In this document: in pieces, positions 1-56,087 of the stretch
Layout: every line of letters starts with the position of its first letter
How positions within the stretch are numbered: the stretch's first letter is position 1
DNA from: Acidobacteriota bacterium
Lineage (GTDB): Bacteria > Acidobacteriota > Terriglobia > Terriglobales > Acidobacteriaceae
DNA length: 56,087 nt
Direction of reading: 5' to 3'
NCBI GenBank assembly: GCA_013289795.1
Contig: JABCZH010000020.1
Coordinates: 1-56,087 of the forward strand
The notes under the pieces: model-generated
Seen by the model: the letters and a program-made list of their open reading frames with translations, nothing else
Databases searched by the model: none
Told to the model about the DNA's origin: nothing
Made by a program: the position numbers and the translations under genes

Positions 1-467
1 GTGAACAGTTAAGCGAGAGCATGTATCTCTTCCTGGGAAGCCTTCTGAGACAGGCGCTCCACGCTTGATCAAGTCGCGTCTGAGTGTCGGCTAACCGGAA
101 ACTGAGCCGAAACCGTTTCCTTTCGGCCCAAAACGGGGGAAATGCTTCAAGTGGCGTGGTCAGTGAGTTTTAGTTGTGCCAAAAACATCCTCCGGGCCAT
201 AATGGAACCTAAGGCTCGGTAATTGGGGTGTCCTAAAAAGAAGGGTACTGAGGGGACATCCACGCGGAGTCCGCGTCTATTCAATTCCGCAAATCACAAC
301 AAATCACTTGTCGATCTTACATGCAGTTACGAGGACTAAGAGTGCTGACCGTGCTCGGTTAAGTCCTTTGGTTGTTGTTTGCAGGCAGGTTCGAGTCCTA
401 CCTGAGGAGCCATTTCTTTTGCGCCGGATTTGGTTGAACGTCTCAGGTTCATTACACTACAAGCCGT
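1..467. other. Intergenic region without a supported gene
   Basis: I see no convincing coding region here. Two short overlapping reading frames in this stretch have no recognisable domain. The only recognisable structure is the tRNA-like 3' end listed separately at 383-412. There is no complete tRNA, IS end or integrase. Both reading frames at its right edge run into the start of the flippase gene. Confidence 0.5.
383..412 (+). other. tRNA-like 3' end fragment (possible attachment-site remnant)
   Basis: The stretch contains a T-arm (GCAGG, loop TTCGAGT, CCTAC; one mismatched pair) followed by an acceptor-like strand ending in CCA, as in the 3' end of a tRNA gene. Searching the 70-90 nt upstream I could not find the matching 5' acceptor strand (something like CTCCTCA) nor an anticodon stem, so this is not a whole tRNA. 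Such 3' halves are commonly left by integrases at att sites. No integrase is visible in the window, so that origin is inference only. Confidence 0.4.
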
Positions 468-506
468 GTGCCGGTTTCCCGAAGTCCGCGCCGTCAGGAT
501 GGATGC

Positions 507-1925
507 GTGACACGAGCCAATCCTCTTTTTCGCTACGGCGGGTATGTTTTTTCGGCGGGCGGGGCGCGCGTTGTTGGACTTCTGATTACTTCTTTGACCT
601 TCCCCTACGTGGTGCGGCATCTGGGCGTGGAAATGTACGGGTTATGGAGTTATGTAGTTGCGGTCCGCACATTTCTTGACATCATCGCCGACCCAGGCAT
701 TACGACACACGCCACCCAACAACTGGCCGCCCGCAGAGCCGCCGGTCTTGATTTGATTCCTGATGTGCTCGCGCTCCGGTTCCTGTGTTCTTTAATCGCG
801 GCGGTCGTCCTGCTGGTATTTGCCGTTTTTGAAGTGCGCCCCGATGTGGCGCAGCTACTGCGGGTTTATGGCATCGGCAGTCTGTTTGTGAATTTGCTGT
901 TGTCGGATAGCTTCTTGCTATCCCTCGAAATGTTCCACGTTCGCGCGGTGCTGACGGTGCTTCAGCAGGTGCTTTACGCCGCCACGATATTCACATTCGT
1001 GCATTCTCCGAGAGATGTCATCTGGCTTCCGATCAGTATCCTGGGCTCGGCGGCACTGGCCGGGATTGCGGGGTGGACGGTTCTCGCTCGACGCAGTGAG
1101 GGCCATCTTACTGCGGTTATCCATCCTCGGGCGTGGAAGAGCATCCTGGTTCCAAGTTTCCACTACGCCGGCTCGACTTTGATGTCCAACCTTTATCGCC
1201 GTGCGGGGCTGATATTAGTACGATGGTTTCTTGGCGACTTTGCGCTGGGAATTTATGCCGCAGTCACCCGGTTTCTTGACCTGCTGCGCAGCTTCGTCAT
1301 TATCATTTCGCAGGTTATGATGCCTCGAATGGCGCTGTCTGCGAGGTCGGGAGCCGGTTTCGGCCGGCTGGCCAGATTTTCGGTTGGGGTGATGGCGGTG
1401 ATCAGCATTCCGATCGCGGCCGGTTTGTTCGGCACCGCCCCCGTGATCCTCCCCTGGGTGATGGGAGCGAACTTTGCGGCTGGTATTCCCCTGTTGAAGT
1501 GGATGGCAGCGTACATGATCGCCGCTCCTATGGCATTCCTATTTGCGGGCACAATTCTGTTCTCTTTGGGAAGGCATCGTGCTTTTTTCGCGGCCACCGG
1601 CGGTGGCGCAGCGACCGGATTAGTCTTGTATCTCATTTTGATTCCCACGTTGGGTTTGCCGGGTGCCGGCCTGGCATTCGTGCTGGCCGAACTTGTAGTC
1701 GCCCTAATTGCGTACGCACTTCTTCCCGAGTTGCACGGCTCGTGGAAGAACCCGCTAATCGGGATCGCTTTAGGCGGGTCTATGTTGATGCTGGTAAGTG
1801 TCAGAATTGCGACTGCTTACCTTACTCAGGGTTTGGCCGCGATCGGGGTCGGCGTTCTCGTTTACCTGCTTAGCTGCGGATGGTTGGTGCGGAAGTACCT
1901 TACCGAGCAGGCGCAAGGCCTCTGA
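507..1925 (+). CDS. Wzx/MATE-type polysaccharide flippase
   Basis: About 472 aa, almost entirely hydrophobic, with roughly 12-14 membrane segments and short basic loops. The opening (FRYGGYVFSAGGARVVGLL, then a conserved-looking 'FPYVVRHLGVEMYGLWSY') matches the polysaccharide biosynthesis/MATE superfamily that flips lipid-linked glycans across the inner membrane. I prefer the GTG at 507, preceded by an AGGA-like site, because the 13 residues encoded from the upstream in-frame ATG at 468 are arginine-rich and unlike this family. It is followed 147 bp later by an aminotransferase and an acyl-AMP ligase on the same strand, which suggests an envelope-glycan or secreted-metabolite cluster. The substrate cannot be read from the sequence. 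Confidence 0.85.
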   Translation: MTRANPLFRYGGYVFSAGGARVVGLLITSLTFPYVVRHLGVEMYGLWSYVVAVRTFLDIIADPGITTHATQQLAARRAAGLDLIPDVLALRFLCSLIAAVVLLVFAVFEVRPDVAQLLRVYGIGSLFVNLLLSDSFLLSLEMFHVRAVLTVLQQVLYAATIFTFVHSPRDVIWLPISILGSAALAGIAGWTVLARRSEGHLTAVIHPRAWKSILVPSFHYAGSTLMSNLYRRAGLILVRWFLGDFALGIYAAVTRFLDLLRSFVIIISQVMMPRMALSARSGAGFGRLARFSVGVMAVISIPIAAGLFGTAPVILPWVMGANFAAGIPLLKWMAAYMIAAPMAFLFAGTILFSLGRHRAFFAATGGGAATGLVLYLILIPTLGLPGAGLAFVLAELVVALIAYALLPELHGSWKNPLIGIALGGSMLMLVSVRIATAYLTQGLAAIGVGVLVYLLSCGWLVRKYLTEQAQGL

Positions 1926-2072
1926 GGAATAGCTGGTGTTTCCCCTAAGTGTGTCCCCAGCACGCAAGATTTTCAGCTTGACCAGGACTTCGGGCAGGCA
2001 GAGAATTGAGGGCCACGCGTTGGCCGTGCCTCCCGCACTGTTAGCGTCGCGTTCCTCCTGATCAAATCGAGC

Positions 2073-3416
2073 ATGTCCGTGCCCCTCACACGCGCAGTAG
2101 GAACACGAACTCGCAGCGAACAGCTCCTTGAACGCGCGAAGAGGTCGGTCGCGGGCGGTGACAGCAGCACGATGCGGGTGTTGCCCTATCACCCTGCCTT
2201 GCTGATCGACCGAGGCAAGGGCTGCCATATCTGGGACGTTGACGGTAATGACTACATTGATTTGAACATGGCGTACGGACCGCTGCTGTTTGGGCATCGT
2301 CCGTCCTTTGTTATAGAGCAGGTCGTCCACCAGCTACAGGAGAAGGGTTCGCAGCTTGGCTTTCCGCAAGAGTTGAACTTTCTTGTAGCGGAGAAGGTCA
2401 AGCAGTTGTTCCCCAGCATCGATCTTCTGCGGTTCGCGAATTCCGGAACGGAAGCGGTCGCGTCCAGTATTCGGCTGGCCCGTGCTTTCACTGGACGCCG
2501 CAACATCATTTTGTTTGAGGGGCACTATCACGGCTGGAGTGACACGGTATTCCACAAGTACCATGCAGCAGAAACGCTGGGTGACGAAGCGTTTCGTCCG
2601 GTCATTCCGGGGACGGAAGGCATGAATGGAGCGCCCCACGACGCTTTCGTTGTCCGCTGGAACGATGCCGCGGCATTGTCGTCGGCGCTCGATCGCATGA
2701 GGGGTTCAGTTGCCGCCGTCCTGATGGAACCGGTGATGGGGAATGCAGGCGTGATACCGCCGCTGCCGGGGTATCTGGCTGCGGTAAGAGAACTGACTCG
2801 CGCGCACGGGGCATTGCTCATTTTGGATGAAGTGATTACCGGCATGCGCGTGGCCGCGGGCGGAGCACAGCAACTGTTTGCTGTAACGCCAGACCTTACG
2901 GTGCTCTCCAAGGCTCTGGGAGCGGGTTTTCCGATCGCGGCATTTGGGGGTTCCGCGGAAATTATGGATTTGGTTGCCAGCGGAAGAATGTTCCACGGCG
3001 GAGTGTATGCGGGCAACGCCATGGTGCTCTCGGCGGCGAATGCCGTGCTGACCAAAGTGCTGGCGGAACGAAGCAGGCTTTATTCTGAATTAAACACCCG
3101 AGTCAGCCAACTGGCCGACGGGATCAAAGGAATCCTGCGGCGACGCAATGTGCATCATGTGGTTCAGCACGTCGGCCCGATGATCGCGATGATCCTGACG
3201 AAGACCCCTGTTGACTCCCTGGTGGACTATCACCAGGTCCGGCGTCATGCTGATTTCGAGCGCTTCATCGAGCTGCAGCACGCGCTTCTTGACAACGGAG
3301 TGTACATCCATCCTAATCAGTACGAACCGATGTATCTTTCTACGGCCCACAGCAAGGAAGACATCGATGAAGTCCTTTCACGACTTGATGAAACCGTACA
3401 ACATTGGCAGCGCTGA
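2073..3416 (+). CDS. HemL-like class III PLP aminotransferase/aminomutase
   Basis: 447 aa, of the usual glutamate-1-semialdehyde 2,1-aminomutase/class III aminotransferase length and architecture. Visible landmarks are the N-terminal GGDSSTMR segment, GHYHGWSD around residue 150, the LILDEVITGMR motif that carries the PLP-ring Asp, and the Schiff-base lysine K280 in VLSKALGAGFP. It probably moves an amino group on a keto or aldehyde substrate. It is unlikely to be the housekeeping HemL because it sits between a flippase and an acyl-AMP ligase whose start lies inside its 3' end, so a role in a dedicated cell-surface or secondary-metabolite pathway is more likely (inference). The ATG at 2073 has no strong Shine-Dalgarno sequence. 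Confidence 0.85.
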   Translation: MSVPLTRAVGTRTRSEQLLERAKRSVAGGDSSTMRVLPYHPALLIDRGKGCHIWDVDGNDYIDLNMAYGPLLFGHRPSFVIEQVVHQLQEKGSQLGFPQELNFLVAEKVKQLFPSIDLLRFANSGTEAVASSIRLARAFTGRRNIILFEGHYHGWSDTVFHKYHAAETLGDEAFRPVIPGTEGMNGAPHDAFVVRWNDAAALSSALDRMRGSVAAVLMEPVMGNAGVIPPLPGYLAAVRELTRAHGALLILDEVITGMRVAAGGAQQLFAVTPDLTVLSKALGAGFPIAAFGGSAEIMDLVASGRMFHGGVYAGNAMVLSAANAVLTKVLAERSRLYSELNTRVSQLADGIKGILRRRNVHHVVQHVGPMIAMILTKTPVDSLVDYHQVRRHADFERFIELQHALLDNGVYIHPNQYEPMYLSTAHSKEDIDEVLSRLDETVQHWQR

Positions 3417-4851
3417 CCAAGGCACGGAGTTTTCGCCCAAGCCTTTGCTCGACGCTTTCGAAGACTTCCACGGCTCCTGGTTCGATCTTGACCTTAACGT
3501 CAAGATTGCCGCGGATGATCTGAAGCGGCTCAAGAGCGAACTGCTGTCACAGATGACCCAGCGTGGGTTGTCGCCGGGTGATCGTGTCTTGACTGCACTG
3601 CCGAATGGTCCGCTTTTTGTCGCTATTTGGGCCGCCAGCCTGGAGGCTGGAGCGTCCCCAATTCTGGTTCATAGCGACACGCCTGATCCGGAGTTGGAGC
3701 GGATGGCAGCGCGGTGGGGGGCGACGTTCCTCGCGACCGAAGCTCGCAATGGCGAGGACAGAAACCAGTCTGGCGGATTCCTTGCGGCGGGGCAGTACGG
3801 AGCCATTCGCTGGCAGCGACGCGAGGCTGGAGACAATCCCGGAGATCAGCTAACGCTTGTCTCGCTGCCTTTACATCCGACCTCGGGAACTTCTGGAGGG
3901 CCGAAGATTGCCGTGCGTCCCGGACCCTGTGCCATCGCCGAACCACGGCACTATATCGAAACTCTTTCGATCGAACGCTCGGATTCGATCCTGTGCGCCA
4001 TTCCGATGAGCCACGCCTACGCTTACGGTATGTGCTTCCTGGTCGCACTTTTGACCTCGGCCGAGTTAGTCTTCATGCGGCGGTTCAACCCAGCTCTGGC
4101 GCATCGCGCGTTCGACCAGATGAAAATTTCGGTGTTTCCGGCCGTGCCCATCATGCTGGACTCACTTTTGGCTACGCCCGCCACAGGATCCCTGGGTCGC
4201 CCACGCATCGTGCTTTCGGCTGGCACGCCGTTGTCGAGGAAGACGTTCGAGGAATTTCGCAGGCAATACGGTCTTTCCGTTCGTTCTTTGTATGGCACCA
4301 CCGAGACTGGCGGAATTTCAATCGGCCTGGAGGAAGAGGACTTCACCGATAGCGTTGGGATTCCGATGCGCGGAGTCGAAGTGGACTTGTCAGAGACGAG
4401 TGGCAAAGACGTGCGAGTGGTTCGAGTCCGTTCATCTTCAATGATGGGAGGTTACCTTGAAGGGGATAGGATCAGCCGCGACCAGATTCCAGACGGCTGG
4501 TTTGAAACCGGAGATGTTGCGCGAAGAGATGCTCAGGGCAGATTGCTTCTGCAAGGCCGCCTTTCGGAAGTAATCAACGTTTTCGGCTACAAAGTGATAC
4601 CGCGCGAAGTAGAAGAAATCATCCTGATGCTGCCGCAAGTCGGGGACGTGAAGGTGTATGCCGGACGGCACTTGGGACCAGATGTTGTGGAAGCTGCCGT
4701 GGTCTGTCATGAGCCGATTTCGGAAGCGCAGATCATCGAACACTGCGAAAAGCACATCGTCAGTTACAAATGCCCCACCGCGGTTCGATTCGTGGATGCG
4801 TTGCCCAGGACGGCTTCCGGCAAGGTCGCTGTGGAGTGCCTGGCCGAGTAG
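3367..4851 (+). CDS. Acyl-AMP ligase (adenylate-forming enzyme)
   Basis: 494 aa from the ATG at 3367; a second in-frame ATG lies at 3388. Both starts fall inside the aminotransferase gene, so the two are probably translationally coupled. Adenylate-forming motifs appear in order: the P-loop TSGTSGGPK (residues 172-180), YGTTETGG from residue 309, the ribose-binding Asp D383 in ETGD, the hinge GRLSEVINVFGYKV, and the catalytic C-terminal lysine K486 in ASGK. It should activate a carboxylate as acyl-AMP and transfer it to CoA, a carrier protein or an amine. No carrier-protein domain is fused. Together with the aminotransferase it could form an amide (inference). Confidence 0.85.
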   Translation: MKSFHDLMKPYNIGSADQGTEFSPKPLLDAFEDFHGSWFDLDLNVKIAADDLKRLKSELLSQMTQRGLSPGDRVLTALPNGPLFVAIWAASLEAGASPILVHSDTPDPELERMAARWGATFLATEARNGEDRNQSGGFLAAGQYGAIRWQRREAGDNPGDQLTLVSLPLHPTSGTSGGPKIAVRPGPCAIAEPRHYIETLSIERSDSILCAIPMSHAYAYGMCFLVALLTSAELVFMRRFNPALAHRAFDQMKISVFPAVPIMLDSLLATPATGSLGRPRIVLSAGTPLSRKTFEEFRRQYGLSVRSLYGTTETGGISIGLEEEDFTDSVGIPMRGVEVDLSETSGKDVRVVRVRSSSMMGGYLEGDRISRDQIPDGWFETGDVARRDAQGRLLLQGRLSEVINVFGYKVIPREVEEIILMLPQVGDVKVYAGRHLGPDVVEAAVVCHEPISEAQIIEHCEKHIVSYKCPTAVRFVDALPRTASGKVAVECLAE

Positions 4852-5198
4852 TGGTAGAAGAGAACTTAGGTCCGGATAAGTTGCGTTTAAGTTCTTGGGA
4901 GGCAGTGATTTACACGTCGGTGATAAGCTTGTTGACCAAGGCTGGAGAGGCATGGTACTGTCCCTTCCCAGCGGTGGGATAGTAGTGGGCTTGGTCGTAT
5001 TACACTTGGCCCAAGACTCTCTCTGTCCAGCTGTTGCAGCTCCCGACGTGCTGGATTCCGGAAGTTCAATGCGGTATCGCACCCCGACGACTTCGGTCCT
5101 GGGACGGCAGCGTGATCTGTGAATGCCTAGGCTTGCTGTCGGTAGGGATTTGATCCGGACCCCTTTTCTCTGCATGCCACGCTGCCGGAGGGAGGACA
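4852..5198. other. Intergenic region, no supported gene
   Basis: Short frames here have no domain and no good ribosome-binding site. A 7-bp inverted repeat (GAACTTA ... TAAGTTC, about 4865-4896) follows the ligase stop but has a long loop and no T-run, so I do not call it a terminator. The right end carries the strong GGAGGGAGGA ribosome-binding site of the next gene. Confidence 0.4.
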
Positions 5199-7559
5199 AT
5201 GTCACGCACAGCACGAATCCTCGCGATACTAACTACCCTCATCATCCTACTACCTGCGGTTCCTACGACGGCTACGGGCAGTGGGGCGGGCTACGCCAAT
5301 TTAGAGGCCGCGCAGACGAACCCGCTTCGCCTCTCGGCTGACGGAACTCGTCTATTTGCGGTCAATACGGCAAACAACTCTCTGTCGGTCTTTGACGTGA
5401 CCCAGCCTGGCAATCCTACATTGCTGGCTGAAATTCCTGTGGGAGTGGGGCCAGTTTCGGTGAATCCGAGAAGCGATGATGAAGCCTGGGTAGTCAATCA
5501 AGTCTCCAACAGCCTGAGCGTAGTTTCGGTATCGCAGGGGATTGTGACCGACACCATCAAGGTTGGAGCTGGAACCGAGCCCATGGACATCGTGTTCGCG
5601 GGCCCAAACCAGGCCTATGTCAGCTGCTCTCGCAACAATCAGATTGCAGTATTCGACGCCAATACGCATTCGCTGATCAGCACCGTCCCGGTGTTCGGAG
5701 GCAGCCCGCGGGCTCTGGCGGTTAGCAACGACGGAAGTACGGTGTATGCTGCGTTCGCGATCTCCGGGAATGCCACGACCATCATTCCAGTTCTTCTGGC
5801 GCCGCCCCAACCTCCGCCCTCGAATGGCCTGACATCAATACCGCCGCCGAGAGTGGCCCTCATCGTATCTGCGACCGACCCGAAATGGAGTCACTACATT
5901 ACATTCAAGATGCCGGACAATGACGTCGTGTCCATCAGCACTGGTCCAAATCCGACGGTGAGCGGTTATTATTCGGGCGTCGGCACCATCAACCTGGGTC
6001 TGGCGGTGAATCCGGTCACCGGTGATCTCTTCGTAGCCAACACCGATGCACTCAATCTGACGTTTTTTCAACCGAAGCTGCGTGGACATTGGGTGAACAA
6101 CCGCATCACTCGTATCCAGGTCGCCAACGGGCAAATCACGCCATTCGATCTGAATCCGAACATCAATTACCAGATACTCCCCAATCCTCAAGCGCTGAGC
6201 ACAACTTTGGCCCAGCCCACGAATGTCGTGTTCGACCCGGGCGGCACCTTCATGTATGTTGCGGCGTTCGGGACCGACCGCGTGGCCAAGGTTGACACCA
6301 ACGGCAACGTCTTATCGTTTGTAGAGGTTTCTTTGCCCAGCGGGTCGGGATCGAATGCGGATCCCAAGAACAAGCGTGGACCGAGGGGCCTGGCTCTCAA
6401 TGCGACCGCTCAGACCCTGTATTCGCTGAACCGGCTCTCCAATACGATCTCCATCATCCAGGTCCCGCAGATGGTGAAATCGGGCGAAGTTGCAGTCGGG
6501 GCGGATCCGACACCGGTCAAGATCAAGCAGGGGCGAGGCTTCCTATATGACGCCAAACTCTCGGGAAATGGCACTGGCGCTTGTTCATCCTGCCATGTGG
6601 ATGCGGACATGGATCATCTGGCTTGGAATCTTGGTGATCCGGGTGGCCAGATGACCTTCGTTGTTCAAAACGGCCAGGAAATCTCGTTCCATCCGATGAA
6701 GGGTCCTATGGTCACACAGACCCTGCGCGGATTGGTCAACCTGACGCCATACCACTGGCGGGGAGATTTCACAACCTTTTCGTCGTTTAACGTCGTCTTC
6801 GACAAACTGATGGGGAACGTCGAGCTTTCCAACGCCGATCTGAGTATCTACACAACTTTCATCAACAGCATTTTGTTTCTACCGAACCCTTACGAGAACC
6901 TCGATCGCACCCTTCCCACTTCCCTGGCCGGGGGGAATCCTGTGTTGGGGGAAATAGATTTCATGACCGTGAAGGGCACGGGTTTTGGCCGGACCTGCAA
7001 CAACTGCCATACCGCGAACCCTGGTCCGGGGACAAATCGTCTGATACAGCCTGGTTTTCTCCCGCAGCCGATCAAAGATCCTCATCTCAGGAACGTTTAT
7101 CAGAAGCTGCTCTATACCCGGCACAACGCGACCAGCATCGACGGATTCGGTATGGAACATGACGGGAACATTTCCATCCCGGCGGATCTGTTATCCCAGA
7201 ACAATTTCAACGGTTACACCAGCCAGCAAAAAACGGACATGACTTCCTACCTGCTTTGTTTTGATACCGGCACGGCTCCTGCGGTGGGATACACGATCAC
7301 GTTGACGTCCGCAAACGTCAACAACCACCAGGAGCAGAGCGACTGGGCAACCCTTCAGTCCCAGGCAGCTGCGAACATCGACTTGATTGCCCGAGGGACG
7401 ATCCAGGGGCAGGTTCATGGCCTGTTGTATCAACCCGGAACGGGCACTTACCTTAGCGACACCAACGCGCAGTACACTCAGGCTCAATTACAAGCGTTTA
7501 TTCTGAATGGAGACACGCTCAGCTTCGAGGGCGTCTATCCAGGGACGGGTACACCCTAA
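5199..7559 (+). CDS. Exported YVTN-type beta-propeller with C-terminal di-haem c domain
   Basis: 786 aa with a Sec signal peptide (MSRTARILAILTTLIILLP, cleavage near TATG). Residues about 30-440 form repeated blades of the type 'LFAVNTANNSLSVFDV', 'AWVVNQVSNSLSVVSV' and 'YSLNRLSNTISIIQV', the pattern of the YVTN/surface-layer propeller family. The C-terminal third resembles the MauG/cytochrome c peroxidase class, with two CxxCH haem sites: C462-S-S-C-H466 and C600-N-N-C-H604. It should be a periplasmic or surface electron-transfer protein. Substrate and partner are unknown. A strong ribosome-binding site (GGAGGGAGGA) sets the ATG at 5199. The next gene, lactate permease, is 181 bp downstream. 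Confidence 0.8.
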   Translation: MSRTARILAILTTLIILLPAVPTTATGSGAGYANLEAAQTNPLRLSADGTRLFAVNTANNSLSVFDVTQPGNPTLLAEIPVGVGPVSVNPRSDDEAWVVNQVSNSLSVVSVSQGIVTDTIKVGAGTEPMDIVFAGPNQAYVSCSRNNQIAVFDANTHSLISTVPVFGGSPRALAVSNDGSTVYAAFAISGNATTIIPVLLAPPQPPPSNGLTSIPPPRVALIVSATDPKWSHYITFKMPDNDVVSISTGPNPTVSGYYSGVGTINLGLAVNPVTGDLFVANTDALNLTFFQPKLRGHWVNNRITRIQVANGQITPFDLNPNINYQILPNPQALSTTLAQPTNVVFDPGGTFMYVAAFGTDRVAKVDTNGNVLSFVEVSLPSGSGSNADPKNKRGPRGLALNATAQTLYSLNRLSNTISIIQVPQMVKSGEVAVGADPTPVKIKQGRGFLYDAKLSGNGTGACSSCHVDADMDHLAWNLGDPGGQMTFVVQNGQEISFHPMKGPMVTQTLRGLVNLTPYHWRGDFTTFSSFNVVFDKLMGNVELSNADLSIYTTFINSILFLPNPYENLDRTLPTSLAGGNPVLGEIDFMTVKGTGFGRTCNNCHTANPGPGTNRLIQPGFLPQPIKDPHLRNVYQKLLYTRHNATSIDGFGMEHDGNISIPADLLSQNNFNGYTSQQKTDMTSYLLCFDTGTAPAVGYTITLTSANVNNHQEQSDWATLQSQAAANIDLIARGTIQGQVHGLLYQPGTGTYLSDTNAQYTQAQLQAFILNGDTLSFEGVYPGTGTP

Positions 7560-7740
7560 CTACGAGATCAGTCTCACGGTCCTTCAGCTAGGCCCTCGGG
7601 ATCGCGGCCACATAAAACTAGGACGGTTCTGACTCTTCGATCTTGGGGAGGGCTGAGAGCCGCTGCTCCGTATCCCGACCCGCCGTGTTAGCATTTGCGA
7701 TCGCTGTTACCCAACCGACCCCGTTCGCCAGGAGGTTGTC

Positions 7741-9510
7741 ATGCAGTGGACGCAGATCTACGACCCACTGGGCCATTGGTGGCTCTCCACGCTGGTGGCG
7801 GCGCTTCCCATCATCGTTCTTTTTGGGTTGCTCGCCGGCCTCAAAGTTAGGCCACATTGGTGTGCCATCGCGGGCGCGTCGACGGCGGTGGCGGTTGCGA
7901 TCACCTTTTTCGGGATGCCTCCCGCGCTAGCCGCAATTAGCTTTGGCTACGGAGTCGCTTTCGGCGTATTGAAGATAGCCTGGATCGTTCTGGCCGCCGT
8001 CTACCTCTACGACATTTCTGTCGAGACCGGACAATTCGAAATCATGAAGGAGTCGGTCGCCGGAATCACCTCGGACCGTCGGCTGCAAGTCTTGCTGGTG
8101 GCTTTTTGTTTTGGAGCGTTCATTGAGGGAGCGGCAGGATTCGGCGCGCCGGTGGCGATTGCCGGTGCCTTCATGATCGGGCTCGGTTTCAAACCCTTCC
8201 ACGCGGCTGCATTGAATCTGATCGCGAACACCGCGCCGGTGGCCTGGGGAGCCATCGGCACGCCAGTTCACACACTCGCGGCGGTAAGCGCTCTGCCGGA
8301 ATCCGACCTTAACGCCATGCTTGGCCGGATTCTTCCTTTCACGGCAATCATCGTCGCCTTTTGGCTGGTGAAAGCGATGGTGAGTTGGAAGGAAACCCTC
8401 GAAGTGCTTCCCGCCATCCTGGTGGTCGGCATCTCATTCGCTCTCACCCAGTTCTTCTGGTCGAATTACGTGGACAGCAATCTGGTGGACATTATGGGAG
8501 GCGTCGTATCGATCGTTGCTACCCTGATTTTCCTTCGCTTCTGGAAGCCAAAGAAGATTTGGCGCTTCGACTACGACAACAAAGCCCCAGCGATTCCTGC
8601 ACCGACAACGGAGATCGCCGACCAGCTTGGTGGCGAGTGGTCGGCAGAGAAGTTCGATGGACTTGTCAAAGTGCGCACCTACAGCGCTGGACAAGTCTTG
8701 AAGGCATGGATGCCTTTCGCGATCCTGTCACTCTTTGTTCTTCTCTGGGGGTTGCCGGCGATAAAACTAGTCATGAATCGGGCTACCACGCCGGCTTTCC
8801 GAGTTGTGCTTGCCGATGGCAAGGTTCGCCCCGGGCCGCCGGGATGGAATGTGCCTTACCTCCACAATGCGATCTCTCGCGCGGTGCCGGTGGTGGCGAA
8901 GCCGACTCCCGAAGCCGCGCGCTACGATTTCAACTGGCTCTCCGCCACGGGGACCGGATGTTTCCTGGCCGCCATCGTTTCCGGATTGTTGCTCGGTCTG
9001 AGTCCAATGCGATTGATGAACACATTTTGGCAGACCCTGGTGCGAATGCGGCTCGCCATGATTGCCATTTCATTCATGTTGGGGCTTGGCTATGTGACGC
9101 GCTACTCCGGCCTGGACGCGGTATTGGGCCTGGCGTTCACGCGCACGGGATGGTTGTATCCATTTTTCGGGACATTCCTGGGCTGGCTGGGTGTCGCGCT
9201 GACCGGTAGCGATACCTCCTCTAATGCGCTCTTTGGCAGTTTGCAGAGAATCACCTCTCAACAACTCGGCATCGATCCGGTCCTCATGTGTGCGGCTAAC
9301 AGCGCCGGAGGGGTGATGGGAAAAATGGTGGACGCACAGTCCATCACAATTGCCACTTCCGCAACCGAACAGGTGGGCAACGAAGGAATCATTTTCCGCT
9401 TTGTGGCGTGGCACTCGGTTGCCCTCTGCTCTATTGTGGGGGTAATCGTGATGCTCTACGCCTATGTTTTCCCATTTGCAGTACCGCATGGGTTGCTGTT
9501 CGTGAAATAG
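7741..9510 (+). CDS. lldP: L-lactate permease
   Basis: 589 aa integral membrane protein of the LctP family, with 12-14 hydrophobic segments and the highly conserved stretch 'FGAFIEGAAGFGAPVAIAG' near residue 122. Further family marks are 'NTAPVAWGAIGTPVHTLA' and, near the C-terminus, 'LTGSDTSSNALFGSLQ' and 'ANSAGGVMGKMVDAQSI'. It imports lactate (or glycolate) with protons. The ATG at 7741 has a good AGGAGG site. A central hydrophilic loop of about 60 residues (near 270-330) is usual for the family. The SDR oxidoreductase starts 30 bp downstream, so the two are probably co-transcribed. No lactate dehydrogenase lies nearby. Confidence 0.92.
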   Translation: MQWTQIYDPLGHWWLSTLVAALPIIVLFGLLAGLKVRPHWCAIAGASTAVAVAITFFGMPPALAAISFGYGVAFGVLKIAWIVLAAVYLYDISVETGQFEIMKESVAGITSDRRLQVLLVAFCFGAFIEGAAGFGAPVAIAGAFMIGLGFKPFHAAALNLIANTAPVAWGAIGTPVHTLAAVSALPESDLNAMLGRILPFTAIIVAFWLVKAMVSWKETLEVLPAILVVGISFALTQFFWSNYVDSNLVDIMGGVVSIVATLIFLRFWKPKKIWRFDYDNKAPAIPAPTTEIADQLGGEWSAEKFDGLVKVRTYSAGQVLKAWMPFAILSLFVLLWGLPAIKLVMNRATTPAFRVVLADGKVRPGPPGWNVPYLHNAISRAVPVVAKPTPEAARYDFNWLSATGTGCFLAAIVSGLLLGLSPMRLMNTFWQTLVRMRLAMIAISFMLGLGYVTRYSGLDAVLGLAFTRTGWLYPFFGTFLGWLGVALTGSDTSSNALFGSLQRITSQQLGIDPVLMCAANSAGGVMGKMVDAQSITIATSATEQVGNEGIIFRFVAWHSVALCSIVGVIVMLYAYVFPFAVPHGLLFVK

Positions 9511-9540
9511 GTCAACGGGAACTAGATCAAGGAGTCATCT

Positions 9541-10230
9541 ATGAAAGGCAAAATTGCAATCGTAACCGGGGCCAACGGGGGCCTTGGAACCTTCGTGACG
9601 CAAGCTCTGCTGGATGCCGGCGCGACGGTGGTCGGCGTATCCCGGGACATTCAACAGTCAGCCTTCAACAGTCAAGCGTTCACCGCGCTGCCGGCCGATC
9701 TGCTGACCTCTGCGGGAGCCGCGAGCATGGTGGCAAGCGTCATGGCTCGCTTCGGAAGGCTGGACGTGGTCGCGCATACGGTCGGAGGATTCGCCGGCGG
9801 GAAGTCCATCGCCGAGACTGACGACGCTACCTTTCAGCGGATGTTTGATGTGAATCTCAACAGTACGTTCTACCTCTTACGTGCGGCGCTTCCCGCTCTT
9901 CGCAAGACCGGCAATGGACACATCATTGCCATTGGCAGCCGCGCCGCACTTGAACCTGGCGTCGGAGTCGGCGCTTACAGCGCGTCAAAGGCCGCGATGG
10001 TGTCGTTAATTAGGACGGTTGCTCTGGAAAACAAAGATGCTGGACTGACCGCCAACGTGATTCTGCCGGGCACCATCGACACTCCCACGAATCGCAAGGC
10101 TATGCCAAAGGCAGATGTCTCCAAGTGGGTGCAGCCCGCGACTATCGCTAGTCTGATTGCCCGGCTGGCCGGTGAATTGGGAAAAGACGTGAATGGGGCC
10201 GTGATCCCGGTTTATGGCACCGATGTTTGA
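9541..10230 (+). CDS. SDR-family oxidoreductase
   Basis: 229 aa short-chain dehydrogenase with the NAD(P)-binding TGANGGLG motif near the N-terminus, and the catalytic Y146-x3-K150 (YSASK) preceded by the IGSRAA serine region. The C-terminal 'GAVIPVYGTDV' is typical of FabG-like members. The substrate is unknown. It is preceded by AAGGAG and lies 30 bp after the lactate permease, so it may act on a related hydroxy or keto acid (inference). Its last 19 bp overlap the 3' end of the convergent arsR. Confidence 0.85.
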   Translation: MKGKIAIVTGANGGLGTFVTQALLDAGATVVGVSRDIQQSAFNSQAFTALPADLLTSAGAASMVASVMARFGRLDVVAHTVGGFAGGKSIAETDDATFQRMFDVNLNSTFYLLRAALPALRKTGNGHIIAIGSRAALEPGVGVGAYSASKAAMVSLIRTVALENKDAGLTANVILPGTIDTPTNRKAMPKADVSKWVQPATIASLIARLAGELGKDVNGAVIPVYGTDV

Positions 10231-10625
10231 GACATGCTTTCAACAGCCGACACCGGCGCCGGCGCACCCATAAGCTGGACCAGACTGTTGGGGCCGCAGC
10301 ACAGCCGATGAAAGCGTTGAAGGTCATTGCGTAATTCTTTGTCCTGCTGCAAAGCACCGAGAGTAGCTTTCAGGATGGCCGCCGCGTGCGGATCTGCGGG
10401 AACTGCCAGCCTGTAGTGCATCCACTTGCCCTCGCGCCGGGCGGCGACGATGCCCGCCCTCCGCAAATAGGCCAGATGCCGCGAGATTTTCGGCTGCGGG
10501 ACGTCAATTACCGTCACGAAATAGCAGACGCAGATTTCCTGCTCCGCCATCAAGTGCAGGAGCCGCAGCCGTGTGCGGTCGGCGAGAGCGCGAAACAGGC
10601 TCTCCAGCGGGTATTTCTTCCTCAT
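10212..10625 (-). CDS. arsR: ArsR-family metalloregulator of the arsenic operon
   Basis: 137 aa winged-helix repressor. I chose the ATG at 10625 (MRKKYPLESLFRALADRTR) over an upstream in-frame ATG at 10691, because the extra 22 residues would cross the divergent promoter. The family As/Sb-sensing motif is present as ICVC with C32 and C34 in the DNA-binding helix. An additional CC pair occurs near the C-terminus (RLCCGPN). It is divergent from arsI-arsC-aquaporin and presumably releases DNA on binding As(III). A TATAAT box ends 6 nt before the ATG with no Shine-Dalgarno sequence, so the mRNA looks leaderless. Confidence 0.88.
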   Translation of the reverse strand: MRKKYPLESLFRALADRTRLRLLHLMAEQEICVCYFVTVIDVPQPKISRHLAYLRRAGIVAARREGKWMHYRLAVPADPHAAAILKATLGALQQDKELRNDLQRFHRLCCGPNSLVQLMGAPAPVSAVESMSQTSVP

Positions 10626-10631
10626 AGCAAA

Positions 10632-10637
10632 ATTATA
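10632..10637 (-). promoter_or_regulatory. arsR -10 box (TATAAT)
   Basis: On the minus strand a perfect TATAAT lies 6 nt from the arsR ATG at 10625, with no ribosome-binding site between. Transcription would start at or next to the A of ATG, giving a leaderless message. A weak -35 candidate (TGTCAA) lies 16 bp further upstream and overlaps the divergent arsI -35 box. Confidence 0.6.
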
Positions 10638-10653
10638 GCAAAACAAATATGCC

Positions 10654-10681
10654 TTGACATATATGTATCTTGCTTGATACC
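10654..10681 (+). promoter_or_regulatory. arsI promoter with overlapping ArsR operator
   Basis: TTGACA at 10654-10659 is a consensus -35 box, with a weaker GATACC -10 after 16 bp. The perfect 10-bp palindrome ACATATATGT (10657-10666) overlaps the -35 box. A second inverted repeat, GTATC-TTGCTT-GATAC (10665-10680), covers the spacer and -10 region. ArsR-family operators are AT-rich dyads over promoters, so this is the expected binding site and could control both divergent transcripts. Confidence 0.65.
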
Positions 10682-10723
10682 GTGTACGCATTCGCTACGG
10701 CGAATATGATTTCCGAGGGAGAT

Positions 10724-11194
10724 ATGTCATCAGATATGGTCGTTGCCTTGAAAGCGCACCTTGCCATTAATGTGCGGAACGTCGAACGCAGCATTGTTTT
10801 CTATCGCAAGCTGTTTGGCATTGAACCCAGCAAGGTCCGGCGCGGCTACGCCAAGTTTGACGTGCAGAACCCGCCCTTGAATTTCACCCTGAACGAAGTG
10901 CCTTTCAAGGGAGCGGGAGCACTCTCGCACATGGGCATTCAGGTGGCTTCGACCGCCGACGTATTCAGTGTGCGGAAGAAATGGGTGGAAGCCGGTCTCA
11001 TCACGCGCGACGAGATGCAGACCGACTGCTGCTACGCCAGACAGGACAAGACCTGGGTCCACGATCCCGATGGCAACGAGTGGGAAGTGTTCGTGGTGCT
11101 CGAAGACAATCTGCCGGAGAAGGCCGGCCAGCACGAAACCGCTTGCTGCGCCCCCGGCTGCTGCCCACCCACGCCGGAGCATTCCAATGTCTAG
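10724..11194 (+). CDS. arsI: ArsI-type C-As lyase (glyoxalase superfamily)
   Basis: 156 aa vicinal-oxygen-chelate protein matching the ArsI/CadI family. The expected metal ligands are visible as H12, H69 and E121, and the As-binding vicinal cysteines as C102-C103 in the TDCCYARQDKTWV motif. ArsI cleaves the carbon-arsenic bond of trivalent methyl- and aryl-arsenicals to release As(III). The ATG at 10724 has a GAGGGAG site; the in-frame ATG at 10670 lies within the promoter. An additional cysteine-rich tail (C141, C142, C146, C147) follows the domain. The gene overlaps arsC by 8 bp. Confidence 0.85.
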   Translation: MSSDMVVALKAHLAINVRNVERSIVFYRKLFGIEPSKVRRGYAKFDVQNPPLNFTLNEVPFKGAGALSHMGIQVASTADVFSVRKKWVEAGLITRDEMQTDCCYARQDKTWVHDPDGNEWEVFVVLEDNLPEKAGQHETACCAPGCCPPTPEHSNV

Positions 11195-11618
11195 AGCAAA
11201 GGTGTTATTTCTTTGTACCGGCAACTCGGCGCGTAGCCAGATGGCGGAGGGCTATTTGCGCCACGTTGCCGGCGATGAGTTCGAGCCGCTTAGCGCCGGA
11301 ATTGAGCCCAAGGGCCTGAATCCGCTGGCGGTCGATGCCATGAATGAGATTGGAATCGACATCTCACGCCAGACCTCCAAAGATGTCCGCGAGTTTCTCG
11401 GACAGGCGATTCCATACGTGATCACGGTCTGCGACAACGCCAAGGCTCGCTGCCCGATTTTTCCCCGTACCTACCAATTCCTCCACTGGAGCCTGGACGA
11501 TCCCGCCGAGGCCGCGGGCTCGCACGACGAAAAACTGGCAGTGTTCCGGCGGGTGCGGGACGAAATCGCGCAAAGAATCCAACAGGAACTCCTGACGCCT
11601 GCCGCCTCTAAGAAATGA
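11187..11618 (+). CDS. arsC: Thioredoxin-coupled arsenate reductase
   Basis: 143 aa low-molecular-weight-phosphatase-fold enzyme. The catalytic P-loop C10-TGNSA-R16 and the two relay cysteines C82 and C89 are at the positions typical of thioredoxin-dependent ArsC. It reduces arsenate to arsenite in the cytoplasm. The start lies inside arsI (8 bp overlap) and the stop overlaps the aquaporin start (ATGA), so the three genes are coupled. The longer frame running from 10968 is an out-of-register extension through arsI. Confidence 0.92.
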   Translation: MSRAKVLFLCTGNSARSQMAEGYLRHVAGDEFEPLSAGIEPKGLNPLAVDAMNEIGIDISRQTSKDVREFLGQAIPYVITVCDNAKARCPIFPRTYQFLHWSLDDPAEAAGSHDEKLAVFRRVRDEIAQRIQQELLTPAASKK

Positions 11619-12271
11619 GTGCTTCTCTCGTCAAACGCAGCGTGTGCGAGGGTCTGGGCACTGCATTGTTGGTCGCTGCTGTGGTTGGTTCCGGCATCAT
11701 GGCTGAGCGGCTGGCCGGGGGCAATGTTGCCCTCGCACTCCTGGCTAACACCCTGGCTACCGGCGCGGCTCTCGTCGCCTTGATTCTGACCTTTGCGCCT
11801 GTGTCGGGTGCACATCTTAATCCGGTAGTGAGTCTCGCGATGGCATTGCGACGGCAAATGCCCTGGCGTGAGGCGCCAATTTACGTCATTGCGCAGTGCG
11901 CTGGCGGTCTGTTGGGCACGGTAGTCGCGCATGTCATGTTCGGATGCGAATGGTATTCACTCTCGCGCCATCAGCGCTCAGGAGTCGCTCAGTTGATCAG
12001 CGAGTGTGTGGCCGCGTTCGGGTTGCTCTGTGTCATCTGGGGGTGCTTGAAGGTACGCTCCGCCCTGGCAACTCCGGTCGCAGTTGCGAGTTACATCGTC
12101 GCGGCCTATTGGTTCACTGCGTCGACTTCGTTCGCCAACCCCGCCGTGACCTTGGCGAGATCGATCACCGACACTTTCACCGGGATCCGTCCAGTGGATG
12201 TTCCCGGCTTCGTCGTAGCGCAGATCATCGGCGCATCGCTGGCGACCCTGCTGTTTGCGTGGCTGGACTGA
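11615..12271 (+). CDS. MIP-family channel (AqpS/AqpZ-like), probable arsenite channel
   Basis: 218 aa with six membrane segments and the two half-helix motifs N69-P-V and N175-P-A, the latter followed by the conserved filter Arg R182. MIP channels conduct water, glycerol or As(OH)3. In Sinorhizobium an aquaporin (AqpS) replaces the arsenite pump next to arsC; the same arrangement here suggests that As(III) made by ArsC and ArsI leaves passively through this channel. No arsB or acr3 is in the window. The 4-nt overlap with arsC supports co-translation. Confidence 0.82.
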   Translation: MSASLVKRSVCEGLGTALLVAAVVGSGIMAERLAGGNVALALLANTLATGAALVALILTFAPVSGAHLNPVVSLAMALRRQMPWREAPIYVIAQCAGGLLGTVVAHVMFGCEWYSLSRHQRSGVAQLISECVAAFGLLCVIWGCLKVRSALATPVAVASYIVAAYWFTASTSFANPAVTLARSITDTFTGIRPVDVPGFVVAQIIGASLATLLFAWLD

Positions 12272-12283
12272 GGTCGTGGCGAC

Positions 12284-12427
12284 TTATCGCGATCCTGTGC
12301 GCAGATCGAATTCCCTGCCGCAATCGAAGCAGACCCGGTAGGTGCGGTGCTTGATGGTGAACACCCGGCTGCGATGACGGTGACGGCACCCGAAAATAAA
12401 TTGAAAAATCCAAAGCAGCGGGTTCAT
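12284..12427 (-). CDS. 47-aa zinc-ribbon-like small protein
   Basis: Begins MNPLLWIFQFIFGCRHRHRS and ends CFDCGREFDLRTGSR. A Cys-x-His pair near residues 14-16 and a CxxC near residue 33 could bind one zinc ion. The N-terminus is hydrophobic. The ATG overlaps the GH130-like gene stop by 4 nt (ATGA), which argues that it is translated. I have the impression that similar short proteins occur in acidobacteria, but cannot check. The longer frame from 12520 reads into the GH130-like gene and is not preferred. Function unknown. Confidence 0.6.
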   Translation of the reverse strand: MNPLLWIFQFIFGCRHRHRSRVFTIKHRTYRVCFDCGREFDLRTGSR

Positions 12428-13428
12428 CGGTTCGAATCTCGCCGGCGCTCGCAACTTCCGTTGGTATCCAGCCAAGCGAGGAGAGAACGAACGCTGGCCC
12501 GAGCCAGGGCGATGGAGCAATCAGCCGCTCCGTAGTAGAGATTGATGGTGTCGCCATCGGGATCCATAGTGTATCCGCAGGGGAAGACCACGTCGTCAAC
12601 GTCGCCGTGGCGTTCGTACTCCGCTTCTGGCCCGAAGATCCACGAATCCCCTCGCAGCAAACAGTGTGCCGGGTTGTCCAGGTCGAAGAGCGCCAAGCCC
12701 AGGCGATACAGGCAGCCCGACGGGGTGTGCCGCACGCCGTGGTAAAACACCAGCCAGCCTCGGGAAGTCTCAATGGGCGGCGGCGACAAGCCAATCTTGT
12801 TGGCGTCCCACCAGGCGCCGCGCCGGGCTTCCAGCATGAGGCGGTGCCGGCCCCAATAGCGCAGGTCGGGAGAATAGGAAATCCACATGTGCGAACCAAG
12901 CTTGGTCATGGGGCGATGAATTAGGGCCCAACAGCCGTCGATTCGGCGTGGCAGAAGCGCGGAGTCCTTGTCGTCGGGCGGCATAATGACGCCGTAGCGC
13001 TCGAAGCTGCGGAAGTCCTTGGTCAGAGCCAGAGAGACTCCCGGGCCGCCGCGCGAATAAGAAGTGTAGGTGATGACGTATTGCTGTAGTTCGGGGACAA
13101 AAGTGATGCGCGGGTCCTCAATGCCCCAGATTTCCTCGGGATAGTCGGCGGGGCTGGGCATCAATGTGGGCTCGCGATCAATCTCCCAGCCATCGACGCC
13201 GTTACGAGAGCGGGCAGCGCAAAGGTGCGACAAGCCGCGGCGATCTTCGACGCGGCAGAGCAACAGAGTTGTACCATCTGCGAGTCGTGTTGCTCCGGCG
13301 TTGAACACGCTGTTGATGGAATATGGCCAATCTTTGGCAGTAAGTATGGGGTTGGCTGAGTCGCGGAGAAGCAGAGATTCGTAACTGGTGGTCGGAGGCA
13401 CCGTGAGTGTGGTTTCGTCAGTAGTCAA
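12424..13428 (-). CDS. GH130-like glycosidase/phosphorylase (DUF377)
   Basis: 334 aa with the five-bladed-propeller signature of GH130 beta-mannoside phosphorylases and hydrolases: NSVFNAGATRL (residues 39-49), the IEDPR motif with probable catalytic D105, and a late 'DDVVFPCG ... NLYYGAAD' segment. Such proteins act on beta-mannosyl or similar linkages. The start overlaps the stop of the GT4 gene by 4 nt and the stop overlaps the next small gene by 4 nt, so all three are translationally coupled. No signal peptide is visible, so it is probably cytoplasmic and may process the product of the coupled glycosyltransferase (inference). Confidence 0.82.
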   Translation of the reverse strand: MTTDETTLTVPPTTSYESLLLRDSANPILTAKDWPYSINSVFNAGATRLADGTTLLLCRVEDRRGLSHLCAARSRNGVDGWEIDREPTLMPSPADYPEEIWGIEDPRITFVPELQQYVITYTSYSRGGPGVSLALTKDFRSFERYGVIMPPDDKDSALLPRRIDGCWALIHRPMTKLGSHMWISYSPDLRYWGRHRLMLEARRGAWWDANKIGLSPPPIETSRGWLVFYHGVRHTPSGCLYRLGLALFDLDNPAHCLLRGDSWIFGPEAEYERHGDVDDVVFPCGYTMDPDGDTINLYYGAADCSIALARASVRSLLAWLDTNGSCERRRDSNR

Positions 13429-15827
13429 GACGGGATCTCCATCTGCTGAGATTCTTGCAGCGAACGCATTTCCAGGAGTGCCATCAAGAATGAAAGCGTT
13501 GACTCCGCACCCTGATTTTGATTAGCACGGTCGGGATGCAGGCCGTCACGGCAGCCGCCGGTGACGGAATCGTAAAGCGGGAGTTGCAGGTCGTTGTCAC
13601 CAAGGAACCAGTTGAAAGCCGACCAAGCTTCGCTGCGCCAGCGGCTCTCGCCGGTTACACGAAAGGCCTCGAGACAGGCGGAGACTGCGCCAGCGGCTTC
13701 AATCGGTTGCTGATCGAAGCGGGCCTTTTCACCCCCCTTACGATAGAAACCTTGCGAACCGATAGGGACGAAGTGGCCGTTGGTTTCGCAGCGTTGCATG
13801 GTCATGAGCCACTCCAGCGACTCGAGACCGGCGGAAATCATGGCGTCATTCGAGCTCGCCGAGCCAGCGAGCAGCATGGCTTGGGGCAGTCTCGCGTTGC
13901 CGTAGGCGAGAACATCTTCAGACCACTTCCAGTCGGGGCTGCGGACTGACTCGTACATGGCGAGCAAGCGCTGGGCGAGCGCGAATCTTACTCGCTGGGC
14001 ATCGCGGTCGCCGGGATACGACGTGAGGTATTCCTGAATTCCGAGCAGAGCATAGGCGCAGGCACGAGGGCTGTAGAATTCCACGGCCGCAGGCAGGGAA
14101 TACTCGAATAGACGGCCGGCAGCGCCGCGCAACCCTGGATCTTCAGACCGGCCCAGGACGGTCCCCAGCGTCCACAAGGCGCGGCCATGACAGTCTTCGC
14201 TGGCGTGACCGGAGCCGTTGGCTTCAATCCAGCGGCGATTGTAGCCGAGGAAGTTTCTGAATCTGCCGGTCGCCGGATTGAATGCATGCTCGAGGAACGC
14301 CAGGTAGCGGCTGGACGAACTTTCGATGGTCAGGGTTGGACTGGCCGCGCCGGTTCTTACAAGTTCTTCCAATAAGACTGTAAAGACCAGCGCGCGGGCA
14401 TTGTCGTCGGTGGTATAGCCCTCTTTGCGGTTGGGGACGGTGAAGATGGAGTGCTGCAGCATTCCGGTGTCGTCGGTTAACCGATGGAGGTGACTCACGT
14501 TCAACTCCGGCAACCGATCCAGCGATTTCCTGGCGACACGGGCCGAGAACTGTACTTGCGGATTCTCCATACGATCGCTGCGCACCCGTGCGAAACTTTC
14601 CATGTAACCCTGTGCCACTCGTTTCCACACCATGTCGCGCGCGAACAGATAGGCGCGTTTACGCATGGCATGGCGTATCGCCGGCGTATCCAGGAGTTCG
14701 ATGGTCTTGTTTGCGATGGCAGTGGGATCCTGGAAGGGCACGAGCGCGCCGCGGCGATCATCCAGCAATTCGATCGCGTGCCAATAGGGAGTCGAAATGA
14801 TCGCCTTGCCGGCGCCAAGTGCGTAAGCGAGCGTTCCCGAGACCACCTGCGCCTCATGGCGATACGGAGTGATATAAATGTCGGCCGCGCCAATGAACTG
14901 AACCATTTCCTCAGGACTGACAAAGCGGTCGAAGAAGATCACATTGGACTCCACGCCTACTTCCTTTGCCAAGGCCTGCAGGTACTCGCGATAGCGGTCA
15001 CCTTCACGGCGGAGGACATGAGGATGGGTCGCGCCAGCGACGATGTAGGCAACGTTGGTGTGCTTGGCCAAGACTTGCGGAAGCGCTTGAATGACGTTTT
15101 CGATTCCTTTGTTGGGGGAAAGCAGGCCGAAGGTGAGCAGTACCGCCTTGCCTTCCACGCCAAAGCGGTCCTTGTAGAAATTGGGATCGAGGAATGGCAG
15201 GTCGGGAACGCCGTGAGGAACCATGTCGATCTTGCTGCCTGGTACTTTGAAGATTTCTTGCAGGAACTGGGATGAAAGCTGGCTCATGACAATGAGCCGG
15301 TCGGAAAGCTCTGCAATCTCTGCCATGACCATGCGTTGGTCAGGATTGGGCTCGCGCAGGACGGTGTGCAGCGTGGTCACGACCGGCATTTTCAAAGCAC
15401 GGAGCAGATGCAGAATATGGCTTCCGGCCGCGCCACCGAAGATTCCATACTCGTGCTGCAGGCAAACCATGTCGATGTTGTTGAAGTTCAGGAATTCAGC
15501 AGCCTCTTCATACGATTTCACCTCGTCCTGGGCGAGCGACCAGCGCACCCGTGCGGGATAGTCATATCCCTGCTCGGTGTCGTTCACCGGCAACGCCAAC
15601 AATCGAGCCGTGCCGTACTCCGTTGAAATGGCCGCGCACAGGTCGGTGGTGAACGTGGCGATGCCACATCGCCGGGGAAGATAGTTCCCAATCACCGCGA
15701 TTCGACTGGGCAGCGATAACTTCGAGTGCAATCGTGGGCTCGCCGCTGAAACCCCATTCCGAATCAGGGGATGCGGAACGACGACTTCCAGTACCGGCTT
15801 GGGGAAGGCTGTGATGGGTAGAGACAT
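13425..15827 (-). CDS. GT4 glycosyltransferase with C-terminal helical (six-hairpin-like) domain
   Basis: 800 aa. Residues about 40-430 form a GT-B fold of family 4: 'YLPRRCGIATFTTDL' near the start, 'LQHEYGIFGGAAG', the linker 'FGLLSPNKGIENVI', and a late 'TPYRHEAQVVSGTLAYALGAG' nucleotide-sugar site. Residues about 450-790 are a separate helical domain with 'TDDNARAL' and 'GNARLPQAMLLAG' segments resembling (alpha/alpha)6 six-hairpin glycosidases. It is the first gene of a coupled trio with the GH130-like and small proteins. It probably builds a mannose- or glucose-containing glycan or glycoside; donor and acceptor are unknown. Confidence 0.82.
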   Translation of the reverse strand: MSLPITAFPKPVLEVVVPHPLIRNGVSAASPRLHSKLSLPSRIAVIGNYLPRRCGIATFTTDLCAAISTEYGTARLLALPVNDTEQGYDYPARVRWSLAQDEVKSYEEAAEFLNFNNIDMVCLQHEYGIFGGAAGSHILHLLRALKMPVVTTLHTVLREPNPDQRMVMAEIAELSDRLIVMSQLSSQFLQEIFKVPGSKIDMVPHGVPDLPFLDPNFYKDRFGVEGKAVLLTFGLLSPNKGIENVIQALPQVLAKHTNVAYIVAGATHPHVLRREGDRYREYLQALAKEVGVESNVIFFDRFVSPEEMVQFIGAADIYITPYRHEAQVVSGTLAYALGAGKAIISTPYWHAIELLDDRRGALVPFQDPTAIANKTIELLDTPAIRHAMRKRAYLFARDMVWKRVAQGYMESFARVRSDRMENPQVQFSARVARKSLDRLPELNVSHLHRLTDDTGMLQHSIFTVPNRKEGYTTDDNARALVFTVLLEELVRTGAASPTLTIESSSSRYLAFLEHAFNPATGRFRNFLGYNRRWIEANGSGHASEDCHGRALWTLGTVLGRSEDPGLRGAAGRLFEYSLPAAVEFYSPRACAYALLGIQEYLTSYPGDRDAQRVRFALAQRLLAMYESVRSPDWKWSEDVLAYGNARLPQAMLLAGSASSNDAMISAGLESLEWLMTMQRCETNGHFVPIGSQGFYRKGGEKARFDQQPIEAAGAVSACLEAFRVTGESRWRSEAWSAFNWFLGDNDLQLPLYDSVTGGCRDGLHPDRANQNQGAESTLSFLMALLEMRSLQESQQMEIPS

Positions 15828-15896
15828 TTGTCCTTAAGGTGGTGAGAAAAGGTGTTGAAAGGGCTAACTCTTAGTATTTAACGAAAGTGGCCTTTG

Positions 15897-15918
15897 GACT
15901 GGTCACAATTGACCAGTC
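15897..15918. promoter_or_regulatory. Perfect 9-bp inverted repeat upstream of the GT4 operon
   Basis: GACTGGTCA-CAAT-TGACCAGTC lies between nupC and the GT4 gene, 70 bp upstream of the GT4 start. On the minus strand it is not followed by a T-run, so an operator is more likely than a terminator. The minus-strand sequence also contains TTGACT at its edge. Confidence 0.45.
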
Positions 15919-15982
15919 AAGGTGGGTGGATTGGGGAATGGTATTGGCCCCTTCGCCGCAGGGATCGGACAGTGCAATCCTC

Positions 15983-17239
15983 CTACAACAGCATTCCCGC
16001 GATCGCGGCTGACATCAGGTTGGCCATGGTTCCGGCGAGCATGGCGCGGAATCCGAGCCGCGCCAGTTCACCGCGCTTATTTGGCGCTAAGGCGCCGATC
16101 CCGCCGATCTGGATTCCTATTGAACCAAAATTCGCGAAGCCGCACAGCGCGAACGTGGCAATGGTGAACGAGCGGGGATCGAGCATCGCCCGTTGCGGTC
16201 CCAGCATGGAGAAAGCCACCACTTCGTTGAGCGCCATACGCGTCCCCAGCAGGTTGCCAATCGCTGCGCAATCTCGCCAGGGGACGCCCACGATCCAGGC
16301 CACGGGAGCAAACAGAGTTCCGAGAATCGTTTCCAGACTGGAGGGGAACCAGGAAATTCCCAGATGGGCCAACCCATTGTGGATGCCGCCCAGAATGCCG
16401 TTGGTCAGGGCCACCAGGGCGAGAAACGAAATCAGCATAGCTGCGATGTTAAGCGCCAGATGCAAGCCGTCCGTGGTGCCGCGCGCAATCGCACCCAGCA
16501 GGTTCTCTTGTTTCTCGGCTGCCACTTCTTCTTCACTCATCACCACGCGACCGGCGGTCTTTGGAGTTTCGGTCTCCGGCACCAGCATCTTTGAAATCAC
16601 AATCGCTCCCGGAGCGGTCATGATTACGGCACTGAGAATGTGCTTGGGCTCCACGCCAAACGCGATGTATGCCGCCATGATTCCCCCCGAAACGTGCGCC
16701 ATGCCACTGGTCATGACGGTCATCAGCTCGGAGCGGGTCATCTCCGGCAGAAAGGGGCGGATGGTGAGCGGGGCCTCGGTTTGCCCCATGAAAATGCTTG
16801 CGGCTACGTTCAACGACTCGGCGCCGCTGGCGCCCATGAAACGGGTCATCACTCGCGCCGCCTGACGCACCACGAATTGCATGATCCCGTAGTGATAAAG
16901 AATCGCGAAAAATGCGGCAATAAAGATAACCGTCGGCAGCACTTGAAACGCGATGTAGAAGCCGAGACGCCCTCCCGGTTTGCCCAGGTCTCCGAACACA
17001 AATTGCGAACCGAAGGAAGAATAGCTGAGCAGGCGGTTGACCACGTCGCCGGCCTTCTGGAAAATCGCCCGGCCGACCTCAACTTTGAGTACGAACACCG
17101 CGAAAGTGAGCTGTAGTGCCAGGCCCCATGCGACCGTTTTGCCGCGAATGGCTCGCCGGTTGGTGGAGAAGAGAAACGCCAGGCCCAGCATGGTCAGAAT
17201 TCCGAGAATACCGGTGAGGCGGCCCATCCCGTTCTCCAT
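15983..17239 (-). CDS. Concentrative nucleoside transporter (NupC/CNT family)
   Basis: 418 aa with 9-10 membrane segments. Family motifs are 'GQTEAPLTIRPFLPEMTRSELMTVMTSGMAHVSGG' (spread over residues about 150-185) and 'SFTIATFALCGFANFGSIGIQIGG' near the C-terminus. It imports nucleosides using a H+ or Na+ gradient. The ATG at 17239 has no strong ribosome-binding site; an alternative ATG lies 12 bp in. It stands alone on the minus strand, separated from the GT4 operon by 155 bp that holds a perfect inverted repeat. Confidence 0.9.
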   Translation of the reverse strand: MENGMGRLTGILGILTMLGLAFLFSTNRRAIRGKTVAWGLALQLTFAVFVLKVEVGRAIFQKAGDVVNRLLSYSSFGSQFVFGDLGKPGGRLGFYIAFQVLPTVIFIAAFFAILYHYGIMQFVVRQAARVMTRFMGASGAESLNVAASIFMGQTEAPLTIRPFLPEMTRSELMTVMTSGMAHVSGGIMAAYIAFGVEPKHILSAVIMTAPGAIVISKMLVPETETPKTAGRVVMSEEEVAAEKQENLLGAIARGTTDGLHLALNIAAMLISFLALVALTNGILGGIHNGLAHLGISWFPSSLETILGTLFAPVAWIVGVPWRDCAAIGNLLGTRMALNEVVAFSMLGPQRAMLDPRSFTIATFALCGFANFGSIGIQIGGIGALAPNKRGELARLGFRAMLAGTMANLMSAAIAGMLL

Positions 17240-17316
17240 GCGCCACGATTAACCGACACCTGCGGCGAAGTTCGGGCCTGATTGTAAACCTTCGGAAGTG
17301 AGTCGGGCAGGTGTTC

Positions 17317-18621
17317 TCAGTCGGTGCCGGGCGGTAATACCTGGCGCAGCAGGTTCCAATCGTTCATCACTTCAGTCTGCGAAGCGCGTGGGCTGTCGCT
17401 GGATCGCAGTTCCTCCTCCAGGCGAGCGGCCAGCAGCTCTTTTGCCAGATCGGGCGGAGTGCCATCCTTCAGAATGTTTTCGCGTGCGATGCCCACATCG
17501 ACCCACCGCTCATCCATCTGCACGCGTAGCGTGACATGCCCGGATTCATCGAGTCCAGGTTCGGAGTTGTTTTCCAGGTGCGCCCATATCTTTTCCGTCT
17601 TGCGAGGCTTGAGCTCAGGCGTCGCCTGCGCCAGCACGCTGTTGAGTTCATGCTGGTAATTGCGCCGTTCCGCAGTCGCCAGCGGAGGCTCCGGAGGCTG
17701 CCCCGGCGCCAGCACCAGCGCGTTTTTCTTGGGATCGAATCGACCTCCGCCGCTGATGTAAGCCACTGCCATGGCGCCCGCGGCCACGGGTTCGAACACG
17801 GCCACCGGCACGATGTATTTCTTCGATTTCAACAACGACTCCACCACCCCGTGCACCGTGGTGCTGCGCGGGACACTTCCCGGCACCTGCGGGATCACGA
17901 AGCTGGAAGATTGCAGCTCAGGATGCCGCGCGCTGAACTTCACCAGCAGTTTGGCGATGTGCTTGGGTGTGGTGACGCCCATGTCTGCAATCAGATTGCG
18001 ATGTAGCGTCCTGGGATAATAAAAGTTGATGGCTCCGCGCACGAAATCGGCGCAATTGTGTGCCAGTAGATTGAAGTGCGACTGATTGTTTCGCTGGTTG
18101 TATACGCGGATGAACTCATCATCACGCTCAGCGCTTGTTTCGATCTGATAGCCGTAAATCGTCCGGTCGTAAGACGATCCCACCAGTTGGGTCCAGTTTC
18201 CGTTGGGCGGTTCTCCGTTGGGTTGGTCAGGCGCAATGGCTTCCAGATAGCTCTTCCGATACTGGTTTCGGAGAAAGGCAACCACCTTGGGATTGACGAA
18301 GAGTGGAACGTCCTCTGGTCCTTCCACCGCATAAAGGTATGGAATCAGAGGGATCGCAATCCAGTCGTATCCCGCAATCTTGTTGTAGCGGCTGATCACC
18401 ACGCCGGCTTCGCCGGGGACGCAGCGCCGCAACCGCACCGGAGTTTCGGCACACACACGGTCAAAGTAGACAGCAGCGTGCCCCGTTGCAGTGAAGGCGC
18501 CAAAGTGTCCATAAGGCTCCTCCAGCAACAGGGTCGCGTCCGCATGAGCTCGTGGCAAAACCGACAAACACACCACCAGCGCCAGGGTTTGCAGACACCG
18601 ATATGCAGTGCGAACCGGCAT
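17317..18621 (-). CDS. Secreted papain-like (Lnb/DUF4105-like) protein, function unknown
   Basis: 434 aa with a Sec signal peptide (residues 1-27, cleavage near AHA-DA). An N-terminal 'GHFGAFTATGHAAVYFDRVC' segment and H188-N-C190 in 'LLAHNCADFVRGAINFYY' resemble the His and Cys blocks of circularly permuted NlpC/P60-type or DUF4105 folds. If so, it could be an envelope acyltransferase or peptidase. A hydrophobic stretch (about 270-290) lies mid-protein and the C-terminal 130 residues are charged. Located between nupC and a SufT-like gene, it has no obvious functional partner. Assignment to any of these families is tentative. Confidence 0.6.
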   Translation of the reverse strand: MPVRTAYRCLQTLALVVCLSVLPRAHADATLLLEEPYGHFGAFTATGHAAVYFDRVCAETPVRLRRCVPGEAGVVISRYNKIAGYDWIAIPLIPYLYAVEGPEDVPLFVNPKVVAFLRNQYRKSYLEAIAPDQPNGEPPNGNWTQLVGSSYDRTIYGYQIETSAERDDEFIRVYNQRNNQSHFNLLAHNCADFVRGAINFYYPRTLHRNLIADMGVTTPKHIAKLLVKFSARHPELQSSSFVIPQVPGSVPRSTTVHGVVESLLKSKKYIVPVAVFEPVAAGAMAVAYISGGGRFDPKKNALVLAPGQPPEPPLATAERRNYQHELNSVLAQATPELKPRKTEKIWAHLENNSEPGLDESGHVTLRVQMDERWVDVGIARENILKDGTPPDLAKELLAARLEEELRSSDSPRASQTEVMNDWNLLRQVLPPGTD

Positions 18622-18850
18622 GGTTGTTCTCTTAACTTAAACTCGGAGTTGCAGCATCAGTTGCGCAAACTGGGTGTTTCTGTTGACGAAAGTAACCCGC
18701 CCTGAACGCAGGGTCGGGGCCTTTAGGAATGGCTCAAAAACGTAGTGGCAGAACTAGTGGGTTAGATGCGCAGGTCATCGGCGGGTATGCTCGCATTAAG
18801 TTGTTAAGAACTAAGGTATATAGGGTATTGCAAAGGCTGCTGCCGGGGCT

Positions 18851-19183
18851 CTATTCGATGCCAAGTTGCTTTCTGGCTTCCGGGCTCAGCCGCTCGGGTC
18901 CCCAAGGCGGAGTCCAGACCACATTGACACTGGCGTTGCGAATCCCGGGTAATTGCTCGAGGCGAGCCTTGACCTGCTCGCTGATGGTCACATGGGCCGG
19001 GCAACCCTGTGAGGTCAGCGTCAGGTCAATGGTGACGTCTTGGCGTTCGCTGCCTTGGTCGGCCGCAGCGGGATCAAAGCGCACGCCGTAGATCAGTCCA
19101 AGATCTACGATGTTCACCGGAATCTCAGGATCGTAGCACTGCTTCAAAGCCCCTAAAACGTCATTTTCAGTGACAGTAGACAC
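18851..19183 (-). CDS. SufT/MIP18-family (DUF59) Fe-S assembly protein
   Basis: 110 aa with the DUF59 hallmarks DPEIPVNIVDLGLIY (DPE at residues 18-20) and a single conserved cysteine, C61, in TSQGCP, as in PaaD/SufT proteins that help mature Fe-S clusters. Start is GTG at 19183, preceded by GGGAG. It is divergent from the next gene with only 34 bp between starts, so the promoters overlap. No other suf gene is in the window. Confidence 0.85.
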   Translation of the reverse strand: MSTVTENDVLGALKQCYDPEIPVNIVDLGLIYGVRFDPAAADQGSERQDVTIDLTLTSQGCPAHVTISEQVKARLEQLPGIRNASVNVVWTPPWGPERLSPEARKQLGIE

Positions 19184-19217
19184 GACACGCTCCCAAACGA
19201 TAAGTTTACCTCACCTT

Positions 19218-19925
19218 ATGACTCCTGAACTGAAGCAGAAGATTCAAATCTCGCTGGGGGCGGCAATCCTGATCGCAGGCGTTCGGACGGCCTACATTCT
19301 TTACCAGCGTTATGAGGAGGCGCATCCGGCAGCGACCCGGGAGCTGCCGCTGAATGCGGATTACTACGTAGTGCCCAAAAAGCTGCATGCTTATGACTTG
19401 CAGTCGGCAAGAGAATTGACCAAGCAGCCGGTGTGGGTCAAGGAGGGCTATCGCTACACCTACTATCCCTACGAGCGCGGTCGCGCCGATTTCAAGCAGG
19501 AAGCAGGGCTGCTGTTCCCCATCGAAAAACTGCAAGTCACGGACGTGGTCACGGAAGCGACGCCGGGATCGCCCGGCCAGCGGCAGGTGCTGGCGGTTTT
19601 CGAAAAAGATGGCAAGAGCTACGCAGTTCCCATCGGCTCGGCGAAGGGCAGTGACTACCAGATCTATTCCGACGAGATGCTCTTTATTCAGGACCCGCAC
19701 GAACTCTATAAGCACTGGACGGCTGAGACTTGGGCGGCGATCGAACAGCATCAAGTGAAGCAAGGGATGAACGAATTGCAGGCGGATTTCGCCATCGGCA
19801 TGGGTATTCCGGAGCGGTCCAGCGATCCGCAACAGGTGAAAACCGTGAATTATCCCAACGGCGGCAAGCGGGTGAGCATTACGTATCGCGATGGAAAGGC
19901 GGCGGAGATCAGGAACGGGTCTTGA
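19218..19925 (+). CDS. Membrane-anchored hypothetical protein
   Basis: 235 aa from the ATG at 19218 (MTPELKQKIQISLGAAILIAG); the longer frame from 19170 would overlap the SufT-like start. One N-terminal membrane segment (residues about 9-25) is followed by a soluble domain rich in Tyr, Lys and Asp, with 'YYVVPKKLHAYDLQSAREL' and 'VKTVNYPNGGKRVSITYRDG'. I recognise no family. The topology suggests a periplasmic domain. It is divergent from the SufT-like gene, and the convergent pseudopilin-like gene ends 7 bp past its stop. Confidence 0.65.
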   Translation: MTPELKQKIQISLGAAILIAGVRTAYILYQRYEEAHPAATRELPLNADYYVVPKKLHAYDLQSARELTKQPVWVKEGYRYTYYPYERGRADFKQEAGLLFPIEKLQVTDVVTEATPGSPGQRQVLAVFEKDGKSYAVPIGSAKGSDYQIYSDEMLFIQDPHELYKHWTAETWAAIEQHQVKQGMNELQADFAIGMGIPERSSDPQQVKTVNYPNGGKRVSITYRDGKAAEIRNGS

Positions 19926-19932
19926 GGGTCGA

Positions 19933-20364
19933 CTACTTGATGGGTGGAGAATCCGCGCTGGCTGGCTTTTCGGCGTCGCCGTGGATTGTGCCATCTTCAC
20001 CGGAATAAAACGACCGATGGTCGGAATCGATTTGCCTGGGCGTGAGCAGAAGATCGAACCCGTCCTTGTGAGGCTTGAAGCTCACGTTGTAATCGCCGCG
20101 GTCGGGGTTGACCATGCGGCGGGTGAACGATCCGGTGTGAACCAAATCGGCCAGGGAAGCCGCGTATTTTTGATTTTTCCGGTTGTAGAGACGTTGCGCC
20201 CGCAACACGGTGCGCATGTAGCCCAGGGCGATGGCCTCGGAGTCGGAGTGGGCAGGATCTCCAGGGAATTTGGGCTGGTAGGTGGTCTGCGCGGTTGCAA
20301 GGAGAGCGGCGCTCGTCACCCCCACCAAGGTCAAGCTTATCGCCCAACGGTAACCATTTTTCAT
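19933..20364 (-). CDS. Exported pseudopilin-like protein
   Basis: 143 aa with an N-terminal hydrophobic signal (residues about 7-25). The following 'EAIALGYMRTVLRAQRLYN' and 'KYAASLADLVHTG' look like the alpha1-C and first loop of type II pseudopilins or GspG-like proteins. The classic prepilin peptidase motif (G|FTLxE) is absent, so it would be processed by signal peptidase I, if at all. It may therefore be a soluble pilin-domain protein. No pilus or secretion genes lie nearby. Family assignment is moderate. Confidence 0.55.
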   Translation of the reverse strand: MKNGYRWAISLTLVGVTSAALLATAQTTYQPKFPGDPAHSDSEAIALGYMRTVLRAQRLYNRKNQKYAASLADLVHTGSFTRRMVNPDRGDYNVSFKPHKDGFDLLLTPRQIDSDHRSFYSGEDGTIHGDAEKPASADSPPIK

Positions 20365-20492
20365 CGCCTTCTAACCCCTTCTTTTTGAGATGCTTTCCAT
20401 GTTACTCCCGTAATTGCCTGGGCCTTCACGACGCTTTCTATCCGGGGTGAATGCGGCTATTCTAAGGCCCATACATCGCTCTTAGGAATTAT

Positions 20493-21164
20493 ATGAAAGC
20501 GACTGCCGCAAAAACTGCACTAGCGAAAAAACCGCCCATCCGCCTGGCTGTGGTGGAAAGTGATCCACTACGGTTCGTAGGATTTCGAGCGTTGTTTGAC
20601 AACGAATCCGACTTCGAGCTGGTTTCGGCTTCCCTGGCGGAACTCGGCACGCTGCAAAACATTGATCTGGTGTTGCTGGGCAATCGCACCGGTCATAATC
20701 TGTTTGACGTGATGGCCGGTATGAAGGCTGCACGGCCGGACCTGCGCATTATTGTGACCGGCTCCGGCATCGACGAAGAAACCATTCTGAAGGCCATTGC
20801 TGCTGGCGCGAAAGGCTATGTCGACGAGGCGGCGTCGCCGGCGGAATTTGTGCAAGCGATCCGCGTGGTGAACGAAGGCTCGGTGTGGGCGCCGCGGCGG
20901 GTGCTCTCCATGTTCATAGAGCGGGTGTCGTCATCGCCGGGGAGAATTTTTCCCGCGGGCCGCGTGACCTTTACGGATCGCGAAAAAGAAGTTCTGGAAA
21001 TGCTGGTGGCCGGGCGCTCCAACAAAGAAATCGGCGCCGCTCTGGGCATCGAAGAGCGCACCGTCAAAGCGCACGTAGCGAAACTGATGCGCAAAGTGGG
21101 AGTGCAGAACCGGATTGCGCTTTCCGTCCATGCCATCACCCACTCGCTGGTGACCGCGAAGTAG
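20493..21164 (+). CDS. NarL-type regulator with degenerate receiver domain
   Basis: 223 aa: receiver-like domain (residues about 16-135) and LuxR-type helix-turn-helix (about 155-220; 'FTDREKEVLEMLVAGRSNKEIGAALGI' region, then 'ERTVKAHVAKLMRKVG'). The acid pocket E22/D24 remains, but the phospho-acceptor Asp position is G63 (DLVLLGNRTG) and the conserved Lys is replaced (GYVDE). It should therefore not be phosphorylated in the usual way and may act constitutively or through another ligand. No histidine kinase is adjacent. It is monocistronic. Confidence 0.85.
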   Translation: MKATAAKTALAKKPPIRLAVVESDPLRFVGFRALFDNESDFELVSASLAELGTLQNIDLVLLGNRTGHNLFDVMAGMKAARPDLRIIVTGSGIDEETILKAIAAGAKGYVDEAASPAEFVQAIRVVNEGSVWAPRRVLSMFIERVSSSPGRIFPAGRVTFTDREKEVLEMLVAGRSNKEIGAALGIEERTVKAHVAKLMRKVGVQNRIALSVHAITHSLVTAK

Positions 21165-21168
21165 GCGG

Positions 21169-21381
21169 TTACCAAAGGACAGTTACCTCCGTAATCTTGC
21201 CCGTTTTCTCACCCTGACGCATACTCGCTTCACCTACCACAGAACCTGGGAGACGGGGTTGGGAACGGGGATTTAGGGTCACCGTTGCCGACCCCGCATT
21301 TATTTGGTCTGACTTTCCAGCTGTTAACCCCGCCGCAATCGCCAACGCGCCTGCAACCATTCTCCAGATACTTGAATCCAT
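21169..21381 (-). CDS. Possible small exported protein
   Basis: 70 aa frame starting MDSSIWRMVAGALAIAAGLTAG, which looks like a signal peptide, followed by a polar tail. It converges on the regulator gene with 4 bp between stops, and fills an otherwise empty interval. There is no Shine-Dalgarno sequence and no family that I recognise, so it may be spurious. Confidence 0.3.
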   Translation of the reverse strand: MDSSIWRMVAGALAIAAGLTAGKSDQINAGSATVTLNPRSQPRLPGSVVGEASMRQGEKTGKITEVTVLW

Positions 21382-21471
21382 TAGACTTGTGCTCGAAATG
21401 CTTTAGGGGCGAATGCCGGGCCGGGTTTGACACGGCATTTCCCGGATGCTACCGTCCCACTTTCCCGCCAC

Positions 21472-22386
21472 ATGCGTCAGCGACTCGAGTACGCGCTTGC
21501 CTGGATACTGATCAAGCTCATTGGATCATTGCCGCGTCCACTGGCCCGGGCGGCTGGCATCTCCCTGGCCTACATGGTTTATTTGCTGCATGTGCGGCTA
21601 CGCCGGGTGGGTATGCGCAACCTGGCACTGGCATTTCCGGAGAAGAGCAAGCGCGAGCGTAAGCGGATCCTGCGCGGGGAGTTCCGTTCGCTGGGCCGGC
21701 AGTTGGCTGAGGTCACGCTGTTTCCCAAGTACACGCTAGAGAACGTGACCCAGGCGGTGGCCTACGATGGATTTGAGAACTATGAACGGGCGTTTGCCCG
21801 CGGCAAAGGCGTACTGTTTCTCACCGGACATCTCGGCGGATGGGAACTGTCGGCCTTTGCGCACTCATTGCAAGGCCATCCCTTGCACGTTCTGATGCGT
21901 CCCCTGGACAACGTTTATCTGGACAACCTGACCCGGCGCTACCGCACTATGCACGGCAACAGAACCCTGGACAAAGATGGTTCGCCGCGCGCTCTGCTGG
22001 CCGCCATGAACGCGGGCGAGGTGGTGGGCATTCTAATGGATACGAACATGACCCCGCCGCAAGGAGTGTTTGTCGATTTCTTTGGAGTTCCGGCATGTAC
22101 GGCGGTTGGGCTGGCAAAGGTCGCCCTGCGTACCGATGCCGCGGTGGTGCCGACGTTTACCATCTGGGACCCGGTCCTGAGAAAGTACCGGCTGCGCTTC
22201 GATCCTACCGTCGAGTTGGTGCGGACGGGGAACGACGATGCAGACGCCGTGGCCAATACTGCACGCTTTAACAAGATCATTGAAGACTACGTGCGACGCT
22301 ATCCCGATCAGTGGCTGTGGGTACATCGCCGCTGGAAGACGCGGCCGGAGGGCGAGAAGGGACTGTACTACAGGCGTGGCTCGTAG
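21472..22386 (+). CDS. LpxL/HtrB-like lipid A acyltransferase
   Basis: 304 aa from the ATG at 21472. A TTG at 21427 would add 15 residues with no family resemblance. An N-terminal membrane anchor is followed by the lysophospholipid-acyltransferase motif H120-LGGW-E125 (HxxxxE), the 'LMRPLDNVYLDNLTRRYR' region and 'GILMDTNMTPPQGVFVDFFG', all typical of the LpxL/LpxM family. It should add a secondary acyl chain to lipid A or a similar glycolipid on the inner face of the inner membrane. LpxD is about 1.3 kb downstream, in the same orientation. Confidence 0.85.
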   Translation: MRQRLEYALAWILIKLIGSLPRPLARAAGISLAYMVYLLHVRLRRVGMRNLALAFPEKSKRERKRILRGEFRSLGRQLAEVTLFPKYTLENVTQAVAYDGFENYERAFARGKGVLFLTGHLGGWELSAFAHSLQGHPLHVLMRPLDNVYLDNLTRRYRTMHGNRTLDKDGSPRALLAAMNAGEVVGILMDTNMTPPQGVFVDFFGVPACTAVGLAKVALRTDAAVVPTFTIWDPVLRKYRLRFDPTVELVRTGNDDADAVANTARFNKIIEDYVRRYPDQWLWVHRRWKTRPEGEKGLYYRRGS

Positions 22387-22505
22387 AGCCTTGAGAAATG
22401 GGCTGTAAACACCGGCTTGGTCCAGGAGTTCCCCCGATCGAACGCCGCTGGTGAAATCGCCTGTTTCCAACATCTGGTAGTATTTGAAGCTCTCGAGTTC
22501 TGAAG

Positions 22506-23411
22506 ATGCTGCGCCACACCCGCTCCCACCACGCACTCCTAACTGTCTTCCTGGGCGCTGCAGTTGTGCTCCGCGCTCAGACAGCGGCTCCGCCACTGCA
22601 AACATTGGTCACTGTAACTGACCATGCTCCGGCGCTTGATTTCACCACATCAAATCTTGAAGTGAAGGTGGACGGGCGTGTGGTGCCTATTACCTCGGTT
22701 GTTAAGGGGTTTGATCTGCCGGTTCGAATCGGAATTGTGTTCGACGAAAGCGGCTCCAGCCGCCACGTAAAATACTTTACCGAGTTCCTACAACGATCCT
22801 TGGATTTCACTGCTGACATACTCAAACAACCAGGGAGCGACGCTTTTCTTGTCGGATTCAACGATCAGGTGATTATTTCAACGGCCGTGGTTACCGATGC
22901 TGGCGACTTGCGTGCTGCTGCTGGTCAACTTCGTCCGATTGGAGGCTCAGCGGTCAGAGACGCCCTTTTGCACGCCGCGCAAAAATTCTATTCGCTCGGC
23001 CCGGAACCACGGCCGGCCGCCCGGATACTGCTTCTCGTTAGCGATGGCCACGACAACTCGTCCTATGCAAGTGAGCAACGTGCGATCGAGAGTATGCAGG
23101 GATTCGGTATTCGTGCGTACGTCATCGGCTTGCCTTCGGCCGAGGCTGCAGCGGGACAACATTTACTTGAGAACATCAGTGGGCAAACCGGCGGACGAGC
23201 ATTCTATCCACATGATGATCGAGAACTCGCTGCGGCGCTGGCTGCGATCCGGCAGGACATGGCTAATAGCTTCTTCGTCACTCTCATACCGCAGTCACAC
23301 GACGGCAAGTTTCACAAGCTCAACATTCGGGCTCACAGTATCCCAAACTTGTCCCTCCGGTACATGACTGGGTTTCCCGCGTGGAAGCTCGGCTGCTACG
23401 GGCCGTGTTGA
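22506..23411 (+). CDS. Exported VWFA-related acidobacterial protein
   Basis: 301 aa with a signal peptide (residues 1-25, ending LRAQ-TA). A beta-rich leader is followed by a von Willebrand A domain with intact MIDAS D80-x-S82-x-S84 (DESGSS) and later 'LLLVSDGHDNSS'. This is the TIGR03436-type family that is expanded in acidobacteria and is thought to mediate protein-protein contacts outside the cytoplasm. Ligand unknown. It stands between the LpxL-like gene and lpxD on the same strand, but with 120 and 262 bp gaps. Confidence 0.82.
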   Translation: MLRHTRSHHALLTVFLGAAVVLRAQTAAPPLQTLVTVTDHAPALDFTTSNLEVKVDGRVVPITSVVKGFDLPVRIGIVFDESGSSRHVKYFTEFLQRSLDFTADILKQPGSDAFLVGFNDQVIISTAVVTDAGDLRAAAGQLRPIGGSAVRDALLHAAQKFYSLGPEPRPAARILLLVSDGHDNSSYASEQRAIESMQGFGIRAYVIGLPSAEAAAGQHLLENISGQTGGRAFYPHDDRELAAALAAIRQDMANSFFVTLIPQSHDGKFHKLNIRAHSIPNLSLRYMTGFPAWKLGCYGPC

Positions 23412-23474
23412 GAGATGGGCTTGCGGTGCGATTACAACCCAAGTGGCTACTACACTGATAACCGCATTGCCCTC

Positions 23475-23618
23475 TCAGAACCAGTCGCTGCGGTACGCGA
23501 CCCACCAGCTCACATACACAATCGGGATGGTAGCGGCCAATGCCCACCAGATCGGCAGCACGATGTCCGCAAGCACGCCCAGCACTGTGAAGCTGATCCA
23601 GAAGATCTTTCGCTCCAT
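23475..23618 (-). CDS. 47-aa small membrane protein
   Basis: Reads MERKIFWISFTVLGVLADIV, then a second hydrophobic stretch, and ends SWWVAYRSDWF. This gives two likely membrane segments separated by Pro-Ile-Trp-Trp and a charged tail. The frame fills most of the gap between the VWA gene and lpxD, on the opposite strand, and has a protein-like composition. Upstream ribosome-binding sequence is weak. Function unknown. Confidence 0.5.
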   Translation of the reverse strand: MERKIFWISFTVLGVLADIVLPIWWALAATIPIVYVSWWVAYRSDWF

Positions 23619-23673
23619 ACCTGCATTCTAGCCCCAGCTTTCCTTTCCGGCGGCAAACGTATAAAAAGGTGCA

Positions 23674-24699
23674 ATGGAGCGTTTGGTCACTGAGCGGTCG
23701 GTCGCTGATCGTTCGGCCAAAGAAGTGGCCGATTTTGTGCACGCCCGGTTGGTGGGCGATGGAGAGGTGCGGCTAAAGGGAATCGCCAGCGTTGCGTCGG
23801 CCTTGCCGGGTGACTTGGTCTTTGTGGAAGACGAGAAACATCTAGCCCAGGCGTTGCAGTCGAAGGCATCGGCGGTGATCGCAGGGCAATTTGCTGCCGG
23901 AAAGCCAAGCGCCAAGCCTCTTCTGTTACACGCTCAGCCGCGCTTGGGGTTTGCCCGAGCTGCGCAGTTGTTCAATCCCCCGGTGGAACTGAAGCCCGGA
24001 ATTCATCCCAGCGCGGTTGTGCATCCTTCTGCGAAAACTGGAAACGCTGTAACGGTGGCCGAGCGCGTGGTCATTGGTGAAGGCGTACAGATCGGTGACG
24101 GCACGCGCATCGGTGCGGGGAGTGTGATTGGTGCGAACATAATTGTCGGACGGGACTGCGAGCTGTACCCCAACGTAACGATTTATCCGGGCGTGCGCTT
24201 GGGCGATCGCGTCATCGTTCACTCTGGAGCGGTTCTGGGCAGCGACGGTTTCGGCTACGTGCGCGACGCGGCAACCGGAAAGTACGAAAAGTTCCCCCAG
24301 ACTGGCCGGCTGGAGATCGAGGACGACGTCGAGATTGGAGCGAATTCCACCATCGACCGCGGCGCGCTGGAAGTTACTCGTATTGGCCGGGGAACGAAAA
24401 TCGACAATCTGGTCCACGTGGGACACAACTGTCTGATCGGAGAAGATGTAGTGATCGCGGCGCAGACCGGGCTTTCGGGCAGCATCACCATCGAAAAGAA
24501 CGTCGTGCTGGGCGGACAGGTAGGCATTGGCGAACACGCGCGCATTGAAGAAGGCGTGATGCTCGGCGGCCAGGGAGGCGTTCTGCCCGGCAAGGTGCTG
24601 CGTGGAAACGGTGTGGCGTTTTGGGGAACCCCGGCCAAGCCGGTGCGTGAATATTTGAAGCAATTAGCAGCTCTGGCGCGGCTGGCGAAGAAGGAGTAG
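23674..24699 (+). CDS. lpxD: UDP-3-O-acylglucosamine N-acyltransferase
   Basis: 341 aa, the normal LpxD length. It has an N-terminal uridine-binding domain (to about residue 105), a left-handed beta-helix of hexapeptide repeats from 'IHPSAVVHPSAKTG' on, and the catalytic histidine H251 in 'LVHVGHNCLIGED'. The conserved 'GSDGFGY' and 'DDVEIGANSTIDRGAL' segments are present. It adds the N-linked hydroxyacyl chain in lipid A synthesis (third step of the Raetz pathway). The stop lies 2 bp before the P-loop gene, so the two are co-transcribed. Confidence 0.95.
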   Translation: MERLVTERSVADRSAKEVADFVHARLVGDGEVRLKGIASVASALPGDLVFVEDEKHLAQALQSKASAVIAGQFAAGKPSAKPLLLHAQPRLGFARAAQLFNPPVELKPGIHPSAVVHPSAKTGNAVTVAERVVIGEGVQIGDGTRIGAGSVIGANIIVGRDCELYPNVTIYPGVRLGDRVIVHSGAVLGSDGFGYVRDAATGKYEKFPQTGRLEIEDDVEIGANSTIDRGALEVTRIGRGTKIDNLVHVGHNCLIGEDVVIAAQTGLSGSITIEKNVVLGGQVGIGEHARIEEGVMLGGQGGVLPGKVLRGNGVAFWGTPAKPVREYLKQLAALARLAKKE

Positions 24700-24701
24700 C
24701 A

Positions 24702-25322
24702 GTGGCCATTGTCGTGGTCGGCGGGCATTCGCGGAGTGTAGGCAAGACCAGCGTAGTCGCTGGCCTCATCGCCGCCCTGCCGGAATTCGACTGGACGGCG
24801 TTCAAGATCACGCAATACGGCCATGGCATCTGCTCGCAGAATGGCGAGTCCTGCCACTGCGCAACCGACGACCACAGTTGGGCAATATCGGAAGAAAAAG
24901 ATCGTGCGGGCGACTCAGACACGTCCCGGTTCCTGGCAGCCGGCGCAGCTCGCGCATGGTGGGTGCGGACTGAGCAAGGACGGCTGGCGGAAGCTCTACC
25001 CACAATTCGCCGCAAGCTGGCGGAGTCTGAGAATGCGATTCTGGAGTCGAACAGCATCTTGAAGTTCGTGAAGCCTGATCTTTACTTGACGGTCCTAGAT
25101 CCGGCAACGGCAGACTTCAAGCGATCGGCACAGGAGTTTCTCGATCGGGCGGATGCGGTGGTCTTACATGACACGAACGGCGAGCAGGTCTGGAGTGGAG
25201 TTTCGCTGAAGCCGGTAGTGACCCGTCCGACGTTTCATATGAGGCCGCCGGACTACGTCACCGGCGACCTGGTCAACTTTGTGAGAAATAGTCTGGAAGT
25301 TCATGACCACAGAGGGCACTGA
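24702..25322 (+). CDS. P-loop NTPase of the BioD/CobB/MobB type
   Basis: 206 aa starting at GTG 24702, with AAGGAG at the end of lpxD as its ribosome-binding site. Walker A is GGHSRSVGKTS (G8-x5-G14-K15-T16), the long-spaced form found in dethiobiotin synthetase and CobB-like proteins. It also has an unusual cysteine cluster (ICSQNGESCHCATDDH) near residue 45. Substrate unknown; coupling to lpxD suggests an envelope or cofactor role, but that is only context. The C-terminal residues (about HDHRGH) are encoded by the intergenic repeat at 25306-25374. Confidence 0.7.
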   Translation: MAIVVVGGHSRSVGKTSVVAGLIAALPEFDWTAFKITQYGHGICSQNGESCHCATDDHSWAISEEKDRAGDSDTSRFLAAGAARAWWVRTEQGRLAEALPTIRRKLAESENAILESNSILKFVKPDLYLTVLDPATADFKRSAQEFLDRADAVVLHDTNGEQVWSGVSLKPVVTRPTFHMRPPDYVTGDLVNFVRNSLEVHDHRGH

Positions 25323-25374
25323 GGAACACAGGGAACTCCTATCGTTCCTCTGTGCTCTCTGTGACCCCTGTGGT
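25306..25374. repeat. Inverted repeat of the ACCACAGAG family
   Basis: An imperfect palindrome: the left arm starts ACCACAGAGGGCACTGAGG and the right arm ends GACCCCTGTGGT, with central arms CACAGGGAAC and GTTCCTCTGTG. It lies where the P-loop gene and the M64 gene converge and could serve as a two-way terminator. Its left arm supplies the last codons and the stop of the P-loop gene. A related copy is at 47041-47185. Confidence 0.7.
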
Positions 25375-25380
25375 GAAGGT

Positions 25381-26787
25381 TTACTGGCTCGAATACATTT
25401 CAATAATCCGCTCAATCGCCCGGCGGCAGACGGCGCAGAAAGCATCATGCCGGGTGAACATGATGCAGTTCTCCTGCGGCCGGTAATAACCGTGGGCCTC
25501 GTAGTCCGCACCTTCGAACGCGCCCACCCGGTCCGAATACTTGTCGCCCGCCAGCATAGTATCTTCTTTCTGGCGCTCTTCTCTAAAAAGCTTGTCCATC
25601 TCAGATTCGGGACGCTTCTGCGCCCGAATGTCGCGTCGCTGAGCTTGGATCTGATGCTCCATGGCCTCGAAATCTTCTTTTCGCCAAGGTGTCGGTACCG
25701 GCGTGCCGGCGACGACCAAATCCTTCCACTTCAGATTGGCCGGATCGAGCAGAGCAGTGGCGTTCGGCTCCCAGGGCTCGATCTTCTTAGACGATGGAAG
25801 ATAGGCCACCTGCGAGGTGAAATACTCGTCGGCGAGTCCGGCAATGTGATGGCCGAACTCGTGGACGAAAACATACGGAGCCCATTCGCTGTCAGCCGCC
25901 ACGGTGGCATAAAGATTGAAGATTCCACCGCCACCATAAGTTGCGCCGTTCACCAGAATTTCAATGAACTCGTAGGGCGCGTAGGAAGCGAAGTCGCGCA
26001 GTGCGCGGTTCTCCGGAGTCAGAATGTAACGCTCGGTATCAAAGGTGTCGTAGGTGGTGCCCAAGGGCGAGCGGCGATGAATCCCGTTGGATGGACGTGA
26101 AATGCCGGACTCTTCCGACGGCGGGCAAAGCCCCCAGACGTTGAAATCTGCACGGTGTTCGCGGAAGGGTGAGCGAGTGAAGAGGATTTCCGTGAAGTGG
26201 CGCGCGTCGCTCTCGAATTTGGCGCGCTCGGCGGCCGTGTAACCGTCGCCCATGATCAGCAGATCGACCTTCGTCGCAGGCTCGCCGCTCTTCTGGATGG
26301 TCAGCAGCGGCCCGGGCGAGTGCGGTCGTGAAGTGTCGATGAACTTGTCTTTGGGATCAATGCGGGTTGTCCAGACGTCGTGGAACTGGCCGTCATCGCG
26401 CTTTTTCAGAACAATCTTTACCGGCGCTTCGGGAGCAGGGAAGCGCAGCGATTCGGAAAATGTCCGGCTGGCGTTTTTCGCCTCTTCGGTGGTGATCCAC
26501 TCGCCGTATACGGAACTGAATCCGCGGGAGTAGAGTAGGCGCTCGCTGTTCTGGTCGCGCACTTCGAAAAAATAGTTGCCAAGGTTGGTGTCGTCGATCG
26601 TCTTGGCGAGGTCGCCGGGCCAGGGCAACGGCTCAATCACAATGCGATCGACGCTGAAAAGTTCGTGGGTCGCGTCGCCGGTGTGGTAGTAGTCGAGCCG
26701 CATGGTGGCCGGAGCGGCAAGGGCAGCGAGTGACAGACAGAACAGCAGAGAGAGAACGAGTAGGCACTTGTAACGCATGGTCAGCAT
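25381..26787 (-). CDS. Secreted M64-family (IgA peptidase-like) metalloprotease
   Basis: 468 aa with a signal peptide (cleavage near residue 25, ALA-AP). The zinc site is H309-E-x2-H313-x6-D320 (HEFGHHIAGLADEY), as in M64 peptidases, within a catalytic domain that starts near 'KVDLLIMGDGYTAAE'. The N-terminal about 150 residues form a beta-rich domain starting 'MRLDYYHTGDATHELFSVDR'. It probably acts in the periplasm or outside the cell. A GENCIMF-like 'PQENCIMF' late in the protein fits the metzincin Met-turn. Its stop lies 6 bp past the inverted repeat. Confidence 0.85.
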   Translation of the reverse strand: MLTMRYKCLLVLSLLFCLSLAALAAPATMRLDYYHTGDATHELFSVDRIVIEPLPWPGDLAKTIDDTNLGNYFFEVRDQNSERLLYSRGFSSVYGEWITTEEAKNASRTFSESLRFPAPEAPVKIVLKKRDDGQFHDVWTTRIDPKDKFIDTSRPHSPGPLLTIQKSGEPATKVDLLIMGDGYTAAERAKFESDARHFTEILFTRSPFREHRADFNVWGLCPPSEESGISRPSNGIHRRSPLGTTYDTFDTERYILTPENRALRDFASYAPYEFIEILVNGATYGGGGIFNLYATVAADSEWAPYVFVHEFGHHIAGLADEYFTSQVAYLPSSKKIEPWEPNATALLDPANLKWKDLVVAGTPVPTPWRKEDFEAMEHQIQAQRRDIRAQKRPESEMDKLFREERQKEDTMLAGDKYSDRVGAFEGADYEAHGYYRPQENCIMFTRHDAFCAVCRRAIERIIEMYSSQ

Positions 26788-26851
26788 TGTAGGGAAAGAA
26801 GCAGAGGAAATACAGAGATCGCCTCGCCAATGCTGAAGCTGGTGTTCATGT

Positions 26852-28441
26852 TTGTTATCCTTCAGCGTGTGGCAAATTCATAACCGAGCCTGGCTGCTGG
26901 TCCTGCTTTCGGCTGGTTTGCAGGTTCTCGTCTTCCCACTGCCCAACTTCTACCTCCTGAGTTGGGTAGCGATCACGCCGCTGTTGATAGCCCTGCTGCG
27001 AGCTCGGCCCCCCGAGACACTACAAATTCGCGCCGGAATCAAGCTGCTGCCCGCCAAGCCGTTGCAGGCTTTTCTAATGGCCTACGCGTGCGGAATCCTG
27101 TGGTACGCCGGAACCTGCTATTGGATCTACGACGTCATGCACCAGTACGGCGGTGTGAACACTGCGGCCGGGTTGGGCATTCTGATTCTCTTCTGCATGT
27201 ATCTCGCGATCTACCACGGCGTCTTTGGGCTGCTCATCAGTCTGCTTGCCGGAGACAGTCATTTCAGCCGCCGGGCGCTGCTGCTGTCGCCGGTGGCGTG
27301 GGTAGCGGTCGAACTGGCGCGCACGCGCATCACTGGATTTCCCTGGGACCTGCTGGGAATCAGCCAGGTCGACAATATTCCACTCGCTCGAATCGCCACG
27401 GTGACGGGCGTTTACGGACTCTCTTTCGAAATCATGGTTGTAAATGCTGCCTTCGCAGCGGCTTTCCTGGTGCAACGCGAGAAACGCAAGCAGTTGCTGC
27501 TAGCGACGCTGGGTGCGGCCGTGGTTCTTCAGTCGGGACAGCTGATTCCGTCCCCGCCAATTCCCGCCGACCACACGGCGACCTTGGTCCAGGCAAATGT
27601 GCCGATCCTCGAAGGCTCGGATTGGACTCGAGAGTATTTCAACTCCACGCTGCGTGATCTGAGCCGCGTCACCTTAACCGGCCAGAATTCGTCACACTTG
27701 GTAGTTTGGCCGGAATCGCCGGCGCCGTTCTACACCAGCGATCCTCTGTTTCGCGACGCGGTCAGCAATCTGGCGCGGCAAGCGAACTCCTGGGTGCTGA
27801 CTGGCAGCATTGGGATCCGCAATGCGCCGCAGACTCCAGGGGGCACAACCGAGATCTACAATTCCGGTGCCCTGGTGAGCCCGGCTGGCGAATGGGCATC
27901 CCGCTACGACAAGACTCACCTCGTGCCTTTCGGCGAGTACGTTCCATTCAAGCGTGTGTTCGCGTTCGCGGGCGGATTGACCAAGGAAGTCGGGGATTTC
28001 TCGGCTGGAACATCGCGCGCGTCGCTTGATGCGGGCGGTACGCGGCTTGGCGTCTTCATCTGCTACGAATCCATTTTTCCGGACGAAGTCAGGGAATCCG
28101 CGAACCAGGGGGCGCAAGTCTTCGTCAACATTTCCAACGACGGATGGTACGGCGACAGCGGCGCATACGCCCAGCATTTGAAGCAAGCGCGCATGCGAGC
28201 AGTTGAGAATTCCCGCTGGCTGTTGCGGGACACCAACACAGGAGTCACTGCTTCGATCGATTCCTATGGGCGAATTGTCGCCAGCGTCCCGCGCAAGCAG
28301 CGCACAGCGCTCGACGCTCCCTATGCGTTGTCGAATGAAACTACTTTCTACACCCGTCATGGAGACTGGTTCGCATACGCGTGTGCGATAATTTGTGTGG
28401 TGGCGCTGTTCATCCGGCCGCTGCAAACCGCGAGGTCATGA
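26852..28441 (+). CDS. lnt: Apolipoprotein N-acyltransferase
   Basis: 529 aa: six or so N-terminal membrane segments, then a periplasmic nitrilase domain with the catalytic triad E288 (VVWPESP), K354 (YDKTHLVPFGEYVPF) and C404 (FICYES), and a final membrane helix. It adds the third acyl chain to outer-membrane lipoproteins. The start is TTG 26852; GTG 26867 in frame is an alternative. The stop overlaps the prfB start by 4 nt (ATGA), so the two genes are coupled. Confidence 0.93.
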   Translation: MLSFSVWQIHNRAWLLVLLSAGLQVLVFPLPNFYLLSWVAITPLLIALLRARPPETLQIRAGIKLLPAKPLQAFLMAYACGILWYAGTCYWIYDVMHQYGGVNTAAGLGILILFCMYLAIYHGVFGLLISLLAGDSHFSRRALLLSPVAWVAVELARTRITGFPWDLLGISQVDNIPLARIATVTGVYGLSFEIMVVNAAFAAAFLVQREKRKQLLLATLGAAVVLQSGQLIPSPPIPADHTATLVQANVPILEGSDWTREYFNSTLRDLSRVTLTGQNSSHLVVWPESPAPFYTSDPLFRDAVSNLARQANSWVLTGSIGIRNAPQTPGGTTEIYNSGALVSPAGEWASRYDKTHLVPFGEYVPFKRVFAFAGGLTKEVGDFSAGTSRASLDAGGTRLGVFICYESIFPDEVRESANQGAQVFVNISNDGWYGDSGAYAQHLKQARMRAVENSRWLLRDTNTGVTASIDSYGRIVASVPRKQRTALDAPYALSNETTFYTRHGDWFAYACAIICVVALFIRPLQTARS

Positions 28442-29554
28442 CTATGAATGTTGAGCTGGAACAGGAATACGCCGTTCTGAAAGATAAAGTCCGCGAACTC
28501 CGGGAGTACCTTTGACACAGGCAAGCTGCGTCAGCAACTGAGCGAACTGGAAAAACAGGTTGCCGACCCGAACTTCTGGTCCAACCCCCAAAAGTCCCAA
28601 CAGGTAATGCGCGAGAAGAAGCGCGTGGAAGGCATGTTAGCCACCGAGGCCGACCTGCTGCGGCGCACGGACGATATTGCCGCCTACTTTGATTTGGCGC
28701 GCGAAGGCGAGTCGGTCGACGCCGACTTGCGCCGCGAGATTACCTCACTGCGGGAGAGAGTCGATCACCTGGAGACCGAGACATTGCTCTCCGGAGATCA
28801 CGACGCGCTCAACGCCATTGTTACGATTCATCCCGGCGCTGGTGGCACCGAATCCCAGGACTGGGCTGACATGCTGCTGCGAATGTATCTGCGATGGGCG
28901 GAGCGGCAGGGTTTTAAGACTGTTCTCTACGACTACCAGCCGGGGGACGAAGCAGGACTGAAGTCGGCTACCTTCGCGGTCAATGGCCAATATGCTTTCG
29001 GACTGTTGACCAGCGAGATCGGAGTGCATCGGCTGGTGCGGATTTCGCCCTTTGACCAAGCCAAGCGGCGGCACACATCATTTGCCAGCGTTTACGTGTC
29101 TCCGGAAATTGACGATAGCATTGAGGTCGTCATTAAGCCCGAGGACCTGCGGATTGATACTTACCGCTCCAGTGGCAAGGGCGGGCAGCACGTAAATACC
29201 ACCGACTCGGCGGTGCGGATTACCCACATTCCCACCGGGATCGTAGCCGCCTGCCAGAACGAGCGCTCACAGCACAAGAACAAGGAACGAGCGATGAGCA
29301 TGCTGCGCTCGAAACTCTATGAGTACGAGATGGAGAAAAAGCGCGAGGCCACCAAGAAGATTGAGGCCTCAAAGCTGGACATCGATTTCGGTTCGCAGAT
29401 CCGGTCTTACGTATTGCAGCCCTACCGTCTGATCAAGGACCACCGCACCAAGATGGAGGTCGGCGATGTAGATCGCGTAATTGACGGCGACTTGCAACCA
29501 TTCATCCGAGCATATTTGCAGATGAGGAGGGGGGAAAAGGCGGACCAGAACTAG
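28438..29554 (+). CDS. prfB: Peptide chain release factor 2 (programmed +1 frameshift)
   Basis: The gene starts at ATG 28438 (or 28444), reads 25 codons to an in-frame TGA at 28513, and resumes in the +1 frame at GAC 28514, giving about 371 aa, the normal RF2 length. The stop-recognition motif SPF is at about residues 203-205 and the catalytic GGQ at about 248-250 (SGKGGQHVNTTDSAVR). It terminates translation at UGA and UAA. The frameshift makes RF2 synthesis self-limiting. A single-frame call would start at 28607 and lose about 55 residues. Confidence 0.95.
28502..28516 (+). promoter_or_regulatory. RF2 programmed frameshift site
   Basis: The sequence is GGGAG-TAC-CTT-TGA-C: a Shine-Dalgarno-like GGGAG, a 3-nt spacer, the CTT slippery codon, the in-frame TGA, then C. 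The spacing is the same as in the E. coli prfB autoregulatory site. When RF2 is scarce, ribosomes pause at TGA and slip +1 on CTT-T. Confidence 0.93.
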
Positions 29555-29679
29555 AATCTGCGCCCTGATGTCCTGCTGATGTGCCTTTCGTAACGTTACC
29601 TGCCGCGAAAAAACTGGAAAGACTCCCAACCTCTGCCTGATCCTATAGGTGTCACGATTCTCGGAATCAAGACAGACAT

Positions 29680-30861
29680 ATGCCACGCATGATCGACCTC
29701 ATCCGCGCTTCGGCGGTGCCGTCCGGGCTAATGCATTCGGCCGCCCGAGGCGGGCTCGCCGTGCCACCACAGGAAATGATCGAGATTCTGGTGCATCTGG
29801 CGACCGAGAACAAAGTATTCGCGCAGCAGGCGCGAATGACTTTGGCCGGGTGGGACGAAGCTTCGGCCCGTGAAGCCGCCGCCAGTCCCTCGACCCCCAA
29901 GGAAGTGTTGAACTACCTGGCCGACCCCCAGAATGTCAGACCCGGGTTGCTGCCGCTGTTGCTGGAAAATCCCACGGTGAGTTCGGAATCCATCATGACC
30001 CTCGCGGTCTCCGCAACCCGCGAACAGGTCGAGGTCATGCTGAGCAGTGCCCGGGTCAACGCGGCGCGGGAAATCCTGAACGTCCTGGGCCCAAACCCGA
30101 ACCTGACTGAGGCTGAAACCAAAGCCATCCAAGAGAAAGTGCCGGCGTCGGCCACGGCCACCTCGGCGGGGGTGGACGAGGCCAGCGCGGATGATTCAGT
30201 GATTTCCGAAGAGGGCCTCATCGCCTATCTTTCCGAGCACGCGGCCGAAATTGTCGCCGAAGCGGGCAAAGCGTTTCAGCCGATTGGCGGAGTGCACGAA
30301 GAAGTCGTAAGCGCCGCCCACACGAAGCCGATCGAAGCTTCGGCGCCGGTCACGTCGGCCACGAGTCCGGGCCCAGCGGCGGCTCCCAAGAGGGCGCCAC
30401 TCAAGAAATGGATTCTGAGCGCTGAGGAACAACGGGGCAGCGCCCTGCAAAAGATTTCGAAGCTCGATATCAAAGGCCGCATCCAGCTGGCAATGAAAGG
30501 GAACAAAGAGGAGCGCTCGCTGTTGATCCGTGATGGCACAAAAATCGTGGCGCTCGCGGTACTGGAATCACCCAAGGTGACCGACGGCGAAATCGAGAGG
30601 TTTGCCGGGCAGAAGAATGTGCTGGAATCTGTGCTGCGCGCCATTCCCATGAAACGGCGATTCATCAAACAGTATCCCATCGTCCGCGCCCTGACCTCCA
30701 ACCCGCGAACTCCGATCGACGTCTCGCTGGGATTGATCAAGCACCTTCTGATGCAAGACCTGCGAAACCTTTCGGGCAACAAGGAAGTTTCTGATACCGT
30801 GCGCAAGCTGGCGATGAAGATGTTCCGGCAAAAGCTGGATGTGACCAAGAAAGGGGAATGA
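29680..30861 (+). CDS. HEAT/leucine-rich-variant-like hypothetical protein
   Basis: 393 aa, soluble, no signal peptide. Residues 30-145 are short helical units such as 'ILVHLATENKVFAQQARMTL' and 'LNYLADPQNVRPGLLPLLLENP', resembling HEAT-like or leucine-rich-variant repeats. A low-complexity Ala/Ser/Glu linker (about 145-235) is followed by a second helical part with 'ALQKISKLDIKGRIQLAMKG' and 'RFIKQYPIVRALTSNPRTPI'. It probably mediates protein contacts in the cytoplasm. I know of no assigned function. It is monocistronic or ahead of the CoA-binding gene (49 bp gap). Confidence 0.65.
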   Translation: MPRMIDLIRASAVPSGLMHSAARGGLAVPPQEMIEILVHLATENKVFAQQARMTLAGWDEASAREAAASPSTPKEVLNYLADPQNVRPGLLPLLLENPTVSSESIMTLAVSATREQVEVMLSSARVNAAREILNVLGPNPNLTEAETKAIQEKVPASATATSAGVDEASADDSVISEEGLIAYLSEHAAEIVAEAGKAFQPIGGVHEEVVSAAHTKPIEASAPVTSATSPGPAAAPKRAPLKKWILSAEEQRGSALQKISKLDIKGRIQLAMKGNKEERSLLIRDGTKIVALAVLESPKVTDGEIERFAGQKNVLESVLRAIPMKRRFIKQYPIVRALTSNPRTPIDVSLGLIKHLLMQDLRNLSGNKEVSDTVRKLAMKMFRQKLDVTKKGE

Positions 30862-30910
30862 CTGTCCTCCGATTGGCGTCTCTTCCATCACCCCACTACA
30901 ATGTTCCGGT

Positions 30911-31321
30911 ATGGCCTCGACTCCCGCTGATCCCATCACAGACTTGCTGCAACGTGCCAAGACGATCGCGGTAGTTGGACTCTCGAATAGTCCGCTCCGT
31001 CCCAGTCACGGAGTTTCCGCATACATGCAAACCCACGGCTATCGGATCATTCCGGTCAATCCTGAGATCAAGGGTTCGCTGGGCGAGAAGGCCTATGCGT
31101 CTCTGCGAGATGTCCCCGAGAAGATCGATATTGTGAACATTTTCCGTCGTCCCGAATTCGTTGAAGAAGTGGTGGATCAGGCCATCCATCTGAAGATTCC
31201 GGCGGTTTGGATGCAGGAAGAAGTGATCAACCAGGCGGCTGCCGGGAAGGCGCGAAAGGCCGGAATGTTTGTAGTGATGGACCGCTGCATCCTAAAAGAG
31301 CACAAGGCGCGCTTCGGCTAG
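30911..31321 (+). CDS. CoA-binding-domain protein (YccU type)
   Basis: 136 aa single-domain Rossmann-like protein: 'TIAVVGLSNSPLRPSHGVSAYMQTHGYRIIPVNP' contains the nucleotide-binding turn, followed by 'IDIVNIFRRPEFVEEVVDQAI' and 'AVWMQEEVINQAAAGKARKAG'. The pattern is that of stand-alone CoA_binding_2 proteins. Biological role is unclear. The ATG at 30911 lacks a strong ribosome-binding site. Confidence 0.85.
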   Translation: MASTPADPITDLLQRAKTIAVVGLSNSPLRPSHGVSAYMQTHGYRIIPVNPEIKGSLGEKAYASLRDVPEKIDIVNIFRRPEFVEEVVDQAIHLKIPAVWMQEEVINQAAAGKARKAGMFVVMDRCILKEHKARFG

Positions 31322-31423
31322 ACATCCCGTTGGCCCCCGTCCGTTAGCTGTTGGCAGAATTCCTTTCCAGAGGTGGTCCGCAACTGCAGAAAACGCTTTT
31401 GCGGCCGCTATTCCCACTCTTTT

Positions 31424-31474
31424 GGGTTGACATCTTACCCAAATGAGTCGTATGCTCGGGTTATATGTCAACCC
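31424..31474 (+). promoter_or_regulatory. padR promoter and 10-bp dyad operator
   Basis: GGGTTGACAT (31424-31433) and ATGTCAACCC (31465-31474) form a perfect 10-bp inverted repeat. The left arm contains the consensus -35 TTGACA (31427-31432). TATGCT (31451-31456), 18 bp on, is the -10 box. The right arm begins with the padR ATG itself, 8 nt after the -10, so the transcript would be leaderless and a bound PadR dimer would cover both promoter and start codon. Confidence 0.72.
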
Positions 31475-31815
31475 AAGAAGCGGAAAGTAGGCTGGAGCTG
31501 CTGCAAGGCACCCTGGACCTGCTGATCTTGCGCACGCTGATTTTTGGACCGCAGCACGGCCAGGGCATCGCGCGCGCCATCCAGCAGACATCGGATGAAG
31601 AACTCCTGGTCGAGCACGGAGCCCTCTATCCTGCACTCCAACGGCTTGAGGAGCGTGGCTGGATTTCCGCGAAATGGGGAATCTCCACGAATAACCGCAA
31701 GGCCCGCTTTTATTCGCTGACCGCTGCCGGTCGCAAACAACTGGTGAAAGAGACCGCCAAGTGGAAGCGGCTCTCAACAGCCATCGGACGCATTCTTGGT
31801 CCTGAGGAGACTTAG
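31465..31815 (+). CDS. PadR-family transcriptional regulator (acidobacterial type)
   Basis: 116 aa. The winged helix runs from '[31 protein letters not shown]' to the wing '[34 protein letters not shown]', the layout of PadR proteins paired with ADOP permeases in acidobacteria. It ends 3 bp before the first permease and very probably autoregulates through the 10-bp dyad over its own promoter. There is no Shine-Dalgarno sequence before the ATG. The effector is unknown. Confidence 0.9.
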
Positions 31816-31818
31816 GCT

Positions 31819-34485
31819 ATGTTTCGACGCAAGCGCAAGACGAACGACTTCGGCGCTGAAATCGAATCCCACATCGAACTGGAGACAGAACGCCTGCAGG
31901 AACAGGGGCTCACCTATGAAGATGCCCGAACCGCAGCACTCCGGGCTTTTGGCAACGTGACCCGGGCGCAGGAGCGCTTCTACGAGTCCGGCCGCTGGCT
32001 CTGGGGGGACGATTTCTGGCACGACATTCGCTATGCCCTGCGCATGCTGCGCAAGCAGCCAGCCTTCACCCTCGTGGCGGTTCTGACCCTGGCTTTGGGC
32101 ATCGGAGCCAACACGGCCATTTTCAGCATCGTGAATGCAGTTTTGTTGCGTTCTCTTCCCTTCGCCCACCCCGACCGGCTGGTGAAGATCATCGCCAACA
32201 ATCACGGGGTGGGGGCGAGGGATGTTGGGCTCTCCGTTCCCGAACTGGACGATCTTAGATTAAGGGCAGGCGTCTTTGAACAAGTGTCCGCTATGGCCAC
32301 AGGCGACACTAATTTGACCGGCGCACAGCGTCCGCAACGTCTCGAACTAGCGGTTGTGAGTCCTAACTATTTTTCCATGCTCGGCGCCTCGGCGCACATC
32401 GGACGAGTTTTTGGGCTTAGCGACGAGGTGCCGGGTTTCGCGGAAGCGGCCGTGATCAGCGATAGTCTGTGGGCCAGCGGGTTCGGCAGGGATCCCGGAA
32501 TTCTGGGGCGAAAGTTGCAGCTCGATAATGATCCCTACACGATTGTCGGCGTTCTTCCCCCCGGATTCCGCCATCCGGGCACCGCTGTCACGGATGTCGA
32601 AGTATGGGCAGCATCGGGATACAGGGCCGATCCCTACCCGAAACCAGAGCGCAGCCTGCGAGTGGCGACCGGAGCGATCGGGCTTTTGAAGCCTGGCATC
32701 AGCCGGGAGCAGGCGCAAGCGCGGTTGGATGCGTTTGCGGCCCAGTTAAGGGCAGAATACGCCACCGATTATCCGGCGGGGTCGGGCTGGTCGATTGAGG
32801 TCGAGCCATTGCAGGAGTCGTTGGTGGGCAATGTCCGGCCTATGTTGTTGGTGTTGATGGGCGCGGTGGTCCTGATCATTTTGCTGGCCTCCGTCAACGT
32901 TGCGAATCTTCTTCTAGTCCGGGCGTCTGGACGGCAACGGGAAATGGCTGTACGTCTGGCCCTGGGGGCAAGCCGCGCGCGCATGATTCGGCAGTTGCTC
33001 ACCGAGTCGCTGATACTGTCTCTGGTCTCCGGCATCGTCGGCGTGCTAACCGCCATGGCGGCTTTGCATTTTGTGCAGTTTCTGCCCGCCAGAATTCCCC
33101 GGCTGGCCGAGGTGCAGATGGATTGGACGGTGCTGGCCTTCGCCTTGTTGGTTTCCCTTCTGGCCGGGCTGGGGTTTGGTTTGGTACCGGCCCTGCAATC
33201 GTCGAAAGCCGAAATTGCTCTAGCCATCCGGGAAGGAGCCCGGGGATCAGGCACGAGTGGTAAAACCAACCGCTTGCGCGGCCTGCTGATCGCCTCAGAA
33301 TCGGCATTGGCCGTGGTGTTGATGGTAGGAGCGGGGCTGCTGTTGCGCACGTTTTGGGGACTGCTTCAGGAAAATCCTGGGTTCAATCGCTCAAACATTG
33401 TCATCGCCGATACCCGGATTCCCGTACCCAACAACCCCCAATTGAATCGCTACGCCCAGCCTGAGAGCTTGAACACTTTTGTGCGGGAAGTTCTGCGGCG
33501 CGTGCGTGCCATCCCGGGCGTCGATCTAGCCTCCATGACCACGGATTTGCCGGTCACTCACTTGTCGCAACGCTTCCCCATCAACATTGAAGACCGGCCG
33601 GACGAGTCTCGCAAAGGCTTGTTTTCCGAAACCACCAGTGTGACCCCGGAATATTTCAAGGTGTTGCAGGCTTCGTTGGTGCGCGGACGTTGGTTCGAAG
33701 AAGACGATCAGTCCGGCAAACAACCGGTGGTCATCGTGGATGAGAGCACGGCTCGAACCTACTGGCCGGACCGCGATCCCATTGGCCGGCGTTTGAGTAT
33801 TGGACGTGCGGCCACCTGGTGGAACGTGGTGGGAGTGGTCAAGGACATCAAGAGTGATGGTCTCGACCAATTCGGAAACCCCCACATCTACACGCCGATT
33901 TACCAGTTCCCTGAAATTCAGGGTGTTGATTTCTTTATAGGGGCCGGTCCTTTAAGCGTGACCGTCCGGACATCTTTGTCATCCGCGAGCCTGGAGCCGC
34001 AGATACGCCGGGAGATCAAGGCCATCGATCCAGGTCTGCCGGTATTCAATGTGCGTGCGATGAATGAGGTCATCGACAGTTCTCTGGCTTCGCGCCGCTT
34101 TTCCGCTCAGTTAGTAGGTGTGTTTGCGGTCGTGGCGCTTCTGTTGGCGTCGGTGGGAATTTACGGTCTGTTGGCCTACACGGTGGGTCAGCGGTCTCAC
34201 GAAATCGGGGTGCGGATGGCGTTGGGCGCTATGCCCTCGACCATTGGAAAAATGATCGTGAGCCGGGGCGTGGGACTGACCGGCATCGGAGTGGTAATCG
34301 GTCTCATACTGTCGGGAATCATGGCTCCCATGATTTCCACCCTGCTGTACGGAGTCCGGCCGCTTGATCCGGAGGTGTTCTTGGCCGTGCCGTTGATTCT
34401 GATGGTGGTCGCGCTCCTGGCCAGTTACGTTCCGGCGCGGCGGGCGGCAAGGGTAAGCCCGAGTGTCGCATTGCGAGATAGTTGA
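31819..34485 (+). CDS. ADOP permease 1 (MacB/FtsX-like, with N-terminal prefix)
   Basis: 888 aa. A cytoplasmic prefix of about 70 residues (MFRRKRKTNDFGAEIESHIE...) precedes the first membrane helix ('FTLVAVLTLALGIGANTAIF'), a MacB-like periplasmic domain, three FtsX helices, then a second periplasmic domain and three more FtsX helices. This duplicated layout is the 'acidobacterial duplicated orphan permease' family. MacB-type permeases transmit force from a cytoplasmic ATPase to periplasmic partners; none is encoded nearby. It follows padR by 3 bp and is closely similar to the permease at 36532. Confidence 0.9.
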   Translation: MFRRKRKTNDFGAEIESHIELETERLQEQGLTYEDARTAALRAFGNVTRAQERFYESGRWLWGDDFWHDIRYALRMLRKQPAFTLVAVLTLALGIGANTAIFSIVNAVLLRSLPFAHPDRLVKIIANNHGVGARDVGLSVPELDDLRLRAGVFEQVSAMATGDTNLTGAQRPQRLELAVVSPNYFSMLGASAHIGRVFGLSDEVPGFAEAAVISDSLWASGFGRDPGILGRKLQLDNDPYTIVGVLPPGFRHPGTAVTDVEVWAASGYRADPYPKPERSLRVATGAIGLLKPGISREQAQARLDAFAAQLRAEYATDYPAGSGWSIEVEPLQESLVGNVRPMLLVLMGAVVLIILLASVNVANLLLVRASGRQREMAVRLALGASRARMIRQLLTESLILSLVSGIVGVLTAMAALHFVQFLPARIPRLAEVQMDWTVLAFALLVSLLAGLGFGLVPALQSSKAEIALAIREGARGSGTSGKTNRLRGLLIASESALAVVLMVGAGLLLRTFWGLLQENPGFNRSNIVIADTRIPVPNNPQLNRYAQPESLNTFVREVLRRVRAIPGVDLASMTTDLPVTHLSQRFPINIEDRPDESRKGLFSETTSVTPEYFKVLQASLVRGRWFEEDDQSGKQPVVIVDESTARTYWPDRDPIGRRLSIGRAATWWNVVGVVKDIKSDGLDQFGNPHIYTPIYQFPEIQGVDFFIGAGPLSVTVRTSLSSASLEPQIRREIKAIDPGLPVFNVRAMNEVIDSSLASRRFSAQLVGVFAVVALLLASVGIYGLLAYTVGQRSHEIGVRMALGAMPSTIGKMIVSRGVGLTGIGVVIGLILSGIMAPMISTLLYGVRPLDPEVFLAVPLILMVVALLASYVPARRAARVSPSVALRDS

Positions 34486-34538
34486 AGCCAGGATTCAGAT
34501 TGCGGTCGAACTCGCAGAGAACAAAAGGAGAGTCATTC

Positions 34539-35723
34539 GTGAGAACCTTCTCAGTGTTGTCTTGTCTGCTGCTGGTTGTTGCTGCCACGCAATTAACGCA
34601 ATCGCAGAACTCCCCCACCGAGAATCAAAGCGATCCGAAAGCGGCACCAACAGTCTATTCCAAGGTTCCACAGGCCAACGCGCTTTACATCCAGGGTCTG
34701 GATTATCTAAGCAAGAGCAACACATGGAGGGAGGGCGGTTCCCTGGTCAACGCGCGCGAAGCGGTCCGCCTTTTCAGTCAGGCAGTGAAAAAAGATCCTC
34801 AATTCGCCCTCGCGTACCTCGGCCTGGCGGATGCCTGGGATAGTTTTGGATTCTCGATTCCCGGTAGCGTTCCGGCGGTCAAGCTTTACCCGCACGAGAT
34901 TTCTGCCGCTCTCACGGCCGAGAAATTGGACGACAACCTGCCCAGTGTACATTCCCTACTCGCCAGCCTTTACTCCGATAACGCGTACGACTGGGAGAGC
35001 GCCGAACGCGAATATAAGCGGGTCATCAGCATGACGAACAGCATGGCCTCTCACTCCGGGTACGCTACCTTCCTTGCAACCCAGGGTAGGTTCGAGGAAG
35101 CCATCGCAGAGGTAAAGTTGGCGGAGAAGATCGACCCCTCAAGCCCGTCCGCCAATAAGGACATGATGGAGATCTACTATTGGCGGCATCAGGATGATCA
35201 AGCCCTGGAACAAGGCCGGGAGTTGGTGCGCAAGGCCCCACAAATCTTCTACGCGCATTTCATAATGGGCTTTGCCTACGTCCATAAGGGTGAGTTTGAG
35301 AACGCAATCCGGGAGTTCAAGTTATCCACGGTGCGGGGCGATGCCGGCTCGCTCTCGGCTCTAGGCTACGCCTACGCCATGTCTGGGAACAAAGCGGAGA
35401 CCAAGAATGTGCTCTTGCGGTTGAAACACCATAGTGGGGCCAAGAATGTCCCGTATCGTAGGGCTGCGATTTATCTCGCATTAGGCGACAGAGACCGGGC
35501 GATCAAACTCATCGAAAAAGACTACCGGCAGCGGAGTAACTGGCTAAACCGGTTGAATGTTGATCCGGTGATGGACCCGCTCCGCGACGATCCCCGGTTT
35601 ATAGCCTTGATGCGCAAGATGAATTTTCAACGCGATGCTCGCGAGGCGTCTCCTAATGGGGGTAGTCAATCGTCTGGAGATGGGGAGAGGTCGACGACTG
35701 AACTTGAGCACTTCAGTGACTAG
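34539..35723 (+). CDS. Exported TPR-repeat protein
   Basis: 394 aa from the GTG at 34539, which has an AAAAGGAG site; the upstream ATG at 34482 overlaps the permease end. Signal peptide 'VRTFSVLSCLLLVVAATQL' is followed by tetratricopeptide units: 'ALYIQGLDYLSKSN', 'AVKKDPQFALAYLGLADAW', 'HSGYATFLATQGRFEEAIAEVKLAEKIDP' and 'FAYVHKGEFENAIREFKLST'. It is probably a periplasmic scaffold for its neighbours in the ADOP-DinB cluster. No enzymatic motif is visible. Confidence 0.82.
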   Translation: MRTFSVLSCLLLVVAATQLTQSQNSPTENQSDPKAAPTVYSKVPQANALYIQGLDYLSKSNTWREGGSLVNAREAVRLFSQAVKKDPQFALAYLGLADAWDSFGFSIPGSVPAVKLYPHEISAALTAEKLDDNLPSVHSLLASLYSDNAYDWESAEREYKRVISMTNSMASHSGYATFLATQGRFEEAIAEVKLAEKIDPSSPSANKDMMEIYYWRHQDDQALEQGRELVRKAPQIFYAHFIMGFAYVHKGEFENAIREFKLSTVRGDAGSLSALGYAYAMSGNKAETKNVLLRLKHHSGAKNVPYRRAAIYLALGDRDRAIKLIEKDYRQRSNWLNRLNVDPVMDPLRDDPRFIALMRKMNFQRDAREASPNGGSQSSGDGERSTTELEHFSD

Positions 35724-35765
35724 GTTGTGTTTTTCGCAGTTTATGCCAATCCAAAGGAGAAATCT

Positions 35766-36347
35766 ATGATGAAGCGGTCTTCGCTTGCGCTAGTTGCCTT
35801 CACTTTGCTTGCCGTCGTCGGAACCAGTCCTTACACTCAGGGCCAACCGCAGAATCAAGCTCCGCTTCCTGCGCGCTCCCGAGCCGACGAGACGCTGGCA
35901 ATGTGGAATGACATCGGGAACAAACTCATCGCCATGGCCCAGGATTTTCCCGAAGACAAGTACGATTTCAAGCTGCAGAAAGATCAGCGCACCTTTGCAC
36001 AAACTATTCTGCACGTCGCCGCCGTCGACTACGACCTGATGCGTTTGGCTTCTGGATCAAACATCGGGCCCGACTTCGGCAAGAACAAGTACGACCCTTC
36101 GCGAGACGTTTACAGGACCAAAGCCGACGTAGTGAAACTGATTCAGCAGGCAGTCGCGGACGGAGCGAACGTGATTCAACAGCAGGGCGATGCGGGCCTG
36201 GACAAGACGACGAAATTTCCGTTTGGGAACAGGCTAGTCCACAATTCCTACACTTGGATGTTCGTCATCGAGGATAGTGGCGAGCACTACGGACAGCTGG
36301 CGGTGTACTACCGCGCCAACAACATGGTGCCACCGGCGTCGCGGTAA
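35766..36347 (+). CDS. Exported DinB-like protein 1
   Basis: 193 aa from the ATG at 35766 (AAAGGAG upstream). A signal peptide runs to about residue 26. The four-helix DinB domain follows, with a His in 'TILHVAAVDYDLM' and the C-terminal 'EDSGEHYGQLAVYYRANNMVPP'. In metal-binding DinB proteins the last helix carries HxxxH; here the first His is Asp (E-D-S-G-E-H), so metal binding may be weakened. It closely resembles the N-terminal domain of the fusion protein at 39058. DinB proteins are usually cytoplasmic, so export is notable. Function unknown. Confidence 0.8.
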   Translation: MMKRSSLALVAFTLLAVVGTSPYTQGQPQNQAPLPARSRADETLAMWNDIGNKLIAMAQDFPEDKYDFKLQKDQRTFAQTILHVAAVDYDLMRLASGSNIGPDFGKNKYDPSRDVYRTKADVVKLIQQAVADGANVIQQQGDAGLDKTTKFPFGNRLVHNSYTWMFVIEDSGEHYGQLAVYYRANNMVPPASR

Positions 36348-36531
36348 TGCCTGGGGCGTCAAGGCCTGCGGCCCCAATCTAGCGAGACTTTTCCGAATGA
36401 GTTCCGTCTAACCGGGAATGCAAAACCTGGAATACCGAATTTTAGCGCGTTGGCAACGGCTGATCAGAGCCGGTTGAAACTGGCTGGATTCTGTGGATGG
36501 TCTGCCTATCAGCCCGCTCGAGGAGGTTCTG

Positions 36532-39015
36532 ATGACTACGTTATTGCAGGACGTGCGGTACGCACTACGGCTTCTGCGGACGAACCCCGGTTTTACCGTT
36601 GTGGCGGTTCTTTCCCTGGCTTTGGGCGTCGGAGCCAACACCGCGATTTTCAGCATCGTGAATGCCGTCTTGCTTCGTCCTCTGCCTTACCGCGACTCCG
36701 ACCGTTTGGTAAGAATCTACTTTAACCAGCCCGGCATAGGATTGCGGGACGTTGCGTTTTCCAAGCCCGAAATGGATGACCTGCGGACGCGAGCCGGTGT
36801 CTTTGAAGATGTGACCCCGGTTCTCGAGGGCAGCGACATTATGACCGGCGCCAAACAGCCCGAGCGTCTCGAGGGGCTCAGTGGCAGTTTTAGCTACTTT
36901 TCCATGCTGGGTGCGACCCCGCAAATTGGACGGTTGTTTGGTCCCCAGGACTTCACCCCCGGTTTCGCTTCAGTGGTCGTGATCAGCGATGGCCTATGGC
37001 GCCGTGGCTATGGCGCCGATCCGAACGTTCTCGGCCGTACCCTCCGTCTCGACAATGATCCCTATACAATTATCGGGGTCCTGCCACGCGGATTTCGCCA
37101 TCCTGGACCGACAGTTTCCGGCGACGTGGACGTGTTTGGCGCCGGCGGATTCAGCGGAGATCCCTTTCCCCCACCAATCCGTGGTAACCGGGTTTTAGGA
37201 TCTGGAATCGGCCGACTTAAGCCGGGCCTGACACTGGCGCAAGCTCAGGCGCGGCTCACTGCCATGACCGCCGAATTGCGCCACGACTTTCCTACCGATT
37301 ACCCGCCGCAGGCGCAATGGACAATTGAGATTCAACCATTGCGAGAAACTTTGGTAGGCAATGTCCGGCCCATGCTGCTGGTGTTGCTGGGTGCGGTAAT
37401 CCTGATCGTTTTTATCGTATCGTTGAATATTGCCAATCTTCTATTGGCGCGCGCTTCGGGGCGACAACAAGAGATGGCGGTGCGCTTAGCGGTGGGGGCG
37501 AGCCGCGGCCGCATGGTGCGCCAGATGCTGACCGAGTCCCTGCTGCTGTCGCTCATCGGCGGTGCCGCGGGAATCGCAACCGCGGTTGGTGCTTCAGGCT
37601 TCATCCTGCGCTTTGTGCCATCGAACGTTCCCCGGCTCAACGAAGTACGAATCGACTGGGTGGTGCTGGCCTTCGCTCTGCTGATTTCCATTCTCACCGG
37701 CTTAGTGTTTGGACTTGCTCCAGCGCTTCACTCGGCAAAAGTCACTCTCTCCTCGGCCATTCGTGAAGGCGGTCGCGGTTCGGGCTACAGCGCTACGACC
37801 GGTCGATTGCGGGATGTTCTAATCGTCTCGGAACTGGCCTTTGCCGTCATACTGATGGTGGGAGCCGGCTTGCTGCTGCGCACGCTGCGGGACCTGTTGC
37901 AGGAAAATCCAGGCTTTAGTCCAACTCAAGTTGTCACTGCAAACATCTGGCTTCCGGTTCCCAACGATCCGAAGACGGATCCGTATCTCGATATTCCTCG
38001 CAGAGCCACCTTTAATCGTGAGTTGCTGCGGCGCATGAAGGCAATTCCGGGAGTGGAACTCGCCGCAATCACCTCATCTCTACCGACCACCAATAGCAAC
38101 CCCAACGCGGTCGGTGGCTTGGAGATTGAAGGCTTGGCGATTGAAGATAGACCGGTCGAGTCCTCGCAGGATCTGAGCGCCGAGAGAATTCGGATAAGCC
38201 CCGATTATTTTAAGGTGTTGCAGGCCACGCTCCTACGCGGCCGCTCATTCACCGAGGGCGATGAAGACGGCAAACAGCCGGTGGCCATCATTGATGAAAG
38301 CACCGCTCGTAAGTATTGGCCAACCCGCGATCCGCTGGGCCGCCAAGTGCGGTTCGGACAAGACCCTACCAAGCCATGGTCGACCATCGTGGGTATTGTT
38401 AAGGATATCAAGAGTGACGGTCTCGACATCGATGGCGTTCCCCACATCTACGTTTCGACCTATCAAGACTCCAGCAAGCATGTGGACGTGGTGTTGCGGA
38501 CGTCTCTGCCCGCGGCCCTGCTCGAACCACAGATTCGGCATGAAATCCAGAGCATTGATCCCGGCTTGCCGGTATTTAATGTTTCTTCGATGAATGACGT
38601 GCTTGATCGCTCGCTGGCGTCGCGTCGCTTCTCCGCCCAATTGGTGACTGGGTTTGCCGGACTGGCGCTCCTTCTGGCATCCATCGGGATCTATGGCTTG
38701 CTGGCCTACATGGTCAGCCAAAGATCGCGCGAGATCGGCCTTCGCATGGCCCTCGGAGCGCAGCGAGGGAACATTCTCAAGCTGATTCTGCAAAAAGGGA
38801 TTGGCCTCGCCGGCGTCGGAGTCATTGCCGGCGTAATCCTATCTGCCTCTACGGCGTCGCTGATGGCCAGTGTGCTTTACGGCGTGCGTCCGCATGATCC
38901 GGCGGTATTCGTGATCGTGCCTCTGCTTTTGTTTTTCGTCGCCGGACTGGCCAGCTACCTTCCCGCCCGGCGCGCAACCAAGCTGGACCCAATGATTGCC
39001 CTTCGCGAGGCATGA
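36532..39015 (+). CDS. ADOP permease 2 (MacB/FtsX-like, no prefix)
   Basis: 827 aa from the ATG at 36532 (GAGGAGG site). It starts directly at 'MTTLLQDVRYALRLLRTNPG', so it lacks the 70-residue prefix of permease 1, but is otherwise collinear and closely similar, including 'SLALGVGANTAIFSIVNAVLL' (near-identical in both) and 'SRRFSAQLV ... SIGIYGLLAYMVSQRSREIGLRMALGA' (cf. 'HEIGVRMALGA' in permease 1). It very likely arose by duplication. No ATPase is adjacent. DinB-like genes lie on both sides. Confidence 0.9.
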   Translation: MTTLLQDVRYALRLLRTNPGFTVVAVLSLALGVGANTAIFSIVNAVLLRPLPYRDSDRLVRIYFNQPGIGLRDVAFSKPEMDDLRTRAGVFEDVTPVLEGSDIMTGAKQPERLEGLSGSFSYFSMLGATPQIGRLFGPQDFTPGFASVVVISDGLWRRGYGADPNVLGRTLRLDNDPYTIIGVLPRGFRHPGPTVSGDVDVFGAGGFSGDPFPPPIRGNRVLGSGIGRLKPGLTLAQAQARLTAMTAELRHDFPTDYPPQAQWTIEIQPLRETLVGNVRPMLLVLLGAVILIVFIVSLNIANLLLARASGRQQEMAVRLAVGASRGRMVRQMLTESLLLSLIGGAAGIATAVGASGFILRFVPSNVPRLNEVRIDWVVLAFALLISILTGLVFGLAPALHSAKVTLSSAIREGGRGSGYSATTGRLRDVLIVSELAFAVILMVGAGLLLRTLRDLLQENPGFSPTQVVTANIWLPVPNDPKTDPYLDIPRRATFNRELLRRMKAIPGVELAAITSSLPTTNSNPNAVGGLEIEGLAIEDRPVESSQDLSAERIRISPDYFKVLQATLLRGRSFTEGDEDGKQPVAIIDESTARKYWPTRDPLGRQVRFGQDPTKPWSTIVGIVKDIKSDGLDIDGVPHIYVSTYQDSSKHVDVVLRTSLPAALLEPQIRHEIQSIDPGLPVFNVSSMNDVLDRSLASRRFSAQLVTGFAGLALLLASIGIYGLLAYMVSQRSREIGLRMALGAQRGNILKLILQKGIGLAGVGVIAGVILSASTASLMASVLYGVRPHDPAVFVIVPLLLFFVAGLASYLPARRATKLDPMIALREA

Positions 39016-39057
39016 ATTGGCCGTCTCTACAGCTCGGCAATATAGGGAGGATTTCCG

Positions 39058-40818
39058 ATGAAGGGGTCGTCGAAACGATTCGCAGTCGCTGTACTTTCGG
39101 TTGCTCTGCTTGCCCTCGCCGCAGCAAGTCTCTACGGTCAGGCGCAGTCGCAGAATCAACCTCCGAGTCCTGCGCGCTCTCGATCCGATGAGATGTTGGA
39201 CAGATGGAACGACATCGGGAACAAACTTGTCGCCATGGCCCAGGATTTTCCCGAGGACAAATACGACTTCAAGCTGCAGAAAGAGGAGCGCACCTTCGCA
39301 GAGAATATTCTCCACGCCGCCGCACTGGATTTCGTCCTGATACGCAGGATTTCCGGATCCAACCTCGGACCCGACTTCGGCGAGGGCGACAATCCTTCGC
39401 GTGACGCCTTCAAGACCAAAGCCGACGTCGTGAAGTTCGTGCAGGAAGCCATCGCGGATGGAGCGCAAGTGATTCAACAGCAGGGCGACGCGGGCCTGGA
39501 CAACACCTCGAAATTCTTTGGGAACCGGCTGGCCCACAACTCCACAATCTGGGCGTTTGCCATCGAGCACAGCGGCGAGCACTACGGGCAGCTGGTTGTG
39601 TACTACCGTGCGAACGACCTCGTGCCACCGGATACGCGGCGGCATCAGGCGCAACAGCCGCTGGCTGCACGTGTGGTTGATCTCAAGGCATCCGACGGCA
39701 CCATCCTCAAGGCCAGCTACTTCACCGCGGCCAAGCCCGGCCCCGGTGTGCTGTTGTTCCATCAGACCAACCGGACACGCAAGGATTGGGACGCGGTTGC
39801 CACGCAACTGGCGGGGGCGGGAATCAACACGCTTACCCTCGATATGCGTGGATTCGGCGAAAGCGGCGGCACGCGGCATGACAAGCTGACGTCCAAGGAG
39901 AGATCACAGGTACGCCAGCAGAGGCCCACTGACATTGACACCGCGTGGCAATATCTGGTCTCGCAATCAGGTGTCAATCGAGACGTCATCGGCCTGGGAG
40001 GGGCCGGGTTGGATGGTGTGGAGAATTCCATCGAGACGGCAGGCCGGCACTCCGCGCAGGTGAAATCGCTGGTATTGCTTTCCGGACAAACCGAATTGGC
40101 TGGCCGGCAGTTCGTGCGGCAGTCGTCCCAACTGCCCGGCCTCTTTGTCTGGGCTAACCACGACGACTACCCTCCCACCGCCGAGGTGATGGAATGGCTC
40201 TACGGCATCTCCCCCAACCCGGGTAAAAAGTTTATCCACTATGCTGGAGAAGAAGCGCCCTGGCTTGGATATGAAAGTACCGACGTACCCGCCACCGGGA
40301 GCCACGGAACCGACCTGTTCAAAACTCATCCCGATCTGCCCGGCATCATCGTGGATTGGTTTGTAACCACGCTCATCAAGACACCTGGTCAAGCGCCAGC
40401 CAACAACCATGGCTCGGCGGGCTCGATCTCGATCCCCATCCTCAACCAAATCGAGGCCCCCGGCGGAACTGCTGAGGTCGCGCAGCAACTGATGGAAGCC
40501 CGGCGAAAAAACCCCCAGGCGGAGTTGTGGCCGCGAATTCTCGTGAATGTCATGGGCTATGACAACATGCAGGTGGGCAACGTGACGTTAGCGCTCGAAA
40601 TCCTTAAGCTCAATGTCCTTGCCTATCCGGAATCGGCCGACGCCAACGATAGTGTTGGCGATGCGTACTTGGCAAATGGAGAGAAAGATCTGGCGCGCCA
40701 ATATGCCGAAAAGGCATTGGCCCTACTGGCTTCCGACACCCAGGAGTCAGAGGCGAGGCGCGCGGTCATACGCGACAGCGCCCAACAGAAACTCAAGCAG
40801 CTCGATCCGGCCCATTGA
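39058..40818 (+). CDS. Exported DinB / degenerate alpha-beta hydrolase / TPR fusion
   Basis: 586 aa. Signal peptide (1-27); DinB domain (about 35-195) with H in 'ENILHAAALDF' and a full HxxxH in 'IEHSGEHYGQ'; alpha/beta-hydrolase domain (about 205-440); and a C-terminal TPR-like region (about 470-586; 'LAYPESADANDSVGDAYLANGEKDLARQYAEKAL'). In the hydrolase the nucleophile elbow reads G-A-G317-L-D-G instead of GxSxG, so the serine is lost. The acid (D369 or D370) and the histidine (H416, GSHGTD) remain. It is probably a binding or structural pseudoenzyme. A good AGGGAGGA site precedes the ATG. Confidence 0.82.
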   Translation: MKGSSKRFAVAVLSVALLALAAASLYGQAQSQNQPPSPARSRSDEMLDRWNDIGNKLVAMAQDFPEDKYDFKLQKEERTFAENILHAAALDFVLIRRISGSNLGPDFGEGDNPSRDAFKTKADVVKFVQEAIADGAQVIQQQGDAGLDNTSKFFGNRLAHNSTIWAFAIEHSGEHYGQLVVYYRANDLVPPDTRRHQAQQPLAARVVDLKASDGTILKASYFTAAKPGPGVLLFHQTNRTRKDWDAVATQLAGAGINTLTLDMRGFGESGGTRHDKLTSKERSQVRQQRPTDIDTAWQYLVSQSGVNRDVIGLGGAGLDGVENSIETAGRHSAQVKSLVLLSGQTELAGRQFVRQSSQLPGLFVWANHDDYPPTAEVMEWLYGISPNPGKKFIHYAGEEAPWLGYESTDVPATGSHGTDLFKTHPDLPGIIVDWFVTTLIKTPGQAPANNHGSAGSISIPILNQIEAPGGTAEVAQQLMEARRKNPQAELWPRILVNVMGYDNMQVGNVTLALEILKLNVLAYPESADANDSVGDAYLANGEKDLARQYAEKALALLASDTQESEARRAVIRDSAQQKLKQLDPAH

Positions 40819-40902
40819 TGCCTGGGCGATTTCAGTTACCAATCGGAGAGTTCAACGTCCAAATGCCTTTTGGATCCATACAAATTAAGGAAAGTCAGAG
40901 TA

Positions 40903-41505
40903 ATGAAACACATACGAATCCTCTTGCGAGCAGCAGTATTCATCTTTGCCGTGACCGCCTTGGCGCAGAGCACCAACGGCGCCGCGGCACCTCAACCGCA
41001 ACCATCATCGCCGGCAACCATAGCTTCAGTTGTGGACCGCGAGATCAGCAACGTCGAAAAGCAAATTGTGGATGTTGCCGAAGCCATGCCGGAAGATAAA
41101 TACAACTTTTCTCCCGAGAGCTTGAACGTTCCTGGCAGCGACTACAAGGGTGTGCGCACCCTTGCCTCTCAGGTCAAGCATGTCGCCGCTTCCAACTATG
41201 CAATATGGTGGCGGCTTACCGGCGATAAGTTCCCCGAAAACTTCATGGGTGGCGACGGCCCTGAGAGTGTGAAGACCAAAGCCGACATCATCAAGTTCCT
41301 GAAGGATTCTTTTGCTCTGGGTCACAAAGCCGCGGCTACCTTAACTACTCAGAACATGCTTCAGACTGCGGAGGGCAGCAAATCGACCCGCCTGCGCCTG
41401 GCGGTATTTGGCGTCGAACACGCCTTCGATCATTACGGACAGATGGTGGAGTACTTGCGCATGAATGGAATTGTGCCGCCAGCCAGCCGTAAGCCGTCAG
41501 ACTGA
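40903..41505 (+). CDS. Exported DinB-like protein 3
   Basis: 200 aa from the ATG at 40903 (AAGGAAA upstream). Signal peptide 'MKHIRILLRAAVFIFAVTALA' is followed by a DinB domain with H in 'SQVKHVAASNY' and an intact HxxxH in 'GVEHAFDHYGQMVEYLRMNG', so a metal site is plausible. It is more diverged from the other two DinB copies than they are from each other. It is the last gene of the ADOP-DinB cluster, and converges on the phosphatase gene with 28 bp between stops. Confidence 0.8.
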   Translation: MKHIRILLRAAVFIFAVTALAQSTNGAAAPQPQPSSPATIASVVDREISNVEKQIVDVAEAMPEDKYNFSPESLNVPGSDYKGVRTLASQVKHVAASNYAIWWRLTGDKFPENFMGGDGPESVKTKADIIKFLKDSFALGHKAAATLTTQNMLQTAEGSKSTRLRLAVFGVEHAFDHYGQMVEYLRMNGIVPPASRKPSD

Positions 41506-41533
41506 GAAAGCCAAGTTCAGCCTGAGCTCGATC

Positions 41534-42826
41534 TCACGCTCTTACGAAGATCACGGTAGCGTCGTCGCGCAGGCCGGTTCCGTTGGCGAAGGCGCGCACG
41601 TCGGCGAGGATGCTTTCAGCGGAAGCCTCCGGCTGCAGAACGTGGTTCTGCAAGCGCTCGGCGCCATATTCTTCTTCTTCGCTGTTTTCCGCTTCGGTGA
41701 TGCCGTCGCTATACAACACCAGGCGGGCGTTTTGCGGCAGGTCGATTTCGATCTCCGAATAACCTCCCGGACCAATTCCCAGCGGTATACCTTTCTCGGT
41801 TTCAACGAAACGCGCCTGACCTTCAGCCACCAACAAAGGTTGCAAGTGACCAGCGCTGGCGAACAGCAGCTTGCGGCGAGCCGGATCCAGCACGGCATAT
41901 ACCATGGTCACAAATCGTCCGGCCGGGAAGTCCTCGACCAGCAGGCGGTTCAGCCTGGTCAGCACTTCGCTGGGCGTGCAACTGGTCTCGGCCAGCGAAC
42001 GCAACATGCCTCGAGTGGCGGACATCAGCAAAGCCGCGGCCGTCCCTTTGCCCGCGACATCGGCGAGCACCAGCGCCCAGCAACCGTCGCCCATGGGAAT
42101 GAAATCGTACCAATCGCCGCCTACAGCCCCGGCAGAGATGGAAAATGCGGATACCGCAAACCCAGGAATGTAAGGTGAACTCTTGGGGAACAGAGCCTGC
42201 TGAATCGCGCGGGCCTCCTGGGCCTCGCGGCTCATCTCCTGCCTCTGGCGCTGTTCCTGCTTGAAGCGCCGGGCATTGTGAATCGCCACTGCAACGTCAT
42301 TGCACAACGCCTGCAGCAGGCGGAGCTGTTCCGGCTGAAATGCGTCCAGATCATGATGCGAGGTGCTGAAAACCCCGACCAGCTGGCCTTCCACATGCAG
42401 CGGGATGGCAACTTCAGACTGCGTAGCTTCTTCGCAGCCAATGTAGTAAGGATCTTTGCGGACGTCGGGAGCGTAGCGCATTTGCCCGGTGGCAGCCACG
42501 TGTCCCACCATGCCTTCTTTGCCAATCTTCAAGCTGTGGCCGGGGCCATGGGCGGCGCAGCCGTCGCATCCGCAGGCGCGGGCCAGCACCAGCTCACAAC
42601 GCTCTTCATCGTGAAGATAAATGTCCGCATCCACGCAGCCGAACGAGCGCGCCACATCGTTGACCACCATGTCCACCAGTTCATCCAGGTCGAGGATGGA
42701 TGAGATCTTCTGGGCCGCGCGCTGCAGCTTCAGCAAGTCAGCAACCTGATCAGTGAGTTGGGGACGAGGTGGGAAAGGGGTGCTCGGTGTAAACGAAACC
42801 GTGGACACAACTGCCTCCCTCAGCAT
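41534..42826 (-). CDS. GAF-PP2C (RsbU/SpoIIE-type) serine phosphatase
   Basis: 430 aa from the ATG at 42826; an ATG at 42892 would add 22 residues without similarity. A GAF domain (about 35-185) contains a cysteine group (RACGCDGCAAHG), followed by a coiled linker and a PP2C domain with 'AVGGDWYDF', 'LVLADVAGKGTAAALLMS', 'ASAGHLQPLL' and 'LVLYSDGITEAEN', where the Mg/Mn-binding Asp residues are intact. It probably dephosphorylates an anti-sigma-factor antagonist. No partner gene is adjacent. The GAF cysteines could sense redox state or metal (inference). Confidence 0.87.
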   Translation of the reverse strand: MLREAVVSTVSFTPSTPFPPRPQLTDQVADLLKLQRAAQKISSILDLDELVDMVVNDVARSFGCVDADIYLHDEERCELVLARACGCDGCAAHGPGHSLKIGKEGMVGHVAATGQMRYAPDVRKDPYYIGCEEATQSEVAIPLHVEGQLVGVFSTSHHDLDAFQPEQLRLLQALCNDVAVAIHNARRFKQEQRQRQEMSREAQEARAIQQALFPKSSPYIPGFAVSAFSISAGAVGGDWYDFIPMGDGCWALVLADVAGKGTAAALLMSATRGMLRSLAETSCTPSEVLTRLNRLLVEDFPAGRFVTMVYAVLDPARRKLLFASAGHLQPLLVAEGQARFVETEKGIPLGIGPGGYSEIEIDLPQNARLVLYSDGITEAENSEEEEYGAERLQNHVLQPEASAESILADVRAFANGTGLRDDATVIFVRA

Positions 42827-42920
42827 GAGCTGATTACCACATTGGATGAAAATGGCCAAGGTCGGGATTCGGTCTTTTCGGCGGCACGCCAAGCGGAATG
42901 TTAGCCCGCGGCAGGGCGCC

Positions 42921-42949
42921 CCGGGTCTCGCTGGTTTTGCGAGACCTGG
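42921..42949. terminator. GC-rich hairpin between doc and the phosphatase gene
   Basis: GGTCTCGC and GCGAGACC (perfect 8 bp) flank a TGGTTTT loop. It lies just past the doc stop, so it could end or pause minus-strand transcription from the toxin-antitoxin pair, but there is no T-run after the stem on that strand. Confidence 0.35.
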
Positions 42950-42976
42950 GAGGACGTCGGAACGGGATGAAGACGT

Positions 42977-43354
42977 TCAGCGAAGTGGCTTTATAGGCCG
43001 CCGGATCCAATCGAGAATGCGGGCGAAGCGGAATTCGCCACGATCCATGGAGCCATAGATAAACTCGTGCCCTTCGCGGGCTCCGACTTCGATGTGGAAA
43101 CCATTGCGCCGCAGGAAGACGTCAGTGGCAGTGAAGGCGATTCGTCTATTGCCGTCGAGGAAGCCGTGATTGTTGCCCAGCGACTCCATCAGCGCGGCCG
43201 CTTCTTCCTCGAGCGAGTTGTAATAACCGGTTTGGGGACGGAAAACCGCGGCCTCAACCGCGTTCTTATCGCGAACCCCGTGCAGGCCGCCGAACCGCTC
43301 GATCAAGAGGTGCTGCATCTGATACACCTCCGCGACCGTTAGATATTCCGCCAT
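42977..43354 (-). CDS. Doc/Fic-fold toxin
   Basis: 125 aa with the Doc signature 'NNHGFLDGNRRIAF' (H63-x-F-x-D67-G-N-x-R71). Doc toxins transfer phosphate, or in other Fic proteins AMP, to a target such as EF-Tu. The N-terminal 'YLTVAEVYQMQHLLIERFGG ... VRDKNAVEAAVFRPQ' is typical of death-on-curing proteins. The start follows the antitoxin stop directly with no spacer. A strong minus-strand promoter lies upstream of the pair. Confidence 0.88.
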   Translation of the reverse strand: MAEYLTVAEVYQMQHLLIERFGGLHGVRDKNAVEAAVFRPQTGYYNSLEEEAAALMESLGNNHGFLDGNRRIAFTATDVFLRRNGFHIEVGAREGHEFIYGSMDRGEFRFARILDWIRRPIKPLR

Positions 43355-43582
43355 TTACTTGGCAAGGCGTTCCAGCAGATCGCGGTTCGCCTCGACCGAC
43401 TGCTCAAACGCATCCATCACCTGCGGACGAACCAGATGCTGCGACGGAACCACGTTGTGCAGATAGTGGGCCAGGGCCTGCTCTAGCACATACCGCTGCG
43501 ACTGCCCGTTGCGCTTGGCAGTAGCAACCAGCTCCTTCCAGAGCTTGGCGTCGATAGCGGGGGCGATCTTCTTGGTGGGCAT
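43355..43582 (-). CDS. Putative antitoxin of the Doc pair
   Basis: 75 aa, basic at the N-terminus (MPTKKIAPAIDAKLWKELVA), with a segment 'RNGQSQRYVLEQALAHYL' that suggests a ribbon-helix-helix DNA-binding domain. The C-terminal acidic helix (QSVEANRDLLERLAK) could neutralise Doc. It is not an obvious Phd. GAGAAGAAG precedes the ATG. Its position directly upstream of doc is the main reason for the call. Confidence 0.75.
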   Translation of the reverse strand: MPTKKIAPAIDAKLWKELVATAKRNGQSQRYVLEQALAHYLHNVVPSQHLVRPQVMDAFEQSVEANRDLLERLAK

Positions 43583-43606
43583 GAGGCTTCTTCTCAGCTA
43601 ACTCCC

Positions 43607-43634
43607 ATTTTAGGCCTGTTTCCTATCGTGTCAA
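43607..43634 (-). promoter_or_regulatory. Toxin-antitoxin promoter
   Basis: Minus-strand TTGACA (43634-43629), 16-bp spacer, TAAAAT (43612-43607), ending 24 nt upstream of the antitoxin ATG. This is close to the sigma-70 consensus. Confidence 0.7.
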
Positions 43635-43713
43635 GAATTATCTAGACCAATGTAGCATACTAGTTTGCAATGGCTCAGGATTGGGCGGCGGTGTAAATGT
43701 GTGTCGCAAGATC

Positions 43714-43742
43714 GGCCCCTCGCCGTGGGCATTCGAGGGGCC
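43714..43742 (+). terminator. Hairpin in the leader of the UDG-like gene
   Basis: GGCCCCTCG and CGAGGGGCC form a perfect 9-bp stem with an 11-nt loop, followed by AATTTGTTATT. It looks like a weak intrinsic terminator or attenuator between the TA promoter region and the UDG-like gene. No plus-strand gene lies immediately upstream, so an attenuator role is possible. Confidence 0.45.
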
Positions 43743-43766
43743 AATTTGTTATTCTTCCGCCCACAT

Positions 43767-44570
43767 ATGCAATCCGCCTTTCTTCCTTGTGTTGAGCTGC
43801 GTCGCGTGCTCTTGTCGGTCTACCCTTGCTCCAGCCTTCTTTCGACATGCAAGGAAGAGATGCGCTGGAACCCGCCGCGCGGGCATGTTCCTCGTGGATT
43901 TTGCGGGGCGTTGGGACGGCTCGGTGATGTTCAACTTGTCTTGATCGTGGCCGAACCTGGAGACCCACATGAGGGTGAGTCCTGCTCGGCGGATTCGCCA
44001 GAGGAGTTCCTTGAAGCAACTTGCAGATACACCTATGGCTGTTTTGCGACGGGGAAAGATCAGTTTCATCGGAATATCCGCGAACGCATCCTTGACAAGT
44101 GTTGGTCTAAGGCGTTCGCCGAGCAGATGCGGCGGACGTGGATCACCGAGTCTGTTCTTTGCTCAGCTCGAAAAGAGTGCGGTCCGGTTTCCGCGCCTGT
44201 CGTCAAATGCTGCGTGAACTCGTATCTCGAGCCGCAGCTTGCAGCTCTACCACCCCTCGCGGTCATTGCCACGCTGGGGGCAAAAGCCGAGAAGCGAACA
44301 GCGCATCTCGAGTGGGCGCTTGGACGAGAATTCATTCACGCCGGTGCAGCCGCGCCTCCGGGATGCAATTTCAAGGGCGTGAAGGAGTCCTGGGATCGAA
44401 TTGTTAACGAGTGCGCCGGAGGTTCCCCGATGCTACCTAAATTCCGCCTCGTGCCCCAGGTTTGCATCGGTGTTTTGGATTCGAGCCTGGGTCAGGGGAG
44501 CCACGGATTCCCCACTCTTAGCCCAGCGACTTCACATCAATTACAAACCGGTACTTCACATCCCCTTTGA
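43767..44570 (+). CDS. Uracil-DNA-glycosylase-superfamily-like protein
   Basis: 267 aa from the ATG at 43767; a TTG at 43665 is an alternative but would place the hairpin at 43714-43742 inside the gene. 'LVLIVAEPGDPHEGES' matches the catalytic-loop region of UDG-like proteins (GEaPG..E), and 'CVNSYLEPQLAALPPLAVIATLGAKA' the central 'yL..el.ll.p..ivaLG..A' segment. A late 'GAAAPPGCNFKGVKESWDRI' is in the place of the HPSP loop. Many cysteines (CRYTYGC, SARKECG, KCC) could hold a metal cluster. The C-terminal about 50 residues look disordered and overlap the convergent dehydrogenase gene by 53 bp. Substrate not known. Confidence 0.6.
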   Translation: MQSAFLPCVELRRVLLSVYPCSSLLSTCKEEMRWNPPRGHVPRGFCGALGRLGDVQLVLIVAEPGDPHEGESCSADSPEEFLEATCRYTYGCFATGKDQFHRNIRERILDKCWSKAFAEQMRRTWITESVLCSARKECGPVSAPVVKCCVNSYLEPQLAALPPLAVIATLGAKAEKRTAHLEWALGREFIHAGAAAPPGCNFKGVKESWDRIVNECAGGSPMLPKFRLVPQVCIGVLDSSLGQGSHGFPTLSPATSHQLQTGTSHPL

Positions 44571-45630
44571 GCAAGCGCTCGTAGGCCTGGTTGATCTGCT
44601 GAATGTTGATCATCTCGATGTCGGCGGTGATGCCGTGCTGGGCGCAGAAATCGAGCATCTCCTGAGTTTCTTGAATGCCGCCAATGCCAGAGCCAGCCAG
44701 GCTATGGCGTCCCAAGATCAGGTTAAACACAGAAACCGGCAGTGGTTTGGACGGCGCTCCCACCATAACCATGGTGCCATCGCGCTTCAGCAGAGCCAAA
44801 TATTGATTCAGATCATGCTCCGCCGAAACCGCATCCAGAATGAAGTGAAAGCTTCCGGCATGCTTGAGCATGTCGTCGGCATTGTTCGAAACCACGACTT
44901 CATCGGCGCCCAGCCGCCGCGCGTCCGTAGCCTTGTTCGGAGAGGTAGTAAACAGCACCACATGCGCGCCCAAAGCGTGAGCGATCTTCACGCCCATGTG
45001 GCCGAGGCCGCCCAATCCGACAATACCAACCTTCTGTCCCTTGCCAACCTTCCAGTGCCGCATCGGCGAATAGGTAGTGATTCCTGCGCAAAGCAGCGGG
45101 GCCGTAGCAGCGAGATCCACTTTGTCGGAAACTTTCAGTACAAAGGCTTCGTCGACGACGATGCTGCTCGAATAGCCGCCATACGTGACTCCGCCGAGCA
45201 CTTTGTCTTCGCTGTTGTAAGTGAACGTTGCCATGTTCTGGCAATACTGTTCGAGGCCCGCGCGGCAGTTTTCACACGTGCGGTCCGAATCCACCATGCA
45301 ACCGACGGCGGCGAGGTCGCCCTCCTTGAATTTCTTGACTGAGTCGCCGACGCGAACCACTCTTCCGACGATCTCGTGGCCGGGCACGCACGGATAAACC
45401 GTCGGCAGCGCGTCATGCCAGTCATCGCGGGTCTGGTGAAGATCGGAGTGGCACACTCCACAGTAAAGAATTTCAATCTGTACGTCCTGTGGGCGAGGTT
45501 CGCGACGTTGGATGGTACCCGGCGCAAGCGGCGAAGTCGTGCTATGCGCCATATATGATTTCACGGGATAAGTTTTAGAAGTGGTGGAGCGAGTTTCTTC
45601 TGGAGCAGAAATAGAAGCTGGGGGATTCAT
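44518..45630 (-). CDS. Zinc-dependent alcohol dehydrogenase (YahK/CAD type)
   Basis: 370 aa. Catalytic zinc ligands are in 'YCGVCHSDLHQ' and 'VPGHEIVGRV'; the Rossmann motif is 'VGIVGLGGLGHMGVKIAHALGA'. The structural zinc lobe reads 'DSDRTCENCRAGLEQYC': three cysteines, with Asp where the first usually stands. Members reduce aldehydes with NADPH. The first about 25 residues may be an over-extended start, since the family core begins near 'MAHSTTSPLAP'. No partner gene is nearby. Confidence 0.88.
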   Translation of the reverse strand: MNPPASISAPEETRSTTSKTYPVKSYMAHSTTSPLAPGTIQRREPRPQDVQIEILYCGVCHSDLHQTRDDWHDALPTVYPCVPGHEIVGRVVRVGDSVKKFKEGDLAAVGCMVDSDRTCENCRAGLEQYCQNMATFTYNSEDKVLGGVTYGGYSSSIVVDEAFVLKVSDKVDLAATAPLLCAGITTYSPMRHWKVGKGQKVGIVGLGGLGHMGVKIAHALGAHVVLFTTSPNKATDARRLGADEVVVSNNADDMLKHAGSFHFILDAVSAEHDLNQYLALLKRDGTMVMVGAPSKPLPVSVFNLILGRHSLAGSGIGGIQETQEMLDFCAQHGITADIEMINIQQINQAYERLLKGDVKYRFVIDVKSLG

Positions 45631-45702
45631 ATCGGTAGTTCTCCTAGCACCTTTAGACGCACGAGCGAGCGGGAAGGGTTCAGAACATGAGTCGGTGCTG
45701 GT

Positions 45703-47034
45703 CTAAACGGGTTTCTTGCTCCTCATCTTCTTGATCTCCTCGAGTCGTTCGCGAATTCGCTTTTCCATTCCTTCATTCGTCGGTTGATAGTAGACCCGGT
45801 CACGCAAGTTGTCGGGCAAGCACTGCATGTCTGCGACCTTGCCTTCCAGGTCGTGGGCGTACTTGTACCCCTGACCATACCCCATCCCTTTCATCAAGCC
45901 AGTCGGAGCATTGCGCAGATGCAGCGGCACAGGCTCGGCCGCTGTCTGTTCCACATCCTGCTGCACCTCGGAATAAGCCGTGTATAGCGCATTCGATTTC
46001 GGCGCGACCGACAAATACACGACGGCCTGAGCCAACGCCAGATTGCCCTCAGGCATGCCGATGAAATCGACCGCATCGCGCGCGGCCATACATAAAGAAA
46101 GCGCGCCGGGGTCAGCAAGGCCGATATCTTCGACTGCCATGCGAACCACGCGGCGTGCGATGTACAACGGATCTTCTCCCGCTTCCAGCATGCGTGCCAG
46201 CCAGTAGAGCGCGGCGTCGGGATCGCTATTACGCACAGATTTATGCAACGCAGAAATCAGGTTGTAGTGCTCTTCACCGGCTTTGTCATACAGCAGCACG
46301 CGCTTCTGCAAAGCGTCGGTTACGATTGCGTCTGTGATTTCAGTCTTAGCTCCACTCGCGAGTGACGCCGCCACTTCCAGTGCGTTATAGGCGGTGCGAG
46401 CGTCGCCGCTGGAGTAAGCGGCGATCTTGGCCAGAGCTTCATCAGGAGCACGCAGTTTCATGGCTCCGAGGCCACGCTCTGCGTCCGCCAGAGCGCGTTT
46501 CAGCAACAGGACAATCTGCTCCTCGGTCAGCGGCCTAAGGGTGTAAACGCGGCTGCGCGACAACAAGGCGGAAATAATCTCGAACGAAGGGTTTTCGGTG
46601 GTGGCGCCGATCAGCCGAATGTTGCCCTTTTCCACGTGAGGCAGAAACGCGTCCTGCTGGGCCTTGTTGAAACGATGAATCTCATCGACAAAGACGATGG
46701 TGCGCGTACCGTACTGGCGGGCGCGCTCGGCCTCGGCCATCACTTGCTTGATTTCTTTGATTCCAGCGAGCACAGCCGAAAACTCGATGAACTCCGCCTT
46801 AGTGACGCGCGCAATAATCTGTGCCAGCGTAGTCTTGCCAGTACCAGGAGGCCCCCAGAAGATGAGCGATCCCAAGTCGTCACGCTCGATTTGCGTTCGC
46901 AGCGGCTTGCCGGGAGCAACCAGATGTTCCTGCCCGACAAACTCATCAAGCGTCCGCGGACGCATGCGGTCGGCAAGCGGCCGCGTGCGGTCGCTGGAGC
47001 TGTCCGGGGCGGGAGTGGTTGGGAAAAGACTCAT
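45703..47034 (-). CDS. rarA: Replication-associated recombination protein A (RarA/MgsA)
   Basis: 443 aa from the ATG at 47034 (MSLFPTTPAPDSSSDRTRPL). An ATG at 47088 would add 18 residues that are translated intergenic repeat. AAA+ motifs are Walker A GPPGTGKTT, Walker B 'VFVDEIHRF' and sensor 'GATTENPSFE'; the C-terminal tetramerisation part has 'ALYWLARMLEAGEDPLYIARRVVRMA'. It acts at stalled replication forks and gaps. It is preceded by the inverted repeat and, upstream, the methyltransferase on the same strand. Confidence 0.93.
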   Translation of the reverse strand: MSLFPTTPAPDSSSDRTRPLADRMRPRTLDEFVGQEHLVAPGKPLRTQIERDDLGSLIFWGPPGTGKTTLAQIIARVTKAEFIEFSAVLAGIKEIKQVMAEAERARQYGTRTIVFVDEIHRFNKAQQDAFLPHVEKGNIRLIGATTENPSFEIISALLSRSRVYTLRPLTEEQIVLLLKRALADAERGLGAMKLRAPDEALAKIAAYSSGDARTAYNALEVAASLASGAKTEITDAIVTDALQKRVLLYDKAGEEHYNLISALHKSVRNSDPDAALYWLARMLEAGEDPLYIARRVVRMAVEDIGLADPGALSLCMAARDAVDFIGMPEGNLALAQAVVYLSVAPKSNALYTAYSEVQQDVEQTAAEPVPLHLRNAPTGLMKGMGYGQGYKYAHDLEGKVADMQCLPDNLRDRVYYQPTNEGMEKRIRERLEEIKKMRSKKPV

Positions 47035-47040
47035 GGAAGA

Positions 47041-47185
47041 CCATTTCACCACGGAGAAAACCATTTCACCACAGAGACACAGAGGCACAGAGAAAACGAC
47101 GAACTAAAGAACCCTCCTAATAGACCCCGTTCGTAGACACCTCATCCCTCGGTTCTCTCTGTGTCTCGGTGGCTCTGTGGTGAAG
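47041..47185. repeat. Inverted repeat of the TTCACCACAGAG family (second copy)
   Basis: Left arm TTCACCACAGAGACACAGAG (47064 on) and right arm CTCTGTGTCTC...CTCTGTGGTGAA (to about 47182) are near-complementary across about 60 bp. The left end is also duplicated in tandem (CCATTTCACCAC at 47041 and 47061). The right arm encodes the last about 13 residues and stop of the methyltransferase, and the left arm would encode the spurious N-terminus of rarA. It resembles the repeat at 25306-25374. Confidence 0.7.
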
Positions 47186-48023
47186 CCTTCTCTTGCTTCT
47201 GCCGCGCCACTTCATACAACACAATACTCGCCGCCACGCCCGCATTCAGCGACTCCACATGCTCCGAGTGTGGAATCACCAAGGTCTCGTCCATGGCGGC
47301 CAGAAGATCACGCGGCAAGCCTGCGCCTTCGCTGCCAATGAAGATGCCCAGCGGGCCGGTCAGTTTTGCTACATGTATCGGCGTGCCTTTATGGGATGAC
47401 GTCGCCAACAGGCGCAGCCCCAGAGAACGCATTTCCTGAATCACTTCTGCCAGCTTGACTTTCGCGATCGGCAGGCGGAACACCGACCCCGCCGAGGCCC
47501 GCACAACTTTCGAGTTGAAGGGACTGACCGTGCCTTCTCCAAGCAGCACACCAGCCGCGTCGAAGGCCTCCGCCGAGCGCAGAATGGTGCCCAGATTTCC
47601 TGGATCTTGTACTCCTGAAATCGCCAGCAGCGGCCCAACCGAAGATTTGCCCACTACGTCTTCCGCGGTGAACACCGGACACCGCACCAAGGCAGCTACG
47701 CCCTGAGGGCTATCACTTGGGACGACCGTGGCAAACAGCTTATCGGGCAAAAGCAGAGTTTCCACGTAGGCCGCGAGTTGCGGCAGAAGCCGCTCGGCCT
47801 TCGACAAAGCCGACGAATTGAAGAACACGGCCCGAAACTTCAGCCCACTGCGGATGGCCTCTTCCAGGATGCGCATGCCCTCAATGGCGCAGTGGCCGTC
47901 ATCGGTCAAATCGCCATGGGCAAACGCTTTGCGCAGATCCTTGACCAGCGCGTTGTGGCGGCCTTCGATACGGCGCAAGCGATCGTCGCTGTCCGGATGA
48001 TGGCTGGTGTGAGTCTTCTTCAA
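47142..48023 (-). CDS. TrmH/SpoU-family RNA 2'-O-methyltransferase
   Basis: About 293 aa from TTG 48023, which has a GAGGAC site. The longer frame from ATG 48143 would overlap the divergent tsaC start by 20 bp. N-terminal substrate-binding part 'RHNALVKDLRKAF ... AIEGMRILEEAI' precedes the SPOUT knot with its three motifs 'QDPGNLGTILRSAEAFDAAG', 'IFIGSEGAGL' and 'VIPHSEHVESLNAGVAASIVLYE'. It probably methylates a ribose in 23S rRNA or tRNA. The C-terminal 'ASPQSHRDTERTEG' is encoded by the intergenic repeat. Confidence 0.88.
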   Translation of the reverse strand: MKKTHTSHHPDSDDRLRRIEGRHNALVKDLRKAFAHGDLTDDGHCAIEGMRILEEAIRSGLKFRAVFFNSSALSKAERLLPQLAAYVETLLLPDKLFATVVPSDSPQGVAALVRCPVFTAEDVVGKSSVGPLLAISGVQDPGNLGTILRSAEAFDAAGVLLGEGTVSPFNSKVVRASAGSVFRLPIAKVKLAEVIQEMRSLGLRLLATSSHKGTPIHVAKLTGPLGIFIGSEGAGLPRDLLAAMDETLVIPHSEHVESLNAGVAASIVLYEVARQKQEKASPQSHRDTERTEG

Positions 48024-48123
48024 GGCTACCCGTCCTCGCAGAATGATACCCGTTTCTACTGCTTGCACGGCGAGTTCATGGTATGTTAACTTTCGCGTTC
48101 TCAGAACATTCAAAAGGAGCAGT

Positions 48124-48771
48124 GTGCGCGCCGAGATCGTCAAGATAAGCAGTGCGAACCCGGAGCCGTCGCTGATTCGCTACGCCGCCGACCAGATTCG
48201 CGCCGGTGAGGTGCTGGGCATGCCCACGGATACTTTTTACGGACTGGCCGCCGATCCCTTTAATCTGCTGGCGGTCGATCGCGTCTATGACATCAAGTCC
48301 CGCTCCCGGCACAAGCCGCTGTCGCTTCTGATTGAGAGCGTGGACCAAGCCGAAGAGCTGGCACGGCCTCTACCCGAGGAGTTCTACAAGCTGGCGCGGC
48401 GGTTCTGGCCGGGGCCGCTCACCATTATTGTTAGAGCAGCATCCCGGCTGCCGTTAAAGGTGACCGCCAATACCGGCAACGTTGCCCTGCGCATACCCAG
48501 CGCCAAGATTCCCCTCGCAGTCGTGCAGGCAGCGAGCATTCCCATCACCGCGACTTCCGCCAACCTGAGCGGCGAAAACGAATGTACGACGGCGGAAGCG
48601 GTCCGCGACCAACTAAAGGGGCGCATTTCTATCATCGTGGATGGTGGAACTTCCCCGCGTGAAATCCCCTCCACCATCGTCGATCTCACCGACGAGGAAG
48701 CGCGCTGGCGCATTATGCGCGAAGGCGCGATTACTTCCCAAGAAATCTCCGAGTTCTTTGCACAAGGATGA
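48124..48771 (+). CDS. tsaC: L-threonylcarbamoyladenylate synthase (Sua5/YrdC family)
   Basis: 215 aa from the GTG at 48124, directly after AAAAGGAGCA; the longer frame from 48043 lacks this site. YrdC-domain marks are 'GEVLGMPTDTFYGLAADPFN', 'KSRSRHKPLSLLIESVDQA', 'FWPGPLTIIVRA' and 'PITATSANLSGE'. It makes the activated threonylcarbamoyl adenylate for t6A37 in tRNAs reading ANN codons. Its stop overlaps the YdcF-like start by 4 nt. It is divergent from the methyltransferase, with about 100 bp between starts. Confidence 0.93.
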   Translation: MRAEIVKISSANPEPSLIRYAADQIRAGEVLGMPTDTFYGLAADPFNLLAVDRVYDIKSRSRHKPLSLLIESVDQAEELARPLPEEFYKLARRFWPGPLTIIVRAASRLPLKVTANTGNVALRIPSAKIPLAVVQAASIPITATSANLSGENECTTAEAVRDQLKGRISIIVDGGTSPREIPSTIVDLTDEEARWRIMREGAITSQEISEFFAQG

Positions 48772-49400
48772 GCCCATCCGGGATGAGCCAAGAGGTGAGG
48801 CCGCGCGCTGCCGGGCGCTGGGTGCGCTATGGTCTGACGCTGGTTTTCGCTGCCACGCTTATCCACTTCCTATCGATTTGCGCCGGAATCGTCCGCGCTG
48901 CTGCCGGAGATCATATTCATTCCGCCGATGCCATCGTGATCTTTGGGGCAGCGGAGTATTCCGGGCGTCCCTCGCCCGTCTATCGCGCGCGCCTGGATCA
49001 CGGCTTTGATCTTTTCCGGCAAGGCGTGGCTCCAGTAGTCATTACCACCGGCGGCGCCGCAGCCGATCCCAGCTTCAGCGAAGGTGGAGTGGGGCACGAC
49101 TATCTGATGGGTCGCGGGATCCCCGATGCCAGCTTGATCGCCGAAACTCAGGGCACGGACACGGCTCAATCGGCGCAACGGGTGGCGGTCATCATGCGCG
49201 CCAACCACATGCGAAGTTGCGTGGCGGTCAGCGATGCCTATCACGTCTTCCGCATTCGCAAGCTGTTGCAGCACGAGAATGTGCTGGTGTACCTCGCGCC
49301 ACGTCCCGATTCCCGTCCGCATTCGGCGTGGCAGCGCGCGGAAGCAGTGTTGCGAGAGGCGGCCAGCTACCTGCTTTGGCAGCTGAATGCGACGGCTTAA
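48768..49400 (+). CDS. YdcF/ElyC-like (DUF218) membrane-anchored protein
   Basis: 210 aa. One N-terminal membrane helix (about 20-45) precedes a DUF218 domain: 'SADAIVIFGAAEYSGRPSPVYRARLDHGFDLF', 'VVITTGGAA', 'TDTAQSAQRVAVIMRA' and 'VAVSDAYHVFRIRKLLQ'. ElyC and SanA homologues act in envelope integrity, possibly on undecaprenyl-linked intermediates. The ATGA overlap with tsaC indicates co-translation. Confidence 0.87.
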   Translation: MSPSGMSQEVRPRAAGRWVRYGLTLVFAATLIHFLSICAGIVRAAAGDHIHSADAIVIFGAAEYSGRPSPVYRARLDHGFDLFRQGVAPVVITTGGAAADPSFSEGGVGHDYLMGRGIPDASLIAETQGTDTAQSAQRVAVIMRANHMRSCVAVSDAYHVFRIRKLLQHENVLVYLAPRPDSRPHSAWQRAEAVLREAASYLLWQLNATA

Positions 49401-49415
49401 GTCACGTCAGCAGGC

Positions 49416-50531
49416 TTACTGGAATTCAAGCATCACGATCTCCGGATTCGATCCCAGACGCAGCGGCGGCCCCCACGTTCCCGCTCCGCTCGAAGTAAAC
49501 ACTTGCAGCTTTCCAATCCGGCTCAGGCCGTACACAAACTGCTTGTAAATCTTCCGCGCCATCCAGTTCCAAGGTACGAACTGCCCAAGGTGCGTATGCC
49601 CGGATAGTTGCAGGGATACACCCGCGGCCTCAGCGATCTCCGGATGGTCTGGTGCGTGCGTCAATAAGATGCTCGCTCGTTCACGATCCAAGCGGATGCC
49701 CTTTAGCACCGAGGCAAACTGGCCGTGTTGGGTCGCGTTCCGGTACGGCACTCCGATAATCTGCAAACCATCCACTTCTACTTTCTCATTGCTAAGCACG
49801 CGAACCCCGGCTGCTTCAATGGCACGCAAATACTTGCTGTCGTCCCCAAATTGCTCGTGGTTTCCAGCGACAAAATACACGCCGTGAGGCGCGGTGAGTT
49901 GGCTTAAGGGCTCTGCGGCCCGTCCCGCGTCGATGGCGGTGCCGTCGTACAAATCACCGGCAATAAAAATCGCATCCGGTTCCTCTTTCAAAATCTTCGC
50001 CACCATGCGCCGCAGAAAACCGCCGTTTCGCACATGCCCCAGGTGCACGTCGCTAATCAAGGCTGCTGTTCGCCCACGCCATGCCAGTGGCAAGTTCGCC
50101 AGGCGCACCGTCATTCGCGTGATTCTCGTCCAATTGGCGTTGAAGACTCCATAGAGTCCAGCGAGCAAGGCCGCCCCAAATAGCGACTCCACCATCCGGT
50201 GGAAGTTCACGCCCAGCCCAACCAGCCGCGCAAGTCCGAAGATGATCCAGGAGGATGCAGCTGCCAGAAAGAGGAAACTCAAAAGCCCCGTCCAAACCGC
50301 CGCTGCCCTGTAAAACACCCGCAAGGCGGCATTGGTATGGCGAAAGGCGAGCAGCGAAGCGGTGACAAAGCTCACCGACAAGAATGCGAGAGCCAGTTTG
50401 ATCAACAGCGTTCCAGAAAAGTCGCCGCCAGCCGACGAAAATGTCCATGTCTCATACAGAAAGAAATGGGTAAGAAAAAGAACGAACTGGATAACTACAA
50501 TAAAACCGATTAAGCGTTTCTGTCTCCACAT
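49416..50531 (-). CDS. Membrane-bound metallophosphoesterase (YaeI/YkuE-like)
   Basis: 371 aa. Four N-terminal membrane helices (to about residue 135) precede a calcineurin-like domain with all ligand blocks: 'ALISDVHLGHVR' (D..H), 'IFIAGDLYDG' (GD), 'YFVAGNHEQF' (GNH[ED]), 'ILLTHAPDH' and 'LSGHTHLGQ' (GHTH). Relatives hydrolyse phosphoesters such as lipid A or cyclic dinucleotide intermediates; the substrate here is not evident. Confidence 0.88.
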   Translation of the reverse strand: MWRQKRLIGFIVVIQFVLFLTHFFLYETWTFSSAGGDFSGTLLIKLALAFLSVSFVTASLLAFRHTNAALRVFYRAAAVWTGLLSFLFLAAASSWIIFGLARLVGLGVNFHRMVESLFGAALLAGLYGVFNANWTRITRMTVRLANLPLAWRGRTAALISDVHLGHVRNGGFLRRMVAKILKEEPDAIFIAGDLYDGTAIDAGRAAEPLSQLTAPHGVYFVAGNHEQFGDDSKYLRAIEAAGVRVLSNEKVEVDGLQIIGVPYRNATQHGQFASVLKGIRLDRERASILLTHAPDHPEIAEAAGVSLQLSGHTHLGQFVPWNWMARKIYKQFVYGLSRIGKLQVFTSSGAGTWGPPLRLGSNPEIVMLEFQ

Positions 50532-50633
50532 GGTGCATTAGATTCACGGAAGGGCGCTTCGGATTGTTGCCGCAACCTGCTGGAAGTGCGTGAGTTGTGG
50601 ACTCTACCGGGATTTCAGATCCCGCCTCTGAGC

Positions 50634-51158
50634 CTACCACCCCATACGTTTGCGCAACTCCGTCACATGGGCCACATGATGCCGCCCATGCCAGGCATAC
50701 AGCGCAAGGTTCTTTTCCAGCGGCATGGCCCCCATCTCGGGATGATTGAACTGGCGCTTCCATTCCTCCGGCTTAAGCGAGCGCAACAATCGTACCCACC
50801 GGTCGTGTAACGAATCCAGTAGGGTCAGCGAAACCTCTAGGGGCGTCGATTTGACCTCGCCCGTGCCTGCCCAGCGATCTTCCAAATATGGTTTGATGGT
50901 GGGCGAGTCTTCGGTCAGCGCCAGCTTGAAGCGGATGTACGCATTCATATGGCTCTCGGGCACGTGGTGCACCACCTGCCGAACCGTCCAGCCACCATCG
51001 CGGTAGGGAGTTTCGATTTGTTGCGGAGACAAGCCCCCGATGGCGGCACGCAACGCTTTCGGGGCTTGCTCGATGTCACCGATCATTTGCTTACGTTGGG
51101 CTTCATCCGGCGGATTGTTGTAGGTGAATTTGCCGACGGGGTAGCGCGGATCGCTCAT
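50634..51158 (-). CDS. YfiT/BstA-like DinB-fold metal-dependent transferase
   Basis: 174 aa from the ATG at 51158 (MSDPRYPVGKFTYNNPP); the upstream ATG at 51203 adds residues outside the family. A putative metal-binding triad is in 'VRQVVHHVPESHMNAY' and 'YAWHGRHHVAHV'. YfiT-type proteins include bacillithiol S-transferases. It is cytoplasmic, unlike the three exported DinB-like proteins at 35-41 kb, and shares only the fold with them. Confidence 0.85.
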   Translation of the reverse strand: MSDPRYPVGKFTYNNPPDEAQRKQMIGDIEQAPKALRAAIGGLSPQQIETPYRDGGWTVRQVVHHVPESHMNAYIRFKLALTEDSPTIKPYLEDRWAGTGEVKSTPLEVSLTLLDSLHDRWVRLLRSLKPEEWKRQFNHPEMGAMPLEKNLALYAWHGRHHVAHVTELRKRMGW

Positions 51159-51275
51159 GTTGCCTCCAGTGGAGAGTTTCAACTTCAGATGAGCAGAGAG
51201 CACGTGAAGCTGCGGAAAATCTCGACACCAGCATCCACGTGACGCAAGTGGAGCGCTGAGTGTGATTGCTGAATG

Positions 51276-52064
51276 CTATTTCACCAGCGCCAGAATCCGC
51301 ACCGGGCCGCCGGAACCGCCTTCCAACTTGATGGGCGCTGCCACGACGATCGCGCCGCTCGCCGGAACGTGCTCCAGATTGGCGACGTTCTCCAGGTGAT
51401 AAATGCTGTGCGCCATGGTGTATTGATGGACAGGGAAGTCGGTTGAGGGCCCGTAGTCGATGCTGAGCGTGTCGATCCCCAGCCCATTCACCTTACGCCC
51501 TTCGACCAGAAACTTCGCCGCTTCTTTCGAATATCCGGGGAAATGTTTCACACCCTTGGCGTCGGCATTGCGATAGGCCGCCGCCGAGTTCCACCGCGAA
51601 TCCCATCCCGTATCGGCAATCACCACCGCATTCGGCGGAATCTCGCCATGTACATGTTCCCATGCCGCAATGTCTTCGACCGAAACCTGGTAATCGGCAT
51701 TCGCTTTCGCCTTGGAGCTGACATCGACCACCACCAATGGCGAGACTAAACGCTCCGGCGGAATCTGGTCCACCGTCCACAAGCCTTCAGCGAAATGGGC
51801 GGGAGCGTCCAAGTGAGTCCCGAAGTGTTCAGGCACGCAGAACTCCCGCAGGAAGTAGTGTTCTTTGGCCACAGTGGCAAGGGTCTTCACTTGATACGGA
51901 GACTTGTCGCTAACCTCGAAAGTTGGAACCTGCGCATTCAGCGCGTGGGTCAAGTCGACGACAGATTTAAATCCCAGAGGTTGAGCGTTGCCGTGCCCGC
52001 GATGCGCAAACAAGAGCACAGTCACGGCCAGGATGCAGCCTACAAAGAATGTTCTAATCTTCAT
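51276..52064 (-). CDS. Exported cyclase-family metal-dependent hydrolase
   Basis: 262 aa from the ATG at 52064 (MKIRTFFVGCILAVTVLLFA, a signal peptide); the upstream ATG at 52100 is less likely. The motif 'EHFGTHLDAPAHFAEG' is the HxGTHxDxPxH metal site of the kynurenine-formamidase/cyclase family. The conserved 'GIDTLSIDYGPSTDFPVH' is also present. Most family members are cytoplasmic, so export is unusual. It probably hydrolyses an amide or lactone outside the cytoplasm. Confidence 0.85.
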   Translation of the reverse strand: MKIRTFFVGCILAVTVLLFAHRGHGNAQPLGFKSVVDLTHALNAQVPTFEVSDKSPYQVKTLATVAKEHYFLREFCVPEHFGTHLDAPAHFAEGLWTVDQIPPERLVSPLVVVDVSSKAKANADYQVSVEDIAAWEHVHGEIPPNAVVIADTGWDSRWNSAAAYRNADAKGVKHFPGYSKEAAKFLVEGRKVNGLGIDTLSIDYGPSTDFPVHQYTMAHSIYHLENVANLEHVPASGAIVVAAPIKLEGGSGGPVRILALVK

Positions 52065-52123
52065 CAGGTTGAGACTCGATGTCCTCAAATTTAGATGCAC
52101 CCATGCGGCCTCCGGCAGCTTAA

Positions 52124-52855
52124 TTATGACCCGTTCATCGCCAGCAGTAATGCGCCCCCAGCGGCGGCCAGCGTGCCCAGAAAATTGACCCCGTTATTGT
52201 TCAATAACTTTCCTCTCTCCACCGTCGCTCCCAGGTAGCTGTCGGCGATCATGCCGAAAAGCGCGGCCATCACCGAAGCCGCAGTCTGTTTCAGCGGGAA
52301 CATTCCGACGCCGACGCATACCAGCGTCACCAAGACCGCCGCGCCGATGCCACTCAGAGTTCCGGCGATGCTGACGCCGCCGTCGGTTCCGGCCGGAACC
52401 ACTTTCCAACTGGTGATCAATCGCGCTCTTGCCGATCCGGCTTGGCCAAGTTCACTGGAAACAGTGTCGGCGGCGGCTTCCGAGAGCGCGGCCGCAGTTG
52501 CGACCAGCAAGGCCGCGTTTCCAGTGATTGCGAAGCAAGCGGCGCAGCCGGCGCTGATCGAAAGATTTGCCAGCACCTGAGATGCGGTACGGCCCTCGCG
52601 ATTCTGAGCAGTGCCGAGATTCTGTTTCCGGCCATAGCCCAGGCGGGTGCTGATCCAGGTCAAAATAAAGACCGAAACCAGGGCGACGAAAGCCCCCGGC
52701 CCGGCGCTGGCAAGCAGCACAAAGCAGATTACGGCGCCGGCAATGGCCCCTGAATAGCTGACACCCCTGACTAATCGGGCCAAACCGGTGAACGAGACCG
52801 TCACCAGGGTCGCCGCTCCGAGACTGCGAATCGAGTGTATGTAACCTGAAATCAA
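52124..52855 (-). CDS. DUF92-family membrane protein
   Basis: 243 aa with six or so membrane helices. Family marks are 'GRTASQVLANLSIS', 'AATAAALSEAAADTVSSELGQ', 'TDGGVSIAGTLSGIGAA' and 'GMIADSYLGATVERG'. Relatives include the plant phytyl-phosphate kinase VTE6, so a polyprenyl-phosphate kinase is one possibility. It ends 59 bp upstream of the cyclase start, same strand. Confidence 0.82.
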   Translation of the reverse strand: MISGYIHSIRSLGAATLVTVSFTGLARLVRGVSYSGAIAGAVICFVLLASAGPGAFVALVSVFILTWISTRLGYGRKQNLGTAQNREGRTASQVLANLSISAGCAACFAITGNAALLVATAAALSEAAADTVSSELGQAGSARARLITSWKVVPAGTDGGVSIAGTLSGIGAAVLVTLVCVGVGMFPLKQTAASVMAALFGMIADSYLGATVERGKLLNNNGVNFLGTLAAAGGALLLAMNGS

Positions 52856-53079
52856 TGCGTTATGCCGCCACCCCGGCAGGCAAGACCAACCTCACCCAGA
52901 TCAATATGATGTACCACGTTAGATACGACTATCCCTAGTGTTATGCTTTGTCCCGCCCCACGGCGTCGTGCTTTGCTTCTGGGTTACCGGCGCGACCTTT
53001 CTACGTCAAAGAGTTGGTTGTAGTTTAGACTCAACGTCATAAAGCATCGTTGGCGTCATCTAAATTTACAGGGTGAACC

Positions 53080-53907
53080 ATGGCCTCCGTTTGGACGGGA
53101 TATCTTACCTTCGGATTGATCTCCATGCCGGTACGCTTGTTTTCCGGCGCGCGCAGTTCCGGCGTTTCCTTCAACATGCTACATCGCGATGACCTCTCCC
53201 GGCTGAAACAGCAATACGTTTGCCTGGCGGACGGCAAAGTGGTGGAACGCAGCGATATCGTTAAAGGATACGAATACCGCAAGGACGAGTACGTCGTGAT
53301 CGAACCCGACGAGATCAAGAAGATCGAGCCCAAGACCGCCAAGACCATGGAGATCCTGGAATTTGTGAAGACCAGCGAGGTCGATCCCGTCTTCTTCGAA
53401 TCTTCTTATTACATGCTGCCGGAAGAAGCCGGACGCCGTCCCTACGCTCTGCTCACCAAGGCTCTCGAGGAAAGCGAGTACGTGGCCATCGCGAAACTTA
53501 CAATGCATAACCGCGAATACACGGTTTTCCTGCGACCGCACGAACGCGGGATGATGCTGCACACCATGTACTACGCCGAAGAGGTGAAGAAAGTCGAAGG
53601 CTTCGGCGCGCCCGATGTGGAGTTAAAAGACGCGGAAGTGAAGGTCGCCCACCAGTTGATCGAAGCGCTCGCCGCCGAGTGGGACCCGGAGAAATATCAC
53701 GACACTTTCCAGGATAATGTGAAGAACCTCATCCAGACCAAGCTGGAAGGCGGCAAGATTGCCGAAGTCGAAAAGCCTAAGAAACTCGCTCCGGTGGTGG
53801 ATTTGATGTCAGCCCTGAAGCAAAGCCTGGCTGAGATGGAAGGCAAGAAAAAGCCCGCAGCGCCCGCCGAATCCGCCGGTCGCAAGCGATCTCGCGGCGG
53901 AGCGTAG
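53080..53907 (+). CDS. ku: Non-homologous end-joining protein Ku
   Basis: 275 aa, the usual bacterial Ku length. It starts 'MASVWTGYLTFGLISMPVRLF', with 'HRDDLSRLKQQYVCLADGKVVERSDIVKGYEY', 'SYYMLPEEAGRRPYALL' and 'LRPHERGMMLHTMYYAEEV' conserved. It binds DNA ends and recruits LigD. No ligD is in the window. The basic C-terminal tail (KKKPAAPAESAGRKRSRGGA) is the part whose DNA is duplicated exactly at 55544-55589. Confidence 0.95.
   Translation: MASVWTGYLTFGLISMPVRLFSGARSSGVSFNMLHRDDLSRLKQQYVCLADGKVVERSDIVKGYEYRKDEYVVIEPDEIKKIEPKTAKTMEILEFVKTSEVDPVFFESSYYMLPEEAGRRPYALLTKALEESEYVAIAKLTMHNREYTVFLRPHERGMMLHTMYYAEEVKKVEGFGAPDVELKDAEVKVAHQLIEALAAEWDPEKYHDTFQDNVKNLIQTKLEGGKIAEVEKPKKLAPVVDLMSALKQSLAEMEGKKKPAAPAESAGRKRSRGGA
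53861..53906 (+). repeat. 46-bp direct repeat, copy 1 (ku 3' end)
   Basis: The last 46 bp of ku, starting CGCCCGCCGAATCCGCCGG and ending GGCGGAGCGTA, are present again without mismatch at 55544-55589. The two copies bracket the G11 tract and the PQQ-type propeller gene, 1683 bp apart. Confidence 0.9.
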
Positions 53908-53966
53908 ACATGGTGGTTAATCACCGGCGAGTGTTGTAAAGTGTGTCCCGTAAGCTAATCGTCCGC

Positions 53967-53977
53967 GGGGGGGGGGG
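53967..53977 (+). repeat. Homopolymeric G11 tract
   Basis: Eleven consecutive G residues end 4 nt before the ATG of the propeller gene, where a ribosome-binding site would be. Such tracts change length by slippage and could vary translation or promoter spacing. It may also be an assembly or sequencing artefact. Confidence 0.75.
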
Positions 53978-53980
53978 CGC

Positions 53981-55393
53981 ATGTTGAAGTCGTTCACTCC
54001 GCTCGTACTCGCAGTACTGGTGTTCCCGGTACTTTCGCAACGCTGCAGTGCGCAAAGCACGATCACTCTTTCAAGAAAAATAGGTCCTCCGACCTCAACA
54101 TTGTCAGTTTCTGGGACCGGCTTCCAGCCTGACATCGGGGTGGACATTTATTTCGACAACCACGACGAAGCCCTGGCTGTTACGGATGCCAACGGACAGT
54201 TTTCACCGACTCGAATTGCGGTTCCACCAGCAGCCACACCGGGACGCCATCTCATTTCAGCTATTGGGAGAAATAGTGGCGGGGCCGCGCAAAGCCGTTT
54301 CGTAGTAAATACGGATTGGAGCCAGGTCGGGTTCAGCCCGGCCCAAACGAATTCGAATCCTTATGAGAATGTTCTGAATACAAGGAATGTGAACCGCCTG
54401 GACCTCCTGTGGTTCACCTATTTCGGTAGCGACGGAAACGGCCCAGAATCATCACCGCCCACCAGTTACGAGGGCCGGGTCTATGTAACCTACGTGGGGC
54501 CAAGCGGAGAGCTGGACGCGATTAACGAGCTAACCGGGGTCGGCGATTGGAGTTCACGCTTTTCGGATAGCCCCGCCGCAATCAGCGACGGAGTAGTTTA
54601 CTCCGTCAGCGACAACGGATACCTCGACGCCATTGACGCTCTCACCGGCTCTCTCATCTGGCAATTCTCCTTCAACACGGACAAGGACTATCCCCCGACG
54701 CCGCCCGTGGCGACCGACGGCAAAGTTTTCTTCGGAACGCTGCCCGGAAACTTCTACGCTGTCGATCAGAGAACTGGGCAGCTTTTATGGAGCTTGGCCC
54801 CGCAAGGAGTCATTCAGTCAGTTCCTGCGGTGCTCGATGGCACCGTGTACTATTGCGCAGGGAATTGCTACGCATACGACGAAAACGGGTTTTTCTTTTG
54901 GCAATACTCCGCCTCGAGTAATGCTGCGCCCGCGGTTTCTGGTGGCACGGTCGTCGTCAACAACGCAGCAGGCACAACCGCGTTGGGTTCTGCGACTGGT
55001 ACTGTCATCTGGCAGTACTCCGCCCCGGGCCCTGAAACGGCGCCGGCAATTGCGGATGGAATCGTTTTCGTCACACGCAGCAGCGGGACGATCGCGCTGA
55101 ATGCTGTTACCGGGCAACTCATCTGGTCTGTGCCAATTATTAGCACCTACTCTCCAACGGTTGCTAACGGGGTAGTGTATATCTCCGATTTCAGCAATAG
55201 CACGCTATATGCGCTTGAGGCGGCCTCTGGTAAGCCTCTTTGGTTGTGGCAGTTCGCCGAGTCTGTGATTGTTTCATCTCCATCAGTCATCAATGGAATG
55301 GTCTATGTCAATACTGTGAATCTCATCGAGGGCTACGGAGTCCTGAACGCCTTTGGTTTGGCGACAGCGGTTGGTGTCCACCTTCCGAACTGA
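53981..55393 (+). CDS. Exported PQQ-type beta-propeller protein
   Basis: 470 aa with a signal peptide (cleavage near 'RCSAQ-ST'). Residues 27-110 form an IPT/Ig-like beta domain (SVSGTGFQPDIGVDIYFDN). From about 130 on, PQQ-like blades repeat: 'GYLDAIDALTGSLIWQFSF', 'NFYAVDQRTGQLLWSLAPQG', 'GTIALNAVTGQLIWSVPI' and 'TLYALEAASGKPLWLWQF'. Without a dehydrogenase active site it is probably a binding or scaffold protein outside the cytoplasm. The gene lies between two exact copies of the ku 3' end and just after the G11 tract. Confidence 0.82.
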   Translation: MLKSFTPLVLAVLVFPVLSQRCSAQSTITLSRKIGPPTSTLSVSGTGFQPDIGVDIYFDNHDEALAVTDANGQFSPTRIAVPPAATPGRHLISAIGRNSGGAAQSRFVVNTDWSQVGFSPAQTNSNPYENVLNTRNVNRLDLLWFTYFGSDGNGPESSPPTSYEGRVYVTYVGPSGELDAINELTGVGDWSSRFSDSPAAISDGVVYSVSDNGYLDAIDALTGSLIWQFSFNTDKDYPPTPPVATDGKVFFGTLPGNFYAVDQRTGQLLWSLAPQGVIQSVPAVLDGTVYYCAGNCYAYDENGFFFWQYSASSNAAPAVSGGTVVVNNAAGTTALGSATGTVIWQYSAPGPETAPAIADGIVFVTRSSGTIALNAVTGQLIWSVPIISTYSPTVANGVVYISDFSNSTLYALEAASGKPLWLWQFAESVIVSSPSVINGMVYVNTVNLIEGYGVLNAFGLATAVGVHLPN

Positions 55394-55543
55394 GCCTGCC
55401 CGTGTAGTGACTGGAACGGCGCCCCTGCGTAGGGTGCTTTAATGTGGCACGCTACGGCCCCCCTACCGCGCCCAGCCGTCGCTTCCCCAAACCGCATCCA
55501 ACCCGTAGAATAGACAATTCTGATCCATCACCATATGCCGTCC

Positions 55544-55589
55544 CGCCCGCCGAATCCGCCGGTCGCAAGCGATCTCGCGGCGGAGCGTA
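55544..55589 (+). repeat. 46-bp direct repeat, copy 2
   Basis: Identical to the last 46 bp of ku (53861-53906). In the ku register this copy also ends in a stop codon (GCG TAA, against GCG TAG in ku), so it could be the end of an ancestral or second ku copy. Confidence 0.9.
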
Positions 55590-55912
55590 AGGCGCCATCA
55601 GTCTTTCAGCCATCCGCACTCATCCGTCGCAGCATGAGGCGCTGCAAAGCCTACTGCCGCCCGCATCGGCCGCTGCATAGTGGATTGTGTCCCTTAAGCG
55701 CTAACTTAAGAATTAGCCCCGAGTTGCCCGTCACTCGCTCATAACAAACTCTTTCGATCCTCAGCTCATCGAGCTTTTCCTAGACAGCGACAACTGCCGA
55801 CCATCACCTGATCTCCGATGGCGAACAACGACATCGGCTGTCGGACTAGACCTTTCAACCCTGGAGGTTAGCGCACCTTTCCATGATTTTCCGTGGATGG
55901 GAGAAATGTCAC

Positions 55913-55940
55913 TTGACAATAACTATCTACTTATATAAGT
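55913..55940 (+). promoter_or_regulatory. Promoter and palindromic operator of the terminal ArsR gene
   Basis: TTGACA (55913-55918) is followed after 15 bp by TATAAG (55934-55939). The perfect 12-bp palindrome ACTTATATAAGT (55929-55940) covers the -10 box, and AATAACT/AGTTATT arms extend it. The ATG is 9 nt past the -10 with no Shine-Dalgarno sequence. Confidence 0.6.
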
Positions 55941-55948
55941 TATTAATT

Positions 55949-56087
55949 ATGCAGAATCTGGATGCTGCTTTCTCTGCTTTGGCCGACCCGACGCGTCGGG
56001 CGATTCTTGCGCGCCTTGCCAAGGGGGAGGCCACCGTCAATGAATTGGCAGAGCCGTTCGAGATGACGCAACCCGCAATCTCCCAGC
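55949..56087 (+). CDS. ArsR-family regulator, truncated by the window end
   Basis: The first 46 residues (MQNLDAAFSALADPTRRAIL ... then TVNELAEPFEMTQPAISQ) match the N-terminal winged helix of an ArsR-type repressor. The metal-binding CxC of the As/Cd group is absent from this segment; 'GEATVNELAEPF' is of the SdpR/non-metal kind often paired with SRPBCC-domain proteins. The gene continues beyond the window. It has its own palindromic operator and a near-leaderless start. Confidence 0.85.
   Translation, partial: MQNLDAAFSALADPTRRAILARLAKGEATVNELAEPFEMTQPAISQ

Follow-up and report, generated by a model that had tools for sequence, protein, structure and literature searches.

A serine-less alpha/beta-hydrolase-like domain joined to DinB in Acidobacteriota, with a pocket that may have been reused

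In the window (the whole stretch of acidobacterial DNA that was analysed, 56,087 nucleotides long), the forward-strand open reading frame 39058-40818 encodes a protein of 586 amino acids that joins a DinB domain, an alpha/beta-hydrolase-like domain and a TPR-like helical tail. In the hydrolase-like domain, glycine stands in place of the nucleophile serine, as it does in a whole clade of acidobacterial relatives, and the alignment of the family lends good support to a loss of serine-hydrolase chemistry. The reading that we favor, with slightly better than even confidence, is that the domain is a pseudo-serine-hydrolase with a reused pocket, which would act as a ligand or partner module for the metal-site DinB domain.

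The gene is preceded by a purine-rich, ribosome-binding-site-like AGGGAGGA before the ATG (39044..39051, forward strand, as are all features of the gene), and residues 1-28 (39058..39141) form a hydrophobic, signal-peptide-like N-terminus; both were read by eye, and the structural model has a helix at residues 5-27. Judging from this hydrophobic N-terminus, the protein is probably exported. The DinB domain, supported by Pfam DinB_2, the model and the alignment, occupies residues 42-195 (39181..39642) and contains the metal-site histidines H86, H171 and H175. It is followed by the hydrolase-like domain without nucleophile at residues 205-445 (39670..40392), recognized by family profile against solved hydrolases and by a low-confidence model, and by the TPR-like helical tail at residues 468-585 (40459..40812), recognized by TPR profiles and the model. 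In the single-sequence Pfam scan, DinB_2 matched residues 56-179 above its curated cut-off (E 3.5e-8), while Hydrolase_4 (231-274, 6e-5) and TPR_16 (506-558, 0.0098) fell under theirs; the best NCBIfam matches on the hydrolase part reached about 26 bits against their cut-offs of 400 and 203. None of the Pfam and NCBIfam models listed for the protein covers more than one of its domains. The tri-domain architecture proposed in the preliminary description is borne out by the open reading frame itself, by the DinB_2 match above cut-off and by the family profile matches of the hydrolase-like and TPR-like parts.

The same in-frame fusion of DinB and hydrolase occurs in three genomes, namely that of the window, that of locus L001 (the same record as G068) and that of L072 (G286), and it is therefore no assembly artefact. 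Three further loci (L051, L055 and L059) had been suggested as N-terminal fusions by the length of their reading frames, but a search with the DinB profile gave no match in any of the three. The window's own genome holds no other match to the hydrolase part at E 0.001; the DinB part matches in 12 other places, one of these matches covering just 30 residues, and the TPR-like tail in five.

Structural comparison places the DinB domain in the four-helix DinB fold. The full-length model was built from 17 alignment rows, two of which extend over the hydrolase. In it, the DinB blocks (residues 41-190) mostly exceed a pLDDT of 80, the lowest being 67, and the tail exceeds 70 only from residue 521. 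The DinB fold was matched to 2qe9_B by Foldseek (1.5e-4) and, by VIA-align, to DinB/YfiT chains, best to 3gor_D (Z 17.0; 143 residues superposed with an rmsd of 2.6), followed by mycothiol S-transferase 8f5v_A (Z 15.8) and by EgtB chains (10.5-13.5) and DfsB (12.8), for which it should be kept in mind that the tool treats Z under 13 as cautionary for helical bundles; OvsA chains were also among the matches. Among the 17 aligned DinB rows, H86 and H175 are invariant and H171 is present in at least 90%, and all three fused DinB domains have the complete three-histidine set. The fused DinB of the window shares both its fold and its three histidines with the DinB/STL superfamily (YfiT/BstA, mycothiol S-transferase, DfsB), from which the protein differs in being probably exported and in carrying two further parts, hydrolase-like and TPR-like, on the same chain. 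These three histidines are described as the only fully conserved residues of the eight Bacillus subtilis enzymes (PMC5815605). As for the tail, it gave Z 9-10 to TPR chains, a range which the tool warns may reflect a common arrangement, and its family profile matched consensus TPR designs over many repeats, at best with 2.3e-39.

Relatives of the hydrolase and tail parts were collected in two steps. Residues 197-586 gave matches at 1e-12 in 24 of the 200 family genomes searched. An 18-member profile (A1) was then run at 1e-40 on overlapping sets of genomes and matched in 29 of 397 from the order, in 39 of 399 from the class and in 20 of 396 from the phylum. The genus-wide search covered the window's own genome only, and viral contigs yielded no relatives. 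Fourteen matches from the order and class sets were left unclassified; 76 distinct members were kept, and 75 were aligned after exclusion of the broken copy L052. Damaged copies were seen in both classes: L043, of the serine class, has one internal stop, and in the glycine class L052 has several and L087 carries its tail in a second frame.

Within the alignment, 59 members have the elbow G-[A/G]-S-x-G, and 16, including the window protein and the truncated L111, which reads GPG, have G-[A/P]-G-x-x-G, in which the elbow is longer by one residue. In the window protein this former nucleophile elbow is IGLGGAGLDGV (residues 311-321, 39988..40020), with Gly317 at 40006-40008, exactly the residue reported before in place of serine. 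A strict count, from which L110, L111, L132, L133 and L117-L131 are excluded, gives glycine at column 317 in 15/15 glycine rows and serine in 41/41 serine rows. The alignment of orthologues that had been proposed as the check for a pseudoenzyme thus returns a conserved non-serine residue in all 15 longer rows of the clade, and a sequencing error or one-off mutation at 317 is ruled out, as Gly317 is common to the whole clade. No other elbow nucleophile offers itself: in the 15 glycine rows, the next two columns hold W, L, S, V or A and L, D, H or V, and neither Ser nor Cys nor Asp is conserved there.

The other two members of the triad are retained. D369 (40162..40164, followed by D-YPP) and H416 (40303..40305) are present in all 56 rows of the strict count. 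The preliminary description had named both correctly but left the acid open between D369 and D370; from the alignment, the acid is D369, because aspartate occupies this position in all 56 strict rows, position 370 is variable in the serine rows, and D369 aligns with the acid of the MHETase 9pjb in the profile alignments. Of the features of catalytic serine alpha/beta-hydrolases, the GxSxG elbow is therefore missing from the window protein and from all 15 longer clade rows, and the acid and histidine are in place. A separate observation concerns two cysteines of the serine relatives, Cys237 in the loop after H235 and a cysteine at 319, directly after the elbow serine. They co-occur in 57/75 rows, both are missing from the other 18 (the 16 glycine members and the serine outgroup L132 and L133), and one is never found alone; perhaps they form a disulfide that links the oxyanion-hole loop to the elbow and that was lost in the glycine clade.

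The loss of serine can be placed in the family tree, which has 61 rows (12 near-copies, L110 and L111 being omitted from the 75). The 15 longer glycine rows form a single clade with support of 100/100 and in 100% of 200 bootstrap trees, the tree being made without columns 236-238, 313-321 and 395-413 but with other clade-specific columns retained. When rooted on L132 and L133, the glycine clade is nested within the serine rows, and the direction of change is read for this reason as a loss of serine. That the nucleophile was lost once is well supported by this topology, in which a single change suffices. The clade spans the family codes f1, f6, f7 and f52, and one genome (G107) carries both a glycine and a serine member. 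It remains one lineage, so its contrast with the serine relatives does not amount to many independent events.

Around the former active site, the clade has acquired residues of its own. Positions fixed in the glycine clade and found in fewer than 30% of 43 serine rows include Y371 and P373, which come after the acid, T418 and D419, which come after the histidine, and A400, P401, W402, Y405 and E406, which lie in a segment missing from all 43 serine rows compared. This clade-specific insertion covers residues about 396-413 (40243..40296) and reads APWLGYE in the window protein, where residue 404 is glycine and not the tryptophan of the 14 other glycine rows. Further clade-specific positions lie away from the active site (258, 344-364 and the tail). 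Invariant columns make up 26/56 of the active-site segments and 47/184 elsewhere (p 0.0045, for segments that were picked after viewing the alignment).

Because the hydrolase part was modeled with low confidence (block mean pLDDT of about 28-61 in the full-length model, and 39.4 when the domain was predicted by itself), the pocket is derived from residue order in the sequence. In this poorly modeled part, strands and helices follow an order that fits an alpha/beta-hydrolase fold, with a helix beginning at 317, which lends the fold weak support. The best solved matches of the hydrolase profiles are MHETase and S33/Hydrolase_4-like chains: the serine-class profile reached MHETase 9pjb at 1.1e-16, with its serine aligned to that of GLSMG in 9pjb, and the glycine profile reached it at 4.3e-11. 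The dienelactone-hydrolase-type likeness expected beforehand holds in part, as dienelactone hydrolase 9n2w was matched at 5.3e-5, by the serine profile only, but the MHETase and S33/Hydrolase_4-like chains match better. With these proteins (9pjb, 7qjm and 7q4h), the window family has in common the position of the acid and a profile match that extends over the N-terminal half; it differs from them in having glycine for serine, one extra elbow residue and an extra segment before the histidine.

The invariant Asp-His dyad counts against the reading as a pseudo-serine-hydrolase binding module, since it exceeds what plain binding would require, and for the same reason serine-independent catalysis is its main rival. 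According to this alternative, Asp369 and His416, together with the new Tyr405, Glu406 and Asp419, would carry out chemistry such as proton transfer, epimerisation, a lyase reaction or oxygenation. The dyad is kept in 15/15 glycine rows, new invariant acidic and aromatic residues lie near it in sequence, and the glycine profile also reaches 6t6h (BotH, an atypical serine-less epimerase with a hydrolase fold) at 3.1e-5. This match, however, spans only profile positions 6-86 of 240, so that the active site is outside the compared span, and many ordinary hydrolases score better; moreover, the conserved histidine and aspartate may be structural or bind a ligand. We consider a repurposed enzyme of this kind possible but clearly the less probable explanation.

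Genes of the glycine clade often have DinB as a fusion partner or neighbor, which was not seen in the serine relatives examined. In the window, a same-strand run comprises a MacB/FtsX-type permease (31819-34485), a TPR protein gene (34482-35723), a separate DinB gene of type A (35766..36347), a second MacB/FtsX-type permease immediately 5' of the fused gene (36493..39015), which is ADOP-like, the fused gene itself, and a DinB gene of type C (40903..41505), whose ATG lies 84 bases 3' of the fused gene; the permeases and DinB genes were identified with Pfam, and the two permeases interleave with the DinB genes. The type A DinB is 67-71% identical to the fused DinB, and in it the middle metal-site histidine is replaced by aspartate (IEDSGEHYGQ), a position at which its nearest relative found (L011) has histidine. 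In G286, the type C gene is found 2.4 kb downstream of the fused gene.

Across the family, 7/17 glycine loci but 0/59 serine loci have a DinB that is either fused to the hydrolase gene or lies no more than about 1.5 kb from it (Fisher p 9e-6), a count that includes L052 and L111, has shorter flanks at contig ends and yields a p value that ignores shared ancestry. Three of the seven are the fusions, and in four (G191, G268, G266 and G603) DinB is adjacent. Serine loss thus reaches beyond the fusion with DinB: three of the 17 glycine loci are fused, and at 10 no DinB lies within about 1.5 kb; when longer regions are taken, 9/16 have none nearby.

The DinB proteins concerned are of two types. The fused DinB is of type B, and the DinB beside the four unfused glycine genes is of type C. 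Type B also occurs as a solitary gene (L002, L003, L004, L006 and L008, 80-84% identical) and on other contigs in G266 (85%) and G107 (83%), and 4 of 15 genomes with a glycine member gave no match to it at 1e-20. Tandems were found with type B before C (L005 and L009) and with C before B (L010), and a type-A relative stands beside type C in L011. In the window, the pseudo-hydrolase thus lies between types B and C, which are direct neighbors elsewhere. The fusion may have arisen once: its three DinB domains form a group at 68/93 and in 70% of 200 bootstrap trees, and the hydrolase parts of the three fused genes branch without resolution in the family tree. Two smaller observations were made in these regions: at 6738-6920 of L009, a 61-codon open stretch with a hydrolase-like piece follows the DinB B-C tandem and looks like a remnant, and in L001 a gene for an FGE-sulfatase domain (7845-8801) begins shortly 3' of the fused gene. 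An ancient single loss of the nucleophile, followed by retention of a rebuilt active-site region, suggests that an old hydrolase has taken on a new role alongside DinB.

A wider neighborhood raises a second alternative, in which the pseudo-hydrolase would be an envelope-stress factor that acts with genes under BlaI/M56 control and with an exported-type amidohydrolase, the link to DinB being secondary. Within 5.5 kb, 16 glycine regions were compared with 20 of the 59 serine loci, some regions ending at contig ends and the reference proteins being drawn from glycine regions; M56 was found in 8 versus 0, BlaI in 7 versus 0, amidohydrolase in 5 versus 0, type C DinB in 6 versus 0 and type B in 3 versus 0. 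The permease was about equally frequent (3/16 and 4/20). Read by eye, DinB, M56, BlaI or amidohydrolase, alone or together, occur in 12/16 glycine regions. In seven unfused glycine loci (L135, L136, L139, L141, L142, L143 and L145), recurrent same-strand runs place a BlaI-type repressor and/or an M56 peptidase upstream of the pseudo-hydrolase, which comes last; four of these runs contain the amidohydrolase and two a type C DinB. Against a primary role in envelope stress, the fusions of the window and of G068 lack all three partners within 5.5 kb, and the origin of the reference proteins biases the count toward the glycine regions. We therefore regard this explanation as improbable.

The glycine genes are under purifying selection, which is looser than in five serine control pairs. 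After a 66% identity filter, 34/105 glycine pairs remained, 33 of which gave values of dN/dS, all between 0.07 and 0.38, with many dS near saturation. In the 10 glycine pairs with dS under 1, the ratio is 0.17-0.38, against 0.11-0.22 in the five serine pairs, and both fused-gene pairs among those listed give 0.34. Plain decay, with the hydrolase part a passenger since the nucleophile was lost and retained through fusion or co-transcription, would agree with this looser constraint, with the broken L052 and with the out-of-frame tail of L087, but it is the least probable of the explanations, being opposed by the age of the clade, which spans several families and includes unfused genes, by ratios far lower than 1 and by the invariant residues that the clade has of its own at the former active site.

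The pseudo-serine-hydrolase reading can be put as a sequence of steps. The middle domain would descend from a serine hydrolase with GxSxG, Asp and His, whose nucleophile was lost once in Acidobacteriota. Without a nucleophile, the route through a serine acyl-enzyme is closed, and the protein would no longer form such an intermediate. The rebuilt pocket (Asp369, His416, Tyr371, Trp402, Tyr405 and Glu406) may instead bind a ligand, which, by analogy with other multidomain DinB proteins, could be presented to the metal-site DinB domain with its His86, His171 and His175; the TPR-like tail may dock a partner in the cell envelope.

Both halves of this picture have precedents, as proteins with a hydrolase fold but no nucleophile serine are already known, and so are DinB proteins of several domains. 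NDRG, neuroligins and BotH have lost the nucleophile and kept the fold; compared with these proteins, which serve only as precedents, the window family is bacterial, linked to DinB and has kept both acid and histidine. In EgtB, DinB is joined to a second domain of the FGE-sulfatase type. EgtB and other multidomain DinB proteins likewise begin with DinB and continue with a domain of a different fold, which in the window protein is serine-less and hydrolase-like. In two multidomain DinB enzymes, specificity for the co-substrate is believed to be determined by the second domain (PMC5815605). Searches of open-access papers did not find the combination of DinB, a serine-less hydrolase-like domain and TPR.

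A bolder proposal, which we put forward only tentatively, is that of an undescribed acidobacterial class of former serine hydrolases, with elbow and active-site loops remodeled around a surviving Asp-His dyad, which would either carry out a new, non-hydrolytic reaction or sense an envelope metabolite and hand it to an exported metal-site DinB, with relatives under BlaI/M56 envelope-stress control. The family offers a clean natural case of a single switch from enzyme to pseudoenzyme, in which serine relatives can be set against a lasting serine-less clade whose gene partners have changed. The fused or adjacent partner may also be a clue to the substrate of exported-type DinB proteins in Acidobacteriota.
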